This document shows positions 1 to 64,000 of a stretch of DNA of 64,000 bases, piece after piece. The stretch's first letter is position 1, and every line of letters begins with the position of its first letter. The DNA is from Phaeobacter sp. G2 (GTDB lineage Bacteria; Pseudomonadota; Alphaproteobacteria; Rhodobacterales; Rhodobacteraceae): contig CP104100.1 in the NCBI GenBank assembly GCA_025163595.1, forward strand, positions 1,860,001-1,924,000, read 5' to 3'. A program made the translations under genes and the position numbers. The notes under the pieces were generated by a model that did not search any database, was not told the DNA's origin, and was given only the letters and a program-made list of their open reading frames with translations.

Positions 1-1
1 T

Positions 2-835
2 GAGAGTGGCTATACCGGCATGTGGCAGGCGGACAAAAACCCTGACAGCCCAGGACGGCTTGAAAACCTCAAGGAGCTGGTCAAAGCGCTGGAGAACTTT
101 GAGAACCTTCAGGGGTTTTTGGAACATGTCAGCCTGGTGATGGACAATGACAAGCAGGATTCGGACCAGAAGGTCTCCATCATGACGCTGCATGCGGCCA
201 AGGGGCTGGAGTTTCCGGCGGTGTTTCTGCCGGGCTGGGAGGATGGCTTGTTCCCCTCGCAGCGGTCAATGGACGAAAGCGGTCTCAAAGGTTTGGAGGA
301 AGAACGCCGCCTTGCCTATGTGGGCATCACCCGGGCCGAGGAAGTCTGCACCATTTCATTTGCGGGCAACCGGCGTGTCTTTGGCCAGTGGCAATCGCAG
401 CTGCCGTCGCGTTTTGTTGATGAGCTGCCCGAGGAGCATGTCGAGGTGCTGACGCCTCCGGGGCTTTATGGCGGCGGTTATGGTGCTGCGGCCAGCAGTG
501 ATGAACCTGTCCGCTCGACCATTGAGGCCAAGGTGGCCCAGGCCGATGGCTATAACTCCCCGGGCTGGAAGCGCATGCAGGCGCGGGCTGGCCAAAGGGG
601 AAACTCACAGCCAAAACAAGCGGGTAGCCCGATTATTGACCTGACGGCCACCGCCAGCTTCACCCTTGGAGAGCGGGTGTTTCATCAGAAATTTGGCTAT
701 GGAGCGATTGCTGGTATCGAAGGGGATAAGCTGGAAGTGAATTTTGAAAAGGCGGGCACCAAAAAGGTGGTTGCGCGCTTTATTTCCGCCAGTGGGGCAG
801 GCGCTGAAACCGCCCAGGACGATGTACCATTTTAG
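2..835 (+). CDS. uvrD: UvrD/PcrA-type DNA helicase, C-terminal part (5' truncated by window edge)
   Basis: Superfamily 1A 3'-5' DNA helicase used in nucleotide-excision and mismatch repair and in clearing RecA or transcription obstacles. The open frame enters from the left edge at base 2. Seen directly: a segment with GRLENLKELV, the helicase motif V region (VSIMTLHAAKGLEF) and the motif VI region (EERRLAYVGITRAEE), followed by a linker and the PcrA/UvrD C-terminal Tudor-like domain (GERVFHQKFGYGAIAGIEGDK). The ATP-binding Walker A half lies outside the window. Stop codon TAG at 833-835, followed directly by strong stem-loops. UvrD and PcrA cannot be separated from this fragment; UvrD is the usual name in alphaproteobacteria. 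Confidence 0.95.
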   Translation, partial: ESGYTGMWQADKNPDSPGRLENLKELVKALENFENLQGFLEHVSLVMDNDKQDSDQKVSIMTLHAAKGLEFPAVFLPGWEDGLFPSQRSMDESGLKGLEEERRLAYVGITRAEEVCTISFAGNRRVFGQWQSQLPSRFVDELPEEHVEVLTPPGLYGGGYGAAASSDEPVRSTIEAKVAQADGYNSPGWKRMQARAGQRGNSQPKQAGSPIIDLTATASFTLGERVFHQKFGYGAIAGIEGDKLEVNFEKAGTKKVVARFISASGAGAETAQDDVPF

Positions 836-842
836 GTTTCTG

Positions 843-930
843 CTGATCTGAAAGATCAGGGGTCGGATCGCAAAGCGATCCGACCCGGGCGGGCGCGCCA
901 CGACAGTTCCACTGTCGCGGCGCGCCCGCC
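843..930. repeat. Three consecutive stem-loops downstream of uvrD
   Basis: Stem 1: CTGATCT 843-849 with AGATCAG 853-859, 3-nt loop. Stem 2: GGTCGGATCGC 861-871 with GCGATCCGACC 875-885, a perfect 11 bp stem with AAA loop. Stem 3: 888-906 with 912-930, about 18 paired bases with one A-C mismatch and loop TTCCA. None is followed by a clear T-run. They probably form the 3' end of the uvrD transcript, or a dispersed palindromic element. Confidence 0.7.
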
Positions 931-1507
931 ACCCCTTTTGCCAATGGTTTGCCAAACCGGGACCAAGCCTGTGACAGCTATTGCATTTCGCAGGAATACG
1001 GACGACCCCCTCAGCGGCAAGGCACCCCGCTGGCTGCGGCATAGGTCATAGGATTTTGGCTGTAGTGACGGCTTTTCAATGGAAAAGGCGTGAAGCTACG
1101 GGAAAACAGGCGGCGATTCGATCAAAGACTGACGAAAGAATCGCAACACATGTGTTCATGTCAGCGTCAGTGCGATTCCCCCTCCTGCACCAACTCTAAC
1201 TTTTTTCAGCCGCGCTGCCTTGGCCTGGGGAGATACCGGTGAATAGGCAGACACAGGGGGCCAGCGGGGTGATGGGCTGGCGGGATGATTACCTGTTGTT
1301 CGCAGTCTAACGGCCACTGATCAGCCAATAGGTTGTTTTGGGGGAGCGCGAAGTAACCTGTTTCGCGCGCTAAACCTTGGTGTCCTGCGTAGGGCTAATG
1401 GGCCCTCGGATTTGCCTGGCGTGTCAAAGATCTGCCGAGCAGAAGGGCCTCACAGCGCAAGCTATCCGTCGCGATTCAGGCTTATTTTTTTTGAGAGTAT
1501 GGCGCAC
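931..1507. other. Intergenic stretch with no recognised gene
   Basis: About 580 bp without a convincing coding frame. It contains an inverted repeat GAATCGCA 1138-1145 / TGCGATTC 1171-1178 enclosing the perfect palindrome AACACATGTGTT (1145-1156), and a weaker hairpin GCGCGAA 1346-1352 / TTCGCGC 1362-1368. A T-run lies at 1482-1491. I recognise no known RNA family here; a small RNA or a terminator is possible. Confidence 0.4.
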
Positions 1508-1550
1508 AAAAAACGGCGGTACCCAGGGAGGAGGAGGGGGTACCGCCGTT
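1508..1550 (-). terminator. Rho-independent terminator formed by the last CCUCCUCCC hairpin
   Basis: The perfect 13 bp stem (1550-1538 / 1524-1512, loop 1537-1525) runs on the minus strand straight into six consecutive T residues (1513-1508). It should end the ccaF1-sRNA transcript, so the fourth motif-bearing hairpin doubles as the terminator. Confidence 0.8.
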
Positions 1551-1694
1551 CATGACAACATCAGGACCAAGGGAGGAGGAGATCCGGATGCATTCTGTTC
1601 CGGCTTAGCCGGTGTTAGGGTGCGGTGACATCAGGGAGGAGGAGGATGTCACCGCGTAGGACAGGCCCTTTAGGGAGGAGGAGAAAAGAGCCTG
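1508..1694 (-). ncRNA. CcsR / cuckoo-type small RNA array: four hairpins with CCUCCUCCC loops
   Basis: Read on the minus strand, four adjacent stem-loops each show the motif CUCCUCCUCCC in the loop while the stem sequences differ. Hairpin 1: 1694-1685 with 1671-1662 (10 bp, one G-U). Hairpin 2: 1655-1645 with 1632-1622 (perfect 11 bp). Hairpin 3: 1590-1583 with 1566-1559 (8 bp, one mismatch). Hairpin 4: 1550-1538 with 1524-1512 (perfect 13 bp) plus a U-run. Hairpins 1-2 are 6 nt apart and 3-4 are 8 nt apart, but the two pairs are separated by 31 nt carrying a small stem (CCGGC 1600-1604 / GCCGG 1608-1612). This suggests two two-hairpin RNAs. The array starts 7 nt after the DUF1127 stop codon. 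In Rhodobacter sphaeroides the stress-induced CcsR RNAs are co-transcribed with, and matured from, the mRNA of the DUF1127 protein CcaF1. Family assignment is from loop motif, architecture and neighbour; expression is inferred. Confidence 0.88.
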
Positions 1695-1701
1695 ATCTCT
1701 A

Positions 1702-1920
1702 TTAGTTGTTTTCGTAGGCCGCCTGATAAGCGACACGTTTGATCATCGAGCGGTTCAGACCCAGATCGGCAAGATCGCGACCCGAAAGCTCGCAGAGCTC
1801 ATTGTAGGTCTCGCGGTACAAGCGATAACGCGCGAATTTTGTGCTCAACGCGTCGAACCAGGCTGTGGGCAGGATCGAGAATACAGACTTAGGTGTTGCG
1901 ATTTGGTTTACAGCGGCCAT
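1702..1920 (-). CDS. ccaF1: DUF1127 small protein, CcaF1-like
   Basis: 72-residue protein. The C-terminal half carries the DUF1127 signature (YNELCELSGRDLADLGLNRS). Short DUF1127 proteins are common in alphaproteobacteria. The R. sphaeroides member CcaF1 is an RNA-binding protein that helps mature the CcsR RNAs encoded behind it and affects RNA turnover. Here the gene is likewise followed by CCUCCUCCC-loop hairpins, so the same role is inferred from synteny. Start ATG at 1920 has a GAGGA element about 9 nt upstream on the minus strand. The CcsR locus of R. sphaeroides is RpoHI/HII-dependent, but I could not find a convincing RpoH promoter upstream. Family is firm; the symbol is by analogy. 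Confidence 0.88.
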   Translation of the reverse strand: MAAVNQIATPKSVFSILPTAWFDALSTKFARYRLYRETYNELCELSGRDLADLGLNRSMIKRVAYQAAYENN

Positions 1921-1989
1921 CGGGTCTATCCTCAGAGTTCACTTATTACGTTGTGCCGGTATCGGCGTTTGTTGAATTCAAAATAGCTA

Positions 1990-2040
1990 AATGCTGCATG
2001 TGCACAATCCCTAAAGAAAGCAATTCTGCTATGCAGCATT
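1990..2040. promoter_or_regulatory. Inverted repeat between divergent ccaF1 and mrp
   Basis: AATGCTGCAT (1990-1999) and ATGCAGCATT (2031-2040) form a perfect 10 bp inverted repeat with 31 bp between the arms. It is centred in the 326 bp gap between the divergently read ccaF1 and mrp. It could be a pair of half-operators or an RNA hairpin in the ccaF1 leader. The gap otherwise shows AT-rich promoter-like sequence but no clear consensus promoter. Confidence 0.4.
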
Positions 2041-2246
2041 TGCATGGGTGCATTGTTACCCTTTTGTAAACAGGCTGTTTTTTGGGCATAATTGTCCAAA
2101 TCTGCTTTCCGTTAGGGCAGCAACATGATTTCGGGCGGTCGCTTTTCCTTGCGCAATAGGTGCTCTCAGCACAAGGTGCGGCCTGCATCTCGGGAGCGCC
2201 TCAAATAGGCGGTTCTCCTCAGGATAGGGCTCAGGAAGGAATGGAC

Positions 2247-3365
2247 ATGTCAGTGACGCAGAAAAGAGTTGAAGAGGCGCTGGAGAGTCTGGCGCTGCCG
2301 GACGGCGGCACTTTGATCTCGCGGGATATGATCCGTGCGCTGACCCTTGAGGGCGGCACTGCAGCTGATGGGCAGACCAAGGTCAGCTTTGTCATTGAGG
2401 CGCCAAGCCCGGCGATTGCGCAGCATATGGAGCCCCTGCGCCGCGCCGCGCAGGCGGCGGTATCGGCGTTGGATGGCGTAGGCTCTGTCTCTGTGGCGCT
2501 GACAGCCCATGGTCCCGCAGCGGCACCGGTGGGGGCAGGGGCGGCAACAGCTGCTGCGGCACCCAGTCTAAAGATTGGCGGTCATCCCAAACCACAGGCT
2601 GGCCCGATCAAGCCCAAGGGGGTTTCCCGTATTCTGGCAGTGGCCTCTGGCAAGGGCGGCGTGGGTAAATCCACCGTCAGTGCTAATCTTGCGGTAGCCC
2701 TGGCCCGTCAGGGGCGGCGCGTTGGATTGTTGGATGCAGATATATATGGCCCGAGCCAACCGCGCATGATGGGGGTCAGTGGCAGTCCAAACAGCCCTGA
2801 TGGAACCGTGATCGAACCGCTCAAGGCCCATGGTGTGACCCTCATGTCGATTGGTCTTATGGTGCCGGAGGATAAGGCTGTAGTCTGGCGTGGCCCCATG
2901 TTGATGGGCGCGCTGCAGCAGATGCTAGGGCAGGTGAACTGGGGGGAGCTGGATGTCCTGATCGTGGATTTGCCGCCCGGAACCGGCGATGTGCAGCTGA
3001 CGCTCTGCACCAAGAGCGAGCTAAGCGGCGCTATTGTGGTCAGCACGCCGCAGGATGTCGCCTTGATCGACGCCCGCAAGGCGCTGGATATGTTCAGGAC
3101 GCTGAAGACCCCGGTGCTGGGGCTGATCGAGAACATGTCCTTCTTTACCTGTCCGGATTGCGGCGGCGAGCATCATATTTTTGGTCATGGCGGTGTCGCC
3201 AGCGAGGCCAAGGCTCTGGGTTTGCCGTTGTTGGGCGCCTTGCCAATTGACCTGGAGACCCGCTTGGCCGGTGACGCCGGTACCCCAGTTGCCGCTGGCG
3301 AGGGGGCAGTCTCGGAGGCCTATGCACAGATTGCCAAGGGGCTTGTTGCGGGTGGAATGGCTTAA
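2247..3365 (+). CDS. mrp: Mrp/ApbC family iron-sulfur cluster carrier ATPase
   Basis: Cytosolic P-loop ATPase of the Mrp/NBP35 family that binds and delivers Fe-S clusters. N-terminal MIP18/DUF59-like domain (about residues 1-90), an Ala/Pro-rich linker, then the deviant Walker A motif GKGGVGKST starting near residue 135 with DADIYGPSQP behind it. The conserved CPDC pair (Cys302, Cys305) that holds the bridging cluster is present. Full family length (372 residues). An in-frame ATG lies at 2241, but AGGAAGGA (2233-2240) abuts it, while it sits 6 nt before the ATG at 2247, so the latter is chosen. It stands alone between ccaF1 and the mraZ upstream region. Confidence 0.93.
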   Translation: MSVTQKRVEEALESLALPDGGTLISRDMIRALTLEGGTAADGQTKVSFVIEAPSPAIAQHMEPLRRAAQAAVSALDGVGSVSVALTAHGPAAAPVGAGAATAAAAPSLKIGGHPKPQAGPIKPKGVSRILAVASGKGGVGKSTVSANLAVALARQGRRVGLLDADIYGPSQPRMMGVSGSPNSPDGTVIEPLKAHGVTLMSIGLMVPEDKAVVWRGPMLMGALQQMLGQVNWGELDVLIVDLPPGTGDVQLTLCTKSELSGAIVVSTPQDVALIDARKALDMFRTLKTPVLGLIENMSFFTCPDCGGEHHIFGHGGVASEAKALGLPLLGALPIDLETRLAGDAGTPVAAGEGAVSEAYAQIAKGLVAGGMA

Positions 3366-3395
3366 GGCCGACCGGAACCATGGCTCTGACGCCAA

Positions 3396-3436
3396 TGGGC
3401 CCGGGAGTGGGCCTGGGAGTGGGCCCGAGAGTGGGT
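3396..3436 (+). repeat. Four TGGGY units at exact 12-bp spacing after mrp
   Basis: Three 12-bp tandem copies of GGGCCYGRGAGT (3397-3408, 3409-3420, 3421-3432) run into GGGT, so TGGGC/T starts at 3396, 3408, 3420 and 3432. It lies 30 bp after the mrp stop codon. It may be a plain tandem duplication, or part of the TGGGN pattern seen further downstream. Confidence 0.6.
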
Positions 3437-3561
3437 AGGTCAGGTCTGAAAGGGTGGGGTGTGAATGGAATTGGTCTGATTCTAAAAGTCTCGCCTTAAA
3501 CGCCTAGCGGAAACCGTAAATACACAACCTTTGATTGTTTTCGGCGGTTTGTTCGTTGTCG

Positions 3562-3585
3562 TGGGAAATCATGGGACATTTGGGA
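3562..3585 (+). promoter_or_regulatory. Candidate MraZ-type box: three TGGGA repeats
   Basis: TGGGA occurs at 3562-3566, 3572-3576 and 3581-3585, giving spacers of 5 and 4 nt. MraZ of E. coli binds three TGGGN repeats with 5-nt spacers upstream of its own gene. Here the array is about 650 bp upstream of mraZ. The match is by pattern only. Confidence 0.45.
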
Positions 3586-3679
3586 TTTTATGGTCTGCCT
3601 TGGCAATAGGGCAGCGCTGCTGACTCGGAAAGTCAGGTGAATCGATGCGAATCGCGGCGCGAGTCTCGGCCGATTCAAA

Positions 3680-3700
3680 TTATCCACAAAGTTACACACA
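3680..3700 (+). promoter_or_regulatory. Perfect DnaA box and a near-match in tandem
   Basis: TTATCCACA at 3680-3688 matches the DnaA consensus TTATNCACA exactly. TTACACACA at 3692-3700 matches with one change, in the same orientation and 12 bp apart. They sit at the left border of the AT-rich stretch upstream of mraZ. Confidence 0.5.
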
Positions 3701-3728
3701 GGACATGGGTGGAACATTGCGGGAACTG

Positions 3729-3743
3729 TTAATCTGCTGTTAA
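3729..3743 (+). promoter_or_regulatory. CtrA-type site TTAA-N7-TTAA
   Basis: TTAA at 3729-3732 and TTAA at 3740-3743 are separated by exactly 7 nt, the full-site consensus of the alphaproteobacterial response regulator CtrA. It lies between the DnaA boxes and the second TGGGN array. Binding is inferred from sequence only. Confidence 0.5.
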
Positions 3744-3759
3744 TAGATCGGTCTCGCTT

Positions 3760-3784
3760 TGGGAATTCATGGGTCGCAATGGCC
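3760..3784 (+). promoter_or_regulatory. Candidate MraZ-binding array, 10-bp period
   Basis: TGGGA (3760-3764), TGGGT (3770-3774) and a degenerate TGGCC (3780-3784) follow each other with exact 5-nt spacers, the geometry known for the E. coli MraZ binding region. It lies directly downstream of the CtrA-type site and about 450 bp upstream of the mraZ start. Confidence 0.5.
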
Positions 3785-4122
3785 CGTTTTTGGCGACTTT
3801 TTTTTGACTACTAGATATGGTGCTTGTATCGCAATGAATCACTATTTGTGCTCAAAAATCCTGAATATGGTTAACTGGATATTGCTCATTTATGATACTG
3901 AGGATCCTTTTGCGGTGTCTTTTGTGAATTGTTGCTTGTCAGACCATGAATTCCCATAGTATCCCTTTCTTATCGGATGCGGCGGAGAGCATATAGGGGC
4001 ACCAAAGACCCCAGCTCATAATAATAAGCAGGTTCATACAGGCCTTCACTGCATCCGAACAATGAGAGATCCGGCGCGCGGGCGAGCAGACATCCCCCCA
4101 GGTGGCGCGCGCAGTCGGACAC

Positions 4123-4180
4123 CCCGCTAAGCGGGAATTAGGAGGCGAGTTGATCAGTGGCAGCAGATCAGCTCGCCTTC
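4123..4180 (+). other. mraZ leader hairpins
   Basis: CCCGC 4123-4127 / GCGGG 4131-4135 is a small stem. It is followed by a long stem GGCGAGTTGATC 4144-4155 / GATCAGCTCGCC 4166-4177 (one G-U pair, extendable by about three pairs) with a 10-nt loop. There is no U-run behind it, so it looks like a 5'-leader structure about 55 nt upstream of mraZ rather than a simple terminator. Confidence 0.55.
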
Positions 4181-4233
4181 CTTAGTTTCTGGGGCAGAAA
4201 ACGCGCCAAAGAGCGCATGTTGAGGGCAAGATT

Positions 4234-4737
4234 TTGGGCCGAAGGTTCAGAGGCGAAAGCCACCATAAGGTGGATGCAAAGGGGCGGGTGTCAATTCCGG
4301 CCTCCTTTCGTCGTGTAATCGAGGCCAGTGACCCGAACTGGAAGTCCGGCGAAAACCCCGAGCTGGTGATTGTCTACGGTGACCACCGGCGCAACTATCT
4401 TGAATGTTATACGATAGAGGCCATCGAAGAGGTGGATGACAAGATTGATGCGCTGCCGCGCGGCTCGATGCAGCGCAAGATGTTGCAGCGCATGTTCCAT
4501 GGCCAGTCGTTCCCCACGACCATAGATGAAACAGGCCGCTTGGTTCTGCCTGCAAAACTGCGCAACAAGATTGGCCTGGAAAAAGAAGTGTTCTTTATGG
4601 CTGCGGGCGATACTTTCCAGCTTTGGAAGCCCGAAACCTACGAAGAAGAAGAGCAGGCTCTTGCCGATAAATGGATGGATGAGCTGCCAGAGGGTTTTGA
4701 CCCGCTGGAGTTCCTGGATGGCGCCGGAGGCGCATAA
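4234..4737 (+). CDS. mraZ: Transcriptional regulator MraZ
   Basis: AbrB/SpoVT-fold DNA-binding protein, first gene of the dcw cluster. In other bacteria it forms a ring and controls its own operon through TGGGN repeats. Two swapped-hairpin domains are visible: RGESHHKVDAKGRVSIPASF at the N-terminus and TIDETGRLVLPAKLRNKIGL in the second half, each with the conserved D-x-K/T-G-R core. 167 residues, slightly longer than E. coli MraZ because of an acidic tail. Start is TTG at 4234 with GAGGG about 8 nt upstream; no in-frame ATG gives a better start. rsmH begins 4 nt after the stop. Confidence 0.95.
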   Translation: MGRRFRGESHHKVDAKGRVSIPASFRRVIEASDPNWKSGENPELVIVYGDHRRNYLECYTIEAIEEVDDKIDALPRGSMQRKMLQRMFHGQSFPTTIDETGRLVLPAKLRNKIGLEKEVFFMAAGDTFQLWKPETYEEEEQALADKWMDELPEGFDPLEFLDGAGGA

Positions 4738-4741
4738 GTAA

Positions 4742-5734
4742 ATGACTACGGACCGCCCCACGCCTACTGGTCCCCATGTTCCGGTCCTGCTGCGCCCGCT
4801 GCTCAAAGCGGTGGCGCCGGTTTCGGGCCGCTGGCTGGACGGCACCTTTGGGGCCGGCGGCTATTCCCGTGGCCTGCTGGAGGCCGGTGCTGACCAGGTG
4901 ATTGGTGTTGATCGTGACCCATTGGCCTTTGAGCTGGCGCAGCCCTGGGCCGCTGATTATGGCGACCGCCTGGTTCTGCAAGAGGGGGTGTTTTCAAAGA
5001 TGGATGAATACGCCCAGGATCTCGACGGCGTGGTGCTGGACCTTGGCGTGTCCTCAATGCAGCTGGATCTGGCCGAACGAGGCTTTTCTTTCATGCGCGA
5101 CGGGCCGCTGGATATGCGGATGTCACAGTCCGGCCCCTCGGCGGCGGATCTGGTGGCAGAGCTCTCTGAGGTGCAGCTGGCCGATATTCTGTTCCACTTT
5201 GGCGAGGAACGCGCCAGCCGGCGGATTGCCAAATCCATCGTCAAGGCCCGCGAGCTGGAGCCGATTACCACGACGCTGCAACTGGCCAAGCTGGTAGAGC
5301 AGTGCCTGCCGCGCCCGAAACCCGGTAAATCGCACCCCGCCACCCGCAGCTTTCAGGCGCTGCGGATTGCGGTGAACGCCGAATACGAAGAGCTGTTCAA
5401 TGGGCTGTTGGCGGCTGAACGGGCGCTCAAGCCTGGCGGACTACTGGCTGTCGTCACCTTCCATTCGGTCGAGGACCGCATGGTCAAACGCTTTTTCCAG
5501 CACCGGGCCAATAAAACCGGGCGGGCCAATCGCTATGCACCGGAAATCGAAGAAATCCCGGCACAGTTTGAACTGGTCACCCGCAAGGCGGTTGGCCCGG
5601 ATGATGACGAGCTGGCGGAAAACCCCCGGTCGCGCTCAGCCCGGTTGCGGGTTGGCCGCCGCACCGAAGCGGATCCCGTGCCGATCTCGGCCAAGGATCT
5701 GAGCATGCCGCAACTGAAAGAGGAGCGGAAATGA
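4742..5734 (+). CDS. rsmH: 16S rRNA m4C1402 methyltransferase RsmH (MraW)
   Basis: S-adenosylmethionine-dependent enzyme that N4-methylates C1402 in the ribosomal P-site of 16S rRNA. The SAM-binding loop [15 protein letters not shown], the acidic VDRDP motif and [11 protein letters not shown] are present, with the RsmH-specific segment [15 protein letters not shown] and [14 protein letters not shown] near the C-terminus. 330 residues, near family length. GGAGG lies 11 nt before the ATG, inside the mraZ 3' end. The stop overlaps the ftsL start in ATGA, so the two are probably translationally coupled. Confidence 0.96.
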
Positions 5735-6093
5735 AGTCTCTGCTCTATGCGATCACGGCGCTGGCTGTTTTTGGGCTCGCCTTTTGGGCCTACCGCGAAA
5801 ACTACGCCACCCAGCAGGTGTTGAAAGAAACCCGGGCGCTGCAGCGTGAAATCGGCGCCGCCCAGGTGCGGATCAGCGTTTTGCGGGCGGAATGGGCCTA
5901 TCTGAACCGCCCGGACCGGTTGCTTGAACTGGCCGAGTTGAATTTTGAACGCCTCGGGCTGTTGCCGCTGCGCCCCGACCAATTTGGCCGGGTGGATGAG
6001 GTCACTTATCCGGTGCAGCCTGCGCTGCAGATCAGCGAAGGTGTTGATGTCTCTGGTCTGAACGCCCGCCGCACCGAGGAGGCAAGCCAATGA
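5731..6093 (+). CDS. ftsL: Cell division protein FtsL
   Basis: Small bitopic inner-membrane protein that joins FtsB and FtsQ and activates FtsWI septal synthesis. It has a short cytoplasmic start, one membrane span (about residues 4-22, [18 protein letters not shown]), then a coiled-coil-like periplasmic stretch ([25 protein letters not shown]) and [15 protein letters not shown], typical of the family. 120 residues. It overlaps rsmH by 4 bp and ftsI by 4 bp, so position alone supports the assignment. Confidence 0.93.
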
Positions 6094-7874
6094 TCCGCAA
6101 ACCGCTGCGCCCGCTGGCACGGATCCTGGACGCGCGCTCCAAGGGGGAAAACCCCGATGCGATTGAGAAAGAGAATATTCGACAGCGTCACGACGACATG
6201 CAGGTTAAATCGCGGCAACGCGCTGAGGGCCGTCTGCTGGTGCTGGGGGTGTTTTTTCTCTGTGCTTATGCGGCTGTAGCGGGGCGTATGGGGGTCATGG
6301 CGACCTCTGAGCCGCGCGAACCCGTTGCCAGTATCGCTGGCAGTTCCATTGCCATGCAGCGCGCCGATATCGTCGACCGTCAGGGGCGCCTTCTGGCGAC
6401 CAATTTTGAAACCCATTCGCTGTATGTGCAGACACAGCAACTGATTGATCCGCAAAACGCTGTGGACCGTCTGGTTGAGATCTTCCCGGACCTAGACCAT
6501 GCGGAGCTGTTGGCAAAGTTCACGGGCGCCCGCAAGTTCCTTTGGATCAAAAAGAAAATCAGCCCCGAGCAAAAGCAGGCGGTGCATGATATTGGTGACC
6601 CCGGGCTGTTGTTTGGCCCCCGCGAGATGCGCCTTTATCCCAATGGATCCGTTGCTGCCCATGTTCTGGGCGGAGCAAGCTTTGGCAAAGAGGGCGTCAG
6701 CGCCGCCGAAGTGATCGGGGTTGCAGGGGTGGAAAAGCAGTTCGACGACTACCTGCGCGACCCTGCCAATGGCAGCAAACCGCTGGCCCTGTCGCTGGAC
6801 CTTACCGTGCAGGCCGCAGCTGAGCGGGTGCTGGATGGCGGCATGAAGCTGATGAATGCCAAAGGCGCCACCTCAATCCTGATGGATGTGCATACCGGCG
6901 AGGTGATCTCGGTGGTGTCGCTGCCGGACTTTGACCCCAATGAACGTCCCGCGCCACCGACCTCTGGCTTTGACCCCTCGGTCAGCCCGCTGTTCAACCG
7001 TGCGGTGCAGGGCGTTTACGAGCTGGGCTCGACCTTCAAGATTTTCACCGCCGCCCAGGCGATGGACCTGGGGCTGGTGACACCGGATACCATCATCGAC
7101 ACCCGTGGTCCGCTGCGGTGGGGGAAGTTCTCGATCAAGGATTACCGCAACTACGGCAACGAGATGTCGGTGACCAAGATCATCGTGAAGTCCTCCAATA
7201 TCGGCACCGCCCGGTTGGCGCAGCAAATCGGCGCTGAGCGTCAGCGGGATTTCCTGGGCGAGCTTGGGATGCTGGAAGAAACCCCGTTTGAGATCGTCGA
7301 GGCGCAGGGCGGCAAGCCGTTGTTGCCTGCAAACTGGTCAGAGCTGTCGGCGATGACCATCTCCTATGGGCATGGGATTTCTACCACGCCGATGCATTTG
7401 GCGGCAGGCTATGCGGCGGTTGCTAACGGTGGCCGCTATGTCAGCCCGACCATTTTGAAACAGGATGGCCCGCAGTTGGGGCGCCGTATAATGTCGGAAC
7501 ACTCCGCCGAGGCGGCCCGGAGTATGCTGCGCCATGTGGTGACCGAAGGCACCGCCAGTTTTGCTCGGGTGCCAGGCTATCAGGTCGGTGGCAAGACAGG
7601 CACCGCCGACAAGCCCAGGCCGCTTGGCGGCTATTATGAGGACAAGGTGATCGCCACCTTTGCTTCGATCTTTCCGGCCCATGATCCCAAATATGTGCTG
7701 GTGGTAACGCTGGACGAACCCTCGGTCAGTGCCCATGGGGAGGAACGCCGCACCGCAGGCTGGACAGCGGTTCCGGTGGCCGCCGAAATGATCGGACGTC
7801 TGGCGCCGCTTTTGGGGCTCAGACCACAAGTTGAACCCGCTGAGGTGACTGGTATAACCCTCACCTCAAACTGA
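6090..7874 (+). CDS. ftsI: Septal peptidoglycan transpeptidase FtsI (PBP3)
   Basis: Class B penicillin-binding protein that cross-links septal peptidoglycan as partner of FtsW. Cytoplasmic N-terminus, one membrane anchor (about residues 48-68), a PBP-dimer domain (RADIVDRQGRLLATNF), then the transpeptidase domain with the catalytic Ser314-x-x-Lys317 (GSTFK), Ser368-Ser-Asn370 and Lys502-Thr-Gly504 motifs. 594 residues. Downstream, CCCGGC 7876-7881 / GCCGGG 7889-7894 forms a small hairpin before murE. Confidence 0.97.
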   Translation: MIRKPLRPLARILDARSKGENPDAIEKENIRQRHDDMQVKSRQRAEGRLLVLGVFFLCAYAAVAGRMGVMATSEPREPVASIAGSSIAMQRADIVDRQGRLLATNFETHSLYVQTQQLIDPQNAVDRLVEIFPDLDHAELLAKFTGARKFLWIKKKISPEQKQAVHDIGDPGLLFGPREMRLYPNGSVAAHVLGGASFGKEGVSAAEVIGVAGVEKQFDDYLRDPANGSKPLALSLDLTVQAAAERVLDGGMKLMNAKGATSILMDVHTGEVISVVSLPDFDPNERPAPPTSGFDPSVSPLFNRAVQGVYELGSTFKIFTAAQAMDLGLVTPDTIIDTRGPLRWGKFSIKDYRNYGNEMSVTKIIVKSSNIGTARLAQQIGAERQRDFLGELGMLEETPFEIVEAQGGKPLLPANWSELSAMTISYGHGISTTPMHLAAGYAAVANGGRYVSPTILKQDGPQLGRRIMSEHSAEAARSMLRHVVTEGTASFARVPGYQVGGKTGTADKPRPLGGYYEDKVIATFASIFPAHDPKYVLVVTLDEPSVSAHGEERRTAGWTAVPVAAEMIGRLAPLLGLRPQVEPAEVTGITLTSN

Positions 7875-7918
7875 TCCCGGCGAGTGATGCCGGGCCAAAT
7901 ACCTGGTGAGGGCCGCAG

Positions 7919-9418
7919 ATGCGCAGCAACCCCGACGATACTTCTGATCTCCGCCCTCTGAGCGAGCTGGGTCTTACCGCCCGTGGCGGCGCGGATCCTC
8001 TGATTTCCGGGCTCTCGGTGGACAGCCGTGGGGTTTCTGAGGGAACGCTCTTTGCCGCCCTGCCGGGCAGTCTGGTTCATGGTGCCAAATTCATCTCGGC
8101 GGCGCTGGAGCAGGGGGCGGTTGCCATCCTGACCGATGCCGCAGGCGCCAGGATCGCCGCAAAACCTCTGGAGCAGAGCCATGCGGCTCTGGTGATCGTC
8201 GAAGATCCGCGCCAGGCGCTGGCCTATGCCTCGGCGCTTTGGTTTGGCGCTCAGCCGCAGACGATGGTTGCGGTGACCGGCACCAATGGCAAAACCTCGG
8301 TGGCGACCTTTGTGCGCCAGATCTGGTGCGCTCTGGGCCATGCGGCGGTCAACCTGGGCACCACCGGGATCGAGGGCGCCTGGAGCCACCCATTGGCCCA
8401 TACCACCCCCGAACCCATCACCCTGCACCGCGCCCTGGCCAAGGCGGCGGAGGCGGGTGTCACCCATGCGGCGATGGAGGCGTCGTCCCATGGGTTGGAT
8501 CAGTGTCGCCTTGACGGTGTGCAGCTGGCGGCGGCGGGTTTTACCAATTTCACCCAGGATCATCTGGATTACCACGAAACATTCGAGGCCTATTTTGCCG
8601 CCAAGGCGGGCTTGTTCCGCCGGGTTCTGCCCGAAGATGGTGTGGCGGTGATCAATATGAATGATCCGCGTGGCGCCGAGATGCGCGCGGTGGCCGCCGC
8701 GCGCGGCCAGGAGGTGATCAGCATTGGCCGGGGGTTGGGTGATATCAGCCTCACCGGGCAGCGGTTTGATGACACCGGGCAGGATCTGCGGTTCAACTGG
8801 CATGACCGCCCGTTTCAGGTGCGGCTGAACCTGATCGGTGGCTTTCAGGCGGAAAACGTGCTTTTGGCCTGCGGGCTGGTGATTGCGGGTGGTGAAGACC
8901 CGGCGGCAGTGTTTGACACCCTGCCGCAGCTGACCACGGTGCGCGGCCGCATGCAGCATGCGGCAACCCGCGACAATGGCGCCTCTGTGTTTGTCGACTA
9001 CGCCCATACGCCGGATGCGGTGGCCACCGCGATCAAGGCCCTGCGCCCGCATGTGCTGGGGCGACTGATTGCCATCATCGGTGCCGGCGGCGATCGCGAT
9101 GCCACGAAACGCCCGCTGATGGGGCAGGCCGGGCAGGACAATGCCGATGTTGTCATCGTGACCGATGATAATCCGCGTAGCGAAGATCCGGCTGTCATTC
9201 GCGCTGCAGTAAAGGGCGGCGCACCAGATGCGCTGGAGGTCGGCGACCGGGCTGAAGCGATCCTGCGCGGTGTCGATATGCTGGGTACCGGCGATGTGCT
9301 GCTGATCTGTGGCAAGGGCCATGAGAGCGGCCAGGTGGTTGGCAGTGATGTCCTGCCCTTTGATGATGTGGAGCAGGCCAGCATGGCTGTTTCCGTTTTG
9401 GATGGAAAAGCAATATGA
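7919..9418 (+). CDS. murE: UDP-MurNAc-L-Ala-D-Glu:meso-diaminopimelate ligase MurE
   Basis: Cytosolic ATP-dependent ligase adding the third residue of the stem peptide. Mur-ligase ATP loop VTGTNGKTSVATF near residue 119. The substrate-selecting motif DNPR (TDDNPRSEDP) is present, which marks specificity for meso-diaminopimelate rather than lysine. YAHTPDA and the C-terminal GKGHE are also seen. 499 residues. GAGG lies about 8 nt before the ATG. The last 4 bp overlap murF in ATGA. Confidence 0.97.
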   Translation: MRSNPDDTSDLRPLSELGLTARGGADPLISGLSVDSRGVSEGTLFAALPGSLVHGAKFISAALEQGAVAILTDAAGARIAAKPLEQSHAALVIVEDPRQALAYASALWFGAQPQTMVAVTGTNGKTSVATFVRQIWCALGHAAVNLGTTGIEGAWSHPLAHTTPEPITLHRALAKAAEAGVTHAAMEASSHGLDQCRLDGVQLAAAGFTNFTQDHLDYHETFEAYFAAKAGLFRRVLPEDGVAVINMNDPRGAEMRAVAAARGQEVISIGRGLGDISLTGQRFDDTGQDLRFNWHDRPFQVRLNLIGGFQAENVLLACGLVIAGGEDPAAVFDTLPQLTTVRGRMQHAATRDNGASVFVDYAHTPDAVATAIKALRPHVLGRLIAIIGAGGDRDATKRPLMGQAGQDNADVVIVTDDNPRSEDPAVIRAAVKGGAPDALEVGDRAEAILRGVDMLGTGDVLLICGKGHESGQVVGSDVLPFDDVEQASMAVSVLDGKAI

Positions 9419-10869
9419 GCGCGCTTTGGACAGCGGCAGAGGCCGCAACCGCAACCGGCGGCGAGGCCACAGGTGGCAGGACTGGTGGCAGCACTGGCGG
9501 CAGCGCAGGAGACTGGCAGGTCTCGGGCCTGTCGATTGACACCCGCACCTTGCAGCCGGGCGATTTGTTTGTGGCCCTGAAGGCGGCGCGTGACGGCCAT
9601 GATTTTGTGGCACAGGCGCTGGAAAAAGGCGCCGGGGCTGCGCTGGTCAGCCATCGCCCAGAAGGGGTCGCGGCAGACGCGCCCCTACTGATTGTCGAGG
9701 ATGTGCAGACGGCGCTGGAAGCCCTGGGGCAGGCGGCGCGGGCGCGCACCCGGGCCAAGGTGATTGCCGTCACCGGCTCGGTTGGCAAAACCTCGACCAA
9801 GGAAATGCTGGCCTGCATGTTGGCCGATCAGGGCCGCACCCATGCGGCTGTGGCCAGTTACAACAACCATTGGGGGGTGCCGCTGACCCTGGCGCGGATG
9901 CCGCGCGACACTGAATTTGCAGTGATCGAGATTGGCATGAACCACCCGGGCGAGATCGCACCCCTGGCCCTGCAGGCGCGCCCCCATGTGGCCATGGTGA
10001 CCACAGTGGCAGCGGTGCATCTGGAGGCCTTTGACGATGTGGCGGCTATCGCCCGTGAAAAAGCCGCCATCATGCAGGGGCTGGAGCCCGGCGGTGTGGC
10101 GGTTTTGAATGCCGATATCGACAAGGCGCAGGTTTTGGCGCAGGAGGCACAAAGGCTGGGCGTCTCACAGCTGTGGTTTGGCGCGGCCGCAACAGACTAC
10201 AGGGTGCTGACCACTCAGATCCGGGGTGAGGACACAGTTGCCGAGGTGCAATGCGGGGCGCAGGCTTTGAGCCTCACCATCCAGTCTCTGGGCGCGCATT
10301 TTGCGATGAATGCTCTGGGCGCGCTGGCCTGTGTTGCGGCGGTGGGCGCGGATGTGCGCCGGGCAGCGCAGGTTCTGGCCCTGTGGTCGCCGGTTCAGGG
10401 ACGTGGCGCCCGGGTCGAGGTTGAGATGGGTGGCGGCAAGCTGCTGATCCTGGATGACAGCTATAACGCCAACCCCACTTCGATGGCGGCGGCTCTGGCG
10501 GTGCTGGCGGCGACGCCAAAGCTGGCAGCGCAGGGGGGTGGGGCCGCGCCTGCCGGGCGCAAGATTGCCTATCTTGGCGATATGGGCGAGCTGGGCCCGC
10601 AGGAGGCCGCGCTGCATGCCGGTCTTGCCGATCTGGCGGCGCTGGAGGCGCTGGACAGCATCCATTGCATCGGTCCGCTGATGGCCCATCTGCACGCAGC
10701 CTTACCTCTGGAAAAGCGCGGCAACCACTACGCAACCGCAGCGGATGTGCTGCCTGATTTGCCTGCGCAGCTGCGCTGTGGCGATATTGTGCTGGCCAAG
10801 GGATCTTTAAGCGCCGGGCTCTCCAAGGTCGTTGACGGCATCCGGGAATTGGGTCATGGCAAGCGCTAA
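9415..10869 (+). CDS. murF: UDP-MurNAc-tripeptide:D-Ala-D-Ala ligase MurF
   Basis: Completes the UDP-MurNAc-pentapeptide with D-Ala-D-Ala made by Ddl (encoded further down the cluster). ATP loop VTGSVGKTSTKEML, the NNHWGVPLTLARMP segment and LDDSYNANPTSM are family hallmarks. 484 residues. A Gly/Thr-rich low-complexity stretch (residues about 9-26, GGEATGGRTGGSTGGSAG) near the N-terminus is unusual and looks like a local insertion in the DNA repeat GGTGGCA. It overlaps murE by 4 bp. Confidence 0.96.
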   Translation: MSALWTAAEAATATGGEATGGRTGGSTGGSAGDWQVSGLSIDTRTLQPGDLFVALKAARDGHDFVAQALEKGAGAALVSHRPEGVAADAPLLIVEDVQTALEALGQAARARTRAKVIAVTGSVGKTSTKEMLACMLADQGRTHAAVASYNNHWGVPLTLARMPRDTEFAVIEIGMNHPGEIAPLALQARPHVAMVTTVAAVHLEAFDDVAAIAREKAAIMQGLEPGGVAVLNADIDKAQVLAQEAQRLGVSQLWFGAAATDYRVLTTQIRGEDTVAEVQCGAQALSLTIQSLGAHFAMNALGALACVAAVGADVRRAAQVLALWSPVQGRGARVEVEMGGGKLLILDDSYNANPTSMAAALAVLAATPKLAAQGGGAAPAGRKIAYLGDMGELGPQEAALHAGLADLAALEALDSIHCIGPLMAHLHAALPLEKRGNHYATAADVLPDLPAQLRCGDIVLAKGSLSAGLSKVVDGIRELGHGKR

Positions 10870-10906
10870 TCTTGAAACTTAACCTAAAGGCGAGGATCAA
10901 TCCGAG

Positions 10907-11989
10907 ATGCTCTATTGGCTGACAGCCCTGTCGGATGGCGGCGATTTCTTCAACCTGTTCCGCTATATCACCTTCCGGGCAGGGGGCGCGTTTATGACGG
11001 CGCTTCTGTTTGGCTTTTTGTTTGGCAAACCGCTGATCAATGTGCTGCGCCGCAGGCAGGGCAAAGGACAGCCGATCCGCGATGACGGGCCAGAGGGGCA
11101 TTTCACCAAGGCGGGCACGCCAACAATGGGCGGGTTGCTTATTGTCGGGGCGCTGTTGACCGCGACTTTGATCTGGGCGCGGCTGGACAATCCCTTTGTC
11201 TGGCTGGTGCTGTTTGTCACCCTGTCGTTTGCGCTGATTGGTTTTGCCGATGACTACGCCAAGGTGTCCAAGCAGAACACTGCCGGAGTGTCGGGCAAGG
11301 TGCGGCTGCTATTGGGGATCATCATTGCGGTGATTGCGGCGCTCTGCGCCCGGGCCTTCCACCCTGAGGCGCTGCAGAACCAGCTGGCGCTACCGGTGTT
11401 CAAGGACACGCTGATCAATTTGGGCTATTTCTATGTGCCCTTTGTGATTTGCGTCATCGTCGGCTCTGCCAATGCGGTGAACCTGACCGATGGGCTGGAT
11501 GGTCTGGCGATCATGCCGGTGATGATCGCGGCGGGGACGCTGGGGGTGATTGCCTATGCGGTTGGCCGGGTCGATTTCACCGAATATCTGGATGTGCACT
11601 ATGTACCGGGAACCGGCGAGATCCTGATCTTTGCCGCCGCGCTGTTTGGTGGGGGCTTGGGCTTTTTGTGGTACAATGCGCCTCCGGCTGCGGTCTTTAT
11701 GGGCGACACCGGTTCGCTTGCGCTTGGGGGGGCCTTGGGGGCCATCGCGGTGGTCACCAAACATGAGCTGGTCTGGGCCATCGTTGGTGGGTTGTTTGTG
11801 TTGGAGGCCCTGTCGGTGATCATTCAGGTGCTTTATTTTAAACGCACCGGTCGGCGGGTGTTCCTGATGGCGCCGATCCACCACCACTATGAGAAAAAGG
11901 GCTGGGCTGAACCCACCATTGTGATCCGGTTCTGGATCATTGCCTTGATCCTGGCGATGATTGGTCTGGCCACCTTGAAAGTGCGCTAG
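10907..11989 (+). CDS. mraY: Phospho-MurNAc-pentapeptide transferase MraY
   Basis: Integral inner-membrane enzyme that moves phospho-MurNAc-pentapeptide to undecaprenyl phosphate, forming lipid I. About ten hydrophobic spans. The catalytic aspartates lie in GFADDYAKV and [10 protein letters not shown], the HHHYEKKGW motif is present, and the N-terminal [18 protein letters not shown] is typical. 360 residues, as in E. coli. It is followed by a 296 bp gap with a palindromic repeat, so the operon may be interrupted before murD. Confidence 0.97.
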
Positions 11990-12094
11990 TTACTCTGGCC
12001 GCGCCAGCCTGTGTCGCAGAAACGAATGCAAAGAAGGTGGCCTCGGCCGCCTTTTTTGTTGCCCCTATTTGTTGTTCTTTATTCTTACGAAAAG

Positions 12095-12170
12095 GGGGGG
12101 CTCCCGCCAATTTCGAGAGGCTTTGCCTCTCTGCCAATTGTTGGGGGTGGCAGAGCCCTGCGGGCTCTGC
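12095..12170 (-). repeat. Palindromic two-hairpin repeat element, copy 1
   Basis: On the plus strand the box GGGGGGCTCCCGCC (12095-12108) is followed by stem GAGAGGC 12115-12121 / GCCTCTC 12125-12131, the spacer TGCCAATTGTTGGGGGTG, and stem GCAGAGCCC 12150-12158 / GGGCTCTGC 12162-12170. Read on the minus strand this is hairpin A, spacer, hairpin B, then GGCGGGAGCCCCCC. The same plan recurs at 36710, 36836 and 61102. It fills most of the mraY-murD gap. Confidence 0.7.
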
Positions 12171-12285
12171 GGTTGCGCCTGTGGATGCGTATGTAGGGAT
12201 GCCTGAAGGGATCCTGTGAGCTCTTGCAAGTGGGACTGCTGCGGTGCACTGTGCGGCGAAAATTTGATCAAGTGTGAGGTAGGCG

Positions 12286-13683
12286 ATGATCCCGGTTCAA
12301 GGGTTTGAAGGCGCGAGGGTTGCCGTTTTGGGGCTGGGACGGTCTGGCCTGGCCACGGCGCGGGCGCTGCTGGCAGGCGGCGCCACCCCGGTGTGTTGGG
12401 ATGATCAGCAACAGGCGCGGGACCGGGCCGAGGCTGAGGGGTTTGAGCTGCGGGATCTGCACCGGCAGGGCGCCTTTGATGATATCGCCACTCTGGTGAC
12501 CTCGCCGGGGATCCCGCATCTTTATCCGCAGCCAAACCCGGTGATCCGCGCCGCGCTGCAGGCGGGGGTGCCGGTGGACAATGACATCGGGCTGTTTTTT
12601 GCGTCATTGCCCGCCCAGGGCTGGGACATGCTGGACCAGCCGCCCAAGGTGGTGGCCATCACTGGCTCCAACGGTAAATCCACCACGGTGGCGCTGCTGC
12701 ATCATATCCTGGAAAGCGTTGGTCGTGACAGCCAGATGGCAGGCAATATCGGCCGTGGCGTGCTGGATATCGACCCGCCCGGAGAGGCCGGTGTTGTGGT
12801 GCTGGAACTGTCCAGTTACCAGACCGAACTGGCCCGCGCCCTGACCCCGGATGTGGCCATCCTGACCAATCTGTCGCCGGACCATCTGGACCGCCATGCC
12901 GGGCTGGGGGGGTACTTTGCCGCCAAACGCAGGCTGTTTGCCGAAGGTGGGCCGGACCGGGCCATCATTGGCATTGATGAGGACGAAGGCCTGTTTCTGG
13001 CGGGGCAGATGTCACAGGCCTCCAGCGATGACCGGGTGATCCGGGTGGCCACGGGGCGCAAGTTGAGCGGGCCGGGCTGGCAGGTCTTTGCCCGCAAAGG
13101 ATTCCTTAGCGAGATGCGCAAGGGGCGGCAGGTGGGCGCGATTGATCTGCGCCAGATGATGGGCTTGCCCGGAGCGCACAACCATCAGAATGCCTGCGCT
13201 GCCTATGCGGCGGCGCGGGTCCTGGGGCTGGCGCCGCGGGTGATTGAAGCGGCCCTGGCCACCTATCCCGGATTGCCGCACCGCAGCCAGACCGTGGCCG
13301 AGGTGGCGGGGGTGCGCTATGTCAATGACAGCAAGGCCACCAATCTGGACAGTGCCGCCAAAGCATTGAGCGCCTTTAAGAATATCCGCTGGATCTGCGG
13401 TGGATTGGAAAAAGAGGGCGGCCTGGGCGCGCTTGGCGGTCAGACTGGATCGGTGCGCAAAGCCTATGTGATTGGCCGCGAGGCTGCGGGCTTTGCCATG
13501 CAGCTGGATGTGGAGGCGGAGGTCTGCACCACAATGGAGCGGGCGGTCGCCTGCGCGGTGGCAGATGCAGAGCCCGGCGATGTGGTGCTATTGGCGCCTG
13601 CGGCGGCGAGCTTTGATCAATATGACAATTTCGAACGGCGCGGCGATGATTTCATTTCTGAAGTTCACAAGCAATTGGGCTGA
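12286..13683 (+). CDS. murD: UDP-MurNAc-L-Ala:D-Glu ligase MurD
   Basis: Cytosolic ligase adding D-glutamate as second stem residue. N-terminal Rossmann-like [17 protein letters not shown] loop [18 protein letters not shown], then [10 protein letters not shown] and the C-terminal NDSKATN and GGLEKEG motifs. 465 residues. GAGG sits 6 nt upstream of the ATG. It has its own leader after the palindromic repeat and may be transcribed from a local promoter. Confidence 0.96.
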
Positions 13684-13925
13684 TTTTTTAGCGAGGTTTT
13701 GGCTGGGGGGGGCTCGGGTTCACCAAAACGGAAAACCCGTTTCGGAACCACCCCCGCCAATGCCCTTGCTGACAGGAGCCGCGTCCGGTTCAAGAGAAAT
13801 AACCGCATCCCCGCTGGGAGCGGGGCCCCGCGGCGATTTCTCCTGAGCCTGCCGCTCTTCTCCTGCCTGCTCAGGGGCAGGCGAGGGTGGCTCCGAAACG
13901 GAAATTCCGCAATGGCGAGGGACGA
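13684..13925. other. Convergent gap rich in palindromes
   Basis: It lies between murD (plus) and the flavoprotein gene (minus). Stem CCCCGCT 13809-13815 / AGCGGGG 13819-13825 is nested in GAGAAAT 13794-13800 / ATTTCTC 13836-13842. CCTGAGC 13842-13848 / GCTCAGG 13869-13875 follows. AAACGG / CCGTTT arms lie near 13735-13745. It probably terminates transcription from both sides. No coding signal. Confidence 0.55.
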
Positions 13926-15140
13926 TCAGGCGCCAGTTGCGTTACCGGTGGCATTTCCGGCGGCGATGGCTTGGCCTGCGGCATGGCCCGAAGCCCAGGC
14001 CCATTGGAAGTTGTAGCCGCCCAACCACCCGGTGACATCGACGGCCTCGCCAATGGCAAAGAGGCCGGGCTGGGATTTGGCCTGCATGGTTTTGGACGAT
14101 AGCGCATCGGTGTCGATGCCGCCCAGGGTGACTTCGGCGGTGCGGTAGCCTTCTGAACCACCGGGGGTGAGCTGCCAGCTCTGCAATGTATCGCAGAGGG
14201 CCTGTAGTGCGGCGTCTGACTGATCCGCCAACCGGCCGGTGATGGCGAATTCTGCGGTGAGGAAGTCCACCAGACGTCCCGGAAGATGGCGGGCAATTTC
14301 AGTGGTGAGGGCGCGGCGACCCTGGGCCTGGCGCTGATCGCGCAACAGGGTGAACAGATCGGTCTGGGGGATCAGGTTGACGGTGATCGCTTCGCCCTCA
14401 TGCCAATAGGAGGAGAGTTGCAGCACCGCAGGGCCGGAGAGGCCACGATGGGTAAACAACAGGGCTTCGTCAAAGTTGGCGCGGTTGTTGGACAGGCGCG
14501 CGGGCAGGGCGGTGCCAGCCAGAGCGGTGAACCGCCCCTCGGGAAAGGTGAAGGGAACCAGGCCCGGGTGGGTGTCAATCAACGGCAGGTCAAATTGGCG
14601 GGCTATGTCATAGGCGAGGCCGGTGGCGCCCATCTTGGGGATGCTTTTGCCGCCGGTGGCCAGCACCAGATTGGCGCAGCTCACCCGTTGCGGGCTGCCA
14701 TCGCGCAGCAGTGTCAGCTGGTAGTGGCCGCCCTCATAGCGGACTTTCTCAACCGAGGTTTTGAGCCAGAGTTGCGCCCCCGCCTGTGTCAGCTCCTCCA
14801 CCAGCATGGCGACGATCTGTTTGGCGGAGCCATCGCAAAACAACTGGCCCAGGGTCTTTTCATGCCAGGCGATGCCGTGCCGGTCGACCAGCGAGATAAA
14901 ATCCCATTGGCTATAGCGGGCCAGGGCGGATTTGCAGAAATGCGGGTTCCGCGACAGGTAGTTCTCCGGGGTGACGTCCAGATTGGTGAAATTGCTGCGC
15001 CCGCCGCCTGAAATGCGGATCTTTTCACCCGGGGATTTAGCGTGGTCCACCACCAGGCAGTCGCCGCCTGCATGGGCAGCACACATCATGCCGGCGGCGC
15101 CAGCGCCGAGAATCACGGTGTTTACAAACATTCTGTGCAT
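13926..15140 (-). CDS. HI0933-like FAD-dependent flavoprotein (PP_4765/BaiN type)
   Basis: Flavoprotein of unknown substrate. The N-terminal dinucleotide-binding motif VILGAGAAGMMCAAHAG and KIRISGGGRSNFTN are diagnostic of the HI0933/YhiN group, as is VLATGGKSIPKMGATG in the middle. The C-terminus has GLFAIGEAVDVTGWLGGYNFQWAWASG, a second FAD contact. 404 residues. Start at 15140; an equally possible ATG is at 15131. It stands alone, reversed, in the middle of the otherwise plus-strand dcw cluster between murD and ftsW. No link to cell-wall synthesis is evident. Confidence 0.88.
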   Translation of the reverse strand: MHRMFVNTVILGAGAAGMMCAAHAGGDCLVVDHAKSPGEKIRISGGGRSNFTNLDVTPENYLSRNPHFCKSALARYSQWDFISLVDRHGIAWHEKTLGQLFCDGSAKQIVAMLVEELTQAGAQLWLKTSVEKVRYEGGHYQLTLLRDGSPQRVSCANLVLATGGKSIPKMGATGLAYDIARQFDLPLIDTHPGLVPFTFPEGRFTALAGTALPARLSNNRANFDEALLFTHRGLSGPAVLQLSSYWHEGEAITVNLIPQTDLFTLLRDQRQAQGRRALTTEIARHLPGRLVDFLTAEFAITGRLADQSDAALQALCDTLQSWQLTPGGSEGYRTAEVTLGGIDTDALSSKTMQAKSQPGLFAIGEAVDVTGWLGGYNFQWAWASGHAAGQAIAAGNATGNATGA

Positions 15141-15348
15141 CCATCACGGATGGGCCAGTGGCGCAAGGGGCGAGCCTCAGGGGGGGGCAGCTGAGCGCTG
15201 TGGCAGTGGGAAACGGGGCGGCGCATAGAGGCTGCAAAAACCTGCTGTTGCATCATCAATGGGCTGGCTTGAAGCGCAGTTTGCGGTTACGCTGTCTGCA
15301 ATGACCCCAAAATGGGGCTGATTTTGAGGCAAAACTGGCGGTAATCCC

Positions 15349-16518
15349 ATGACTGAGATGGTCTATGGAGCGGTTCCTGTACCCACAGGTGAACCGATCC
15401 TTCCGAAATGGTGGCGGACGTTGGACAAATGGTCCATGTCCTGCATTCTGACGCTCTTTGTGCTGGGATTGCTTTTAGGCTTGGCGGCCTCGGTGCCTTT
15501 GGCCGAGCGCAACGGGTTTGACAATTTCCACTATGTGCAGCGGCAGGCCATCTATGGCGTCACGGCGCTGATGGCAATGATCCTGACCTCGATGATGTCG
15601 CCGCAATTGGTGCGGCGTTTGGCTGTTGTTGGCTTTGCCTGTGCCTTTCTGGCCCTGGCGCTGCTGCCCATTCTGGGGACAGACTTTGGCAAGGGGGCTG
15701 TGCGCTGGTATTCGTTGGGCTTTGCCTCGTTGCAGCCTTCTGAGTTTCTCAAGCCCGGTTTTGTTGTGGTTGCGGCCTGGATGATATCTTCCAGTCAGCA
15801 GATCAATGGACCACCCGGAACCTTGATCTCCTTTGGGATCTGTATGGCGGTGGTGATGATGTTGGTGTTGCAGCCTGATTTTGGCCAGGCCTGTCTGATC
15901 CTGTTTGGCTGGGGGGTGATGTATTTTGTCGCCGGTGCCCCGATGCTGCTGTTGGTCGGAATGGCCTGTGTTGTGGTGTTGGGCGGAGTTTTTGCCTATT
16001 CTAGCTCCGAGCATTTTGCCCGCCGTATCGACGGGTTCCTGAACCCCGAAATCGACCCCACCACCCAGATGGGCTATGCCACCAATGCGATCCGCGAAGG
16101 CGGGTTGTTTGGGGTTGGTGTCGGCGAGGGCCAGGTGAAATGGTCGCTGCCAGATGCCCATACGGATTTCATCGTGGCGGTCGCCGCCGAAGAATATGGC
16201 CTGATCCTGGTTTTGGTGCTGATTGGTTTGTACGCCATGGTCGTGGTGCGCTCCCTGTTTCGACTGATGCGCGAGCGCGATACCTTTATTCGGCTGGCGG
16301 GTACTGGTCTGGTTTGCATGTTTGGGGTGCAGGCGATGATCAATATGGGGGTGGCTGTGCGCCTGCTTCCAGCCAAAGGTATGACGCTGCCCTTTGTCAG
16401 CTACGGCGGGTCTTCGCTGATTGCCGGCGGGATCGCGTTGGGGATGCTCTTGTCTTTTACCCGCGCAAGGCCGCAGGGTGAGATCGCCGATTTCCTGCGT
16501 GGTCGCGGGCGCGGCTGA
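15349..16518 (+). CDS. ftsW: Septal peptidoglycan glycosyltransferase FtsW
   Basis: SEDS-family inner-membrane polymerase that makes septal glycan strands with FtsI. About ten hydrophobic spans from residue 35 on, preceded by a cytoplasmic N-terminus. Family signatures are seen near QPDFGQACLILFGWG, the large periplasmic loop (NAIREGGLFGVGVGEG, SLPDAHTDFIVAVAAEE) and the end (PFVSYGGSSLIAGGIALGMLL). 389 residues. The start ATG has only a weak GGCGG upstream, and a second in-frame ATG lies at 15358. It begins a new plus-strand run after the reversed flavoprotein gene. Confidence 0.96.
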   Translation: MTEMVYGAVPVPTGEPILPKWWRTLDKWSMSCILTLFVLGLLLGLAASVPLAERNGFDNFHYVQRQAIYGVTALMAMILTSMMSPQLVRRLAVVGFACAFLALALLPILGTDFGKGAVRWYSLGFASLQPSEFLKPGFVVVAAWMISSSQQINGPPGTLISFGICMAVVMMLVLQPDFGQACLILFGWGVMYFVAGAPMLLLVGMACVVVLGGVFAYSSSEHFARRIDGFLNPEIDPTTQMGYATNAIREGGLFGVGVGEGQVKWSLPDAHTDFIVAVAAEEYGLILVLVLIGLYAMVVVRSLFRLMRERDTFIRLAGTGLVCMFGVQAMINMGVAVRLLPAKGMTLPFVSYGGSSLIAGGIALGMLLSFTRARPQGEIADFLRGRGRG

Positions 16519-16587
16519 TCTCAGAGACCCAAAAGCACTGGCCCAGAAGCATTATGGGCCAGGCTCAAGCAAAGAAGCGCGATTGAT

Positions 16588-17682
16588 ATGACACAGAAAC
16601 TGCTCTTGATGGCGGCCGGTGGCACCGGTGGGCATATGTTTCCTGCCCAGGCCCTGGCTGAGGCGATGCTGCGCAGGGGGTGGCGGGTAAAGCTGTCGAC
16701 CGATGCGCGCGGCGCACGCTACACGGGCGGCTTTCCCCATACCACCGAAATCACGCAGGTATCCTCGGCCACTTTTGCCCGTGGCGGGCTGCTGGCCAAG
16801 GCCATGGTGGCCCCCAAGATTGCCGGAGGCATTTTGTCGATGGCCTGGCAGATGCGCCGCGATCGCCCGGATGCGGTGGTCGGCTTTGGTGGCTATCCGT
16901 CAATTCCGGCTCTGGGCGCGGCGACGCTGCTGAAACTTCCCCGGATGATCCACGAACAAAACGGCGTGCTGGGGCGGGTAAACCAGCTGTTTTCAACACG
17001 GGTGGCCGGGGTTGCATGTGGCACCTGGCCCACCGATCTGCCGGATACTGTGCCCCATGAACATGTGGGCAACCCTGTGCGCGCCGCGGTGATGGAGCGG
17101 GCAGGGGCCGGCTATATCGAGCCAGGCGCCTACCCGATGTCGATCCTGGTGATGGGCGGCAGTCAGGGTGCACGCATCCTGTCGGATGTGGTGCCTGCGG
17201 CCATTGCCGCGCTGCCGCAAGAGATCCGCCAATTTTTGCGCGTCTCGCATCAGGCCCGCGATGAGGACATGGAACGTGTCAGCACCTTTTACGCCGAACA
17301 GGGAATTTCAGCGGATGTACAGCCGTTCTTTAGTGACGTGCCTGCGCGCATGTCCGAAGCACAGCTGGTGATCTCGCGCGCCGGGGCCTCATCGGTGGCG
17401 GATATATCTGTGATTGGCCGCCCCGCCATTTTGGTGCCCTATGCGGCGGCGACCGGTGATCATCAAACCGCCAATGCCCGTGGGCTGGTGGATGCCGGTG
17501 GCGCTATTTTGATCCCCGAAAGCGCCCTTGACGCGCGGGCGCTGAGCGCGCAAATCGAGGCAGTTTTGAGCAACCCGCAGGCGGCGATGCAAATGTCGCT
17601 TGCAGCATTAAGCGCCGGTGTTCCCGATGCCACCGACAGATTGGTGGCTCTGGTCGAGCAACTGGCCGAGGAAGGAAAATGA
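16588..17682 (+). CDS. murG: UDP-GlcNAc:lipid I GlcNAc transferase MurG
   Basis: Peripheral membrane GT28 glycosyltransferase producing lipid II on the cytoplasmic face. N-terminal glycine loop [46 protein letters not shown], and the UDP-GlcNAc site ([20 protein letters not shown]). 364 residues. It ends in an ATGA overlap with murC. The preceding gap of about 70 bp after ftsW shows no terminator. Confidence 0.96.
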
Positions 17683-19094
17683 TGACCCCAGCAACCAAAC
17701 TGCCCGGTGACGTTGGCCCCATCCATTTTGTTGGTATCGGTGGCATTGGCATGTCCGGTATTGCTGAGGTTCTATTGAACCTGGGCTATGTGGTGCAGGG
17801 CTCTGATCTGAAGGCCTCCAAGATTACCCAGCGGCTGGAAAAGCTGGGCGCCCTGGTTTTTGTCGGGCAAAAGGCGGAAAACCTGGCCGAGGCTGAGGTG
17901 GTGGTGATTTCCTCTGCCATCAAACCCGGCAACCCCGAGCTGGACGAGGCCCGCCGTCGTGGTCTGCCGGTGGTGCGCCGCGCCGAGATGTTGGCAGAGC
18001 TGATGCGGCTGAAATCCAATATCGCCATTGGCGGCACCCATGGCAAAACCACCACCACAACCATGATGGCCGAACTGATGGTGGCTGGCAAATTTGACCC
18101 CACCGTTGTCAATGGCGGCATCATCCACGCCTATGGGTCCAACGCCCGCATGGGGCAGGGCGAATGGATGGTGGTGGAAGCGGATGAAAGCGACGGCACC
18201 TTCAACCGTCTGCCCGCCACCATTGCTGTGGTCACCAATATCGACCCCGAACATATGGAACACTGGGGTGATTTTGACACCCTGCGCGATGGCTTTCATG
18301 AGTTTGTCTCCAATATCCCGTTTTACGGCGTGGCGGTTTGCTGCACCGATCACGCCGAGGTGCAGGCCCTGGTGGGCCGGATCACCGATCGCCGGGTTGT
18401 CACCTATGGGTTCAACGCCCAGGCCGATGTGCGGGCCACCAACCTGACCTATAAGGCGGGGGTGGCGCATTTTGACATTCATCTGCAGGCCGAGGGTCAG
18501 GTGATCGAAGGCTGTAGCCTGCCAATGCCAGGCGATCACAATGTCTCCAACGCGCTGTCAGCGGTGGCTGTGGCGCGGCATCTGGGCATGAACACCAGCG
18601 AAATCCGCGAGGCCCTGGCTGCCTTTGGCGGTGTCAATCGCCGCTTTACCAAGGTGGGCGAAGTGAATGGCGTCACCATCATTGATGACTATGGCCATCA
18701 CCCGGTCGAAATCGCAGCTGTGCTCCGGGCGGCGCGTCAGGCCATTGCCGATACGCCGGGCGCGCGGGTCATTGCGGTGCATCAGCCCCATCGCTATTCG
18801 CGCCTGTCGGATCTGTTTGAGGATTTCTGCGCCTGTTTCAACGAAGCAGACGTGGTTGCCATCGCCGAGGTCTTTGCCGCGGGTGAAGATCCAATCCCCG
18901 GCGCCAGCCGCGATGATCTGGTTGCCGGCATGATCCGCCACGGCCACCGTCACGCCCGTGCCTTGCTGGATGAGGACGATCTGGAACGGCTGGTGCGCGA
19001 ACAGGCCCGCCCCGGCGATATGGTGGTTTGCCTGGGGGCCGGGACGATCAGCACCTGGGCCAATGGTCTGCCTGAGCGATTGAGCCGCAGCTGA
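17679..19094 (+). CDS. murC: UDP-MurNAc:L-Ala ligase MurC
   Basis: First amino-acid-adding enzyme of the stem peptide. Rossmann start [20 protein letters not shown] loop [27 protein letters not shown], and a [10 protein letters not shown] segment in the C-terminal domain. 471 residues. Start ATG overlaps murG by 4 bp. An APC-type permease gene follows after 30 bp. Confidence 0.97.
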
Positions 19095-19124
19095 TGTCTG
19101 TCTAACCCCAAAAGGATCCGCCAA

Positions 19125-20336
19125 ATGAGCCAGCAGCTGAAGCGCCGTATCGGACTAGGTCTTTTGACTGCCTATGGTATCGGCGTCATGGTGGGGGCGG
19201 GGATCTATGTATTGGTGGGGGCAGTGGCTGCCGAGGCCGGGGTGCTGGCGCCGCTGGCCTTTTTGCTTGCCGGGCTGATCGCGGCGCCAACGGCGCTGTC
19301 TTATGCTGAATTCTCCTCTCGCCTGCCCGAGGCCGCAGGCGAGGCCGCCTATGTCGGCCAGGGGTTCAACTCCAAGTTCTTTGCTATCTTTGTCGGGCTG
19401 GCGGTGGTGGTTGCCGGCACGGTGTCAGCCGGGGCTGTCCTGCGCGGCGGGGCTGGCTATTTTGCTGCTGCCACCGGGATAGATGCTGAGCTTGCCATCA
19501 TTGGCATGGGGGTGGCCCTGGTTCTGGTCGCCATTATCGGTGTGCTGGAAAGCTTTGCGCTTGTGGCGGTCTTTACGCTGATCGAGGTGCTGGGCCTGGC
19601 CCTGGTGGTTTGGGCTGGGTTTTCCACCTCGGCCAGCCCCGACTGGAACGCGGCCTTGCCGCTGGCCGAGATGATCACGACGCCGGGACTGGCCACAGGG
19701 ATTGCCTTTGGTGCGGTTTTGGCTTTCTTTGCCTTTATTGGCTTTGAAGACATTGTAAACATGGCAGAAGAGGTGCGAAATCCAACCCGCATTCTGCCCC
19801 AGGCTATTGTCATTTCCCTGGCTGTAACCTCGGTGATCTACGCACTGGTCTGTTGGGCCGCGGTTCGAACGGTGCCGCTGGACGCGCTGGCAAGCTCCGA
19901 TAGCCCGCTGGCGCTGGTCTGGCAGCAGTCGCAGGGTGGCAATGCACGGTTCTTATCGGCGATTGCGGTCTTTGCGGCGCTCAATGGTGTGCTGGCCCAG
20001 ATCGTCATGGCCTCGCGGGTGCTATACGGATTGGGAGGCAGGACCACCTGGCTGGCGGCGTTTCGTCATGCGCATCCGCGTTTTGGCACCCCGGTGCGCG
20101 CCACCGTACTGATTGGTTTGGCGGTTCTTGTCGCTGCCTATTGGCTACCGGTTGCGCAGCTGGCGAGTGTTACATCCGCCACGCTTTTGTCTGTTTTTGT
20201 GCTGGTGAACCTGGCCCTGATCCTGCAAAAACGCCGCCAGCCAGAGGCGCCTTTTCAGGTGCCCTTTGCAGTTCCTGTGGTGGGTCTGATCCTATCGCTA
20301 CTGGCGCTGGCCACCGCAGTAGGCGGGTGGATGTGA
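19125..20336 (+). CDS. APC-superfamily amino acid permease
   Basis: Predicted inner-membrane transporter, 403 residues, with about eleven hydrophobic segments. The N-terminal signature GIGVMVGAGIYVLVGAVAAEAG is typical of APC carriers (unwound first helix, GxG motif). EFSSRLPEAAGEAAYVGQGF and FFAFIGFEDIVNMAEEVRNP are the usual second and sixth-helix regions. Substrate cannot be told from sequence. It sits between murC and murB, not a standard dcw position, and overlaps the next gene by 4 bp, so it is co-transcribed at least with the small genes that follow. Confidence 0.85.
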   Translation: MSQQLKRRIGLGLLTAYGIGVMVGAGIYVLVGAVAAEAGVLAPLAFLLAGLIAAPTALSYAEFSSRLPEAAGEAAYVGQGFNSKFFAIFVGLAVVVAGTVSAGAVLRGGAGYFAAATGIDAELAIIGMGVALVLVAIIGVLESFALVAVFTLIEVLGLALVVWAGFSTSASPDWNAALPLAEMITTPGLATGIAFGAVLAFFAFIGFEDIVNMAEEVRNPTRILPQAIVISLAVTSVIYALVCWAAVRTVPLDALASSDSPLALVWQQSQGGNARFLSAIAVFAALNGVLAQIVMASRVLYGLGGRTTWLAAFRHAHPRFGTPVRATVLIGLAVLVAAYWLPVAQLASVTSATLLSVFVLVNLALILQKRRQPEAPFQVPFAVPVVGLILSLLALATAVGGWM

Positions 20337-20578
20337 GCCTGATCGCCGCCATCCTTTGGGTTCTGGCCACCACAGCCGTGGCCATGCTGCCGGTTGAGCG
20401 GCATTTTGTGCCGGGGCGCATCCTGTTGTTTATTGCTCCGTTTCTGCTGGTCTGGATGGCATTTGAGCTGGGCTGGATTGCAGTGGTGTTTGGGCTGTTT
20501 GCTGTAGGATCGATGTACCGTCGTCCAATCAAATACTACTGGACCAAATGGCGCCAGCCGACGGAGGGGCCGCAATGA
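20333..20578 (+). CDS. DUF2484 family small membrane protein (first copy)
   Basis: 81 residues, three hydrophobic stretches (about residues 2-18, 26-45, 47-57) and the tail SMYRRPIKYYWTKW. The alternating hydrophobic pattern and the RRP motif fit DUF2484, a family I know from Rhodobacterales dcw clusters. Start GTG at 20333 lies in a GTGA overlap with the permease stop, and the stop lies in an ATGA overlap with the next gene. Function unknown. The location between murC and murB suggests an envelope role, but that is inference. Confidence 0.75.
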   Translation: MSLIAAILWVLATTAVAMLPVERHFVPGRILLFIAPFLLVWMAFELGWIAVVFGLFAVGSMYRRPIKYYWTKWRQPTEGPQ

Positions 20579-20844
20579 CCCTCTCGCTAACCCTGGCCGC
20601 TGTCTGGGCGCTGCTGGCCAATCTTCTTGCGATGGTCCCCAGTAAGGACAAACACTGGCGGCGCGCCTATATCTTGATTGCAATTGGCATCCCACTGCTG
20701 GGCTATGTGGTTTACGAGAACGGCCCCTGGTGGGGGCTGGCGGTGCTTTGCGCTGCCATGAGCGTGCTGCGCTGGCCGTTGATCTATCTAGGGCGCTGGC
20801 TGCGCAGGGGAGGCGCTTCGACCTCTGGTGATGAGGAGAGCTAG
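20575..20844 (+). CDS. DUF2484-like small membrane protein (second copy)
   Basis: 89 residues with three hydrophobic stretches, resembling the preceding protein in layout (start SLTLAAVWALLANLLAMVP, end SVLRWPLIYLGRWLRR), so probably a paralogue by duplication. Start ATG overlaps the previous stop. The C-terminus is short and polar (GGASTSGDEES). Function unknown. The tandem, coupled arrangement suggests the two proteins are made in equal amounts and may pair in the membrane. Confidence 0.7.
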   Translation: MTLSLTLAAVWALLANLLAMVPSKDKHWRRAYILIAIGIPLLGYVVYENGPWWGLAVLCAAMSVLRWPLIYLGRWLRRGGASTSGDEES

Positions 20845-20848
20845 CCAG

Positions 20849-21151
20849 ATGTTTTGGGTTGGGTTGGCCGTGGTGGTCGGAGCGGTGTTTGGACTAACCG
20901 GAAAGGCCCGCTGGTTCATCACTCTCTTCACCGGTATAACTATTTTAGTCGGGGGGCTTTGGCTCTACGATTATTATACTGTGGTTATCCCAAACATGGA
21001 ACAAGCAGGCAGCGATGACGGGACCAGAATTGGCTTTGCCTTTGCGAGTGCTTTGCTTTTGGTCACTTGGCTTGCAACTTTGCTCGCCTTCTGCTTTTGG
21101 CTGATGATCAATACTTTTTACGCTGGATGGACTGGCCCTGAACATGTCTGA
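20849..21151 (+). CDS. Small membrane protein, unknown
   Basis: 100 residues. Three hydrophobic segments (about residues 2-15, 21-39, 64-90), no recognised domain. Start ATG at 20849 is preferred because AGGAG (20834-20838) lies about 10 nt upstream; an in-frame ATG at 20828 would overlap the previous gene. The last 8 bp overlap murB, so translation of murB probably depends on it. The sequence is less GC-rich than its neighbours. Confidence 0.6.
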
Positions 21152-22094
21152 ATTTGATCTTGCAAATTTGCCATCGGTACGTGGCAAGCTGACCCCAAAT
21201 CGCGCCCTGTCTGATCTGACCTGGCTGCGCGTCGGTGGTGCGGCTGACTATCTGTTCCAGCCAGTGGATGTTGACGACTTGCAGAACTTCCTGGCGCAAT
21301 TGCCCGCTGACATTGCCGTTTTTCCCATGGGCGTAGGCTCTAACCTCATTGTGCGCGATGGGGGCTTGCGGGCTGTGGTGATCCGCTTGGGGCGCGGCTT
21401 TAACGGGATCGAGATTGAGGGCGATCTGGTCACCGCAGGGGCAGCGGCGCTGGATGCCCATGTGGCGCGAAAAGCCGCTGACGCAGGCCTGGACCTGACC
21501 TTTTTGCGCACCATTCCCGGCTCTATTGGTGGCGCGGTGCGAATGAATGCCGGTTGCTATGGCTCTTATGTGGCGGATCATTTTGTCTCAGCTCAGATCG
21601 TCACCCGGCAAGGAGAGCTGCGCGTGATCACGGCGCAGGAGCTCGCGTTCCAGTATCGCCAGACTGAGCTGCCAGAAGGCGCGGTGCTGATTTCGGCCAC
21701 ATTGCGTGCCGAGGCTGCGGATCCAGACGCCCTGCATGACCGGATGAAAGCCCAGCTGCAAAAGCGCGATGACACCCAGCCCACCAAGGACCGCTCTGCC
21801 GGGTCGACCTTTCGCAATCCGGCCGGGTTTTCCTCGACCGGCCGCGCGGATGATGTGCAGGATCTGAAGGCCTGGAAGGTGATTGATGACGCCGGGATGC
21901 GCGGTGCCCAGCTGGGCGGTGCACAAATGAGCGAGAAACACTCGAACTTTATGATCAACACGGGTGGCGCAACTGCCGCAGATCTGGAGACTTTGGGCGA
22001 AGATGTCAGAAAAAAGGTTTACGCCAATTCCGGCATAACGCTAGAATGGGAAATCATGAGGGTCGGAGAACCCCTGTTAGAGCAGCAAGAATAA
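21144..22094 (+). CDS. murB: UDP-N-acetylenolpyruvoylglucosamine reductase MurB
   Basis: FAD enzyme that reduces UDP-GlcNAc-enolpyruvate to UDP-MurNAc with NADPH. N-terminal FAD-binding part ([45 protein letters not shown]) and the catalytic serine in [11 protein letters not shown]. The C-terminal helix region has [14 protein letters not shown] and a glutamate near the end. 316 residues, type II length. It overlaps the preceding small gene by 8 bp. A long gap without an obvious terminator follows. Confidence 0.96.
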
Positions 22095-22441
22095 CGTCGG
22101 AACATTCAAAACACGCAACCTTTTCAAATCTTTATAGGTTTGCTTGGGGGATGTTTTTGCCGTTTGGGCGTGACAGCAGGCAGGCACGATCTTAAACATG
22201 GTAAAGGCGCTATTAATAACCCGGTAAGATTTGCGGCGTTATGATGGCACAGGGCTCCTGTTTAGGGGGCGAATTTCCGCCGGATGGCCTTAGGCAGTCA
22301 TTTGGTGGGCAGGATCTTGGATCTTGCAACTGTTAGGGGCCTCAGGCCCCGGAATACGGGCAACGACCCGAAAATAATGCGGGTCCGTTTTAGGGCTCCA
22401 ATAACCAAGGGCGCAAAGCCCGATAATTTTGAGGCGCTATC
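22095..22441 (+). other. Non-coding leader upstream of ddl
   Basis: 347 bp between murB and ddl. A stem GGGGCC 22336-22341 / GGCCCC 22345-22350 with TCA loop lies about 90 nt before ddl. The sequence around 22190-22240 is AT-rich and promoter-like but without a clean consensus. An open frame crosses this gap and runs into ddl out of phase, but it shows no protein-like composition. Confidence 0.4.
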
Positions 22442-23362
22442 GTGGGTGAGTCGAGCAGAGCACTCCCGAAAGTGGCGGTACTATTGGGCGGGCCCTCAGC
22501 AGAACGTGAGGTGTCTTTGTCCAGTGGGCGTGAATGCGCAGCCGCACTACGGGGCGAAGGATATGATGTGGTAGAACTGGACGCCGGTCCGGACCTTTAC
22601 GCACAGCTTTTGACTGCCAGACCAGATGTGGTTTTTAACGCCCTGCATGGCCGCTGGGGTGAAGATGGCTGTGTGCAGGGCCTGCTGGAATGGATGGGGC
22701 TGCCCTATACGCATTCGGGTGTTCTGGCCTCGGCGCTGGCGATGGATAAACAGCGCAGCAAGATGGTGTTCCATGAGGCTGGCCTGCCAATCATGAAAAG
22801 CGGCCTTTTTGCCAAAGCGGAGGTGATGGCCGATCATGTGATGGCACCGCCCTATGTGGTAAAGCCCAACAACGAAGGCTCCAGTGTTGGGATCTATCTG
22901 GTGCATGAAGCCGCCAATGGCCCGCCAGCCCTGTCCCCTGACATGCCGGATGAAGTCCTGGTTGAGGCCTTTGCCCCGGGGCGGGAGCTCAGCGTTTCGG
23001 TGCTGGGGGATCGCGCGCTTGAGGTGACCGATATTCTGACAGATGGCTGGTATGACTATGACGCCAAATACAAACCCGGCGGGTCGCGCCATGTGATTCC
23101 GGCGGATATTCCGGCGGATATTCGTGACCTCTGTCTTGATTACGCGCTGCGCGCCCATCGCGCCCTGGGCTGCCGGGGATTGAGCCGCACTGATATTCGC
23201 TGGGACGAGTCCAAAGGCGCGGCGGGTTTGATCCTGTTGGAAACCAACAACCAGCCCGGTATGACGCCGACCTCGCTGGCGCCGGAACAGGCGGCCCATT
23301 GTGGCCTGGACTTTGGTGCGCTCTGCGCATGGTTGGTAAAGGACGCCTCATGCGGACGCTAA
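22442..23362 (+). CDS. ddl: D-alanine:D-alanine ligase
   Basis: ATP-grasp ligase making the D-Ala-D-Ala dipeptide for MurF; cytosolic. N-terminal [20 protein letters not shown], then [46 protein letters not shown] and the C-terminal [13 protein letters not shown]. 306 residues. Start GTG at 22442 is supported by GAGG 7 nt upstream and by a few residues before the conserved VAVL strand. Its 3' end overlaps the start chosen for ftsQ by 13 bp. Confidence 0.95.
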
Positions 23363-24240
23363 AGGATCGCATCACCCGCAAAGCCAGTCAGGCTGACCCG
23401 GCGCCATCGCGGCTGAAGTATCGGCTGCAACGCTGGATGTTGACCCCCGGCATTCGCTTTGGGTTGAAATTTGGCGTGCCTCTGTGCTTGCTTCTGGCTG
23501 CCACCGGGGCTTTCCTTGCGGATCAGGAGCGGCGCGATATGGTGCATGACAGCCTGTTGTCGCTGCGTGCTGCCATCGAAGAGCGCCCCGAATTCATGGT
23601 CAATGTCATGGCTGTTGATGGGGCGGGGGCCTCTGTGGCGCAGGATGTGCGCGAAGTGCTGCCGCTGGATTTCCCGGTGAGCTCCTTTGATCTGGACCTG
23701 GCGCAGATCCGGAGTGAGATCGAAAGCCTGGCACCGGTAAAGGCGGTGAATGTACGCATTCGCCCCGGTGGGATTTTGCAAATCGACATCGAAGAACGCA
23801 GCCCGGCGATGATCTGGCGCAACCGCGAAGGCCTGGCGCTGCTGGATAAGACCGGCGCGCATGTGGCCGAGTTGGGGCGGCGGGCGATGCACCCGGAGCT
23901 GCCGTTGATCGCGGGGAAATCCGCGGATCTCATGGCGGACGAAGCCTTGGAATTGTTTGCCACCGCGCGGCCGCTTGGCGGGCGTTTGCGCGGATTGGTA
24001 CGGATAGGAGAGCGCCGCTGGGATGTGGTGCTGGACCGCGGCCAGCGGATCATGTTGCCGCAGGATAATCCAGTGCAGGCGCTGGAGCGGGTGATCGTGG
24101 TGAGCGAAGTACAGGACCTGCTGGAGCGCGATGTCGCGGTGGTGGATATGCGAATTGCGGCGCGGCCGACGGTTCGAATGACGGAGAATGCAGTGGAAAA
24201 CTGGTGGCGCATCAGAGAAATGAACGAGGGTGGGTTGTAA
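23350..24240 (+). CDS. ftsQ: Cell division protein FtsQ
   Basis: Bitopic inner-membrane divisome protein that links FtsL/FtsB to early components. Basic cytoplasmic N-terminus (about 35 residues), one membrane span (about residues 40-57, [18 protein letters not shown]), a periplasmic POTRA-like domain (about residues 85-150, with [21 protein letters not shown]) and the beta domain. 296 residues. ATG at 23350 has AAAGGA 7 nt upstream; a longer frame from 23299 is possible but lacks this. The ftsA start follows the stop by 1 bp. Confidence 0.92.
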
Positions 24241-24241
24241 G

Positions 24242-25576
24242 ATGACGGATCTTTATCAGTCCCAGCGTGCAATGCGGCAGATGCGCCGTCAGGCGATGCA
24301 GCGTGGGGTCGTGGCCATTCTGGATATTGGCAGTTCAAAAATTGCCTGTCTGGTGTTGCGCTTTGATGGCTCCGGTCGGCTCAGCGAGGATAATTCCATT
24401 GGCTCTTTAGCGGGACAATCCGGGTTTCGGGTGATTGGCGCGGCCACCACCCGGTCGCGCGGGGTGCAGTTTGGCGAAATCACCGCCATGCAAGAGACCG
24501 AGCGCGCCATTCGCACCGCAGTGCAGGCGGCGCAAAAGATGGCCGGGGTGCGGGTCGATCATGTGATTGCCAGTTTTTCCGGCGCCAATCCGCGCTCATA
24601 TGGGTTGGATGCCCGGTTGGAGCTGGACGGTCAGGAAGTCTCTGAATCCGAGATTGCCCAGGTGCTCGCCGCCTGTGAGGTTCCGGAATACGGCCCTGGA
24701 CGTGAGGTACTGCATGCGCAACCGGTGAACTTTGCCCTTGATAATCGTTCGGGGCTTGCGGATCCACGCGGCCAGCTGGGGCAAACGCTGGCGGTGGATA
24801 TGCATATGCTGACGGTGGACACCGGCACGGTGCAGAACCTGGTGCGCTGTATCCAGCGCTGCGATCTGGAACTTGCCGGGATTGCCTCCTCTGCCTATGC
24901 TTCGGGCTACGCGGCACTGGTCGAAGACGAGCAAGAGCTGGGCGCTGCCTGTATCGACATGGGCGGCGGCTCTACCTCGATTTCGGTCTTTATGAAAAAG
25001 CATATGATCTATGCCGATGCGGTGCGTATGGGCGGCGATCACATCACCAGCGATATTTCCATGGGGCTGGGCGTTCCGATGGCCAATGCGGAACGGATCA
25101 AAACCTTCTGTGGGGGCGTCCATGCCACCGGCGTCGATGACCGGGACATGATCGACATTGGCGGCGACACGGGCGACTGGGAACATGACCGGCGCACTGT
25201 TAGCCGCGCGGAACTGATTGGCATTATGCGCCCCCGGGTGGAGGAAATCCTCGAAGAGGTGCGCGCGCGGCTCGATGCCGCCGGATTCGAATACCTTCCA
25301 AGCCAGCAGATCGTTCTCACCGGCGGCTCCAGTCAGATCCTGGGGCTCGACGGTTTGGCCACGCGCATCCTGGGGCAACAGGTTCGCCTGGGTCGGCCTT
25401 TGCGGGTCCACGGCCTGCCGCAGTCCGCCACCGGACCGGGGTTTGCCTCTGCCGTTGGGTTGAGCCTGTTTGCCGCCCACCCGCAGGATGAGTGGTGGGA
25501 TTTTGAAACCCCTGTTGACCGCTATCCGGCCCGCTCCATCAGCCGGGCGGTGCGTTGGTTCCGGGACAACTGGTAA
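24242..25576 (+). CDS. ftsA: Cell division protein FtsA
   Basis: Actin-like ATPase that ties FtsZ to the membrane. Phosphate-1 motif VAILDIGSSKIACLVL, SHS2/1C-type insertion, phosphate-2 (AACIDMGGGSTSISVF), adenosine motif (IVLTGGSSQILGL), and a C-terminal stretch ARSISRAVRWFRDNW that looks like the amphipathic membrane-targeting helix. 444 residues. ATG at 24242 has GAGGGTGG upstream inside the ftsQ end. A 375 bp gap follows before ftsZ. Confidence 0.96.
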   Translation: MTDLYQSQRAMRQMRRQAMQRGVVAILDIGSSKIACLVLRFDGSGRLSEDNSIGSLAGQSGFRVIGAATTRSRGVQFGEITAMQETERAIRTAVQAAQKMAGVRVDHVIASFSGANPRSYGLDARLELDGQEVSESEIAQVLAACEVPEYGPGREVLHAQPVNFALDNRSGLADPRGQLGQTLAVDMHMLTVDTGTVQNLVRCIQRCDLELAGIASSAYASGYAALVEDEQELGAACIDMGGGSTSISVFMKKHMIYADAVRMGGDHITSDISMGLGVPMANAERIKTFCGGVHATGVDDRDMIDIGGDTGDWEHDRRTVSRAELIGIMRPRVEEILEEVRARLDAAGFEYLPSQQIVLTGGSSQILGLDGLATRILGQQVRLGRPLRVHGLPQSATGPGFASAVGLSLFAAHPQDEWWDFETPVDRYPARSISRAVRWFRDNW

Positions 25577-25951
25577 AAGCAGCAGAAAAAATATCCCCAG
25601 CCTGTGGAAAAACCTGGACCGAGCCGGGTGACAGGGCTGGGAAAAACAGATAACAAAGATATAACAGTCGCAAAAAGTGACGCAAAACTGCCGAGCAGAA
25701 GGCAACCGTCAAAATTGAACCTGTGACCCTGGTGGTAGTCCCGCTGGGGTAGGTTGCATTGTGTCGGGGGCTGTGGCGTTCTACCAAATCTGCCTGCATG
25801 AGCGGAGATTTGCGGGTTTTTCCCGGAGATGGGCCATATTTTGTGGCAGATTTCGTTTTTTGGGATGACGAGACTCCGCCTTCACGGTAAGATTGAGGTG
25901 GAAAAACAGGAATAGCCCTTGCGGGAGGGCTGAGAAACAGGCGGAAAGAGC
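25577..25951 (+). promoter_or_regulatory. ftsA-ftsZ spacer with DnaA-like box and leader hairpin
   Basis: 375 bp non-coding. TGTGGAAAA at 25603-25611 reads TTTTCCACA on the minus strand, matching the relaxed DnaA consensus TTWTNCACA. Stem AGCCCT 25914-25919 / AGGGCT 25926-25931 lies 20 nt before the ftsZ start, just upstream of the ribosome-binding GGAAAGAG. The length suggests that ftsZ has its own promoters, but no consensus -35/-10 pair stands out. Confidence 0.45.
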
Positions 25952-27670
25952 ATGACATTGAACCTTTCGATGCCCGGGCAGGAAGAGCTGGCCCCTAAGA
26001 TCACCGTGTTTGGTGTCGGTGGCGCAGGTGGCAATGCGGTCAATAATATGATCGCAAAAGAGCTGGAAGGTGTCGATTTTGTCGTCGCCAATACCGATGC
26101 TCAAGCCCTTCAGCAGAACGCGGCAAAAAGTCGGATCCAGCTGGGCGTAAAAGTCACCGAAGGGCTCGGCGCTGGTGCGCGTCCCTCCGTTGGTTCGGCC
26201 TCTGCTGAGGAAAGCATTGAACAGATCGTTGACCACCTGGCAGGCGCTCACATGTGCTTTATCACTGCCGGTATGGGCGGCGGCACCGGTACCGGTGCGG
26301 CGCCCATCATTGCGCAGGCGGCCCGTGAACTGGGTGTGCTGACCGTGGGTGTTGTCACCAAGCCTTTCCAGTTCGAAGGCAACAAGCGGATGAAACAGGC
26401 CGAGGAGGGCGTCGAAGCCCTGCAAAAGGTCGTTGATACGCTGATCATCATTCCCAACCAGAACCTGTTCCGTCTGGCCAATGAAAAGACCACCTTCACC
26501 GAGGCCTTCTCGATGGCGGATGACGTGTTGTATCAGGGCGTCAAGGGCGTGACCGATCTGATGGTGCGTCCGGGCCTGATCAACCTCGACTTTGCCGATG
26601 TGCGCGCCGTGATGGACGAAATGGGCAAGGCGATGATGGGCACCGGAGAGGCCGAGGGCGAAGATCGCGCCGTTCAGGCTGCTGAAAAAGCCATCGCCAA
26701 CCCATTGCTGGATGAAATCAGCCTGCGTGGAGCCAAGGGTGTTCTCATCAACATCACCGGCGCCCATGATCTCACCCTGTTTGAATTGGACGAAGCCGCC
26801 AATCGCATCCGCGAAGAGGTGGACCCCGAGGCCAATATCATCGTTGGCTCGACCCTGGATACCGCCATGGAAGGCCGGATGCGTGTCTCCGTCGTGGCAA
26901 CCGGTATCGACGCGACTGACGTAATGACAGATATGCCTGTGCCACGTCGTCCAATGTCGGCACCGCTGAAAAAATCTGTCAGCGTCGAAGAGGCCCGTCC
27001 GGCTCCGTTGGAGCTGAGCACACCTGTTGAGCAACCACAGGTTGCGGAGGCTGAGCCTGCTCAGGCCGTTCAGGAGCCATCCTTGTTCGAAAGCCTTGAG
27101 GTGCAGCCGGTTGCGGCACAGGAAACGGCCGAGGAAGTTTTTGAAGAGATCGAAGACAACGGTCAGCACGGGCTGCCACAGCCGGCCTATCAGCCGCAGG
27201 TTCCCGCTTTCCAGCCACAGGTTGATGCGGTTGAAGAACAGCCCGGTGCCTCCTTTGTTGCGCCCAAAGCGCCTGCGCCCGGCACCCCTTCGCCGGATGC
27301 TATCGTGCGCCTGCAGGCCGCCGCTGCCCGTGCGCAGGGGCAGCAGCCCATGGCGAAATCGGTTCCGGCACAGGCGCCGGTGCAGGCTGCTCCAGCACCA
27401 CAACCACAGCATCGTCCAGCTGCGGCCTCCGCCTCCCACGAGGCAGAACCACAGTCTGAACAGCGTCGGTTTGGCCTTAACTCTTTGATCCACCGGATGA
27501 CCGGCAGCGCAGCCGAAACGCAGGCCGCAAAGCCGCAGCCGGTGCGTCAGCAACCGCCGGTTCAGCAGCGGGCAGCAGCGCCGCAGCCGCAACCGGTGCA
27601 GCAACAAGAGGGCGATGCTGAGCAGGATCGTATCGAAATCCCGGCTTTCCTGCGCCGTCAAGCAAATTAA
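25952..27670 (+). CDS. ftsZ: Cell division GTPase FtsZ
   Basis: Tubulin homologue forming the Z-ring. GTPase core about residues 16-330 with the G-box GGGTGTG (109-115), NTDAQAL and the T7-loop region [15 protein letters not shown]. This is followed by an unusually long Ala/Pro/Gln-rich linker (about residues 335-555) and the conserved C-terminal peptide [11 protein letters not shown], which binds FtsA and other partners. 572 residues, compared with 383 in E. coli; long linkers are usual in alphaproteobacteria. RBS GGAAAGAG upstream of the ATG; a strong terminator follows. Confidence 0.97.
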
Positions 27671-27690
27671 CCTTTCACTAATCTATTCTG

Positions 27691-27718
27691 AAGGGCCGCC
27701 TCGGGGCGGCCCTTTTTT
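27691..27718 (+). terminator. Rho-independent terminator after ftsZ
   Basis: Stem GGGCCGCC 27693-27700 / GGCGGCCC 27705-27712 with loop TCGG (extendable by two A-T pairs), followed by T6 at 27713-27718. It separates ftsZ from lpxC. Confidence 0.9.
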
Positions 27719-27880
27719 ATTTTAAATCAATGAATTGCACGGTTTTGAGCAGTGTTTTGCCGATCTGTTACAGGGATGTTTCAAACCGTTACAAAGATTG
27801 AGTTGTGGCTTTTTTGTGAAATCCTTACCTATCTTCCCAACACGGCGCATGTCGCCGGACAAAGTGATCAGGAGCACAAG

Positions 27881-28816
27881 GTGCAAAATACGCTTAAAGC
27901 ATCAGTGACATTTGAAGGTGTTGGCCTGCATTCCGGCCAATCGGCACGTCTTGTGATCAACCCGGCGGCAGCGGGGCACGGCATCGTTTTCAAACGCACT
28001 GACATCGCTTTGGGCAACACCATGGTTCCGGCACTATGGGATCATGTTGAACGCACCGCTCTGTGCACACGGCTTGTCAATTCGGCCGGTGTGTCGGTTT
28101 CCACCGTTGAACACGTGATGGCCGCCTTGGCGGGCTGCGGCGTTCACAATGCACTGATCGAAATTGACGGCCCCGAAGTGCCAATCCTGGACGGCTCCTC
28201 TGCCGAGTTCGTGCGCGGTATCATGGGGCAGGGCACCCATCGGCTGGCAACCCCAGTTTCGGCTATTCAGGTTCTCAAACCTGTCACCGTAGAAAAAGAC
28301 GGTGCCACAGCCACCTTGTTGCCCTGTGATCGCCTGATGATTGAATTCCACATCGACTTTGATGAGCAGGCCATTGGACGTCAAAGCCGCATTCTGGACC
28401 TGCGTAATGGTGCCTTTGTGCGGGAACTTTGCGATAGCCGCACCTTCTGCCGTCGCGTCGATGTCGAAAACATGCAGGCCAATGGTCTCGCCCTTGGCGG
28501 CGTCCCGGGCGAAAATGCAATTGTCTTTGATGGCAGCCGTGTCGAAAGTGGAGAGGGGCTGCGCCACTCAGACGAACCTGTGCGCCACAAAATGCTGGAC
28601 GCGCTGGGGGATCTGGCCTTGGCTGGTGGCCCTCTTCTGGGGCGCTACGTGGGGGACCGGGCAGGCCATGCCCTGACCAACACCCTGCTTCGTGAACTTT
28701 TTGCCACCCCAGGGGCCATGCGCCGGGTTGATTGTGATCTGGCGATGACAGCACGTTTGCCAGGACAGGGGCTTGTCCGCTCCGAAATTCCCCATCCCAG
28801 CCGTCGCGTCGCCTAA
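27881..28816 (+). CDS. lpxC: UDP-3-O-acyl-GlcNAc deacetylase LpxC
   Basis: Zinc amidase for the committed step of lipid A synthesis. STVEHVMAALAG holds the first zinc histidine (His78); HKMLDALGDLALAG carries the second histidine and the aspartate. DGPEVPILDGSS and FEGVGLHSG near the start are typical. 311 residues. Start GTG at 27881 has AGGAG 6 nt upstream and gives the normal length; upstream in-frame codons would add about 43 unrelated residues. A terminator lies downstream. Confidence 0.95.
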   Translation: MQNTLKASVTFEGVGLHSGQSARLVINPAAAGHGIVFKRTDIALGNTMVPALWDHVERTALCTRLVNSAGVSVSTVEHVMAALAGCGVHNALIEIDGPEVPILDGSSAEFVRGIMGQGTHRLATPVSAIQVLKPVTVEKDGATATLLPCDRLMIEFHIDFDEQAIGRQSRILDLRNGAFVRELCDSRTFCRRVDVENMQANGLALGGVPGENAIVFDGSRVESGEGLRHSDEPVRHKMLDALGDLALAGGPLLGRYVGDRAGHALTNTLLRELFATPGAMRRVDCDLAMTARLPGQGLVRSEIPHPSRRVA

Positions 28817-28952
28817 TAGCGGCCTGCGTTGCCGATCTGGGCTGCGAATGGCCTGACCGGGCGTGCACAGGCCCCCCCCAGAAAAACCGGAAATCTAGAT
28901 GTTTGGCCGCTCATAAACGACCAGAGAGCACCGCAACAATTTGGTGAAGATG

Positions 28953-28974
28953 GCCCCGCTTGTGCGGGGCTTTT
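28953..28974 (+). terminator. Terminator after lpxC
   Basis: Stem GCCCCGC 28953-28959 / GCGGGGC 28964-28970, loop TTGT, then T4. It lies in the 350 bp lpxC-bamD gap. The rest of that gap (28975-29166) shows no gene; TTGACC at about 29031-29036 is a possible -35 of a bamD promoter without a convincing -10. Confidence 0.8.
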
Positions 28975-29166
28975 AGCATTTTGGGAAGGCAGAGCTTTGC
29001 TGTTGAAGCGGGCTTGTCGGGCGGACAGGCTTGACCATGACAAACATTCTCTGCCAAGTGGGGGCGAAGTGGTTGAAAGGCGTTTTGTACGCTGGATGAA
29101 TGTGCTAAACGGGGCAGAACCCGGGGCATGACACCCGAAAGTCAAAGACGGTGAGGTTTAGGCGAT

Positions 29167-30015
29167 ATGATCGGCATCAAGGCAGGAGCCAAATTTGTCA
29201 GCGCGGCTCTGTTGATGGCAGCACTTTCTGGATGTGGCGGGGATGGTGGCGCCGCTGAGCAGACGGTGCCGCTAGAAAGTTACACACCGCAACAGATCTT
29301 TGAACGTGGGGAATTTGAGCTGGCGCGCAGCCGCACCAAAGATGCCGCATTCTACTTTTCTGAGATCGAACGCCTGTACCCCTATTCGGAATATGCCAAG
29401 CAAGCCCTGATCATGCAGGCCTATTCCAATCACAAGGCAAAAGATTATGAGAGCAGCCGCAGTGCTGCACAGCGCTTTATTGATTTCTACCCAACAGATG
29501 AAGATGCAGCCTATGCGCAGTATCTTCTGGCGCTAAGCTACTATGACCAAATCGACGAGGTCGGACGCGATCAGGGGCTGACCTTTCAGGCGCTGCAATC
29601 ACTGCGCACGGTGATCGAGGTTTATCCAGACAGCGAATATGCCACCTCAGCGATTTTGAAGTTTGATCTCGCCTTTGACCATCTGGCAGGCAAGGAAATG
29701 GAAATTGGCCGCTATTACCTGCGGCGTGGCCACTATACCTCGGCTATCAATCGGTTCCGGGTTGTGGTTGAGGATTTTCAGACCACCAGCCATACGGCTG
29801 AAGCCCTGCACCGACTGGTCGAATCCTATCTGTCGCTGGGCCTGACCGAAGAGGCGCAGACCGCCGGCGCCATTCTGGGGCATAACTATCAATCGACCGA
29901 TTGGTATGAGGACAGTTATAAACTGCTGACATCGCAGGGGCTCAAGCTCAAAGATCGGGGCAATAACTGGCTGAGCCAGATTTACCGCCAATCGATCAAA
30001 GGCCGCTGGCTCTAG
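29167..30015 (+). CDS. bamD: Outer-membrane assembly lipoprotein BamD (ComL)
   Basis: Essential lipoprotein of the BAM complex that inserts beta-barrel proteins. N-terminal signal peptide with lipobox LSGC (lipidated Cys23). TPR-like repeats follow (YTPQQIFERGEFELARSRTKDAAFYFSEI, YPYSEYAKQALIMQAYSNH, YPTDEDAAYAQYLLALSYYDQI). 282 residues. recN follows after 35 bp, probably in the same transcript. The lpxC-bamD-recN order is common in this group. Confidence 0.94.
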   Translation: MIGIKAGAKFVSAALLMAALSGCGGDGGAAEQTVPLESYTPQQIFERGEFELARSRTKDAAFYFSEIERLYPYSEYAKQALIMQAYSNHKAKDYESSRSAAQRFIDFYPTDEDAAYAQYLLALSYYDQIDEVGRDQGLTFQALQSLRTVIEVYPDSEYATSAILKFDLAFDHLAGKEMEIGRYYLRRGHYTSAINRFRVVVEDFQTTSHTAEALHRLVESYLSLGLTEEAQTAGAILGHNYQSTDWYEDSYKLLTSQGLKLKDRGNNWLSQIYRQSIKGRWL

Positions 30016-30050
30016 TCTGCCTGACGACGGAACAAGGCGAAAACCCGGCT

Positions 30051-31697
30051 ATGCTGCGTGCACTTGATATTCGTGATCTTCTGATCATTGACCACTTGGA
30101 GCTGGCGTTTCAGCCAGGTCTGAACGTGTTGACCGGCGAAACCGGGGCAGGCAAATCCATTCTGTTGGATTCGCTTGGCTTTGTTCTGGGCTGGCGTGGC
30201 CGCGCCGAGCTGGTGCGCCAGGGGGCTTCCCAGGGGGAGGTCATTGCCGAATTCGATCTCGGCGCTGACCACCCGGCGCATGCCATTCTGCAAGAGGCGG
30301 GGCTGCCGGGCGGCGAGGAATTGGTGCTGCGGCGGGTCAACACAGCGGATGGCCGCAAAACGGCCTGGGTCAATGACCGGCGCTGTTCGGGCGAAGTGCT
30401 GCGTCGACTGTCGGAAACACTGGTTGAGCTGCACGGCCAGCATGATGACCGGGGGCTGTTGAACCCACGGGGGCATCGGGCCTTGTTGGACGCTTTTGCC
30501 TCGATCTCTGGCCTGTTGGCCCAGACCCGGACCGCATGGGGCGCTGTAGCCAAGGCACGCAAGACTGTACAGGCGACCCGCGCGGCGCTGGAGGCGGTGC
30601 GCGCCGAGGAAGAATTTCTGCGCCATGCCGTGGCAGAGCTGGATAAACTTGACCCTCAGATTGGCGAAGACGAAACCCTGGACGCACAGCGCCGCCAGAT
30701 GCAGCAGGCTGAACGCATTCGCGGCGATATTGCCCGCGCCCACGCACTGCTGAGCGAAGGCGCTGAGCCCTCTTTGGGCGAAGCCCAGCGGTGGCTTGAG
30801 GGCGTTGAGGGCGGCGACGACACTGGGCTGACCGCGCCGCTGAGCGCCCTGAGCCGGGCCATGGTTGAGCTGGGCGAGGCGCAAGACGGTGTGCAGAGAG
30901 TGCTGGAAGGGCTGGAGTTCAATCCAGGAGATCTGGAAGACTGCGAAGCACGGTTGTTTGAAATCAGAGCATTGGCTCGAAAATATGGTGTCCAACCTGA
31001 CGAACTCGCGGCCCATGCAGATCTGTTGCGCGGCAAACTTGCCGCCCTGGATGCCGGGGACCGTGACCTTTCAGATCAGGAAGCGGCACTGGCGCAGGCT
31101 GATGCTGACTATCAGTCACTGGCGGATCAACTAAGTGCGGCGCGCCGCGACAATGCTGACGCCCTGGATCAGGCCGTGATGGCTGAACTTGCTCCGCTCA
31201 AAATGGAACGGGCGGTGTTCAAAACGCTGATTGAGCCAGCCGAAGCCGGACCCGAAGGGTGTGACTCCGTGGCCTTTACCGTGGCAACCAATCCCGGCGC
31301 GCCCTCTGGCCCCTTGAACAAAATCGCCTCGGGCGGCGAGCTGAGCCGCTTTCTGCTGGCTTTGAAAGTTTGTTTGCGGGGCGATGATCAAAGCAAGACC
31401 CTGATTTTTGACGAAATTGACCGGGGTGTTGGTGGCGCGACCGCGGATGCGGTGGGGCGGCGGCTGAAATCGCTTGCGACATCCGGCCAGGTTCTGGTGG
31501 TCACCCATTCCCCTCAGGTTGCTGCCCAGGGTGGTTACCATTGGCGGGTGCAAAAACGGGTTGCCGAGGGCATCACCCTGTCCGAAGTTGTGCCTTTGGA
31601 TACCGAAAACCGGGTGGATGAAATTGCCCGAATGGTTTCTGGTGATACAATCACCCCAGAGGCCCGCGCCGCTGCGCGCGCTTTGCTGGCAAGCTAA
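30051..31697 (+). CDS. recN: DNA repair protein RecN
   Basis: SMC-like ATPase acting in double-strand-break repair by recombination. Walker A GETGAGKS (residues 29-36) near the N-terminus, long coiled-coil arms in the middle (about 150-350), then the ABC signature ASGGELSRFLLALK and Walker B LIFDEIDRGVGG. 548 residues, full length. It is the last gene of the run that begins at bamD; a 110 bp gap with T-rich sequence follows. Confidence 0.95.
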   Translation: MLRALDIRDLLIIDHLELAFQPGLNVLTGETGAGKSILLDSLGFVLGWRGRAELVRQGASQGEVIAEFDLGADHPAHAILQEAGLPGGEELVLRRVNTADGRKTAWVNDRRCSGEVLRRLSETLVELHGQHDDRGLLNPRGHRALLDAFASISGLLAQTRTAWGAVAKARKTVQATRAALEAVRAEEEFLRHAVAELDKLDPQIGEDETLDAQRRQMQQAERIRGDIARAHALLSEGAEPSLGEAQRWLEGVEGGDDTGLTAPLSALSRAMVELGEAQDGVQRVLEGLEFNPGDLEDCEARLFEIRALARKYGVQPDELAAHADLLRGKLAALDAGDRDLSDQEAALAQADADYQSLADQLSAARRDNADALDQAVMAELAPLKMERAVFKTLIEPAEAGPEGCDSVAFTVATNPGAPSGPLNKIASGGELSRFLLALKVCLRGDDQSKTLIFDEIDRGVGGATADAVGRRLKSLATSGQVLVVTHSPQVAAQGGYHWRVQKRVAEGITLSEVVPLDTENRVDEIARMVSGDTITPEARAAARALLAS

Positions 31698-31806
31698 GGC
31701 ACTATCGGCCTGAGAATAAGGTCAGGCTGTCGTTCCATGCCAACCAATTCTTTACGGTCTATTTTTATTTTAGGCTGAACGTTCAAAACCATTTTGCAGG
31801 ATTCCA

Positions 31807-33489
31807 ATGTCCAAGCCGCACGACCACTCGCTGTCTGCTCAGTTTTCCAGAGGGATTTCTGAGATGAAGGACAGCTGGCGTGTTCTGCTGCACCGCGGCC
31901 CAAGCCAGTTTCGGTTCTGGTTTATTGCGCTGCTGATCGGCGTCAGCGCCGGTTTTGCGGCCTTGCTGTTCCGCAAGGGAATTTCCGCTCTGCAGGCCTG
32001 GGTCTATGGCGCTGAGGATGTCAATTATCTCCATAGTTTTGCAGCAGATCTTCCGTGGTACTGGCTGGTCTTGATTGCCACTTTGGGGGGGCTGATCGTC
32101 GGCATCATCCTGGATCGTTTCACCCCGGACGGACGGGTGCGGTCGGTGGCTGATGTTATCGAGGGGGCCGCCCTGAACGAGGGGCGGCTGGAAATGAAAG
32201 CGGGCCTTGCCTCGGCACTCGCCTCTTTCTTGACCCTCTCTACGGGGGGATCATCGGGGCGCGAAGGGCCGGTTGTGCACCTGGCCGGGGTGATCTCCAG
32301 CTGGGTGAGTGATAAAATCCGCGCTGATGGGATCACCGGGCGTGACCTGCTGGGCTGTGCTGTTGCGGCGGCGGTTTCCGCCAGCTTTAACGCGCCCATC
32401 GCCGGCGCGCTTTTTGCGCTGGAGGTGGTCTTGCGCCATTTTGCGGTGCATGCATTTGCCCCCATTGTGATTGCCTCGGTGGCGGGGACGGTCATCAACC
32501 GACTTGCCTATGGCGATGTGACTGAGTTTTCCATGCAGACCCCGGGTGCCTTGCAGTTTTATGTGGAGTTGCCCGCCTTTCTGATGCTTGGGGTGATTTG
32601 CGGTTTGGTTGCTGTTGTCCTGATGCGGGCGATCTTTTTTGCCGATCACGTCGGTGATGTTGTTCATCAGGGGCTGCGGATACCGCGCTGGCTGCGGCCG
32701 GCTATTTCCGGGCTTTTGCTCGGGGTGATCGCCATTTGGTACCCCCATATCATCGGGGTTGGTTATGAGACAACGGAGCTGGCGCTGACGGGGGGCTTGG
32801 TGCTGTCGCAGGCGCTTATTTTTGTGGTGGTCAAAACTGCCGCTGTCGCCATTACCATGGGTGGCCGTATGGGCGGCGGCGTGTTTTCCCCTTCCTTGAT
32901 GATTGGGGCGCTGACTGGCCTGGCATTTGGGTTGATTGCCACCTCTGTACTGCCGGATGTATCTGGCACCCATACTCTCTACGCCTTTGCTGGTATGGGT
33001 GCGGTGGCCGCCGCCGTGTTGGGCGCGCCGATTTCGACAACCTTGATCGTGTTTGAGCTGACCGGCGACTGGCAGATCGGCCTTGCTGTCATGGTGGCGG
33101 TTTCGATCTCGACCGCCCTGGCGTCACGTTTGGTGGACCGCTCCTTCTTTCTGACCCAGCTAGAGCGGCGCAATATTCACTGTGCGGCGGGACCGCAGGC
33201 CTATCTTCTGGCGCTGCTCAGATCGGATGCGGTGATGCGCCCACTTGGTGACCCACGCTGCGCCTCCCAGGAAGAATGTGAGGCCTTGCACAGTCAGGGG
33301 CTCAGCCTGGAGAATGGCGCTTCGCTGGAGGCGGCGCTGCCGGTGTTTGACCGGGCTGATGCAGTGTTTTTGCCAGTGGTGGAGGTGAACGACGGCGCAG
33401 AGGTGCTGCTTGGGGCGGTTTACCACGTAGATGCGCTAAAGGCCTACAACCGTGCCTTGGTTGCCGTCGCGGCTGAGGAACACAGCTAA
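31807..33489 (+). CDS. ClC-family chloride channel or H+/Cl- exchanger
   Basis: Inner-membrane ClC protein, about residues 35-440, with many hydrophobic helices. The selectivity motif GREGPVVH contains the gating glutamate (Glu153), and GGVFSPSLMIG is the second selectivity loop. The usual first motif GSGIP is replaced by SVADVIEGA, as in a subgroup of prokaryotic ClCs. A C-terminal cytosolic extension (about residues 455-560) resembles a degenerate CBS region. 560 residues. Channel or exchanger mode cannot be told. Stands alone. Confidence 0.9.
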   Translation: MSKPHDHSLSAQFSRGISEMKDSWRVLLHRGPSQFRFWFIALLIGVSAGFAALLFRKGISALQAWVYGAEDVNYLHSFAADLPWYWLVLIATLGGLIVGIILDRFTPDGRVRSVADVIEGAALNEGRLEMKAGLASALASFLTLSTGGSSGREGPVVHLAGVISSWVSDKIRADGITGRDLLGCAVAAAVSASFNAPIAGALFALEVVLRHFAVHAFAPIVIASVAGTVINRLAYGDVTEFSMQTPGALQFYVELPAFLMLGVICGLVAVVLMRAIFFADHVGDVVHQGLRIPRWLRPAISGLLLGVIAIWYPHIIGVGYETTELALTGGLVLSQALIFVVVKTAAVAITMGGRMGGGVFSPSLMIGALTGLAFGLIATSVLPDVSGTHTLYAFAGMGAVAAAVLGAPISTTLIVFELTGDWQIGLAVMVAVSISTALASRLVDRSFFLTQLERRNIHCAAGPQAYLLALLRSDAVMRPLGDPRCASQEECEALHSQGLSLENGASLEAALPVFDRADAVFLPVVEVNDGAEVLLGAVYHVDALKAYNRALVAVAAEEHS

Positions 33490-33721
33490 AATTGTCTATC
33501 TCGAACCTTGGACCGCTGCTTTGGTGGTGAATTTTGCCAAGAAGCGGGTTCAAAATATGATCAGAACTCCAATTTGCACCAAATTTCTAACGATACCTTT
33601 GCGAATTGCGAGGTATCTACATCACATATAGGTTAATTTTTTCTTTCTATTGATTAGACGCTTGGATTGTCGGATTCTGTTCTTGCGGTAACATTCGTTA
33701 CTAAAGTGCGGAAGGGAAAAC
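33490..33721 (+). promoter_or_regulatory. AT-rich upstream region of a small gene
   Basis: Clearly AT-richer than the surrounding genes. It contains inverted repeats ATACCT 33593-33598 / AGGTAT 33611-33616 and GTAAC 33688-33692 / GTTAC 33697-33701, the latter just before the ribosome-binding site of the next gene. Promoter activity is inferred. Confidence 0.35.
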
Positions 33722-33910
33722 ATGCGTACTTTAAAAGATAGCCCGGAAGAGGCTGCACAAAGTTTGACTATAGGCGAGCTGGATAAGGAAAAGGCATCCC
33801 TGGAAGCATTGATTGACTACGCGATGCAATGCGCGATGGAGACCAATGTTTTTAGTGCAAATGGTCGGCTGGAGGATGTGCGGCGCACCCTGTGTCGCGC
33901 GGTGCTCTAA
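33722..33910 (+). CDS. Possible small protein, 62 residues, unknown
   Basis: ATG start with a good purine-rich ribosome-binding site (GGAAGGGA 5 nt upstream). The product is acidic and helical in character (DKEKASLEALIDYAMQCAMETN), no membrane span, no domain I recognise. It lies in an AT-rich pocket with its own promoter-like upstream region, followed by a 16-bp direct repeat. Composition is protein-like and unlike an antisense shadow, but with no homologue in view I rate it as likely rather than certain. Confidence 0.5.
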   Translation: MRTLKDSPEEAAQSLTIGELDKEKASLEALIDYAMQCAMETNVFSANGRLEDVRRTLCRAVL

Positions 33911-33947
33911 GCTCTGATGCGGCTTTATCCCAAGCTCTGATGCGGCT
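33909..33947 (+). repeat. 16-bp direct repeat after the small gene
   Basis: AAGCTCTGATGCGGCT occurs at 33909-33924 and 33932-33947 (23 bp period). The first copy begins within the stop codon of the 62-residue gene, so the downstream copy may be a local duplication of the gene's 3' edge. Confidence 0.6.
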
Positions 33948-34323
33948 GGGGCAGAACCTTTTCGATCTGCCAAATCGTGCCTTTGGGTGCGCTTAGTCTT
34001 TTGACTGATTTATTGCTTGTAGCTGGCTGGCGACTGACTGGTTTTGACCCAAGCGGCTTTTGTGGCGAGTATTTGCCCCCCCCCTAGCTGCCCGCGATCC
34101 CGGCTAGCGCCTACGACGGGGGAGCACAGACAAAAGCAAATAGCCGCGGCACGTTGCGCTGCTACAGGTATCCCCAACCGCCAGGCGCCATTATCTCCCG
34201 TTTCACCCAGGGCCATGAGGCGCCTTCGCCTTGAGCTTACGAAACAAAAAGCCGCGACACATCGGTGGCGCAGCTCCATGTTGTGATCGAAATGCATGGG
34301 ACGGGAGAAAAAGCCCCTGGCGT
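33948..34323. other. Intergenic, no gene seen
   Basis: A C-rich run (34076-34084) is followed by palindromic fragments (TAGC arms near 34085-34107; AGGCG 34218-34222 / CGCCT 34227-34231). It may be a decayed palindromic repeat and could terminate the convergent genes. No coding signal. Confidence 0.35.
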
Positions 34324-34665
34324 TTAGATCTGCTCCACTTTCACAGAGTCGCTGGTGTGAAAGGCAAGATAGCCTTTGATTTCGGCCAGCTCTTCCTTTG
34401 GCGCTTCATAGCTCCAGACCATGTTCTCGGTCACGGATGACTTGTTGACGATTGAATAATAGGTCGCATCGCCCTTGTGCGGGCAGTGGGTTGTTTTGTC
34501 GCTGGGATCCAGAAAGGCTACAGCGATGTCTTCGCGGGGGAAGTAAATCACCGGCGCATGACCGTCCTCGTCCAGTTCCAGCGCGCGTGTGGTTTCGCCC
34601 AATACGGCGCCGCCTGAGCGAACGACCCAGGTGCCAGCTGCCTTGCGGATGCGGATATTGTTCAT
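34324..34665 (-). CDS. DUF427 domain protein
   Basis: 113 residues. DUF427 hallmarks: VYFPRED-like segment VIYFPREDI, HCPHKGDATYYSI, and VWSYEAP. A small beta-barrel family of unknown biochemical role, widespread in Rhodobacterales; cytosolic as no signal is present. Start ATG at 34665. Aminopeptidase P lies 62 bp upstream on the same strand, so the two may be co-transcribed. Confidence 0.88.
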   Translation of the reverse strand: MNNIRIRKAAGTWVVRSGGAVLGETTRALELDEDGHAPVIYFPREDIAVAFLDPSDKTTHCPHKGDATYYSIVNKSSVTENMVWSYEAPKEELAEIKGYLAFHTSDSVKVEQI

Positions 34666-34727
34666 TTCGTCCCCCTGATTTGGTCACATGGCATGTCTTT
34701 ATGCCGTAAACATGTAACAATCTGTTA

Positions 34728-36518
34728 TCAGATTGGTTTGGTAACGTCATCCAGCCAAGACTGGGCTGCGACACTGACGTAGGGGCGCAACTTAGCAGCG
34801 GTTTCGCTGTGATAGGCATTGAGCCAGTCTCGTTCTGCAGACGTCAACATATTCCCCAGGATGAGGCGGCGATCAATCGGCGCGTAGGTGAGCCCGCGCC
34901 AGCACAGCATGTCGCGGTCGGGATCGCTGGTGGCCAGGGCTGGAGCTTGCTCCACCACCAGCAGGTTTTCGATCCGAATGCCAAAGGCGCCTTCGCGGTA
35001 ATAGCCGGGCTCATTCGACAGGATCATGCCAGGTTCCAGTGGCACGGTGGAGACACGGCTCAAACGCTGCGGCCCTTCATGGACGCTGAGATAGGCACCA
35101 ACACCGTGGCCCAGCCCATGATTGAAATCCTGCCCCGCGAGCCACAGTGGCATCCGGCCCACGGCTTCGATATCGCGGCCGGCCAACCCCTTTGGCCAGC
35201 GCAGGCAGGACATGGCGATCATACCTTGCAACACCCGGGTAAAGGCGGCGCATTCCTCAGCCCCCGGTGTGCCAATGGCAATGGTGCGGGTAATGTCGGT
35301 GGTGCCGTCCAGATACTGGCCGCCGCTGTCCAGAACCAGCAACTGCCCCGCTTGCAACCGGCTGTTGCTTTCTTCGTTGACCCGGTAATGCATCACTGCG
35401 CCGTTTTCTCCGGTGCCGGATATGGTCTCGAAACTGATATCGCGTAGTGCCGGATCCCGGCGGCGCAATTCTTCCAGCCGTTTGGCTACATCGATTTCGG
35501 TAAGGCTGCCGACAGGCTGGGCATCCAACCAACTGAGCAGCTCCACCACAGCTGCGCCGTCCCGCAGATGGGCGGCGGCGGATCCTGCGATCTCGGCTGC
35601 ATTTTTGCGCGCTTTGGGCAGGGCGCAGGGGTCGCCTGCATCCACCAGTTGGTCTCCCAACCTCTCGGCAACAATCTGCGGCAGGCTGGCGCAGTCAACC
35701 GCGATGGGCCCGGTGAGTGTCTCCACAGCCTGCAAGAAAGCGCTTGGCGGATGGCTGGTGACGGATGAGGGCAGGTGGTCGCCCAGCTGTTGCAGCTTTT
35801 CGGAGGCCATAAACAGGTCCACCCGCGCATCACTGTGCAGGATGGCAAACCCATGTGCCACCGGGTTGCGCGCAATATCAGCACCCCGGATGTTCAACAA
35901 CCACATGATGCTGTCGGGCAGGGTGATCAGCGCCGCCTGATGGCCTGCCTGGCTTAGCCCTTGGGCCAGGCGCTCACATTTTTGCGCAGCGGCCTCGCCG
36001 GCGTAGTCCAGGGGATGTGGCTGGACTGGCATCATGGGTGGTTCAGGTTGGTCCTGCCAGATCCGGTCAATGAGGTTGTCACATTGGGCCAGCGCGATAC
36101 CTGTGCCCTGCAGTTCCTTGGCCAGAGCTGTAATCTGCGCAGTGGCATGCAGCCAGGGATCAAAGCCAATTTTGCCACCCTGAGGCAGCTGTTCTTTGAG
36201 CCATCTGCCAAGCCCCACTTCCGGCCAGGGCACCGGGGTGAAGAGGTCTGCAACCTGGCGCTTGACCTGGGTGCGGTAACGGCCGTCAATGAACACCCCA
36301 GCGGTGTTCTCCAGCACTGCGCAGAAGCCGGCAGACCCCGTAAAGCCGGTGAGCCAGCTCAGCCGCTCATCGCGCGGAGCCACATATTCCCCCTGATGTG
36401 CATCAGCACGGGGCACCAGAAAGCCGTTCAGCCCATCTTGGGCCAGTTCCGCGCGCAGGGCCAGAAGTCGTGGAGGGCCTTGCTCCGGGCGTGCGGTGAC
36501 GTCGAAACTCTGGAACAT
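34728..36518 (-). CDS. pepP: Aminopeptidase P family (Xaa-Pro aminopeptidase)
   Basis: M24B metallopeptidase removing N-terminal residues before proline; cytosolic. Three-part long form: two creatinase-like N-terminal domains (about residues 1-310) and the pita-bread catalytic domain. Metal ligands visible: aspartates in LVLDSGGQYLDGTTDITRT, His in GLGHGVGAYL, Glu in SNEPGYYREGAFGIRIEN, and a last Glu in VVE. 596 residues, matching the long (eukaryote-like) type common in alphaproteobacteria. A following DUF427 gene is close. Symbol by family. Confidence 0.92.
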   Translation of the reverse strand: MFQSFDVTARPEQGPPRLLALRAELAQDGLNGFLVPRADAHQGEYVAPRDERLSWLTGFTGSAGFCAVLENTAGVFIDGRYRTQVKRQVADLFTPVPWPEVGLGRWLKEQLPQGGKIGFDPWLHATAQITALAKELQGTGIALAQCDNLIDRIWQDQPEPPMMPVQPHPLDYAGEAAAQKCERLAQGLSQAGHQAALITLPDSIMWLLNIRGADIARNPVAHGFAILHSDARVDLFMASEKLQQLGDHLPSSVTSHPPSAFLQAVETLTGPIAVDCASLPQIVAERLGDQLVDAGDPCALPKARKNAAEIAGSAAAHLRDGAAVVELLSWLDAQPVGSLTEIDVAKRLEELRRRDPALRDISFETISGTGENGAVMHYRVNEESNSRLQAGQLLVLDSGGQYLDGTTDITRTIAIGTPGAEECAAFTRVLQGMIAMSCLRWPKGLAGRDIEAVGRMPLWLAGQDFNHGLGHGVGAYLSVHEGPQRLSRVSTVPLEPGMILSNEPGYYREGAFGIRIENLLVVEQAPALATSDPDRDMLCWRGLTYAPIDRRLILGNMLTSAERDWLNAYHSETAAKLRPYVSVAAQSWLDDVTKPI

Positions 36519-36709
36519 GTGGGGGATCTCCTAGGGACGGGCTGGGGCAAGAGCAGGGGCGGTATAAACACGGCAAGCGAAAGAGAAACAGATCGGGCTT
36601 TTGCCACCAATGTCTGCAGGCCTGTTGGGCTAACTATCTCAATTGTTTCAAACTATAGCAGGGCTGACAAGGGGGGCACAGGGACCCAGGTGTTCCCTTG
36701 CAAAAGCGA

Positions 36710-36783
36710 GCGCTCCCGCCCGCAGTCAAAGCATCATAGATGCTGTTCCTGCCGTTGGGGGTGGCGCCGTGCTGTCGCACGGC
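36710..36783 (-). repeat. Palindromic two-hairpin repeat element, copy 2
   Basis: Box GCGCTCCCGCC (36710-36720), stem AGCATC 36730-36735 / GATGCT 36739-36744, spacer with CTGCCGTTGGGGGTGGC, stem GCCGTGC 36766-36772 / GCACGGC 36777-36783. Spacer and order match copy 1 (12095) while the stem sequences differ, so pairing is kept and sequence is not. Confidence 0.65.
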
Positions 36784-36835
36784 ACGGAGGAGCCCCAAAG
36801 CGATCCGACCGCATGGAACCTGTGATGAGCCACAG

Positions 36836-36917
36836 CCGCAGCGCGCGTTAGCGCGCTGCGGGGCCCAAGGCTTTGTGCCGCATCTGTGATGCGGCGTAAA
36901 GGCGCGGGAGCCCCCCC
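36836..36917 (+). repeat. Palindromic two-hairpin repeat element, copy 3
   Basis: Stem CCGCAGCGCGC 36836-36846 / GCGCGCTGCGG 36851-36861, then GGCCCAAGG, stem GCCGCATC 36877-36884 / GATGCGGC 36888-36895 with TGT loop, and GGCGCGGGAGCCCCCCC at 36901-36917. It is close in layout and loop to copy 4 (61102) and lies head-to-head with copy 2. Confidence 0.7.
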
Positions 36918-37004
36918 TTTCTGACTTGGGGGGAAAACAGTCTGGATTTTGTGTCATCCCTGGTCAAACAACAGCCGCAAAACGGCAGGGGCGCCTGGCT
37001 GGGC

Positions 37005-38882
37005 CTAGCTTGCTTTGCGGATCCCCATGACACGCGCACGGGCGCGGGGGTCGCTGTCGAACAGGGCAGCCAGTTGTTCTGTCATGGCGCCGGCAAGCTG
37101 CTCCACATCGGTAATGGTCACGGCGCGGTCGTAATAGCGCGTCACATCGTGGCCGATCCCAATGGCCAGTAGCTCTACCTGTTTGCGCTTTTCCACCATG
37201 GCGATCACATCACGCAGGTGTTTTTCCAGATAGTTGGCGGGGTTCACCGACAGGGTGCTGTCATCCACCGGCGCGCCATCGGAAATCACCATCAGGATCT
37301 TGCGCGCTTCCTGGCGGGCGATCATGCGGCGATGGGCCCATTCCAGCGCCTCGCCATCAATGTTTTCCTTCAGCAGGCCTTCTTTCATCATCAGACCCAG
37401 ATTGGGGCGCACCCGGCGCCAGGGTGTATCGGCAGATTTATAGATGATGTGGCGCAGATCATTCAGCCGTCCCGGCATCTGCGGTCGCCCGTCATTAAGC
37501 CAGGCCTCGCGCGCCAGCCCGCCCTTCCAGGCGCGGGTGGTAAAGCCGAGGATCTCGACCTTGACGTTGCAGCGCTCCAGGGTGCGGGCCAGAACATCGG
37601 CGCAGATGGCGGCAATGGAAATGGGCCGTCCGCGCATGGAGCCTGAGTTGTCCAGCAAAAGCGTCACCACAGTGTCGCGGAACTCGGTGTCTTTTTCGCG
37701 CTTGAAGGACAGCGGCGTGGTGGGGTTGGCAATCACCCGCGCCAGACGGCCGGCATCCAGAATGCCCTCTTCCAGGTCAAACTCCCAGGAGCGGTTCTGC
37801 TGCGCCTGCAGGCGGCGCTGCAGCTTGTTGGCCAGGCGGCTGACGGCGCCTTTAAGCGGCTCAAGCTGTTGATCCAGATAGGCGCGAAGACGTTCCAGCT
37901 CTGCCGGTTCCGCCAGTTCTTCGGCGGCGATTTCTTCGTCATTGGCGTCGAGGAATACCTTGTACTCGGGGTCGGCCTCGGACACGGGCGGCGGTGGAGG
38001 CGGATCCAGCGGTGCCTCGCCATCGGGCATCTCGGTTTCTTCGGCCAGCTCCTCGTCGGCCATCTCATCCATCGAGACCTGGGCCTGACTTTCGTCCTGC
38101 TGTTGCTCCTGCGCCTGCTCGGCATCTGCCTCGGCCTGTTCGTCGTCGGAGTCATCCTCGCCATTGCTGTCGGGATCGGGCTGCTCTTCGGCGTTGTCTT
38201 CGGCCTCGTCGTCCTGGTTGTCGTCCAGCTCATCCGGGTCATCGCCCAGCTGGTCGCCATAGCCAAGATCGGCGATGATCTTGCGGGCAAATTTGGCAAA
38301 TTCAGACTGATCGGCGATCTTGTCGTCGAGGTTCTCCAGCGTCTCACCTGCCTGGGATTCGATGAACCCGCGCCACAGCTCCATCACATTGTCTGCCCCC
38401 TCAGGCAGCGGACGCCCGGTGGCGAGATGGCGCACCAGATAACCGGCAGAGGCCGCCAGTGGCGCCTCAGAGGAGCTCTTCATCTGGTCATAGCCGCGCC
38501 GGATGGCCTCGTTGCGGATCTTTACGTCGATATTGGAGGCGGTGCCGGGCATGTGCCGCGCGCCCATAGCTTCGCAGCGGGCGGTTTCCATCGCCTCATA
38601 CAAATCGCGCGCCATTTCCCCCTGGGGGGTGTATTTGGCATGGGTGGCATCGTCGTGGAACTTGCGGCGCAGCGCCAGCGCATCAGCGGTGCCACGGGCC
38701 AGCAACACCTCTTCGCGGCTCATCCGGCGGGAGACCTGCGGCAGGCGCATATTGTCACCGGACACGCCCGAGGGGTCCACGGTGTAGGAAACGCTCAGCT
38801 CCGGATCATCGGCCATGACCTTGGTGGCCTCGGCCAGGGCCTTTTTGAACGGGTCAGCAGGATTGTCGTTTTGTTTTCTCAT
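37005..38882 (-). CDS. cobT: Aerobic cobaltochelatase subunit CobT
   Basis: Subunit of the ATP-dependent chelatase (CobN-CobS-CobT) that inserts Co2+ into hydrogenobyrinate a,c-diamide in aerobic vitamin B12 synthesis. The C-terminal von Willebrand A domain has the MIDAS motif Asp411-x-Ser413-x-Ser415 (DNSGSMRG). A highly acidic Asp/Glu/Gln stretch (about residues 213-290) and a Pro-rich run precede it. 625 residues, typical of CobT. It follows cobS on the same strand after 166 bp. CobN is not in the window. Confidence 0.95.
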
Positions 38883-39048
38883 GGTCGCACCTTGTCCCTG
38901 ATGAGCATCCTCCCTCTTTTTGGGAAAGTCCAGTCGAGCGGCAGCGAAAAGGGCGGCGCCCGACCCGGCGGGGAGGAAGCGAAGCGCCCGCCCCGTGGGG
39001 GACGGGACGGGCGCTGCCCGGCCTTGCGGCCGGGCGGCACGTCACTAA
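38883..39048 (-). other. GC-rich hairpin spacer between cobS and cobT
   Basis: Stem GCCCGGCC 39016-39023 / GGCCGGGC 39028-39035 (perfect 8 bp, loop TTGC) plus repeated GGGCGC/GCGCCC blocks that could pair in several ways (for example 38959-38969 and 38985-39015). It may attenuate cobT relative to cobS. No gene. Confidence 0.5.
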
Positions 39049-40035
39049 TCAGCCCAGTGAAACGCTGGCGGCGCTTTCGGGCAGCTCTTCGTCAAAGCAG
39101 CGCTGGTAGAACTCGGCCACGGTCTGGCGTTCCAGCTCGTCACATTTGTTCAGGAAGCTGAGACGGAAGGCATAGCCCACATCGCGGAAGATCTCGGCGT
39201 TTTGCGCCCAGTTGATCACGGTCCGCGGGCTCATCACGGTCGACAGATCGCCATTCATAAAGGCGGTGCGGGTCAGATCCGCCACGGTCACCATCTGCGA
39301 GATGTCTTTGCGGCCTTTTTCCGTGTTGTAATGCGGCGCCTTGGACAACACGATGGCGGTTTCCGCATCATGGCTGAGGTAGTTCAGCGTGGCCACCAAC
39401 GACCAGCGGTCCATCTGGGCCTGGTTGATCTGCTGGGTGCCATGGTAGAGGCCGGTGGTGTCGCCCAGGCCAACGGTGTTGGCGGTGGCAAACAGACGGA
39501 AATAGGGGTTCGGGGTGATGATCTCGTTCTGGTCCAGCAGGGTCAGCTTGCCGTCATGCTCCAGCACCCGCTGGATCACAAACATCACATCGGCGCGGCC
39601 GGCGTCATATTCATCAAACACGATCGCAACAGGGTTGCGCAGTGCCCAGGGCAGGATGCCTTCGTGGAACTCTGTCACCTGCTTGCCGTCGCGCAGTTTG
39701 ATCGCGTCCTTACCGATCAGGTCGATCCGGCTGATGTGGCTGTCGAGGTTAACCCGCACGGAGGGCCAGTTCAGACGCGCGGCAACCTGTTCGATGTGAG
39801 TCGATTTCCCTGTGCCGTGGTAGCCTTGGATCATCACACGGCGATTGTGCGAGAACCCGGCCAGGATGGCCATGGTGGTGTCTGGGTCAAATTTATAGGT
39901 AGGATCAATTGCGGGGACGCGGTCCGAGCCTTCGGCAAAGCCCTTGATGGTCATGTCGGTATCGATGCCAAAGACATCGCGCACCGAAATGGGGTCGGTG
40001 GGTTTTGCATTCATATCCAGCATGCCGTCAGTCAT
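39049..40035 (-). CDS. cobS: Aerobic cobaltochelatase subunit CobS
   Basis: MoxR-type AAA+ ATPase that with CobT drives cobalt insertion by CobN. Walker A GYHGTGKS (residues 71-78), Walker [16 protein letters not shown], and sensor/arginine segments further on. 328 residues. The start at 40035 (MTDGML) is preferred to the in-frame one at 40077, since AAGGA lies about 9 nt upstream and the conserved part begins shortly after. The end [22 protein letters not shown] is family-typical. First gene of a cobST unit. Confidence 0.95.
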
Positions 40036-40211
40036 CACAGTCGATCCTTGTTCCTCTCCCGCCGATTGCGGGGTCAATCCGGGGGATTGGTGCCTGATCT
40101 TGCGGTGAAGGGCAAGAGGCAGAGTAGGGGGCGGCGAAATAACGTGATGTTGCAGGCCAAACTGACCCTATGCCCGGTCTGACATTTGAACCGCTGCGCG
40201 ACAAAATGGCA

Positions 40212-40236
40212 CAAAAACGGGCAGCTGTTGCTGCCC
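40212..40236 (-). terminator. Terminator after the J-domain gene
   Basis: On the minus strand, stem GGGCAGC / GCTGCCC (40236-40230 with 40225-40219, 4-nt loop) is followed by a run of five T at 40217-40213. It closes the J-domain gene before cobS. Confidence 0.8.
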
Positions 40237-40282
40237 ATTTCAGATTTCAATACTCGGGATAAATCGGTCCTGACCCGAGGCC

Positions 40283-40906
40283 CTATTTGAAGCTACGGCT
40301 GTCCTTGATCTGCTCCCAGGCCCAGCGGACCTCTTGCAGCTGTTCTTCCTGGCTGCGGTCGCCGCCGTTCATATCAGGGTGCAAAACCTTGATCAGCTTT
40401 TTGTAGGCCTTGCGGATGTCGGCCTTGGACCAATCGTCCTTGGCCTCCAGCAACTCCAGCGCCTTGCGTTCGGTGGCGGGCAGACGGCGACCGGTGGCGG
40501 CAGAGCGGCCCGGGTTCTGTGTCGCATTGCCACCCAGAACCTGATGCGGATCCTCAATGCCCAGCCGGGCCCAGGCGCGCGCTTCGGGGTCACCCATGGG
40601 TTTGGTCTGACGTTCCCAGACCTTGTCCTTGGACTGCTGTGCGTTCAGCTCGGCCTCGGTGGTACCCTGGAAGAAATTCCAGTGATTGTTGTATTCGCGG
40701 ACATGTTCCTGGCAGAACCAGAAAAAGTCATCCAACACATCCGGGGCCTTGGGCGCGCGGAACTTGCCAGCTTCTTCGCACCCTTCCTTGTCGCAGACCC
40801 GCACAGAGGTCTCCGAGGCGCCGGACATGCTGCGACGTCCACGCGGATTTTTCTTTTTTGCAGAGCTGACGGACATATCGAAACCGAAAGGATCTGATTT
40901 ACTCAT
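40283..40906 (-). CDS. J-domain (DnaJ-like) protein
   Basis: 207 residues. The C-terminal J domain (about 145-207) has the HPD motif (LIKVLHPDMNGGD) needed to stimulate Hsp70. The N-terminal part contains cysteines in VCDKEGCEE and FWFCQEHVREYNNHWNFF, a possible small metal site, and a helix common in short Rhodobacterales J-proteins. No G/F or zinc-finger domain as in DnaJ. ATG at 40906 has AAGG 8 nt upstream; an in-frame GTG at 40915 lacks spacing. Neighbour of cobS and bolA. Confidence 0.88.
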   Translation of the reverse strand: MSKSDPFGFDMSVSSAKKKNPRGRRSMSGASETSVRVCDKEGCEEAGKFRAPKAPDVLDDFFWFCQEHVREYNNHWNFFQGTTEAELNAQQSKDKVWERQTKPMGDPEARAWARLGIEDPHQVLGGNATQNPGRSAATGRRLPATERKALELLEAKDDWSKADIRKAYKKLIKVLHPDMNGGDRSQEEQLQEVRWAWEQIKDSRSFK

Positions 40907-41012
40907 GGGGTGCACCTTCTCGACGCAGCTACTCGACTCGGAGGAGGCAGTTTAGTCTAAGGGGCGTCAGATTGAAGGGGGTGAGAGAAATAAATATGAG
41001 GTTGAGCAGAAT

Positions 41013-41270
41013 ATGAGCATTCGTGTTGAAATGGAGCAGCGGCTTCAGGAAGCCTTTGCGCCCACGGAACTAGAGGTCGTGGATGATAGCAACAGTCATA
41101 TTGGCCACGCAGGCCATGACGGCAGTGGGGAAAGTCACTTTAACGTGAGAATCCGTGCCGCAGCCTTTGCCGGACAAAACCGGGTGCAGCAGCACCGGGC
41201 GGTGCATAGGGCGCTGGGGGATATTGTTCCGCGTATTCACGCGCTGGCGCTGGATATCGGCAGCGTTTGA
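41013..41270 (+). CDS. bolA: BolA family protein
   Basis: 85 residues with the BolA fold motifs: VVDDSNSHIGHAGHDGSGESHFNVRI, and QQHRAVHRALGDI in the last helix, including the conserved histidines. BolA proteins bind [2Fe-2S] clusters with monothiol glutaredoxins and some bind DNA. Divergent from the J-domain gene, with about 100 bp between the starts. Convergent with the DUF4177-type gene. Confidence 0.93.
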   Translation: MSIRVEMEQRLQEAFAPTELEVVDDSNSHIGHAGHDGSGESHFNVRIRAAAFAGQNRVQQHRAVHRALGDIVPRIHALALDIGSV

Positions 41271-41282
41271 TCTGTAGCCTTA

Positions 41283-41317
41283 GCTGCGGGGGCCTCGGCG
41301 CTTGTGGCCCCTGCAGC
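41283..41317. terminator. Hairpin between convergent bolA and DUF4177-type gene
   Basis: GCTGCGGGGGCC 41283-41294 / GGCCCCTGCAGC 41306-41317, 12 bp with one G-U, 11-nt loop. It fills the 57 bp between the two stop codons and could stop transcripts from either side. There is no T-run. Confidence 0.6.
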
Positions 41318-41327
41318 GAGGTAAAGA

Positions 41328-41849
41328 TTAGTCGTCGTCAGCGGAGTGCAGCTTGGCGCGGGCTTTCAGGGCGGCAGTCATGCCTGAAACGGGGCTCAGC
41401 TCCTCGACGCCATCGTCGGCGCGCATGCTGGCAGCCCCCTGACCCGGAACAGGTGTTGCACCTTCGGGCGCTTCGGGATCGCCTGCGGTGGCTGTTAACA
41501 CGCCAGCCGCAGCAGGCACGGCTGGGGCGGCGGCAACCGGCGCCTCTACTGCGGGCGCATTGCCTGCGGGGGCGAGGCTGGCCGCAAGCGGCTGCTCCGT
41601 CACACCAGCGGCAACCGGCAGGGCGCGGCGAAACACCAGCACATTGCGCCAATGGGTGGTCGAGCCGGTCAGGCCAGAACGCTCATCCGAGGGCAAAAGC
41701 TCGGCGCGTTGATAGTCCCAGCCTTCCGCCGCCATTTGATTGAGTGTGATCTCAATGGAATTGGCAAAACGCCCCTCGGGGGTTTTGACGCCTTTGGCTT
41801 TGGTGCCCTTGTGAGGGGCGGGAACAACTTTGTACTCAAACGCCTGCAT
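41328..41849 (-). CDS. DUF4177-type protein with Ala/Pro-rich tail
   Basis: 173 residues. The N-terminus (about 1-75) matches the DUF4177 pattern: FEYKVVPAP, LNQMAAEGWDYQRAELLP, WRNVLVFRR. A low-complexity Ala/Pro/Gly/Val segment (about 78-150) and a charged tail ending HSADDD follow. No signal peptide or membrane span. Function unknown. It lies between bolA and pepT on the strand of pepT, with 156 bp between them. Confidence 0.75.
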   Translation of the reverse strand: MQAFEYKVVPAPHKGTKAKGVKTPEGRFANSIEITLNQMAAEGWDYQRAELLPSDERSGLTGSTTHWRNVLVFRRALPVAAGVTEQPLAASLAPAGNAPAVEAPVAAAPAVPAAAGVLTATAGDPEAPEGATPVPGQGAASMRADDGVEELSPVSGMTAALKARAKLHSADDD

Positions 41850-42005
41850 CGCGGTCTCCTGACTTCCGGCGCAGGTTTAACCTATGCAGGCGAGGGGTCA
41901 AGTCTGGGTTCGCTGAATGGCGGTCCGCCAGCTGTGTTTGCTGCGGCTTCAATCAAGACCCGGCTGCCCGATCCTGCGACCGGACAGCAGAGAATGCGCT
42001 GCAGG

Positions 42006-43244
42006 TTATTTTTGTGCCGCCAGCTGTGCCAGGGTCAGGCAGACCTGCAGTGACGCGGCCATATCTTGCACCGATACCCATTCCAGGGGGCCGTGAACAC
42101 ATTGCATGCCGCAAAAGATATTGGGGGTCGGCACGCCCATTTCTGTCAGACGTGAGCCATCGGTGCCGCCGCGGATCGGTACCGAGATCGGCTCAATGCC
42201 ATTGGCACGGCAGGCCTCCAGCGCCAGATCCACCGGCGTCATGTCCTCTTCCAGCCAATAGCGCATGTTGCGGTATTGCGGATAGATCTCGCAGGTGATG
42301 TCGGCGCGTGGTTCTGAGGCCTGAACAGCCTCGCAGACTTGCCGCAGCAAATCGCCCTTGGCCGCCAGCCCGTCGCGTTCAAAATCGCGCAGGATCAGTT
42401 TGATCTCCATCTCTGACGACCCACCCGCCATATCGGTGACATGCAAAAAGCCCTCGCGCCCGTCGGTGGTTTCCGGCGTCATGGTCGCCTGCGGCAGGGT
42501 CTGCACGATCTTGGAGGCCAGATGCGCGGCATTGACCAGTTTTTCCTTGGCCCAGCCGGGGTGGATCGACACGCCCTTGATCGAAACCACGGCGCGATCC
42601 GCCGAAAAGCTCTCGTAGATGATCTCGCCCAGGTCACTGCCATCCAGCGTATAGGCAAAATCCACCCCCAGATCCGCAGGCAGCTTGGCATCGACACCGC
42701 GACCAATTTCTTCGTCCGGGGTAAAGGCGATGCGGATGGGGCCGTGGGGGATGTCCGGGTTTTCAATCAGGTGCTGGGCCAGGGTCATCACGATGGAGAC
42801 GCCGGCCTTGTCATCGGCGCCCAGCAGGGTCAGGCCGGAGGCGGTGACCAGATCATGGCCTTGCTTACCCGCCAAATAGGGGTGATCCTGCGGCGACAGC
42901 ACTAGGTCGGGATTGTCGGGGAAGGTGATATCGCCGCCGTTGTAGCCCTTGATCACGCGCGGTTTGACGCCACTCGCATTGAACTGCGGCGCGGTGTCCA
43001 CATGGGCGAGAAAGCCAACCGTCGGGCCATCGGTGTTACCCGGAACAGTGGCCAGCACGGTGCCATAATCGGTCAGGGTGACATCCTGCGCGCCGATCCC
43101 TTTTAGCTCTTCAACCAATAGATTCGACATGTCGAACTGGATTGCGGTGCTGGGCGCGGTGGGGGAGGTCTCGTCGCTTTGGCTGTCGATGGCGGCATAG
43201 CGGGTGAGGCGGTCCTGAAGGTCCTGATCAAAGGTAGGTGTCAT
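42006..43244 (-). CDS. pepT: Peptidase T (tripeptidase)
   Basis: M20B dinuclear zinc aminopeptidase cleaving tripeptides in the cytosol. Zinc site and catalytic motifs: GFLAHVDTAP (metal His with following Asp), LLGADDKAG (bridging Asp), TPDEEIGRG (catalytic and metal Glu), and the C-terminal IRGGTDGSRLTEMG. The dimerisation lid domain contains SIHPGWAKEKLVNAA. 412 residues, full length. A sulfotransferase-like gene lies upstream on the same strand. Confidence 0.95.
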   Translation of the reverse strand: MTPTFDQDLQDRLTRYAAIDSQSDETSPTAPSTAIQFDMSNLLVEELKGIGAQDVTLTDYGTVLATVPGNTDGPTVGFLAHVDTAPQFNASGVKPRVIKGYNGGDITFPDNPDLVLSPQDHPYLAGKQGHDLVTASGLTLLGADDKAGVSIVMTLAQHLIENPDIPHGPIRIAFTPDEEIGRGVDAKLPADLGVDFAYTLDGSDLGEIIYESFSADRAVVSIKGVSIHPGWAKEKLVNAAHLASKIVQTLPQATMTPETTDGREGFLHVTDMAGGSSEMEIKLILRDFERDGLAAKGDLLRQVCEAVQASEPRADITCEIYPQYRNMRYWLEEDMTPVDLALEACRANGIEPISVPIRGGTDGSRLTEMGVPTPNIFCGMQCVHGPLEWVSVQDMAASLQVCLTLAQLAAQK

Positions 43245-43342
43245 GGGGGCTCCGTGGCTGTTGGCGGTAGGCTGGTTCAGTGGCAGGCGGGCTAAATCGC
43301 CTTTTGCAGATCTGCCGGTGCACTGCTTGCCGTTCGCGATCC

Positions 43343-44236
43343 TTAGCTGCAGGGCGCCAACGGCCCATCCATGGCCAGCGCGTGCATCTTGTGATCTTGC
43401 ATATGTGGAAAGCGCTGGTGCAACACGTCTTCTGGAAGGTCAAGCCCTTTGTCGATTGCCATTTGCTCGGTCCAGTTCTGACTTGGTAGGTCAATTTTGC
43501 GGATAAGGGGGCCTCGGTTCCGCCGGTACGCCTTCTGCCCGAACTCCTGCTGGAAGAGGCGCAGGAAATGCAGTTTCGCCATTGAAACACGGATGTTCTT
43601 GACCAGGGCCGTCTGACCACCTGGCAGAGAAAAGTGGTGGTCGAGCTGACCGGCTAGATCGGAGATCCGGTCTAGATCCCATACTGTTAGCCGCCCGGCT
43701 GTGACCCCGGTCATCGCGGCACGCAACAAGTCGTCATAGGCGAACCAATGGCATTCGCGCACTTTATGAAAGGCCTCGATATAGGCTTCTATTGAGCCGT
43801 CGGTCTCATTGTAAAACTTGTCACGATGGATGCCCCAGAGACCGGCCCGCACGAATTGCTGATAGCTGGAGCGCAGCATCGCGACGGGATCACGCAACAG
43901 GCAGAGGAGGGAAACCGCTTCCGGGCCAAAACGTTTGGAAAATTCACGGGTGAGCGCCGCAAGCCGACCCGTGCGATTGGTCGTATACTCCTCCGTTGAC
44001 AGAAGGATATGCCCACACCGATGTGTCTGCGCTTCGTTCGCTATGTCATCCACGGCGGCAGCAAGGTCCAGATCAGGTGCCAGCAGGGGGCCATGATGCC
44101 TGTAGCCTGTGTGCAGGCGGTGGCTTTCCGGGTAGAGAAGCCCGGCGGCGCGAAACAGAGCGTCGTTGTCGGCCATATAGGCCTGAAGCGACGTCGAAGC
44201 GCATTTGGGAAAACCGATATGGATTGTGATCTGCAT
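43343..44236 (-). CDS. Sulfotransferase-like protein
   Basis: 297 residues. The N-terminal ITIHIGFPKCASTSLQAYM looks like the PAPS 5'-phosphosulfate loop of sulfotransferases (consensus PKxGTTSL). LLCLLRDPVAMLRSSYQQFV matches the 3'-phosphate-binding segment (RDPxxxxxS). The loop residue normally Gly/Thr is Cys-Ala here, so activity is uncertain. Substrate unknown; relatives modify polysaccharides. Start ATG at 44236 is chosen because the conserved strand begins at once. An upstream extension to 44416 is low in conservation-like features. Confidence 0.75.
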   Translation of the reverse strand: MQITIHIGFPKCASTSLQAYMADNDALFRAAGLLYPESHRLHTGYRHHGPLLAPDLDLAAAVDDIANEAQTHRCGHILLSTEEYTTNRTGRLAALTREFSKRFGPEAVSLLCLLRDPVAMLRSSYQQFVRAGLWGIHRDKFYNETDGSIEAYIEAFHKVRECHWFAYDDLLRAAMTGVTAGRLTVWDLDRISDLAGQLDHHFSLPGGQTALVKNIRVSMAKLHFLRLFQQEFGQKAYRRNRGPLIRKIDLPSQNWTEQMAIDKGLDLPEDVLHQRFPHMQDHKMHALAMDGPLAPCS

Positions 44237-44450
44237 GGTGGTCCGTCTGTTTCTCAGCAAGCTGCAGCAGCGCGTGGCATGGGTCAAGGGCAGGCTGGCA
44301 ACCTTAGCGGGTTGTGGCTGTCCTTCGGGGCGGGGGTGGGGGCGACATGCCCAACTGTTTCGCCTTAGGAAAATTTCTGATTTGGTGAGCGGGCGAGCGC
44401 CTGCCGCGCGCAGCACAGGCGAAAGGCAACAATAACTGCATCGTCTCGTT

Positions 44451-44480
44451 TTTAAAAAGGCGACCCGATGGGCCGCCTTT
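44451..44480 (-). terminator. Terminator after gatB
   Basis: On the minus strand AAAGGCGGCCC / GGGTCGCCTTT (44480-44470 with 44466-44456), 11 bp with one G-U, loop ATC, followed by two more T (44455-44454), which with the T residues of the stem make a run of five. It closes gatB before the sulfotransferase-like gene. Confidence 0.8.
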
Positions 44481-44505
44481 GGTTCATTTGGGATGTTTCC
44501 AAGCC

Positions 44506-46014
44506 TCAGGCCAGTTTCTTGGCCACCAGCTCGTTGACCGCTTTGGGGTTGGCCTTGCCGCCGGTGGCTTTCATCACCTGACCGACGAACCAGCCTGCGA
44601 GTTTCGGGTTCTGTTTCGCCTTTTCCACCTGTGCGGGGTTGGCGGCGATGATCTGATCCAGGGCTGCCTCGATGGCGCCGGTGTCTGTCACCTGCTTCAT
44701 GCCGCGCTCTTCGACGATCTGGGCGGGGTCGCCACCTGTCGTGTAGACGATCTCAAACAGATCCTTGGCGATCTTGCCCGAAATGGTCTCGGCCGAGATC
44801 AGCTCGACGATGCCACCCAGCTGCGCCGGGGTGACCGGGCAATTGGCGATATCCTTGTCGTCGACTTTCAGGCGGCCAAACAGCTCGTTGATCACCCAGT
44901 TGGCGGCGAGCTTGCCATTGCGGCCCTCGGCCACGGCCTCGAAATAAGCGGCGGATTCCACATCCGCCGTCAGCACCGAGGCGTCATAGTCGCTGAGTTT
45001 GAAATCTGCGATGAACCGCGCCTTTTTGGTGTCGGGCAGTTCCGGCAGTCCGGCTTTGATCTGGTCCACCCAATCTTGTTCGATCTCCAGCGGCAGCAGG
45101 TCAGGGTCGGGGAAGTAGCGGTAATCATGGGCTTCTTCCTTGGAGCGCTGGGTGCGGGTTTCGCCCTTGACGGGATCAAAACCGCGGGTCTCCTGGTCTA
45201 CCTCGCCGCCGGCCTCAAGAATGGCAATCTGGCGACGGGCCTCGACCTCGATCGCCTGCTGGATAAAGCGGGTGGAGTTCATGTTCTTGATCTCGCAGCG
45301 GGTGCCGAGATGGCCGAAATCGCCGGTTTCGCGGTAGCGCTCGTAGGCGCCGGGCAGGCAGACCGAGACGTTGACATCGGCGCGCAGGTTGCCGTTTTGC
45401 ATGTCGCCGTCGCAGGTGCCGAGATAGCGCATGATCTGGCGCAGCTTGAGGATATAGGCGGCGGCCTCTTCGGGGCTGCGGATGTCGGGGCGGGAGACGA
45501 TCTCCATCAGGCAGACGCCGGCGCGGTTGAGATCGACAAAGGACATGTTGGGATCCATGTCGTGGATGGATTTGCCCGCGTCCTGTTCCATGTGGATGCG
45601 TTCAACCCGCACGTTGCGTGCGGTGCCATCGCCCAGCTCGACCAGCACTTCGCCTTCGCCGACGATGGGGTGATACAGCTGAGAGATCTGATAGCCCGAG
45701 GGTTGGTCGGGGTAGAAATAGTTCTTGCGGTCAAAGGCAGACCAGAGGTTGATTTCGGCCTTGAGGCCCAACCCGGTGCGCACTGCCTGCTCGATGCAGT
45801 AATCGTTGATCACCGGCAGCATGCCGGGCATGGCCGCATCCACGAAAGAGACGTTGGAGTTTGGCTCAGCGCCAAATTTGGTCGAGGCGCCAGAGAACAG
45901 CTTGGCATTGGAGCTGACCTGGGCGTGGACTTCCATGCCGATGACCAGTTCCCAGTCATGTTTGGCGCCCGAGATCACCTTGGGCTTGGGGAGTTCATAT
46001 GTCAGGTCGAGCAT
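44506..46014 (-). CDS. gatB: Asp-tRNA(Asn)/Glu-tRNA(Gln) amidotransferase subunit B
   Basis: Subunit of GatCAB, which converts misacylated Glu-tRNA(Gln) and Asp-tRNA(Asn); GatB has the kinase and tRNA-binding parts. [19 protein letters not shown] near residue 26, [39 protein letters not shown], then the YqeY-like tail ([30 protein letters not shown]). 502 residues. The start has GGAG about 10 nt upstream. Divergent from tex. gatA and gatC are not in the window. Confidence 0.97.
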
Positions 46015-46252
46015 CGCGCACCGGCTCCTTTTTTCACGTTTGGTCTGGTTCTAGGCCAGCGCGCCATGGGGGGCAAGAGCATAAGGGCACCGGGCTGGTC
46101 TGCTGGCCTTGGTCCAGAGCGCCGCCGCCCGTATTGTCGCCAAAGCTGCTGGTCGAAGGGCGCGTTGGAAACTGGGCTCTTGGCGCGGCTGCCGCGCAAA
46201 GCTATGAAGATTGCCCGCGCAGAATCCCGCGCAGAATGAAGAGGACGCATTG

Positions 46253-48652
46253 TTGGACACCGCAGCCCGTATCGCCCAGACCATAGCCCGTGAAATTGGG
46301 GCCGCCCCGAACCAGGTGAACAGCGCGGTGACGCTGTTGGATGAGGGGGCAACCGTTCCTTTTGTGGCGCGTTATCGCAAGGAGGCCACCGGCGGGCTGG
46401 ATGACACGCAGCTGCGCACCCTGGCGGAACGGCTGGCCTACCTGCGTGAGCTGGAAGCGCGGCGGCTGGCGATTGTTGACTCGATCAAATCGCAGGACAA
46501 GTTGACGGAAGAGCTGGCGAGTTCAATTGCCAAGGCCGAGACCAAGGCACAGCTGGAAGATATCTATCTGCCCTACAAGCCCAAGCGCCGCACTAAGGCG
46601 ATGATTGCGCGCGAAAATGGCCTGGAACCGCTGGTGGAGGCGATCCTGGCGGATCACAGCGCAGACCCGGAGGTGCTGGCGGCAGACTATATCACCGAGG
46701 CGGTGCCGGGCAGCAAAGAGGCGCTGAACGGGGCGCGCGATATTCTGACCGAGCGGATGACAGAAAACGCCGGGCTGTTGGGGCGGTTGCGCCAGTTCCT
46801 GCAGGCCGAGGCCCGGTTTGCCGCACGGGTTGTTGAGGGCAAAGAGCAGGCGGGCGCCAAGTTTTCTGACTATTTTGACCATAGCGAGCGCTGGGCCGAT
46901 GTGCCGTCGCACCGGGCCTTGGCAATGTTGCGAGGGGCCAATGAGGGGGTGCTGACGCTGGATATCGGCCCCGAACCGGAAGAGGGCGTGGCCCGCGCCG
47001 AAGCCATGGTGGCGGCAGAGCTGGGCGCCAGCGGTTCTGGCCCCGGCGATAAATGGCTGCGCAAGGTGGCGGGCTGGACCTGGCGGGTAAAGCTGAGCCT
47101 GTCGATGATGCTGGAGCTGATGAGCGAGCTGCGCAGTCGCGCCCAGGAGGATGCTATTCAGGTCTTTGCGCGCAACCTCAAGGATCTGCTTTTTGCCGCC
47201 CCGGCCGGTGCGCGACCGACGCTCGGGCTGGACCCGGGCATTCGCACCGGCGTCAAGGCGGCAGTGGTGGATGCAACCGGGAAACTGCTCGCCACAGAGA
47301 CGCTATACCCATTTCAGCCAAAGAATGATCTGCGCGGCGCCCAGGTCAGCATTCTGAAACTTATTGCCGAACATGGGGTCGAGCTGATCGCCATTGGCAA
47401 CGGGACCGCCAGCCGCGAGACAGAGCGCATGGTGGCAGAGGTGATCAAACACCTGCCCGCCAAGGTCAAAGCCCCCACCAAGGTGGTGGTCTCTGAGGCC
47501 GGGGCCTCGGTCTATTCCGCCTCGGAGCTGGCGGCGCGGGAATTCCCTGACCTCGACGTATCGTTGCGCGGGGCGGTGTCGATTGCCCGGCGCCTGCAGG
47601 ATCCGCTGGCGGAACTGGTCAAGATCGAACCCAAGAGCATTGGCGTTGGCCAATATCAGCATGACGTGGACCAACACCGGCTGTCAAAATCGTTGGAGGC
47701 GGTGATCGAGGATGTGGTGAATGGCGTCGGAGTTGACCTCAATATGGCCTCAGCCCCGCTGCTGGCCCATGTTTCGGGGCTGGGGCCTGGGCTGGCGGAG
47801 GCCATCGTTGCGCACCGGGATGTGAACGGCGCCTTCGCCTCGCGCAAGGAGCTGTTGAAAGTGGCGCGTCTTGGCCCCAAGGCATTTGAGCAATGTGCAG
47901 GGTTTTTGCGCATTCGTGACGGCAAGGAGCCGCTGGATGCCTCCTCTGTGCACCCGGAAGCTTATAGCGTCGCCCGTCAGGTGGTTGCCGCCTGTGGGCG
48001 CGACATCCGCCAGATCATGGGCGATGACAGCGCCCTGAAAGGGCTGCGCGCAGAGCAGTTTGTCGATGAAACCTTTGGCCTGCCCACGGTGCGCGATATC
48101 TTTGCGGAACTGGAGAAACCGGGCCGCGATCCCAGACCCTCCTTTGTCACCGCCACCTTTGCGGACGGGGTTGAGACCATGCAGGACCTGAAGCCTGGCA
48201 TGGTTCTGGAAGGCACCGTGACCAATGTCGCCGCCTTTGGCGCCTTTGTGGACGTGGGAGTGCATCAGGATGGGTTGGTGCATGTCAGCCAGCTGGCGGA
48301 CAAGTTTGTCAAGGACCCCCATGAGGTGGTGAAAACCGGGCAGGTGGTCAAGGTCACCGTCACCGAGGTGGATGTCGCCCGCAAGCGGATTGCCCTGACC
48401 ATGCGCAAGGATGGCGGTGCCTCTGCGCGCGAAGATCGCAATGCGCGTTCGGAGGCTGGACCTGCTGCCAAAGGGGGCGCTGGTCGCGGCGGCCAGCATT
48501 CCAGAGGCCAAAAGCCGGGAGGTTATAAATCGGGAGGTCAGAAACCCGGAGGTCAGAAGTCTGGAAAGATGTCCGCGTCGCCGCGCAGCGGTGGCAGCAC
48601 TGAAACCGGTGCTTTGGGGGCGGCGCTGATGGATGCGTTTAAAAAGACCTGA
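46253..48652 (+). CDS. tex: Tex family RNA-binding transcription accessory protein
   Basis: Nucleic-acid-binding protein related to Spt6. Order: helical N-terminal region ([24 protein letters not shown]), YqgF/RuvX-like domain ([21 protein letters not shown]), helix-hairpin-helix ([23 protein letters not shown]), and S1 domain ([21 protein letters not shown]). The last 60 residues form a Gly/Lys/Gln-rich tail with repeated GGQKPGG-like units, an unusual add-on. TTG at 46253 is chosen: AAGAGGA lies 7 nt upstream and homologues start DTAxRIA. An in-frame TTG at 46211 would add 14 residues. Confidence 0.93.
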
Positions 48653-48704
48653 TCCCAGGCGGCCGCGCTACTCACAGCGTGGCGGCTTTGACAGCAGCAA
48701 CACC

Positions 48705-48731
48705 AAAGGCCGGGGAGACCCCCGGCCTTTT
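48705..48731. terminator. Terminator after tex (convergent with the next gene)
   Basis: AAAGGCCGGGG 48705-48715 / CCCCGGCCTTT 48720-48730, perfect 11 bp with AGAC loop, ending in T4. The A-flanked, T-ended stem can work in both directions between the convergent tex and the minus-strand gene at 48755. Confidence 0.85.
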
Positions 48732-48754
48732 AACGGTCTGTGACGGGTGCTGCG

Positions 48755-50215
48755 TTATTGACAGGGCAGCAGGTCGACCCCTTCAGGGGTAAAGGAGACC
48801 CTATGGCCGCTTTTGATCTCGTCCTGAAAGATCTGTGCCAGACTGTGCAGGGCCTTGGCCTGGCCATGGGCCGCGAAACGGCGCAGAGAGGTGATCCGGG
48901 CGTTATTGTCAAACCCCTGGCAGGCATGGGCCCAGATCAGCGGGTGCAGTTCGCGCAGGTGGCTGCGTACCAGCCAGCGGGCCGCTTTGGAGATTTCGAC
49001 GCGGTTTGAGTCGGCCGATGAGGTCCCCTTGCCTCCATTGGGCAGGGTGACAGCGCAATAGGCCGCAAGCAGGTTGATCATTTCCTGGCTTGAATCGGTG
49101 CTTAGAATATCCTGCAGCCCATCCAAAAAGAACTTAGAATCGACGCGGGCACAGGCCTGTTCGTCAATGGCCATGGCGTCAAAATAAACCCAAGTATAGC
49201 CGCCAGCGCCCCACTGGGCCTGGGTGCGGGCGGCGGTGCGGCGGGCCTCCAGCTCCAGTGCTGCATAAGAGCCATTGGCGCGGGGCAGCATCTGGGCGCC
49301 AAGCGCGCGCATGGGGCGTGGGTTGGTCGGGGCCTGATCAATCAGGCTGCCATAGGCGTCTGCAACATCCAGTGTCTCGGCGCGTTGCCCGGCAAACAGC
49401 GCGCATTGGGCCGCCGACAAGAAGGCGCTATCGCCGCTTTGATCCTTGAGCGGTGCCAGAAGTGCTGCGGCGCGCTCAAAATGTGCGCTGGAACGGCGAA
49501 GCTGCGCTTCTTGTTTGGCTGGACCTACCTCTGTATCTGCTGCGGCGGCGCCGCGCCAAGTCCAGGCGATATCAATATGGGCCAGGGCAACAATGGCCGT
49601 CAGGTAGATGTCCTTTGGGTGATCGCGTCGCAGGGTCTCAAGCGCCATGACGCCATCAATGAGGATCGGGTTTTCGCCTGATTTCTTGCCTGCGGATGCC
49701 TGTTTACCAGTGTTTTTTGTCCCCGAACGCGCAGTCGTTGCGGTGGATTTGTCATTTGGGTCTTGCAGCGCATGTTCCACGGCATTCACCACATCCGAGC
49801 GGGCACCGTAGGCCAGAAGGTCGGCCTCGGGCAGGCCGCCTTGGGTGCGCGCCTGGGCTTTGTCTGCGGTGCGGATCAGCTGTGACAGATCGGACCAGCG
49901 CTCTTGCCGGGCCAGGAACTGGCCTTTGTCTTGCAGGTTTTGGCGGTTTTGAGCGTCGGGGCAATCGTTCAGAATTGGGATCAAAAACCTATCTGCTATG
50001 TCTTTCATATCCGGTTCAACGGCGGCTTCGGGCAGGTGGCCAGTCTTTGCACTGGTGGCATCGGCTGGTTGATTGCCAGCGTCGCAGAACGCGGGGGGCG
50101 TGGTGTCGGCCCCTGGGCCGGAGGCGGCACCCGAAAAACTGGTCGCAATCCAGGCGGGAAATTCTTTGTGCAGTCTGGAGAGGTGCATCCACATTTGGTT
50201 CTGAGGTCTGAGCAT
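48755..50215 (-). CDS. Unknown protein with TPR-like helical content
   Basis: 486 residues, no domain I recognise. The middle and C-terminal parts are helical with spaced Ala/Leu pairs (AHFERAAALLAPLKDQSGDSAFLSAAQ, AYGSLIDQAPTNPRPMRALGAQ) resembling TPR or Sel1-like repeats. A Lys/Ser/Thr-rich insert (about residues 150-180) and a low-complexity N-terminal 60 residues are present. No signal peptide. Start ATG at 50215 has AGGA 6 nt upstream; a second in-frame ATG at 50008 (MKDIADRF) is an alternative. Convergent with tex. Confidence 0.7.
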   Translation of the reverse strand: MLRPQNQMWMHLSRLHKEFPAWIATSFSGAASGPGADTTPPAFCDAGNQPADATSAKTGHLPEAAVEPDMKDIADRFLIPILNDCPDAQNRQNLQDKGQFLARQERWSDLSQLIRTADKAQARTQGGLPEADLLAYGARSDVVNAVEHALQDPNDKSTATTARSGTKNTGKQASAGKKSGENPILIDGVMALETLRRDHPKDIYLTAIVALAHIDIAWTWRGAAAADTEVGPAKQEAQLRRSSAHFERAAALLAPLKDQSGDSAFLSAAQCALFAGQRAETLDVADAYGSLIDQAPTNPRPMRALGAQMLPRANGSYAALELEARRTAARTQAQWGAGGYTWVYFDAMAIDEQACARVDSKFFLDGLQDILSTDSSQEMINLLAAYCAVTLPNGGKGTSSADSNRVEISKAARWLVRSHLRELHPLIWAHACQGFDNNARITSLRRFAAHGQAKALHSLAQIFQDEIKSGHRVSFTPEGVDLLPCQ

Positions 50216-50345
50216 TCAATTTCCTGCAGGTTGGCAGCTTGTTTGTTCAGGATCAAAATGATTGTGCAATGCGGCGCAATCGTGGCGGCGATGGGGTGAT
50301 TGCCGTTAACATTTGGGAATTGCCATGGCAGCGGCGGCGTCGGCT

Positions 50346-50831
50346 CTACAAAATGGTGAAGTGATGACGTTCGCTGGGAATGCCGCGCGCAGTCATGGCG
50401 TCTTCAAGCACCTGCGTCGGGGGGAGCGCAGGCTGGGGCAGGCGGATTTTGGCACCAGTCTGAAGGATCAGGGTGGCGCGAAAGGAAAAATCCCAGCGCC
50501 GGTCAAGTCGCAGGCGCGCGATCTCTGACAGGGCCAGCTCTGTGGTGCGCGCGCCGGTGAACCAGCTCATCTGGCTATCTGACAGGGTGAGGCCAGAGCT
50601 GGGATTGCGCCACAGCTCCCACAGGCCTGGCAGCAAAGGCAGCGCCAGCACGATCAGCAACCAGCCAGTGATCTGTAAGAACACCCCGCCACAGAGCAGG
50701 GCACAAACCCACAGGGCCAGCGCGACTGCCAGGGCCCGCGATCGCCCCTGCTGCTCAAAATGAAAAGGCGGCAGAGACGATGGCCTGGACTCATCGGCCA
50801 GGGCTGGCGCGTTTTCTGGCTGATCAGGCAT
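50346..50831 (-). CDS. Small membrane protein, unknown, coupled to pepN
   Basis: 161 residues. Two adjacent hydrophobic segments (about residues 36-50 and 54-70: [31 protein letters not shown]) followed by a soluble beta-rich part that looks like a PH-type or YdbS-like domain ([24 protein letters not shown]). Function unknown. ATG at 50831 overlaps the 3' end of pepN by 8 bp, which supports this start and suggests coupled translation. The next gene on this strand is 130 bp away. Confidence 0.7.
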
Positions 50832-53388
50832 CCAGGATGCGGCTGACCATTTCATTGGTGTCGCGGCTCAACCCTTTGGTGTCCTTGATCCGCTGCAGCT
50901 GCTGGCGGATCAGAGCCTGACGGGGCGCATCGTAGCGTTTCCAGGTCTGGAAGGCGGTGCACATCCGGGCCGTGGTCTGCGGATTGAGGCTGTCCAGCGC
51001 GATCAGCTTATCTGCCAGGAGTTGATATCCGGCGCCGCTTGCATGGTGGAACCCTGCGTGGCTGCCAGCCAGCGCCCCCATCACCGCCCTAAAGCGATTG
51101 GGGTTTTTCAGGGTGAACAGCGGATGCTCTGTCAGCCTCGAGGCGATGTGCGCGGTTGCCTCGGGGGGGGCGGCGGCGACCTGCAGGGCAAACCATTTGT
51201 CCATCACCAGCCTGTCCCCCTGCCACTGCTGATAAAAGGCCTGCGATTGTGCGGTGCCTTTTTCTGCGGTCAGCAAGGCGGCAAGGGCTGCATATTGCTG
51301 GGTCATATTGTCGGCGGCGTCATACTGGCGGCTGGCCTGGTCGCCCCCGTCCAGACGGGTGAGCAGCGACAGAATACGCCCGTTCAAGGCGCGCTTGCCG
51401 GCGCTTATCGCATCGGGCTGATAGGGGCCTTGCACGGTTGTGTCGGCATAGAGCCGCGGCAGGCTGTCGGCCAGTTGCTGTGCCAGGGTCTGGGTCAGGG
51501 TCTCGGCCGCGTCATAGATTTTTTGCGGGTCGGGCAGGTGGCCGCGCTCAAACAGCGCCTGAGCGATGTCGGATTGGCTGGGCGGTTGCAGGATCAATGC
51601 CCGGAAGGCCGGATCAAGGCTGTCGTCGCGCACCAGCTTTTGCAGCGCATCCAGATAGGATGCATCCGGGGCTTCGCCTGTCAGCACCATGGCGATACGG
51701 GCCTCGCGGGACAGGGCATTGCCGGCCTCCCAGCGGTTGAACAGATCGCTGTCATGGGCCAGCAGAAAGGCGCGCTCGGTATTGCTGGTGTCGCGCTCCA
51801 GAATGACAGGGGCCGAGAACTCGCGCAGGATCGAGGGAACGGGTTTGCTGGCCAGCCCCTCAAAGGTAAAGCTCTGCTTGGCCTGGGTCATTTCCAGCAC
51901 GGTGGTTGGCTGTACCTCATCCCCGTTGCCATTCAACAGACCGACGGCAATTGGAATGACACGGGGGTCTTTGTCCGGCTGACCGGGCGTGGGGGCAGTG
52001 CTTTGCTCGAAGGTCAGGGTGTAGGTTCCATCCGCAAAGCTTTCCGCCACTTTCAGGCGCGGCGTTCCGGCCTGGGCATACCAGCGTTTGAATTGCGTCA
52101 GATCACGGCCAGTGCTGTCTTCAAACACCTGCAGCCAGTCCTCGATGGTACAGGCCTGACCGTCATGGCGATCAAAGTACAGATCCAGGGCCTTGCGATA
52201 GGCCTCATCCCCAACCAGACGTTTCAGCATGCCGATGATTTCGGCGCCTTTTTCATAGATGGTGGCGGTGTAGAAGTTGTTGATTTCCTGGAACTCTTCG
52301 GGGCGCACCGGATGTGACAGCGGGCCCTGGTCTTCGGGGAACTGGCGGGCGCGCAGGTCAATCACATCAGAGATCCGCTTGACCGAGGCCGAGCGCATGT
52401 CGGCTGTGAACTGGGCGTCCCGGAATACCGTCAGCCCTTCCTTCAGGCACAGCTGAAACCAGTCGCGGCAGGTGATGCGGTTGCCGGTCCAGTTGTGGAA
52501 ATACTCATGGGCAATGATTGCCTCGATGCGTTCAAAATTGGCATCCGTCGAGGTCTCGGGGCTGGCCAGCACGCAGGAGGAGTTGAAGACGTTCAAGCCT
52601 TTGTTTTCCATCGCCCCCATGTTGAAATCATCCACCGCAACGATGTTGAAGATATCAAGATCATATTCGCGGCCATAGGCCTCTTCGTCCCAGGTCATGG
52701 ATTTCTTCAGGGCTTCCATGCCGAAGGCGCATTTGTCCTCGTCGCCGGGGCGGACCCAGATGTTCAGCTCAACCTCTTTGCCGGACCGGGTGGTGAATGT
52801 ATCCGGGTGGTTGACCAGATCGCCGGCCACCAGGGCAAAAAGATAGGCTGGTTTGGGCCAGGGATCGTGCCATTCCGCCAGCCCCTGTGACTGCGAGACG
52901 GGGTTGCCGTTGGACAAGAGCACATCTTCGTCGCCTTCGATGCGCACGGTAAAGGTGGACATCACGTCGGGGCGGTCTGGGTAATAGGTGATCTTGCGAA
53001 AGCCCTCGGCCTCACATTGGGTGCAATACATGCCCCCGGACATATAAAGCCCCTCAAGCGCCGTATTGGAGGCGGGATCAATCTCGACCTCGGCCTCCCA
53101 GAGGAAGGGCTCCGCAGGGGTGTCGCAGGTCAGCCCCTCGGCGGTGATCACTGGGGAGACTGCGACGCCGTCGATCTTGGCAGAGATCAGGTTCAGTTTC
53201 TCGCCATGAAGGAAAAACTGTGAATCCGCCGCGCCGGGTTTGGGAGTAAAGCGGATCTGGCTCAGCACGCGGGTGGCATGGGGGGCCAGCCGGAAGGTCA
53301 GCTGAACGCTCTCTACCTCAAAGCCAAAGGGGGTGTAGTCCTTCAGGTAAAAGGTTTCTGCTTCGGCCTGGGCTGCTGGGCTGGTCAT
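50824..53388 (-). CDS. pepN: Aminopeptidase N
   Basis: M1 zinc aminopeptidase with broad specificity, cytosolic. Substrate motif GAMEN ([13 protein letters not shown]), zinc-binding HEYFH (His294, Glu295, His298) and the third ligand Glu317. N-terminal beta domain ([14 protein letters not shown]) and a helical C-terminal arch. 854 residues, close to the E. coli enzyme (870). Start 53388. The 285 bp upstream gap separates it from the divergent glcB. Confidence 0.96.
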
Positions 53389-53577
53389 CTTGCTGTCCTC
53401 GTCTCATCCCAACCGCGGGCGGCTGGGGATGTGTTGCTCTTGGTTGCCCTAGTGGTAGGCAATGGCGCAGAGCCGGGCAAGCGCATGACGCGGAAAATAC
53501 GAGCAAAACCCTGGCCTATTCGCCTGTTCTTTTTGAAGCCTTGGTGGATTTTCTGTAAAAACAAGAAACAGCCTTGT

Positions 53578-53601
53578 TATAATTGGTAAAGTTATATTAC
53601 C
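53578..53601 (+). promoter_or_regulatory. glcB: Candidate glcB promoter -10 and operator
   Basis: TATAAT at 53578-53583 is a perfect -10 hexamer, about 90 nt upstream of the glcB start. No good -35 lies at 17 bp (the position reads GTAAAA), so an activator may be needed. Right behind it, GGTAA 53585-53589 and TTACC 53597-53601 form an inverted repeat with 7-nt spacer that could bind a regulator. Confidence 0.4.
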
Positions 53602-53673
53602 GCCTCTGTTGCTGATAGGAAACTTTTCCTGTATCGGGGAAACAGGATCGACAACCGGCGAAGGAGAACACCA

Positions 53674-55806
53674 ATGAGCACGATGCGCAGGATCGAGGGG
53701 ATGCAGGTTGCACCCCATTTGGCGGAGTTCATTGAAAGCAAGGCACTGCCTGGTACTGGTGTGTCGGCGGCGGCGTTCTGGGCTGGTCTGTCTGGGCTGG
53801 TCAATGGCATGGGCGGTGAAAACCGCGCCCTCTTGGCCAAACGCGCTGAGTTGCAGGGGCAGATTGATGCCTGGCATGTGGCCAACCGCAGTGCAGCGCG
53901 CGATGCCGCAGCTTATGAAGCCTTTTTGCGTCAGATCGGCTATCTCTTGCCTGAAGGCGATGATTTTGAGATCGAGACCGAGAACGTCGATGCCGAGATC
54001 GCCTTTACCCCCGGTCCACAGCTGGTGGTGCCAATCACCAATGCGCGCTTTGCGCTGAACGCGGCCAATGCCCGCTGGGGCTCGCTCTATGATGCGCTAT
54101 ATGGCACCGACGCCATGGGCGATCTGCCAAAGGGCGGTGGCTATGATGCGGCGCGCGGCGACCGGGTGATTGCCTGGGGTCGTAGTTTCCTGGATGAAAC
54201 CTTCCCGCTGCAAAGCGGGTCCTGGAGCGATATCACCGAGCTCGCCGTTGCGGAGGGGGCTTTGGTGCCCGCGCTCAAGGAAGTCAGCCAGTTTGCCGGG
54301 CACGTTGGTGATGCCGCTGCCCCAACGCGGGTTCTGCTGAAAAACAACGGGTTGCATGCGGTGATCGAGGTGGACGCCGCAGGCAATATTGGCGCCACGG
54401 ATGCTGCCGGGATCAATGACATCACGCTTGAATCGGCGCTGTCCACCATCATGGACTGCGAGGACTCGGTGGCCTGTGTCGATGCCGAGGACAAGGTGGT
54501 GGCCTATTCAAACTGGCTGGGCCTGATGAAACGGGATCTGGCAGAAGAGGTTAGTAAAGGCGGCAAAACCTTTACCCGTGTCTTGAACGCTGATCTTGCC
54601 TACACCAGTGCCGGCGGAGAGGCCGCCAGCCTCAAAGGCCGCTCCCTGTTGCTGGTGCGCAATGTTGGCCACCTGATGACCAACCCGGCCGTATTGGACA
54701 GCGAAGGCCGCGAGGCGGGCGAAGGCCTGCTGGATGCGATGATCACCGTGATGATCGCCATGCATGATCTGCAGGCAGAGGGGGGCAATTCGCTGCATGG
54801 CTCTGTTTATGTGGTCAAGCCCAAGATGCACGGCCCCGAAGAAGTGGATTTTGCCTGCCGCATCTTTGATCAGGTTGAGGCGGCGCTGGGCCTGCCGGCC
54901 AATACGGTCAAGATCGGCATCATGGATGAAGAGCGCCGCACCTCGGTCAATCTGAAGGAATGCATCCGCGCCGCCAAATCTCGCGTGGCCTTTATCAACA
55001 CCGGCTTCCTGGACCGCACCGGGGATGAGATCCATACCTCAATGGAAGCAGGGGCGATGTTGCCCAAGGGCGAGATGAAAAACACCCCCTGGATTGCCTC
55101 CTACGAGGACCGCAATGTCGATATCGGTCTGGCCTGTGGTCTCAAAGGCCGCGCCCAGATTGGCAAGGGAATGTGGGCGATGCCGGATCTGATGGGGGAC
55201 ATGCTGGCCGCCAAGATTGGCCATCCCAAATCCGGTGCCACCTGCGCCTGGGTTCCGTCGCCAACCGCTGCAACGTTGCATGCAACCCATTATCACCAGT
55301 TTGATGTGCTGTCGCATCAGGATGCGCTGCGCGCGGCTGGCCCCCGTGGCACGCTGACGGACCTGCTGGATATTCCAGTGATGCAGGGGCAAAACCTGTC
55401 GGATGAACAAATCACCCATGAGATCGAAAACAATGCCCAGGGCATTCTGGGCTATGTGGTGCGCTGGGTCGATCAGGGTGTTGGCTGCTCCAAAGTGCCT
55501 GATCTGAACAATGTGGGGCTGATGGAAGACCGCGCCACCTGCCGGATCTCCAGTCAGGCGCTGGCCAATTGGCTGCACCACGAGGTGGTGAGCGAGCAGC
55601 AAGTGATGGCCGCGATGCAAAAGATGGCTGCCGTGGTGGACCAGCAAAACGCCGGGGATGCCAGCTATCGGCCCATGGCGCCCGGCTTTGACGGCATTGC
55701 CTTCCAGGCCGCCTGTGATCTGGTCTTCAAGGGGCGCGTCCAACCCTCTGGCTATACCGAGCCTGTGTTGCATGCCCGTCGTCTTGAGCTCAAGGCGGTC
55801 GGCTAA
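53674..55806 (+). CDS. glcB: Malate synthase G
   Basis: Condenses glyoxylate and acetyl-CoA to malate, in the glyoxylate cycle or during glycolate use; cytosolic monomer. G-type length (710 residues, compared with about 530 for the A-type). Typical segments: [74 protein letters not shown], and the late ANWLHHEVV region. AAGGAG lies 7 nt before the ATG. A GlcG-like gene follows after 78 bp, pointing to a glycolate/glyoxylate unit. glcDEF is not in the window. Confidence 0.96.
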
Positions 55807-55884
55807 CACAGTAATAGAGACTGGGGGCAGGGCGCGGTCCTGCCCTCTTCCCTTATTCTTGATCCTGACCAGAAGGATACGACC

Positions 55885-56310
55885 ATGACAATTTCCCTGC
55901 AATCTGCGCAGATCATTATCAACACAGCCCTGGCCAAAGGCCGTGAGATGGGGTTGAAACCTCTTTCCGCCGTGGTGCTGGATGGCGGTGGCCATGTGCA
56001 GGCCTTTGCCCGCGAAGACGGCGCTGCACCTGGGCGTTTTGCCATCGCCCATGGTAAGGCCTATGGCGCGGTAATGCTGGGCATGGCAGGCACAGCGCAG
56101 ATGGCCCGCGCCGAAGCCCAGGCCTATTTCATGGCGGCGGTGAATGGCGTGTATGGTGGTCAGGTGATCCCTGTGCCCGGTGGCGTGTTGCTGCGCGACG
56201 ATAGCGGCGCGGTCATTGGTGCCGTCGGCGTCACCGGCGATACCTCTGACAATGACGCCATTGCGGCCATGGCAGGGATCGAAGCGGCTGGGTTGATCGG
56301 CGAGATCTGA
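55885..56310 (+). CDS. GlcG/HbpS family protein
   Basis: 141 residues of the GlcG/HbpS (DUF336) family: AVVLDGGGHVQAFAREDGA near residue 29 and a C-terminal IGAVGVTGDTSDNDAIAAMAGIEA, both conserved in the family. Some relatives bind haem and cobalamin; in E. coli glcG lies beside glcB, which matches the neighbour here. The exact role in glycolate metabolism is not settled. Probably in one transcript with glcB, ended by the hairpin at 56341. Confidence 0.88.
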   Translation: MTISLQSAQIIINTALAKGREMGLKPLSAVVLDGGGHVQAFAREDGAAPGRFAIAHGKAYGAVMLGMAGTAQMARAEAQAYFMAAVNGVYGGQVIPVPGGVLLRDDSGAVIGAVGVTGDTSDNDAIAAMAGIEAAGLIGEI

Positions 56311-56340
56311 TCTCACGTGCAAAACCTGTGGCTCAACAAG

Positions 56341-56367
56341 GGACGTCGCGCTGTGCGGCGTCCTTTT
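56341..56367 (+). terminator. Terminator after the glcB-glcG-like pair
   Basis: GGACGTCGC 56341-56349 / GCGGCGTCC 56355-56363, 9 bp with one G-U, loop GCTGT, followed by T4. Confidence 0.8.
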
Positions 56368-56554
56368 GATTCTCAGGCTTGATTTTTCGGCGCAGGTGTT
56401 GTTTCCGATCTGCCCTGTTTTGCCGCAGATCCCCCGATGACGCTACGACGTGCAGAATTGAACAGTAACCTGCGCGCAATCCGGTCGCTTGTGTGGTTGC
56501 GGGATCCCGGGGGAGGCCTTAGCCTTGCTATGTTTTAACACATTCGGAGTCCCC

Positions 56555-57337
56555 ATGGCGCGTCCCAAAGTTGGCATTATCGGCAATTCCTATCTGCTCA
56601 ACGATCAATATCCGGCACATGCTGGCGGCACCATGAATTCTGAGGCCGTGGCCGAGGTTGCTGGCTGTATGCCGCTGCTGATCCCCTCGGACCCGCGGTT
56701 CCTGTCGGTCGAGGAGCTGTTGCATAGCTTTGACGGGTTTTTGCTCACCGGGGGGCGGCCCAATGTGCACCCAAATGAATATGGCGAGGCAGAGACAGAG
56801 GCCCACGGGGCTTTTGACCGGGCGCGGGATGCCATTGTGCTGCCTTTGGTGCGGGCCTGCGTTGAGCGCGGCCAGCCCTTTCTGGGGATCTGCCGGGGCT
56901 TTCAGGAGGTCAATGTGGCCATGGGCGGCACGCTCTACCCTGAGATCCGCGACCTGCCGGGGCGAATGAACCACCGCATGCCCCCCGATGGCACCCTGGA
57001 AGAAAAATTCGCCCTGCGCCACCCGGTGAAGATGACCAGCGGTGGTGTCTTCAATGATGTCTTTGGCGCAGATGAGGTGATGACCAACAGCCTGCACGGC
57101 CAGGGCATCAAAACCCCGGGGGCGCGCATCGTGATTGACGGCTATGCCCCCGATGGCACGCCTGAGGCGATCTATGTTCAGGATGCACCGGGCTTTACCC
57201 TGGCGGTGCAGTGGCACCCGGAGTGGGACGCCAACAATGATCCGGTCTCGCGCCCGCTGTTCCAGGCCTTTGGCGCAGCGGTCCATGCCTGGGCCAATGG
57301 CACCCCTGCGGCTGGCGAACTACTGGAAACAGGTTAA
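56555..57337 (+). CDS. Class I glutamine-amidotransferase-like hydrolase (peptidase C26, PuuD-like)
   Basis: 260 residues. Nucleophile elbow GICRGFQ with Cys113, plus HPEW with His221 and Glu223, complete the catalytic triad. The LLTGGRPNVHP and NSLHGQGI segments match the gamma-glutamyl-gamma-aminobutyrate hydrolase group. The likely reaction is hydrolysis of a gamma-glutamyl amide, as in PuuD of putrescine breakdown, but no other put/puu gene is near. ATG at 56555 has GGAG 6 nt upstream and starts directly before the first strand. Confidence 0.88.
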   Translation: MARPKVGIIGNSYLLNDQYPAHAGGTMNSEAVAEVAGCMPLLIPSDPRFLSVEELLHSFDGFLLTGGRPNVHPNEYGEAETEAHGAFDRARDAIVLPLVRACVERGQPFLGICRGFQEVNVAMGGTLYPEIRDLPGRMNHRMPPDGTLEEKFALRHPVKMTSGGVFNDVFGADEVMTNSLHGQGIKTPGARIVIDGYAPDGTPEAIYVQDAPGFTLAVQWHPEWDANNDPVSRPLFQAFGAAVHAWANGTPAAGELLETG

Positions 57338-57550
57338 AAGTCCTGCCATCACAACGGTGATTTCGGGCTTGTTGGTTGCGCGACTGCGAAGGCAGCTCTG
57401 CGGGAACAGGCCTGTGGTTTCTGGTGCGTCAGTTGAAGTCAGAAATGCGCGCCAGTGAGGGTAGGGGGGCTTTCCCTTAAATGACTGATATAAATTAACT
57501 TTTATTCGATTTTGGGCGGGGCTTGAGCTGGCCTGGATCGCGCAGCGTTT

Positions 57551-57603
57551 CCAGATCCCCCCACCAGTGTTTAGCTCACTGGTGGGGTGTTGGGGGGATC
57601 TGG
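57551..57603. repeat. Large nested palindrome
   Basis: Outer arms CCAGATCCCCCC 57551-57562 and GGGGGGATCTGG 57592-57603 pair over 12 bp. An inner stem CCCCACCAGTG 57559-57569 / CACTGGTGGGG 57577-57587 competes with or sits inside it. It lies between convergent genes (C26 hydrolase and the molybdoenzyme subunit, whose stop is at 57624). A likely bidirectional terminator, though without T-run. Confidence 0.7.
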
Positions 57604-57623
57604 CAGCGTCTTGTTCGGGCTAC

Positions 57624-59861
57624 CTACAAAAGGCTGAACTGTTTGTTCAGGGGCAGTTCCCGCGCGCGTTTCCCTGTCAGGTCAAACAGCGCATTGGTCA
57701 GGGCCGGTGCCGCTGGCGGGGTGCCGGGCTCGCCAGCGCCGCCCATGTGTTTTTGCTGCTGCAAAACCGCCACCTCGACCGAGGGCATGCTGGGCATGCG
57801 CATGGCGTCGTAATCGGGGAAGTTCTCCTGTTCTACCGCGCCATTGTCAAAGGTGATCTCGCCAAAACAGGCCGCCGACAGCCCATAGGCGAGGCCACTG
57901 AACAGCTGTGCTTCGGTGTTTTGCGGGTCCACCACCAGGCCAAGGTCGGCGGCAATCCAGGCCTTGGTGATGGCAATATCGCCGTCGCGATCGGCCACTT
58001 CGATGACCTGCGCAACCGGGGTTCCAAAGCTGTAGGCCAGGGCGACGCCCCGACCGATGCCTGCGGGAGTTGTGCCAGTCCAGCCGGACATATCGCGCAC
58101 AGTTTCCAGGACTTTGGCGGCGGGCTCCCATTCGGCACGGGCCAGCTCCAGGCGGAACTCCAGCGGGTCGCGGCCGGCCTTATGGGCCATCTCATCAATA
58201 ATACTGTCAGAAAAGAACCCGTTGAACGACGCCGCCACCGAGCGCCAGAACCCCACCGGGATCATCGGCTTGGCGATATAGCCCTCGACACGAAAGTTCG
58301 GGATCGCCAGGGGCTGGTTAAAGGCTGCGTCCACATGGCCCTTGTCCGGGCCGGACATTGGCAGGCCCAGCATCCGCCCGGCACCCTCCTGGGTGGTGGA
58401 CTGGGCTGCGATCTTGCCATGCACCATCACGGCTTTGCCATCCTTGACGGCGGCGCGGTAGCGGCCAATGGCTCCGGGGCGGTAATAGTCGTGGCGCATA
58501 TCTTCTTCGCGCGACCAGGTGAGTTGCACCGGCGTGCCTTTCAGCTGTTGGGCAATCTGCACGGCGCGGTTGGTGTAATCCACCTCAATGCGGCGACCAA
58601 AGCCGCCGCCCAGAAAGGTGGTATTGACGGTCACGGCCTCAGGGTCCAACCCGGTGAGCGCGGCGGCAGCTTTTTGCACCACCGTTGGCCCCTGATTGGG
58701 GGCCCAGATCTCCAGCGCATCCCCGGTGTACAGCGCCGTGGCGTTCATCGGTTCCATGGTGGCATGGGCCAGATAGGGCAGGCGATATTCGGCCTCGATC
58801 AGCTCAGCCCCGTCAGGCAGGCTGTCCACGTCGCCGTCATCGCGCATGGTTGAATTGGCGGAGCCGTCAAAGGCGGCTTCAATCTCGGCAAAAATCGCAT
58901 CGGTGGTTTTGGGGTAGGTTGCAGGCTCCCAGTCCACCTCAATAGCCTCAACCGCCTGTTGTGCCAGCCAGGTATTGCTGCCCACAACGGCCACCGCATC
59001 GCCAAGATCCAGGATCTGCTCGACACCTGCCATGTCCTTGGCGGTCGAGGCATCAAAGCCGCGCATACCAGCGCCAAAATGTGGGTTCTGTTTGATGGCG
59101 GCGAATTTCATGCCTTCAATGCGGGTATCCACACCAAAACCAGCGGTGCCGGTGACCTTGGCAGTCATATCAATGCGCGGCACGGGCTTGCCGATGTATT
59201 TCCACTGGGCTGCGGGGCGTAGCTCGGGCTCTTGCGGCTCAAGAGCGGCGGCCTCTGTGGCCAGTTCAGCATAGGAGAGTTTTACATCGCCCGGCGCCAG
59301 AACATATCCGTTCTCGGTTTCCAGCAGGGCGCGAGCCACGCCAAGCCGTTTCGCGGCCGCCTCTTTCAGGGTTTCGCGGGCGCTCGCACCAGCCAGCCGC
59401 ATACGGGTAAAGCCATCTTTCATCGAGGAGGAGCCACCCGTGACCTGCAGGTCGAGAAATTTGGAGAAATTCCCGACGATCTGCCCCAATGAATGCTGAA
59501 AATCGCTGGCGTTATAGCCGCGCCCGGGCAGGGCCTCGGCCATCATGGCGCTGTTGTAATAGGCCTTGGCGGCGGGGCCATGGATCACATTGACCTGTGC
59601 TGGGTCTACATCCAGCTCCTCGGCGATCAGCGCAGCCCATGAGCTGCGCACGCCCTGGCCCATCTCAGCCCGGGGCGCGATCAGGGTGACGCCGGACTGG
59701 TCAACAAAGACAAAGGGGTTCAGCACTGCCTTGCCTTCACCCGGCTCCAGCGGGTTAGGGGCGGGCTGGTGGTATTTATAGGTGCCAAAGGCAACCCCGC
59801 CCAGAATGGCGGCAGAGCCGACGAGGAAGCTGCGGCGGGCGATTTTTTTCAAGCTGGCCAT
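57624..59861 (-). CDS. Molybdopterin-binding subunit of an isoquinoline/aldehyde oxidoreductase-like dehydrogenase
   Basis: Large subunit of a xanthine-dehydrogenase-superfamily enzyme (IorB type) that hydroxylates or oxidises an aldehyde or N-heterocycle. A Tat signal (KKIARRSFLVGSAAI, about residues 5-27) implies folded export to the periplasm, probably with the small subunit carried along. Cofactor segments: EMGQGVRSSWAALIAEELDVD, FLGGGFGRRIEVDY and a late GGAGEPGTPPAAPAL. 745 residues. It follows the 2Fe-2S subunit by 4 bp. No FAD subunit or cytochrome subunit is in the window. Substrate unknown. Confidence 0.9.
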   Translation of the reverse strand: MASLKKIARRSFLVGSAAILGGVAFGTYKYHQPAPNPLEPGEGKAVLNPFVFVDQSGVTLIAPRAEMGQGVRSSWAALIAEELDVDPAQVNVIHGPAAKAYYNSAMMAEALPGRGYNASDFQHSLGQIVGNFSKFLDLQVTGGSSSMKDGFTRMRLAGASARETLKEAAAKRLGVARALLETENGYVLAPGDVKLSYAELATEAAALEPQEPELRPAAQWKYIGKPVPRIDMTAKVTGTAGFGVDTRIEGMKFAAIKQNPHFGAGMRGFDASTAKDMAGVEQILDLGDAVAVVGSNTWLAQQAVEAIEVDWEPATYPKTTDAIFAEIEAAFDGSANSTMRDDGDVDSLPDGAELIEAEYRLPYLAHATMEPMNATALYTGDALEIWAPNQGPTVVQKAAAALTGLDPEAVTVNTTFLGGGFGRRIEVDYTNRAVQIAQQLKGTPVQLTWSREEDMRHDYYRPGAIGRYRAAVKDGKAVMVHGKIAAQSTTQEGAGRMLGLPMSGPDKGHVDAAFNQPLAIPNFRVEGYIAKPMIPVGFWRSVAASFNGFFSDSIIDEMAHKAGRDPLEFRLELARAEWEPAAKVLETVRDMSGWTGTTPAGIGRGVALAYSFGTPVAQVIEVADRDGDIAITKAWIAADLGLVVDPQNTEAQLFSGLAYGLSAACFGEITFDNGAVEQENFPDYDAMRMPSMPSVEVAVLQQQKHMGGAGEPGTPPAAPALTNALFDLTGKRARELPLNKQFSLL

Positions 59862-59865
59862 GAGA

Positions 59866-60330
59866 TCAGGCCTCCTGCATCATTTTGGCGGCGGAATGGA
59901 TGGCGGCGCGGATACGCGGGTAGGTGCCACAGCGGCACAGGTTGCCCTGCATTGCCTCGTCGATATCGGCGTCGCTGGGGCTGGGGTTTTCTGCCAGCAG
60001 GCTCGCGGCCTGCATGATCTGGCCGGACTGGCAGTAGCCACATTGTGCCACCTGATGCGCCACCCAGGCCTGCTGGATCTTGGCCATGTTGTCTGGGCTG
60101 CCAAGTCCCTCGATTGTGGTCACCTCCCCCTCGACATCGCCAAGGCTCAGCTGGCAGGAGCGCATCGCCTCGCCGTCCACCTGCACGGTGCAGGCACCAC
60201 AGGCGGCCACGCCGCAGCCAAATTTTGTCCCCGTCAGGCCGATCTCGTCGCGCAGCACCCAGAGCAGAGGCACATCATCGGGCAGATCCACCTCATGGGT
60301 CTTGCCATTGATACGGAGCGTTTTTGACAT
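59866..60330 (-). CDS. (2Fe-2S)-binding small subunit of the molybdoenzyme (IorA-like)
   Basis: 154 residues with two clusters' ligands: plant-type ferredoxin site Cys39, Cys44, Cys47, Cys59 ([13 protein letters not shown]), and the helical second site Cys97, Cys100, Cys132, Cys134 (CGYCQSG, CRCG). It passes electrons from the molybdenum site of the partner. ATG at 60330 has AAAGAGG about 8 nt upstream; an in-frame start at 60381 is less likely. It forms an operon with the large subunit and is divergent from a TetR gene. Confidence 0.93.
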
Positions 60331-60374
60331 GGGACTGGCCTCTTTGCTGGGTCCGGGAGCTGGGGTTGGTATTT

Positions 60375-60434
60375 CTGACAAAATGCATGAAATGTGTCAG
60401 GCTGTCAATTGACAAAAACCTGTAAAACTGTCAG
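60375..60434. promoter_or_regulatory. Cluster of TGTCA/TGACA operator half-sites
   Basis: Perfect palindrome TGTCAATTGACA at 60403-60414, inverted arms CTGACA 60375-60380 / TGTCAG 60395-60400, and CTGTCAG at 60428-60434. The palindrome contains TTGACA on both strands, a potential -35 for each divergent gene. The pattern fits a TetR operator controlling both sides. Confidence 0.55.
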
Positions 60435-60444
60435 AAGCGAGTCT

Positions 60445-61041
60445 ATGACGTTTTCAGCCCCCGATACCAAGACAGACACCAAGACACAGGCCATCCTTGC
60501 CGCCGCCTGGGCAGGCTTTTCCGCCTATGGGTTTCGCAAAACCTCAATGGATGACATAGCCCGGGGAGCCGGCATGTCACGCCCGGCGCTCTACCTTCAT
60601 TTCAAAAACAAAGAGGCCATCTTTCGTAGCCTTGTTGAAAGCTACTATGCCGAGGCCGCGCGCGAGGTTGCGACGGCCCTGAAAGCGGAGGGGGACCTGG
60701 CGCAGCGTTTGGCGCGTGCCTTTGCAGCCCATGGCGGCGAGACGATGGAAGCGATGATGTCTTCGGCACATGGGATGGAGCTGTTTGAGGCCACCCTGAA
60801 TGTGGCTGGTGATATGATCGAGGAAGGCGAAGCGCAGTTGCAGGGCATTTATGCCCAGTGGCTGCAGGAGGAAGCTGCGCGGGGGGTAGTTGTCCTGACG
60901 GCTGATGCGGATGCCCTGGGGCGTTTGTTCTGCGCCTGTCTCAAAGGGATCAAACACACCGCACAAAGCTACGATGGCTATCGTGTCGGTGTGGCCAATT
61001 ATGCGGCACTGTGCGCCCAAGCCCTGACCCCCGCAGGCTGA
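60445..61041 (+). CDS. TetR/AcrR family transcriptional regulator
   Basis: 198 residues. N-terminal helix-turn-helix (about residues 18-60) with FRKTSMDDIARGAGMSRPALYLHFKNKEAIF, followed by a helical ligand-binding domain. Divergent from the molybdoenzyme genes with a palindrome cluster between, so it probably represses that operon until a substrate-related ligand binds. ATG at 60445 leaves 14 polar residues before the HTH. The frame could extend to 60394 but that would cover the operator. RBS is weak. Confidence 0.9.
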   Translation: MTFSAPDTKTDTKTQAILAAAWAGFSAYGFRKTSMDDIARGAGMSRPALYLHFKNKEAIFRSLVESYYAEAAREVATALKAEGDLAQRLARAFAAHGGETMEAMMSSAHGMELFEATLNVAGDMIEEGEAQLQGIYAQWLQEEAARGVVVLTADADALGRLFCACLKGIKHTAQSYDGYRVGVANYAALCAQALTPAG

Positions 61042-61101
61042 AGGGGGAGGGGGCCGGCAAACTGAGTTCCCTGTTGCTCCAGCACTGAGGTACAGCGTAT
61101 T

Positions 61102-61188
61102 GCGCTGACGCGCCGCGCGTCAGCGCGGCGCCGGGCCCAACGGGATCCGACATCTGTGATGTCGCGAGACGGGCGGGAGCCCCCCGCC
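61102..61188 (+). repeat. Palindromic two-hairpin repeat element, copy 4
   Basis: Stem GCGCTGACGCG 61102-61112 / CGCGTCAGCGC 61116-61126, then CGGGCCCAACGG, stem CGACATC 61148-61154 / GATGTCG 61158-61164 with TGT loop, and GGCGGGAGCCCCCC at 61172-61185. Same order, loop and end box as copy 3 (36836). It lies in the gap between the TetR gene and kynA, convergent genes. Confidence 0.75.
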
Positions 61189-61249
61189 TTTGTTTTGCCA
61201 GCCACCGTATTGCCAGCCTCTGTGCAGCTAAGCTCAGTTTTACCTGCGG

Positions 61250-62107
61250 TTACAGCGTGGTGCGCAGGTGCCAAAGCTCGGGGAACAGCTCTACCTCCAG
61301 CATCCGTTTGAGGTAGTTGACCCCGCCGGTGCCGCCGGTGCCGCGTTTAAAGCCAATGACCCGCTCCACCGTGGTCACGTGATTGAACCGCCAGCGGCGG
61401 AAATAGTCTTCAAAATCCACCAGTTTCTCGGCCAATTCATAAAGCTCCCAATGGTCCTCGGGGGCGCGGTAGACCTCGGACCAGGCGGCCTCTACCGCTT
61501 CGCTGGCCTGATAGGCCTCTGATAGGTCACGATTGATCACTGTGTCAGGCAGGGCGAAACGTGCATGCAGCGCCCGCAACGCCACATCATAGAGCGACGG
61601 CTGTGCCAGTTCGGCCTCCAGCAGCGCCACCAGATCAGGGCGGTGGGCATGGGGCTTCAGCATCGCCTTGTTGCGGTTGCCCAGCATGAACTCGATCAGC
61701 CGGTACTGATGCGACTGAAAACCAGAGCTTTGCCCCAGGGCATCGCGAAAGGCGGTGTAATCCGAGGGCGTCATGGTGCGCAGCACATCCCAGGCAGAGT
61801 TCAGCTGCTCAAAAATCCGCGCCACCCGCGCCAGCATCTTGAACGCCTGTCGCGCTTCGCCCTTGATCAGCCGCGCGCGCGCCGCCTGCAGCTCGTGAAT
61901 GGCCAGCCGCATCCACAGTTCGGATGTTTGGTGCTGGATGATGAACAGCATTTCATCATGGGTGTCGCTCCAGGGTTTCTGGGCAGTCAGCAACATATCC
62001 AGTGACAGGTAGTCACCATAGGACATACGGCCGTCAAAATCCATCTGGGCGCCGTCATCGGCGGGGTTGAAGGGGCAGCCCTGGGGCGTGGTCTTGGAAT
62101 CGCTCAT
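61250..62107 (-). CDS. kynA: Tryptophan 2,3-dioxygenase
   Basis: Haem enzyme opening the indole ring of L-tryptophan to N-formylkynurenine. Substrate/catalytic His59 in [12 protein letters not shown] and proximal haem ligand His243 in [13 protein letters not shown], with [12 protein letters not shown] behind it. 285 residues. GGAGGA lies about 6 nt before the ATG at 62107; upstream in-frame codons are therefore not used. It is the last of the kynU-kynA run on the minus strand. A formamidase (kynB) is not in view and may lie outside. Confidence 0.96.
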
Positions 62108-62139
62108 GGGATTCCTCCTTTTCCAAATTGAAGTATAGC

Positions 62140-62256
62140 TCAGGAAAGGGATAAAATCCGTTTGTTCAGGGTGCCGCATTGGGCCAGGCGACGCCACAGC
62201 GCCACCCAGCCAAAGGGCCGGCACAGGGGCAGCGCTTTGGTGCCGGGCAGGTTCAT
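62140..62256 (-). CDS. Candidate 38-residue protein between kynU and kynA
   Basis: ATG at 62256-62254 overlaps the kynU stop (TGATGA), a coupling arrangement, and the frame runs 38 codons to a TGA at 62140, 32 nt before kynA. The product is basic with Trp and Cys ([12 protein letters not shown]). No ribosome-binding site of its own. It could be a true small protein, a translation-coupling leader for kynA, or chance. Confidence 0.3.
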
Positions 62257-63449
62257 CAGGTCACGGCCGCGCGGATTTTATATTCGGGTTTGTCCCACAG
62301 CCGGTTGTTCATCACATCGGCAATGATCGCCACCGCGCCATCGACATCGCCCTCATCAATATACAGCGGGGTAAAGCCAAAGCGCATGATATCCGGCGCC
62401 CGGAAATCGCCAATGACGCCACGGGCAATCAGCGCCTGCATGGCCGCGTAACCATCTTCAAAGGCAAAGGAGACCTGGCTGCCACGGGCCGCACCGTCGC
62501 GCGGCGAGGCCAGGGTCAGCTCGGGGCAGGTCGCCTCAATCCCGGCAATAAAGCGATCGCACAGCGCGATCGAGCGCGCCCGCAGCGCCTGCATATCCAC
62601 CTGATCCCAGATATCCATCGAGGCCCCAAGGGCGGCCAGCTGGATCATCGGCGGGGTGCCAACGCGCATGCGTTCAATGCCGTTGCCGGGGCGATAGTCG
62701 AGATCAAAGGCAAAAGGCGCCTCATGCCCCAGCCAGCCCGACAGGGCCGGGCGGGCGCTGTCCACATGGCGCGGCGCGACATAGATAAAGGCCGGGCCTC
62801 CGGGGCCAGAGTTGAGGTATTTATAGGTGCAGCCGACGGCAAAATCCGCGTTGCACCCGGCCAGATCCACCGGCAATGCCCCGGCGGAATGGGCCAGATC
62901 CCAAACCGTCACCACGCCCTGTGCATGGGCCAGCTCGGTCAGGGCTTTCATGTCGTGTTTGCGTCCGGTGCGATAGTCCACCTCGGTGAGCATCAGGACA
63001 GCAATTTCGTCGGTGATGTTTTCTGCCACGTCCTCGGGGTTCACCACCCGCAGCTCATAGTCTTCGCCCAGGGATTTCAGCAGGCCCTGCACGATATAAA
63101 GATCCGAAGGGAAGTTGCCATTGTCTGACAGCACCACCCGGCGGTCGGGGGTCATCTCCAGGGCAGAGGCAACCGCCTGGTAGACCTTGATTGACAGGGT
63201 GTCGCCCATCATCACATGGCCCGGCTCGGCGCCGATCAACCGTCCGATGCGATCGCCAATGGCACCGGGTTGCTGCATCCAGCCGGCCTTGTTCCAGCCG
63301 GTGATCAGCATCTTGCCCCATTCATCCTCGATCATCGCCGAGACGCGATCCTTGGTGGCCTTGGGCAGCGGGCCCAAAGAGTTGCCATCGAGGTAGATCA
63401 TTCCCTCGGGCAGGTCGAACATCGCCTTGGTGGCAGCAAAATCAGTCAT
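62256..63449 (-). CDS. kynU: Kynureninase
   Basis: PLP enzyme cleaving kynurenine to anthranilate and alanine. PLP-binding lysine Lys210 in [14 protein letters not shown], Asp in [10 protein letters not shown], and [16 protein letters not shown] start ([14 protein letters not shown]). 397 residues. First of the kyn pair; its stop overlaps the small frame downstream. The YjbR-type gene is 124 bp upstream on the same strand. Together with kynA it gives anthranilate from tryptophan. Confidence 0.96.
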
Positions 63450-63573
63450 CGGGGCCTCGCTGGATCGTGAAGTATTTCAAGCTTAAAGCTTTTGTATTTC
63501 GTATCCGATCCGATCTGGTCTGTCCAGTGTCTCTTGCAGGGGGAATGCCAGGAACAGGGCCAGGAACTGGGTG

Positions 63574-63948
63574 TCAGGCCTTTGGCGCGGGGTCTGGAAT
63601 GCCCAGTGCGGTTCTTTTCTTCTTGGACAGGCCTGCGGTGACCATCTGATAGGACAGGGTGATACAGTCGCGCAGCTCTTCCTCGCTGAGACCATCTTTG
63701 GCAAATTGTTGCAGCCATTTCATCCCACGCGAGGCCAGATAGGGAGCAGGGCGCACACCGGGGCGTTCCTGCAGCACCTCAAAAGCGATCTCTCCGGCCT
63801 TGAAGGTAAAGGCGTCGTCGCCATCGGCCCAGCCGCAGACGGCAAAGAGCTTGCCGCCTGCTTTCCAAACGTCGGAATTGCCCCATTGCACCACATGCTC
63901 CGCTGCGGGAAAGGTGGCGCAGAACTGGTTGAACTCCGCCCTGTTCAT
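63574..63948 (-). CDS. MmcQ/YjbR family protein
   Basis: 124 residues of the YjbR/CyaY-like double-wing fold: FPAAEHVVQWGNSDVWKAGGKLFAV, AFTFKAGEIAFEVLQERPG, PAPYLASRGMKWLQ, and a helical end with LRDCITLSYQMVTAGLSKK. Biochemical function unknown, probably DNA-binding-like or chaperone-like. ATG at 63948 has GAGG 8 nt upstream. It starts 13 nt after the stop of an SDR gene, so likely in that transcript. Confidence 0.88.
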   Translation of the reverse strand: MNRAEFNQFCATFPAAEHVVQWGNSDVWKAGGKLFAVCGWADGDDAFTFKAGEIAFEVLQERPGVRPAPYLASRGMKWLQQFAKDGLSEEELRDCITLSYQMVTAGLSKKKRTALGIPDPAPKA

Positions 63949-63961
63949 CTTGTCAGCCTCA

Positions 63962-64000
63962 TCAGGTCTGCCCACCTGCGATTTCGATGGTCTGGCCGTT
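63962..64000 (-). CDS. C-terminal end of a short-chain dehydrogenase/reductase (cut by window edge)
   Basis: The last 12 codons before a TGA at 63964-63962 read NGQTIEIAGGQT, the usual C-terminal strand of SDR enzymes (G-Q-T/x-hydrophobic-x-x-x-G-G). The rest lies beyond the right edge. Substrate unknown. It is upstream of, and probably co-transcribed with, the YjbR-type gene. Confidence 0.65.
   Translation of the reverse strand, partial: NGQTIEIAGGQT

Follow-up and report, generated by a model that had tools for sequence, protein, structure and literature searches.

A CcsR/cuckoo-type small RNA operon of Phaeobacter with a conserved promoter carrying candidate PhaR and LysR-type regulator sites

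Results

A DUF1127 gene and four hairpins on one strand

The window considered throughout is a stretch of 64,000 nucleotides from Phaeobacter sp. G2. Its minus strand carries a gene for a 72-aa, CcaF1-like protein (1702–1920), whose assignment to DUF1127 in an earlier note, made from the bare sequence, is borne out by Pfam (PF06568, E 2.6e-11). Seven nucleotides past the stop codon, as the same note had described, begins the first of four minus-strand hairpins (1662–1694, 1622–1655, 1558–1591 and 1511–1551), which differ in their stems, all expose CUCCUCCUCCC (with CTCCTCCTCCC in every loop) and close with a run of six U (1508–1513, minus) overlapping the end of the last stem; both the sequence and the fold agree with this arrangement, and the last hairpin probably doubles as a terminator. 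The spacing had been given as 6, 31 and 8 nt; the first value stands, whereas the core-stem gaps found here are 6, 30 and 6 nt, so that the other two differ slightly. The small stem proposed between the two hairpin pairs (1600–1612, minus) is present in the fold, and its four aligned pairs hold in 8–10 of the 10 rows of a genus alignment. A scan of the minus strand for consensus promoters and terminators returned nothing.

The DUF1127 gene is one of six DUF1127 stretches in the genome, and CCTCCTCCC is present only at this one of the six loci (1.5-kb flanks). Among 80 named Rhodobacteraceae operon loci, collected via relatives of the DUF1127 protein, 76 contain an mrp-like gene and 42 a uvrD-like one within flanks of up to 2.5 kb, which marks the genomic site as conserved. 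Two further features of the neighborhood were noticed: a long G+C-rich inverted repeat directly after the uvrD-like gene (885–935), by eye perhaps a terminator, and a long leader before mraZ (3480–4233; MraZ by NCBIfam). The sRNA UpsM of R. sphaeroides is reported to be made from the dcw leader (PMC8625941).

Stability and conservation of the hairpins

For the entire 3′ UTR the folding energy is −86 kcal/mol, far past its shuffled counterparts (−58.8 ± 4.2; z −6.5), 0 of 200 of which reach −86. Taken singly, hairpins 1, 2 and 4 have z-scores of −2.6, −7.5 and −7.3, and hairpin 3 is weak, reaching only z −1.2 when the small stem is folded with it, with 22 of 200 shuffles folding as well. Within the genus (ten genomes), loops are almost invariant and stems drift slightly. 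Conservation of the stems as base pairs is accordingly visible in part: 7 of the 53 predicted pairs show a double change that keeps the pair, 32 are invariant and hence uninformative, and 6 fail to pair in one or two of the ten rows.

On both strands of the 4.96-Mb genome, CCTCCTCCC occurs 37 times (reversed control, 31), and because there are only 37 genome-wide, four within 160 nt of one strand are not chance. Of these 37 sites, only the operon, a hairpin pair on contig C3 and a leader hairpin (L038), both described below, were judged to form stable loop hairpins. The 33 sites outside the operon, of which 32 were viewed after one repeated context had been dropped, were also considered as targets and rejected: three have GGGAGGAGG 4–8 nt ahead of an ATG that opens a convincing frame (genes labeled by judgement as LivF-like, RidA-like and SDR-like), which is too few and too generic.

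Membership in the CcsR/cuckoo (CIN1) family

At the Rfam gathering threshold, nothing was returned for the window. Below it, the CcsR1 model RF02791 (gathering score 65.3) matches the minus strand exactly twice, each time over its full length (model positions 1–83 of 83): once across hairpins 1662–1694 and 1622–1655 (CcsR unit 1, 1617–1699; 39.9 bits, E 3.7e-8) and once across hairpins 1558–1591 and 1511–1551 (CcsR unit 2, 1508–1595; 34.3 bits, E 1.6e-6), the E-values coming from an 801-base search. The covariance model thus gives two complete matches at scores short of gathering, and each covers one hairpin pair, in line with the earlier reading of two two-hairpin units in place of the four of R. 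sphaeroides. Cereibacter ovatus (L181), which is related to R. sphaeroides, has eight hairpins by the same folding rule, the expected four units, and these score 83.8, 48.1, 45.0 and 40.4 bits with CcsR1, three of the four likewise below the gathering score. RF02344 (ar14) also matches 1553–1700 (E 3.4e-7, below its gathering score). Weak matches to RF01066 (6C) and to mir-72 in Rfam were set aside as chance or as an effect of the two promoter sites described below being inverted repeats.

The locus furthermore shows adjacent CCUCCUCCC-loop hairpins with variable stems and a DUF1127 gene directly upstream in the same orientation, as is typical of CcsR/cuckoo loci. By a folding rule with stems of at least 5 pairs, which makes the counts approximate, the gene is followed by 4 to 16 hairpins in 79 of the 80 named Rhodobacteraceae operons and by a single hairpin in the remaining one (L172). 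Two full-length RF02791 matches below the gathering score, on DUF1127-linked hairpins, point to a CcsR/cuckoo (CIN1) operon with two CcsR units; with the conserved genomic site, they make it almost certain that the locus is a CcsR-type operon, as first proposed, and the RNA operon itself belongs to an already known family. It could be objected that the repeats are chance or a CT-rich artefact that yields no transcript. Against the fold beyond shuffles, the double-sided changes, the Rfam matches and the family-wide conservation, we consider such an artefact vanishingly improbable.

A conserved promoter with two overlapping candidate sites

Upstream of the gene, ATTGTGCACATGCAGCA (1992–2008, minus) contains a −35-like TTG (2005–2007) and a second TGC/GCA element, and is followed by a −10-like CTATTT (1981–1986, minus) whose TAT begins 22 nt past the TTG; the transcription start is one we infer. 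Promoters of RpoHI/RpoHII are reported to have TTG at −35 and TAT at −12 (PMC10673084). A palindrome, TGCTGCATAGCAGAA (2024–2038, minus), lies 31 nt from the TTG and 118 nt upstream of the DUF1127 start codon. It is PhaR-site-like, since PMC12542648 cites CTGC-N3-GCAG as the site determined for PhaR in R. sphaeroides, and is overlapped by TGCAAATGCTGCAT (2031–2044, minus), a TGCR-N6-GCAT motif of the LysR-type (LsrB/VtlR-like) kind. In the form TGCA-N6-GCAT this motif occurs twice in the window, at 2031–2044 (site 1, overlapping the palindrome) and at 1991–2004 (site 2), the second element also fitting TGCR-N6-GCAT. Moreover, the two promoter sites (1989–2041) are an inverted repeat of each other (ATGCAGCATTT at 1989–1999, AAATGCTGCAT at 2031–2041), so that one protein may bind both. 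The conserved non-genic stretch in the genus alignment reads ACCCATGCAAATGCTGCATAGCAGAA...GGGATTGTGCA..TGCAGCATT in the window, and the pattern ATTGTGCNNNYGCAGCA has exactly two places in the genome, the operon promoter and contig C3.

An exact copy of the extended palindrome precedes 44 of the 80 named operons, and 72 have it if one mismatch is allowed; the corresponding figures for 3384 control windows from other parts of the same loci are 17 and 21. Anchoring succeeded at 78 of the 80 loci: the palindrome stands 31 nt from the TTG at 67 of these, 30 nt at 10 and 23 nt at one. The genome of Phaeobacter sp. G2 holds the extended palindrome, TKCTGCNNNGCAGMA, in nine places (reversed control, 0), a count that is descriptive and not a test because the 15-base pattern was settled after several sites were known. 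Three of the nine lie upstream of the three stable CCUCCUCCC hairpin loci; of the others, two precede a phasin-like gene (a label by judgement, NCBIfam having given none), one lies beside phaC and one inside an open reading frame. The palindrome also lies ~25 nt before ccr (crotonyl-CoA reductase) and ~170 nt before the presumed start of urtA (the ccr/urtA sites are G000:C1:903518 and 1607858, L144/L146). These last two positions raise the possibility of a wider PhaR regulon of carbon and nitrogen genes.

Promoter sites and the presence of PhaR across genomes

PhaR is present in the genome of Phaeobacter sp. G2 (TIGR01848; PF07879), and searches of two genome sets found it in 78 of 80 and in 387 of 395. 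Eight of the 395 family genomes are without a PhaR match; seven of these have a DUF1127 match and five have the hairpin operon. In the five PhaR-less operons, 4, 4, 6, 6 and 5 of the 8 positions of the palindrome arms differ, whereas at most one position differs in 87 of the 96 operons that could be anchored among 100 others. The PhaR check covered 71 of these 100, with a match in all but L175. A palindrome with at most one mismatch is carried by 62 of 70 confirmed PhaR-bearing genomes versus 0 of 5 PhaR-less ones (Fisher 7e-5), and the second element, ATTGTGCNNNYGCAGCA with at most two mismatches, by 68 of 70 operons from PhaR-bearing genomes versus 0 of 5 (Fisher 1.2e-6); both tests go by genome, and the five PhaR-less genomes represent only three genera, uncorrected for kinship. 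Extended palindromes are likewise fewer per genome without PhaR (mean 1.1 in the 8 PhaR-less genomes versus 4.7 in 27 PhaR-bearing ones chosen for similar size; one-sided p 3e-4).

PhaR was checked in 50 of the 80 named genomes, deliberately including all eight with two or more mismatches, a choice that disfavors the PhaR reading. The comparison with 62 of 70 omits L023, L031 and L033 (fewer than two motifs), L175 (no PhaR found) and L152, L154 and L171 (the same genomes as L028, L027 and L021); the comparison of arm positions also omits L200, whose contig is as long as that of L029, and keeps L175. The palindrome in the promoter thus goes with the presence of PhaR across genomes, with four exceptions: L175, a metagenome-assembled genome of completeness not given, has no PhaR match and yet an exact palindrome, and L174, L192 and L223 have PhaR and decayed palindrome arms.

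The LysR-type motif behaves differently from the palindrome. TGCR-N6-GCAT is found in 99 of 104 operon promoters (a number that counts four genomes twice), including all five PhaR-less ones, versus 62 of 2645 control windows. That it outlasts the palindrome in PhaR-less genomes speaks against taking the box for a PhaR site only, with the LysR-type motif a by-product of TGC-rich sequence; the match to the R. sphaeroides site (as cited in PMC12542648) and the presence of PhaR in nearly all genomes searched would suit such an explanation, which we nevertheless hold to be improbable.

The main rival to a composite of PhaR and LysR-type sites is a purely LysR-type one, in which the box is only a double site for one tetramer, with recognition at 2031–2044 and activation at 1991–2004, and the likeness to a PhaR site is coincidental. 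The frequency of the motif in PhaR-bearing and PhaR-less promoters alike and the inverted repeat of sites 1 and 2 fit this account, as do known regulators. In B. melitensis, VtlR is reported to act predominantly as an activator of three DUF1127 genes and the sRNA AbcR2, with the motif CAATGCAGCCATGCA (PMC12595884), and in rhizobia LsrB is reported to activate the cuckoo-type RNA NfeR1 via TGCA-N6-GCAT at −72 to −60, with NtrC as its repressor (PMC10746234). The family form of the palindrome right half and its flank, TGCATGGCAGCATTG, is one base from the reverse complement of the published VtlR motif (three bases for the form in the window); since the second element fits the LysR-type motif as well, one LysR-type protein could bind both sites. 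Among four three-hairpin phage copies looked at (described below), L426 and L452 furthermore carry TGCR-N6-GCAT without the palindrome, and L416 and L437 carry neither. A double LysR-type site alone, however, leaves unexplained why all five PhaR-less operons have lost the arms and site 2 but kept site 1, and why the same extended palindrome stands before phasin-like, phaC and ccr genes. The published VtlR box, GCAT-N3-TG-N3-T (PMC7486931), also has TG where these operons read AG or GG (AG in the window). On these grounds we regard a purely LysR-type box as unlikely.

Two overlapping regulators, in contrast, explain both patterns, the LysR-type site being kept with or without PhaR and the palindrome arms and second element going with PhaR. 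We infer two overlapping promoter sites, recognized by a VtlR/LsrB-like regulator and by PhaR, respectively. PhaR probably binds directly at the promoter palindrome, and binding of a LysR-type regulator at the promoter is equally probable.

Stand-alone copies on contig C3, plasmids and phage contigs

A second hairpin pair, free of DUF1127, lies on the 156-kb contig C3 (138849–138897, minus) with the same palindrome and promoter, and constitutes a stand-alone two-hairpin cuckoo gene (L067 1834–1918 = G000:C3:138833–138917, minus). Roseobacter plasmids hold relatives of this cassette: matches came from 21 plasmid records, 14 of which are classed as mobilizable. None of the 21 best plasmid places overlaps a gene listed in PLSDB, whose table omits RNA genes, so that the copies may be annotated in the original records. 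In 13 of 16 copies (15 fetched and our own, three of them near-identical) the box is present with 0–2 mismatches 31 nt before the promoter element, and it is not kept at that spacing in L311, L315 and L317. Plasmid contexts range from a ParB/strawberry-notch segment to type IV secretion genes and pcaF, and the fetched plasmid stretches list no DUF1127 product.

Three IMG/VR contigs carry a similar cassette by tail-tube genes (L350 3479, L351 13701 and L352 3935). Its palindrome is exact in L351, one off in L352 and three off in the aligned stretch of L350 (CGCCGCATAGCGGCA). Direct folding gives two hairpins in each (z −4.6 to −5.6), the second with a loop of only UCCUCCC, and it is because of this shortened loop that a rule-based search for CTCCTC-loop hairpin pairs missed them; we read the cassette as a cuckoo-like gene borne by phage. 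L351, the only one of the three scored against Rfam, matches CcsR1 at 29.9 bits (E 0.0024). Separately, 41 of 78 IMG/VR contigs matching a two-loop pattern (L388–L465) have three CCUCCUCCC hairpins in a row (for example L416 7518–7638 and L426 4477–4596); two such copies that were scored exceed the gathering score of ar14 and lie beside phage replication (helicase) genes. Searches with the operon DNA among plasmids, with the C3 cassette among phages and with the L351 cassette among phages and plasmids gave no match, and the DUF1127 protein has no confirmed relative among viral contigs.

A terminator-like CCUCCUCCC-loop hairpin with the extended palindrome upstream was also seen in a leader between two genes of the Phaeobacter genome (L038 ~1501–1667, minus; G000:C1:553444–553610). 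We take the flanking genes to be NasS/NrtA-like; in NCBIfam they gave only sub-cutoff SsuA-family matches.

Discussion

A model for the operon

The explanation towards which we lean as a whole is that of a CcsR/cuckoo operon whose anti-Shine-Dalgarno RNAs are expressed from an RpoH-like promoter under a LysR-type and PhaR operator. One transcript would encode the CcaF1-like DUF1127 protein and carry two CcsR-type small RNAs in its 3′ UTR, and by analogy RNase E would cut it with the aid of the DUF1127 protein. Processing by RNase E and CcaF1, with effects on C1 metabolism and pyruvate dehydrogenase, is reported for R. sphaeroides (PMC10253847, PMC8625941, PMC8307010), and a role of the DUF1127 protein at the present RNAs is proposed by analogy to CcaF1 (PMC10253847). 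RNAs of the CcsR/cuckoo family are typically induced by stress, and this operon of a marine group would likewise be of the stress type. The CCUCCUCCC loops resemble the anti-Shine-Dalgarno end of 16S rRNA and, again by analogy, would pair with purine-rich ribosome-binding sites, lowering translation of transport and metabolic mRNAs. Such pairing is likely in our judgement, as pairing of the NfeR1 loops with ntrB and translation starts has been reported (PMC10746234). Alternatively, Shine-Dalgarno pairing may play no part, the main task of the hairpins being to sequester the DUF1127 protein or Hfq as a decoy, or to stabilize the mRNA at its 3′ end; the array, with 4 to 16 hairpins in all but one of the 80 operons, varies in size as a titrating decoy might. 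Loops that hardly change in the genus while stems drift, together with the reported pairing of the related NfeR1, make a decoy or stabilizer an improbable main function.

Control of the operon would be exerted at a composite operator directly upstream of the RpoH-like promoter: a LysR-type motif (VtlR/LsrB-like, probably activating) overlapped by the PhaR palindrome, with the second TGC/GCA element between −35 and −10 as a further part. PhaR, the sensor of polyhydroxybutyrate (PHB), would repress the operon when PHB is lacking, excluding the LysR-type activator from the overlapping operator, and would be released as PHB accumulates and titrates it.

If PhaR controls the operon, storage-carbon status would feed directly into an mRNA-pairing RNA, closing a regulatory loop. 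Overlapping LysR-type and PhaR sites, if true, would show how control of one conserved RNA can follow nitrogen status in rhizobia and stored carbon in Rhodobacteraceae, and the copies on plasmids and phage contigs point to mobile elements acting on host ribosome-binding sites through the common loop motif. More speculatively, and with rather less than even confidence, we propose that the cuckoo RNAs of Rhodobacteraceae are a translation-damping output of the PHB store, in which PhaR and a LysR-type activator on an overlapping operator replace the rhizobial NtrC/LsrB pair, and that mobilizable plasmids and a tailed phage have picked up a cassette of ~160 bp (operator, RpoH-like promoter, two hairpins and terminator), which they carry as a mobile means of regulating translation in the host.

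Comparison with known systems

The closest system is CcsR1–4/CcaF1 of R. sphaeroides (RF02791; PMC10253847, PMC8625941, PMC8307010), which has in common with the Phaeobacter locus the DUF1127 gene, two-hairpin CCUCCUCCC units, a terminator and an RpoH-like promoter; mrp-like and uvrD-like neighbors are common to the window and the relative Cereibacter ovatus (L181). It differs in having four units where Phaeobacter has two, and PhaR and LysR-type sites go unmentioned in the portions of this literature compared here. Cuckoo RNAs/CIN1 (Reinkensmeier and Giegerich 2015, via PMC4504443 and PMC10253847) are likewise described with a conserved loop and an association with DUF1127, with 2–4 hairpins compared to up to 16 in relatives of the window operon. 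In the literature covered here, we found no paper linking PhaR to CcsR1, CcaF1, RSP_6037 or cuckoo RNA; the defining papers (Reinkensmeier 2015, Billenkamp 2015) or the CcaF1 paper of 2021 may already report the features of the promoter or the copies on plasmids and phage contigs.

PhaR-type palindromes are shared with the PhaR-regulated genes of alphaproteobacteria, as summarized in PMC12542648 and PMC7143759. According to the same sources, the S. meliloti phaP1 and phaP2 promoters have the palindrome in two copies flanking the −35, and the sRNA MmgR is repressed by PhaR/AniA but belongs to another RNA family (alpha-r8). The alpha-r14/NfeR1 RNA of Sinorhizobium (RF02344; PMC10746234) has CCUCCUCCC loops and a LysR-type TGCA-N6-GCAT upstream of its −35 as well; it differs in its three hairpins, its separate sRNA gene, its sigma-70 promoter and its repression by NtrC, and the excerpted account does not mention a PhaR palindrome. 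Finally, in the VtlR/LsrB regulon (PMC12595884, PMC7486931, PMC10746234) a LysR-type regulator is reported to activate DUF1127 genes and anti-Shine-Dalgarno sRNAs; there, the protein genes and sRNAs are described as separate targets, whereas in Phaeobacter the protein and the RNAs lie in one operon.
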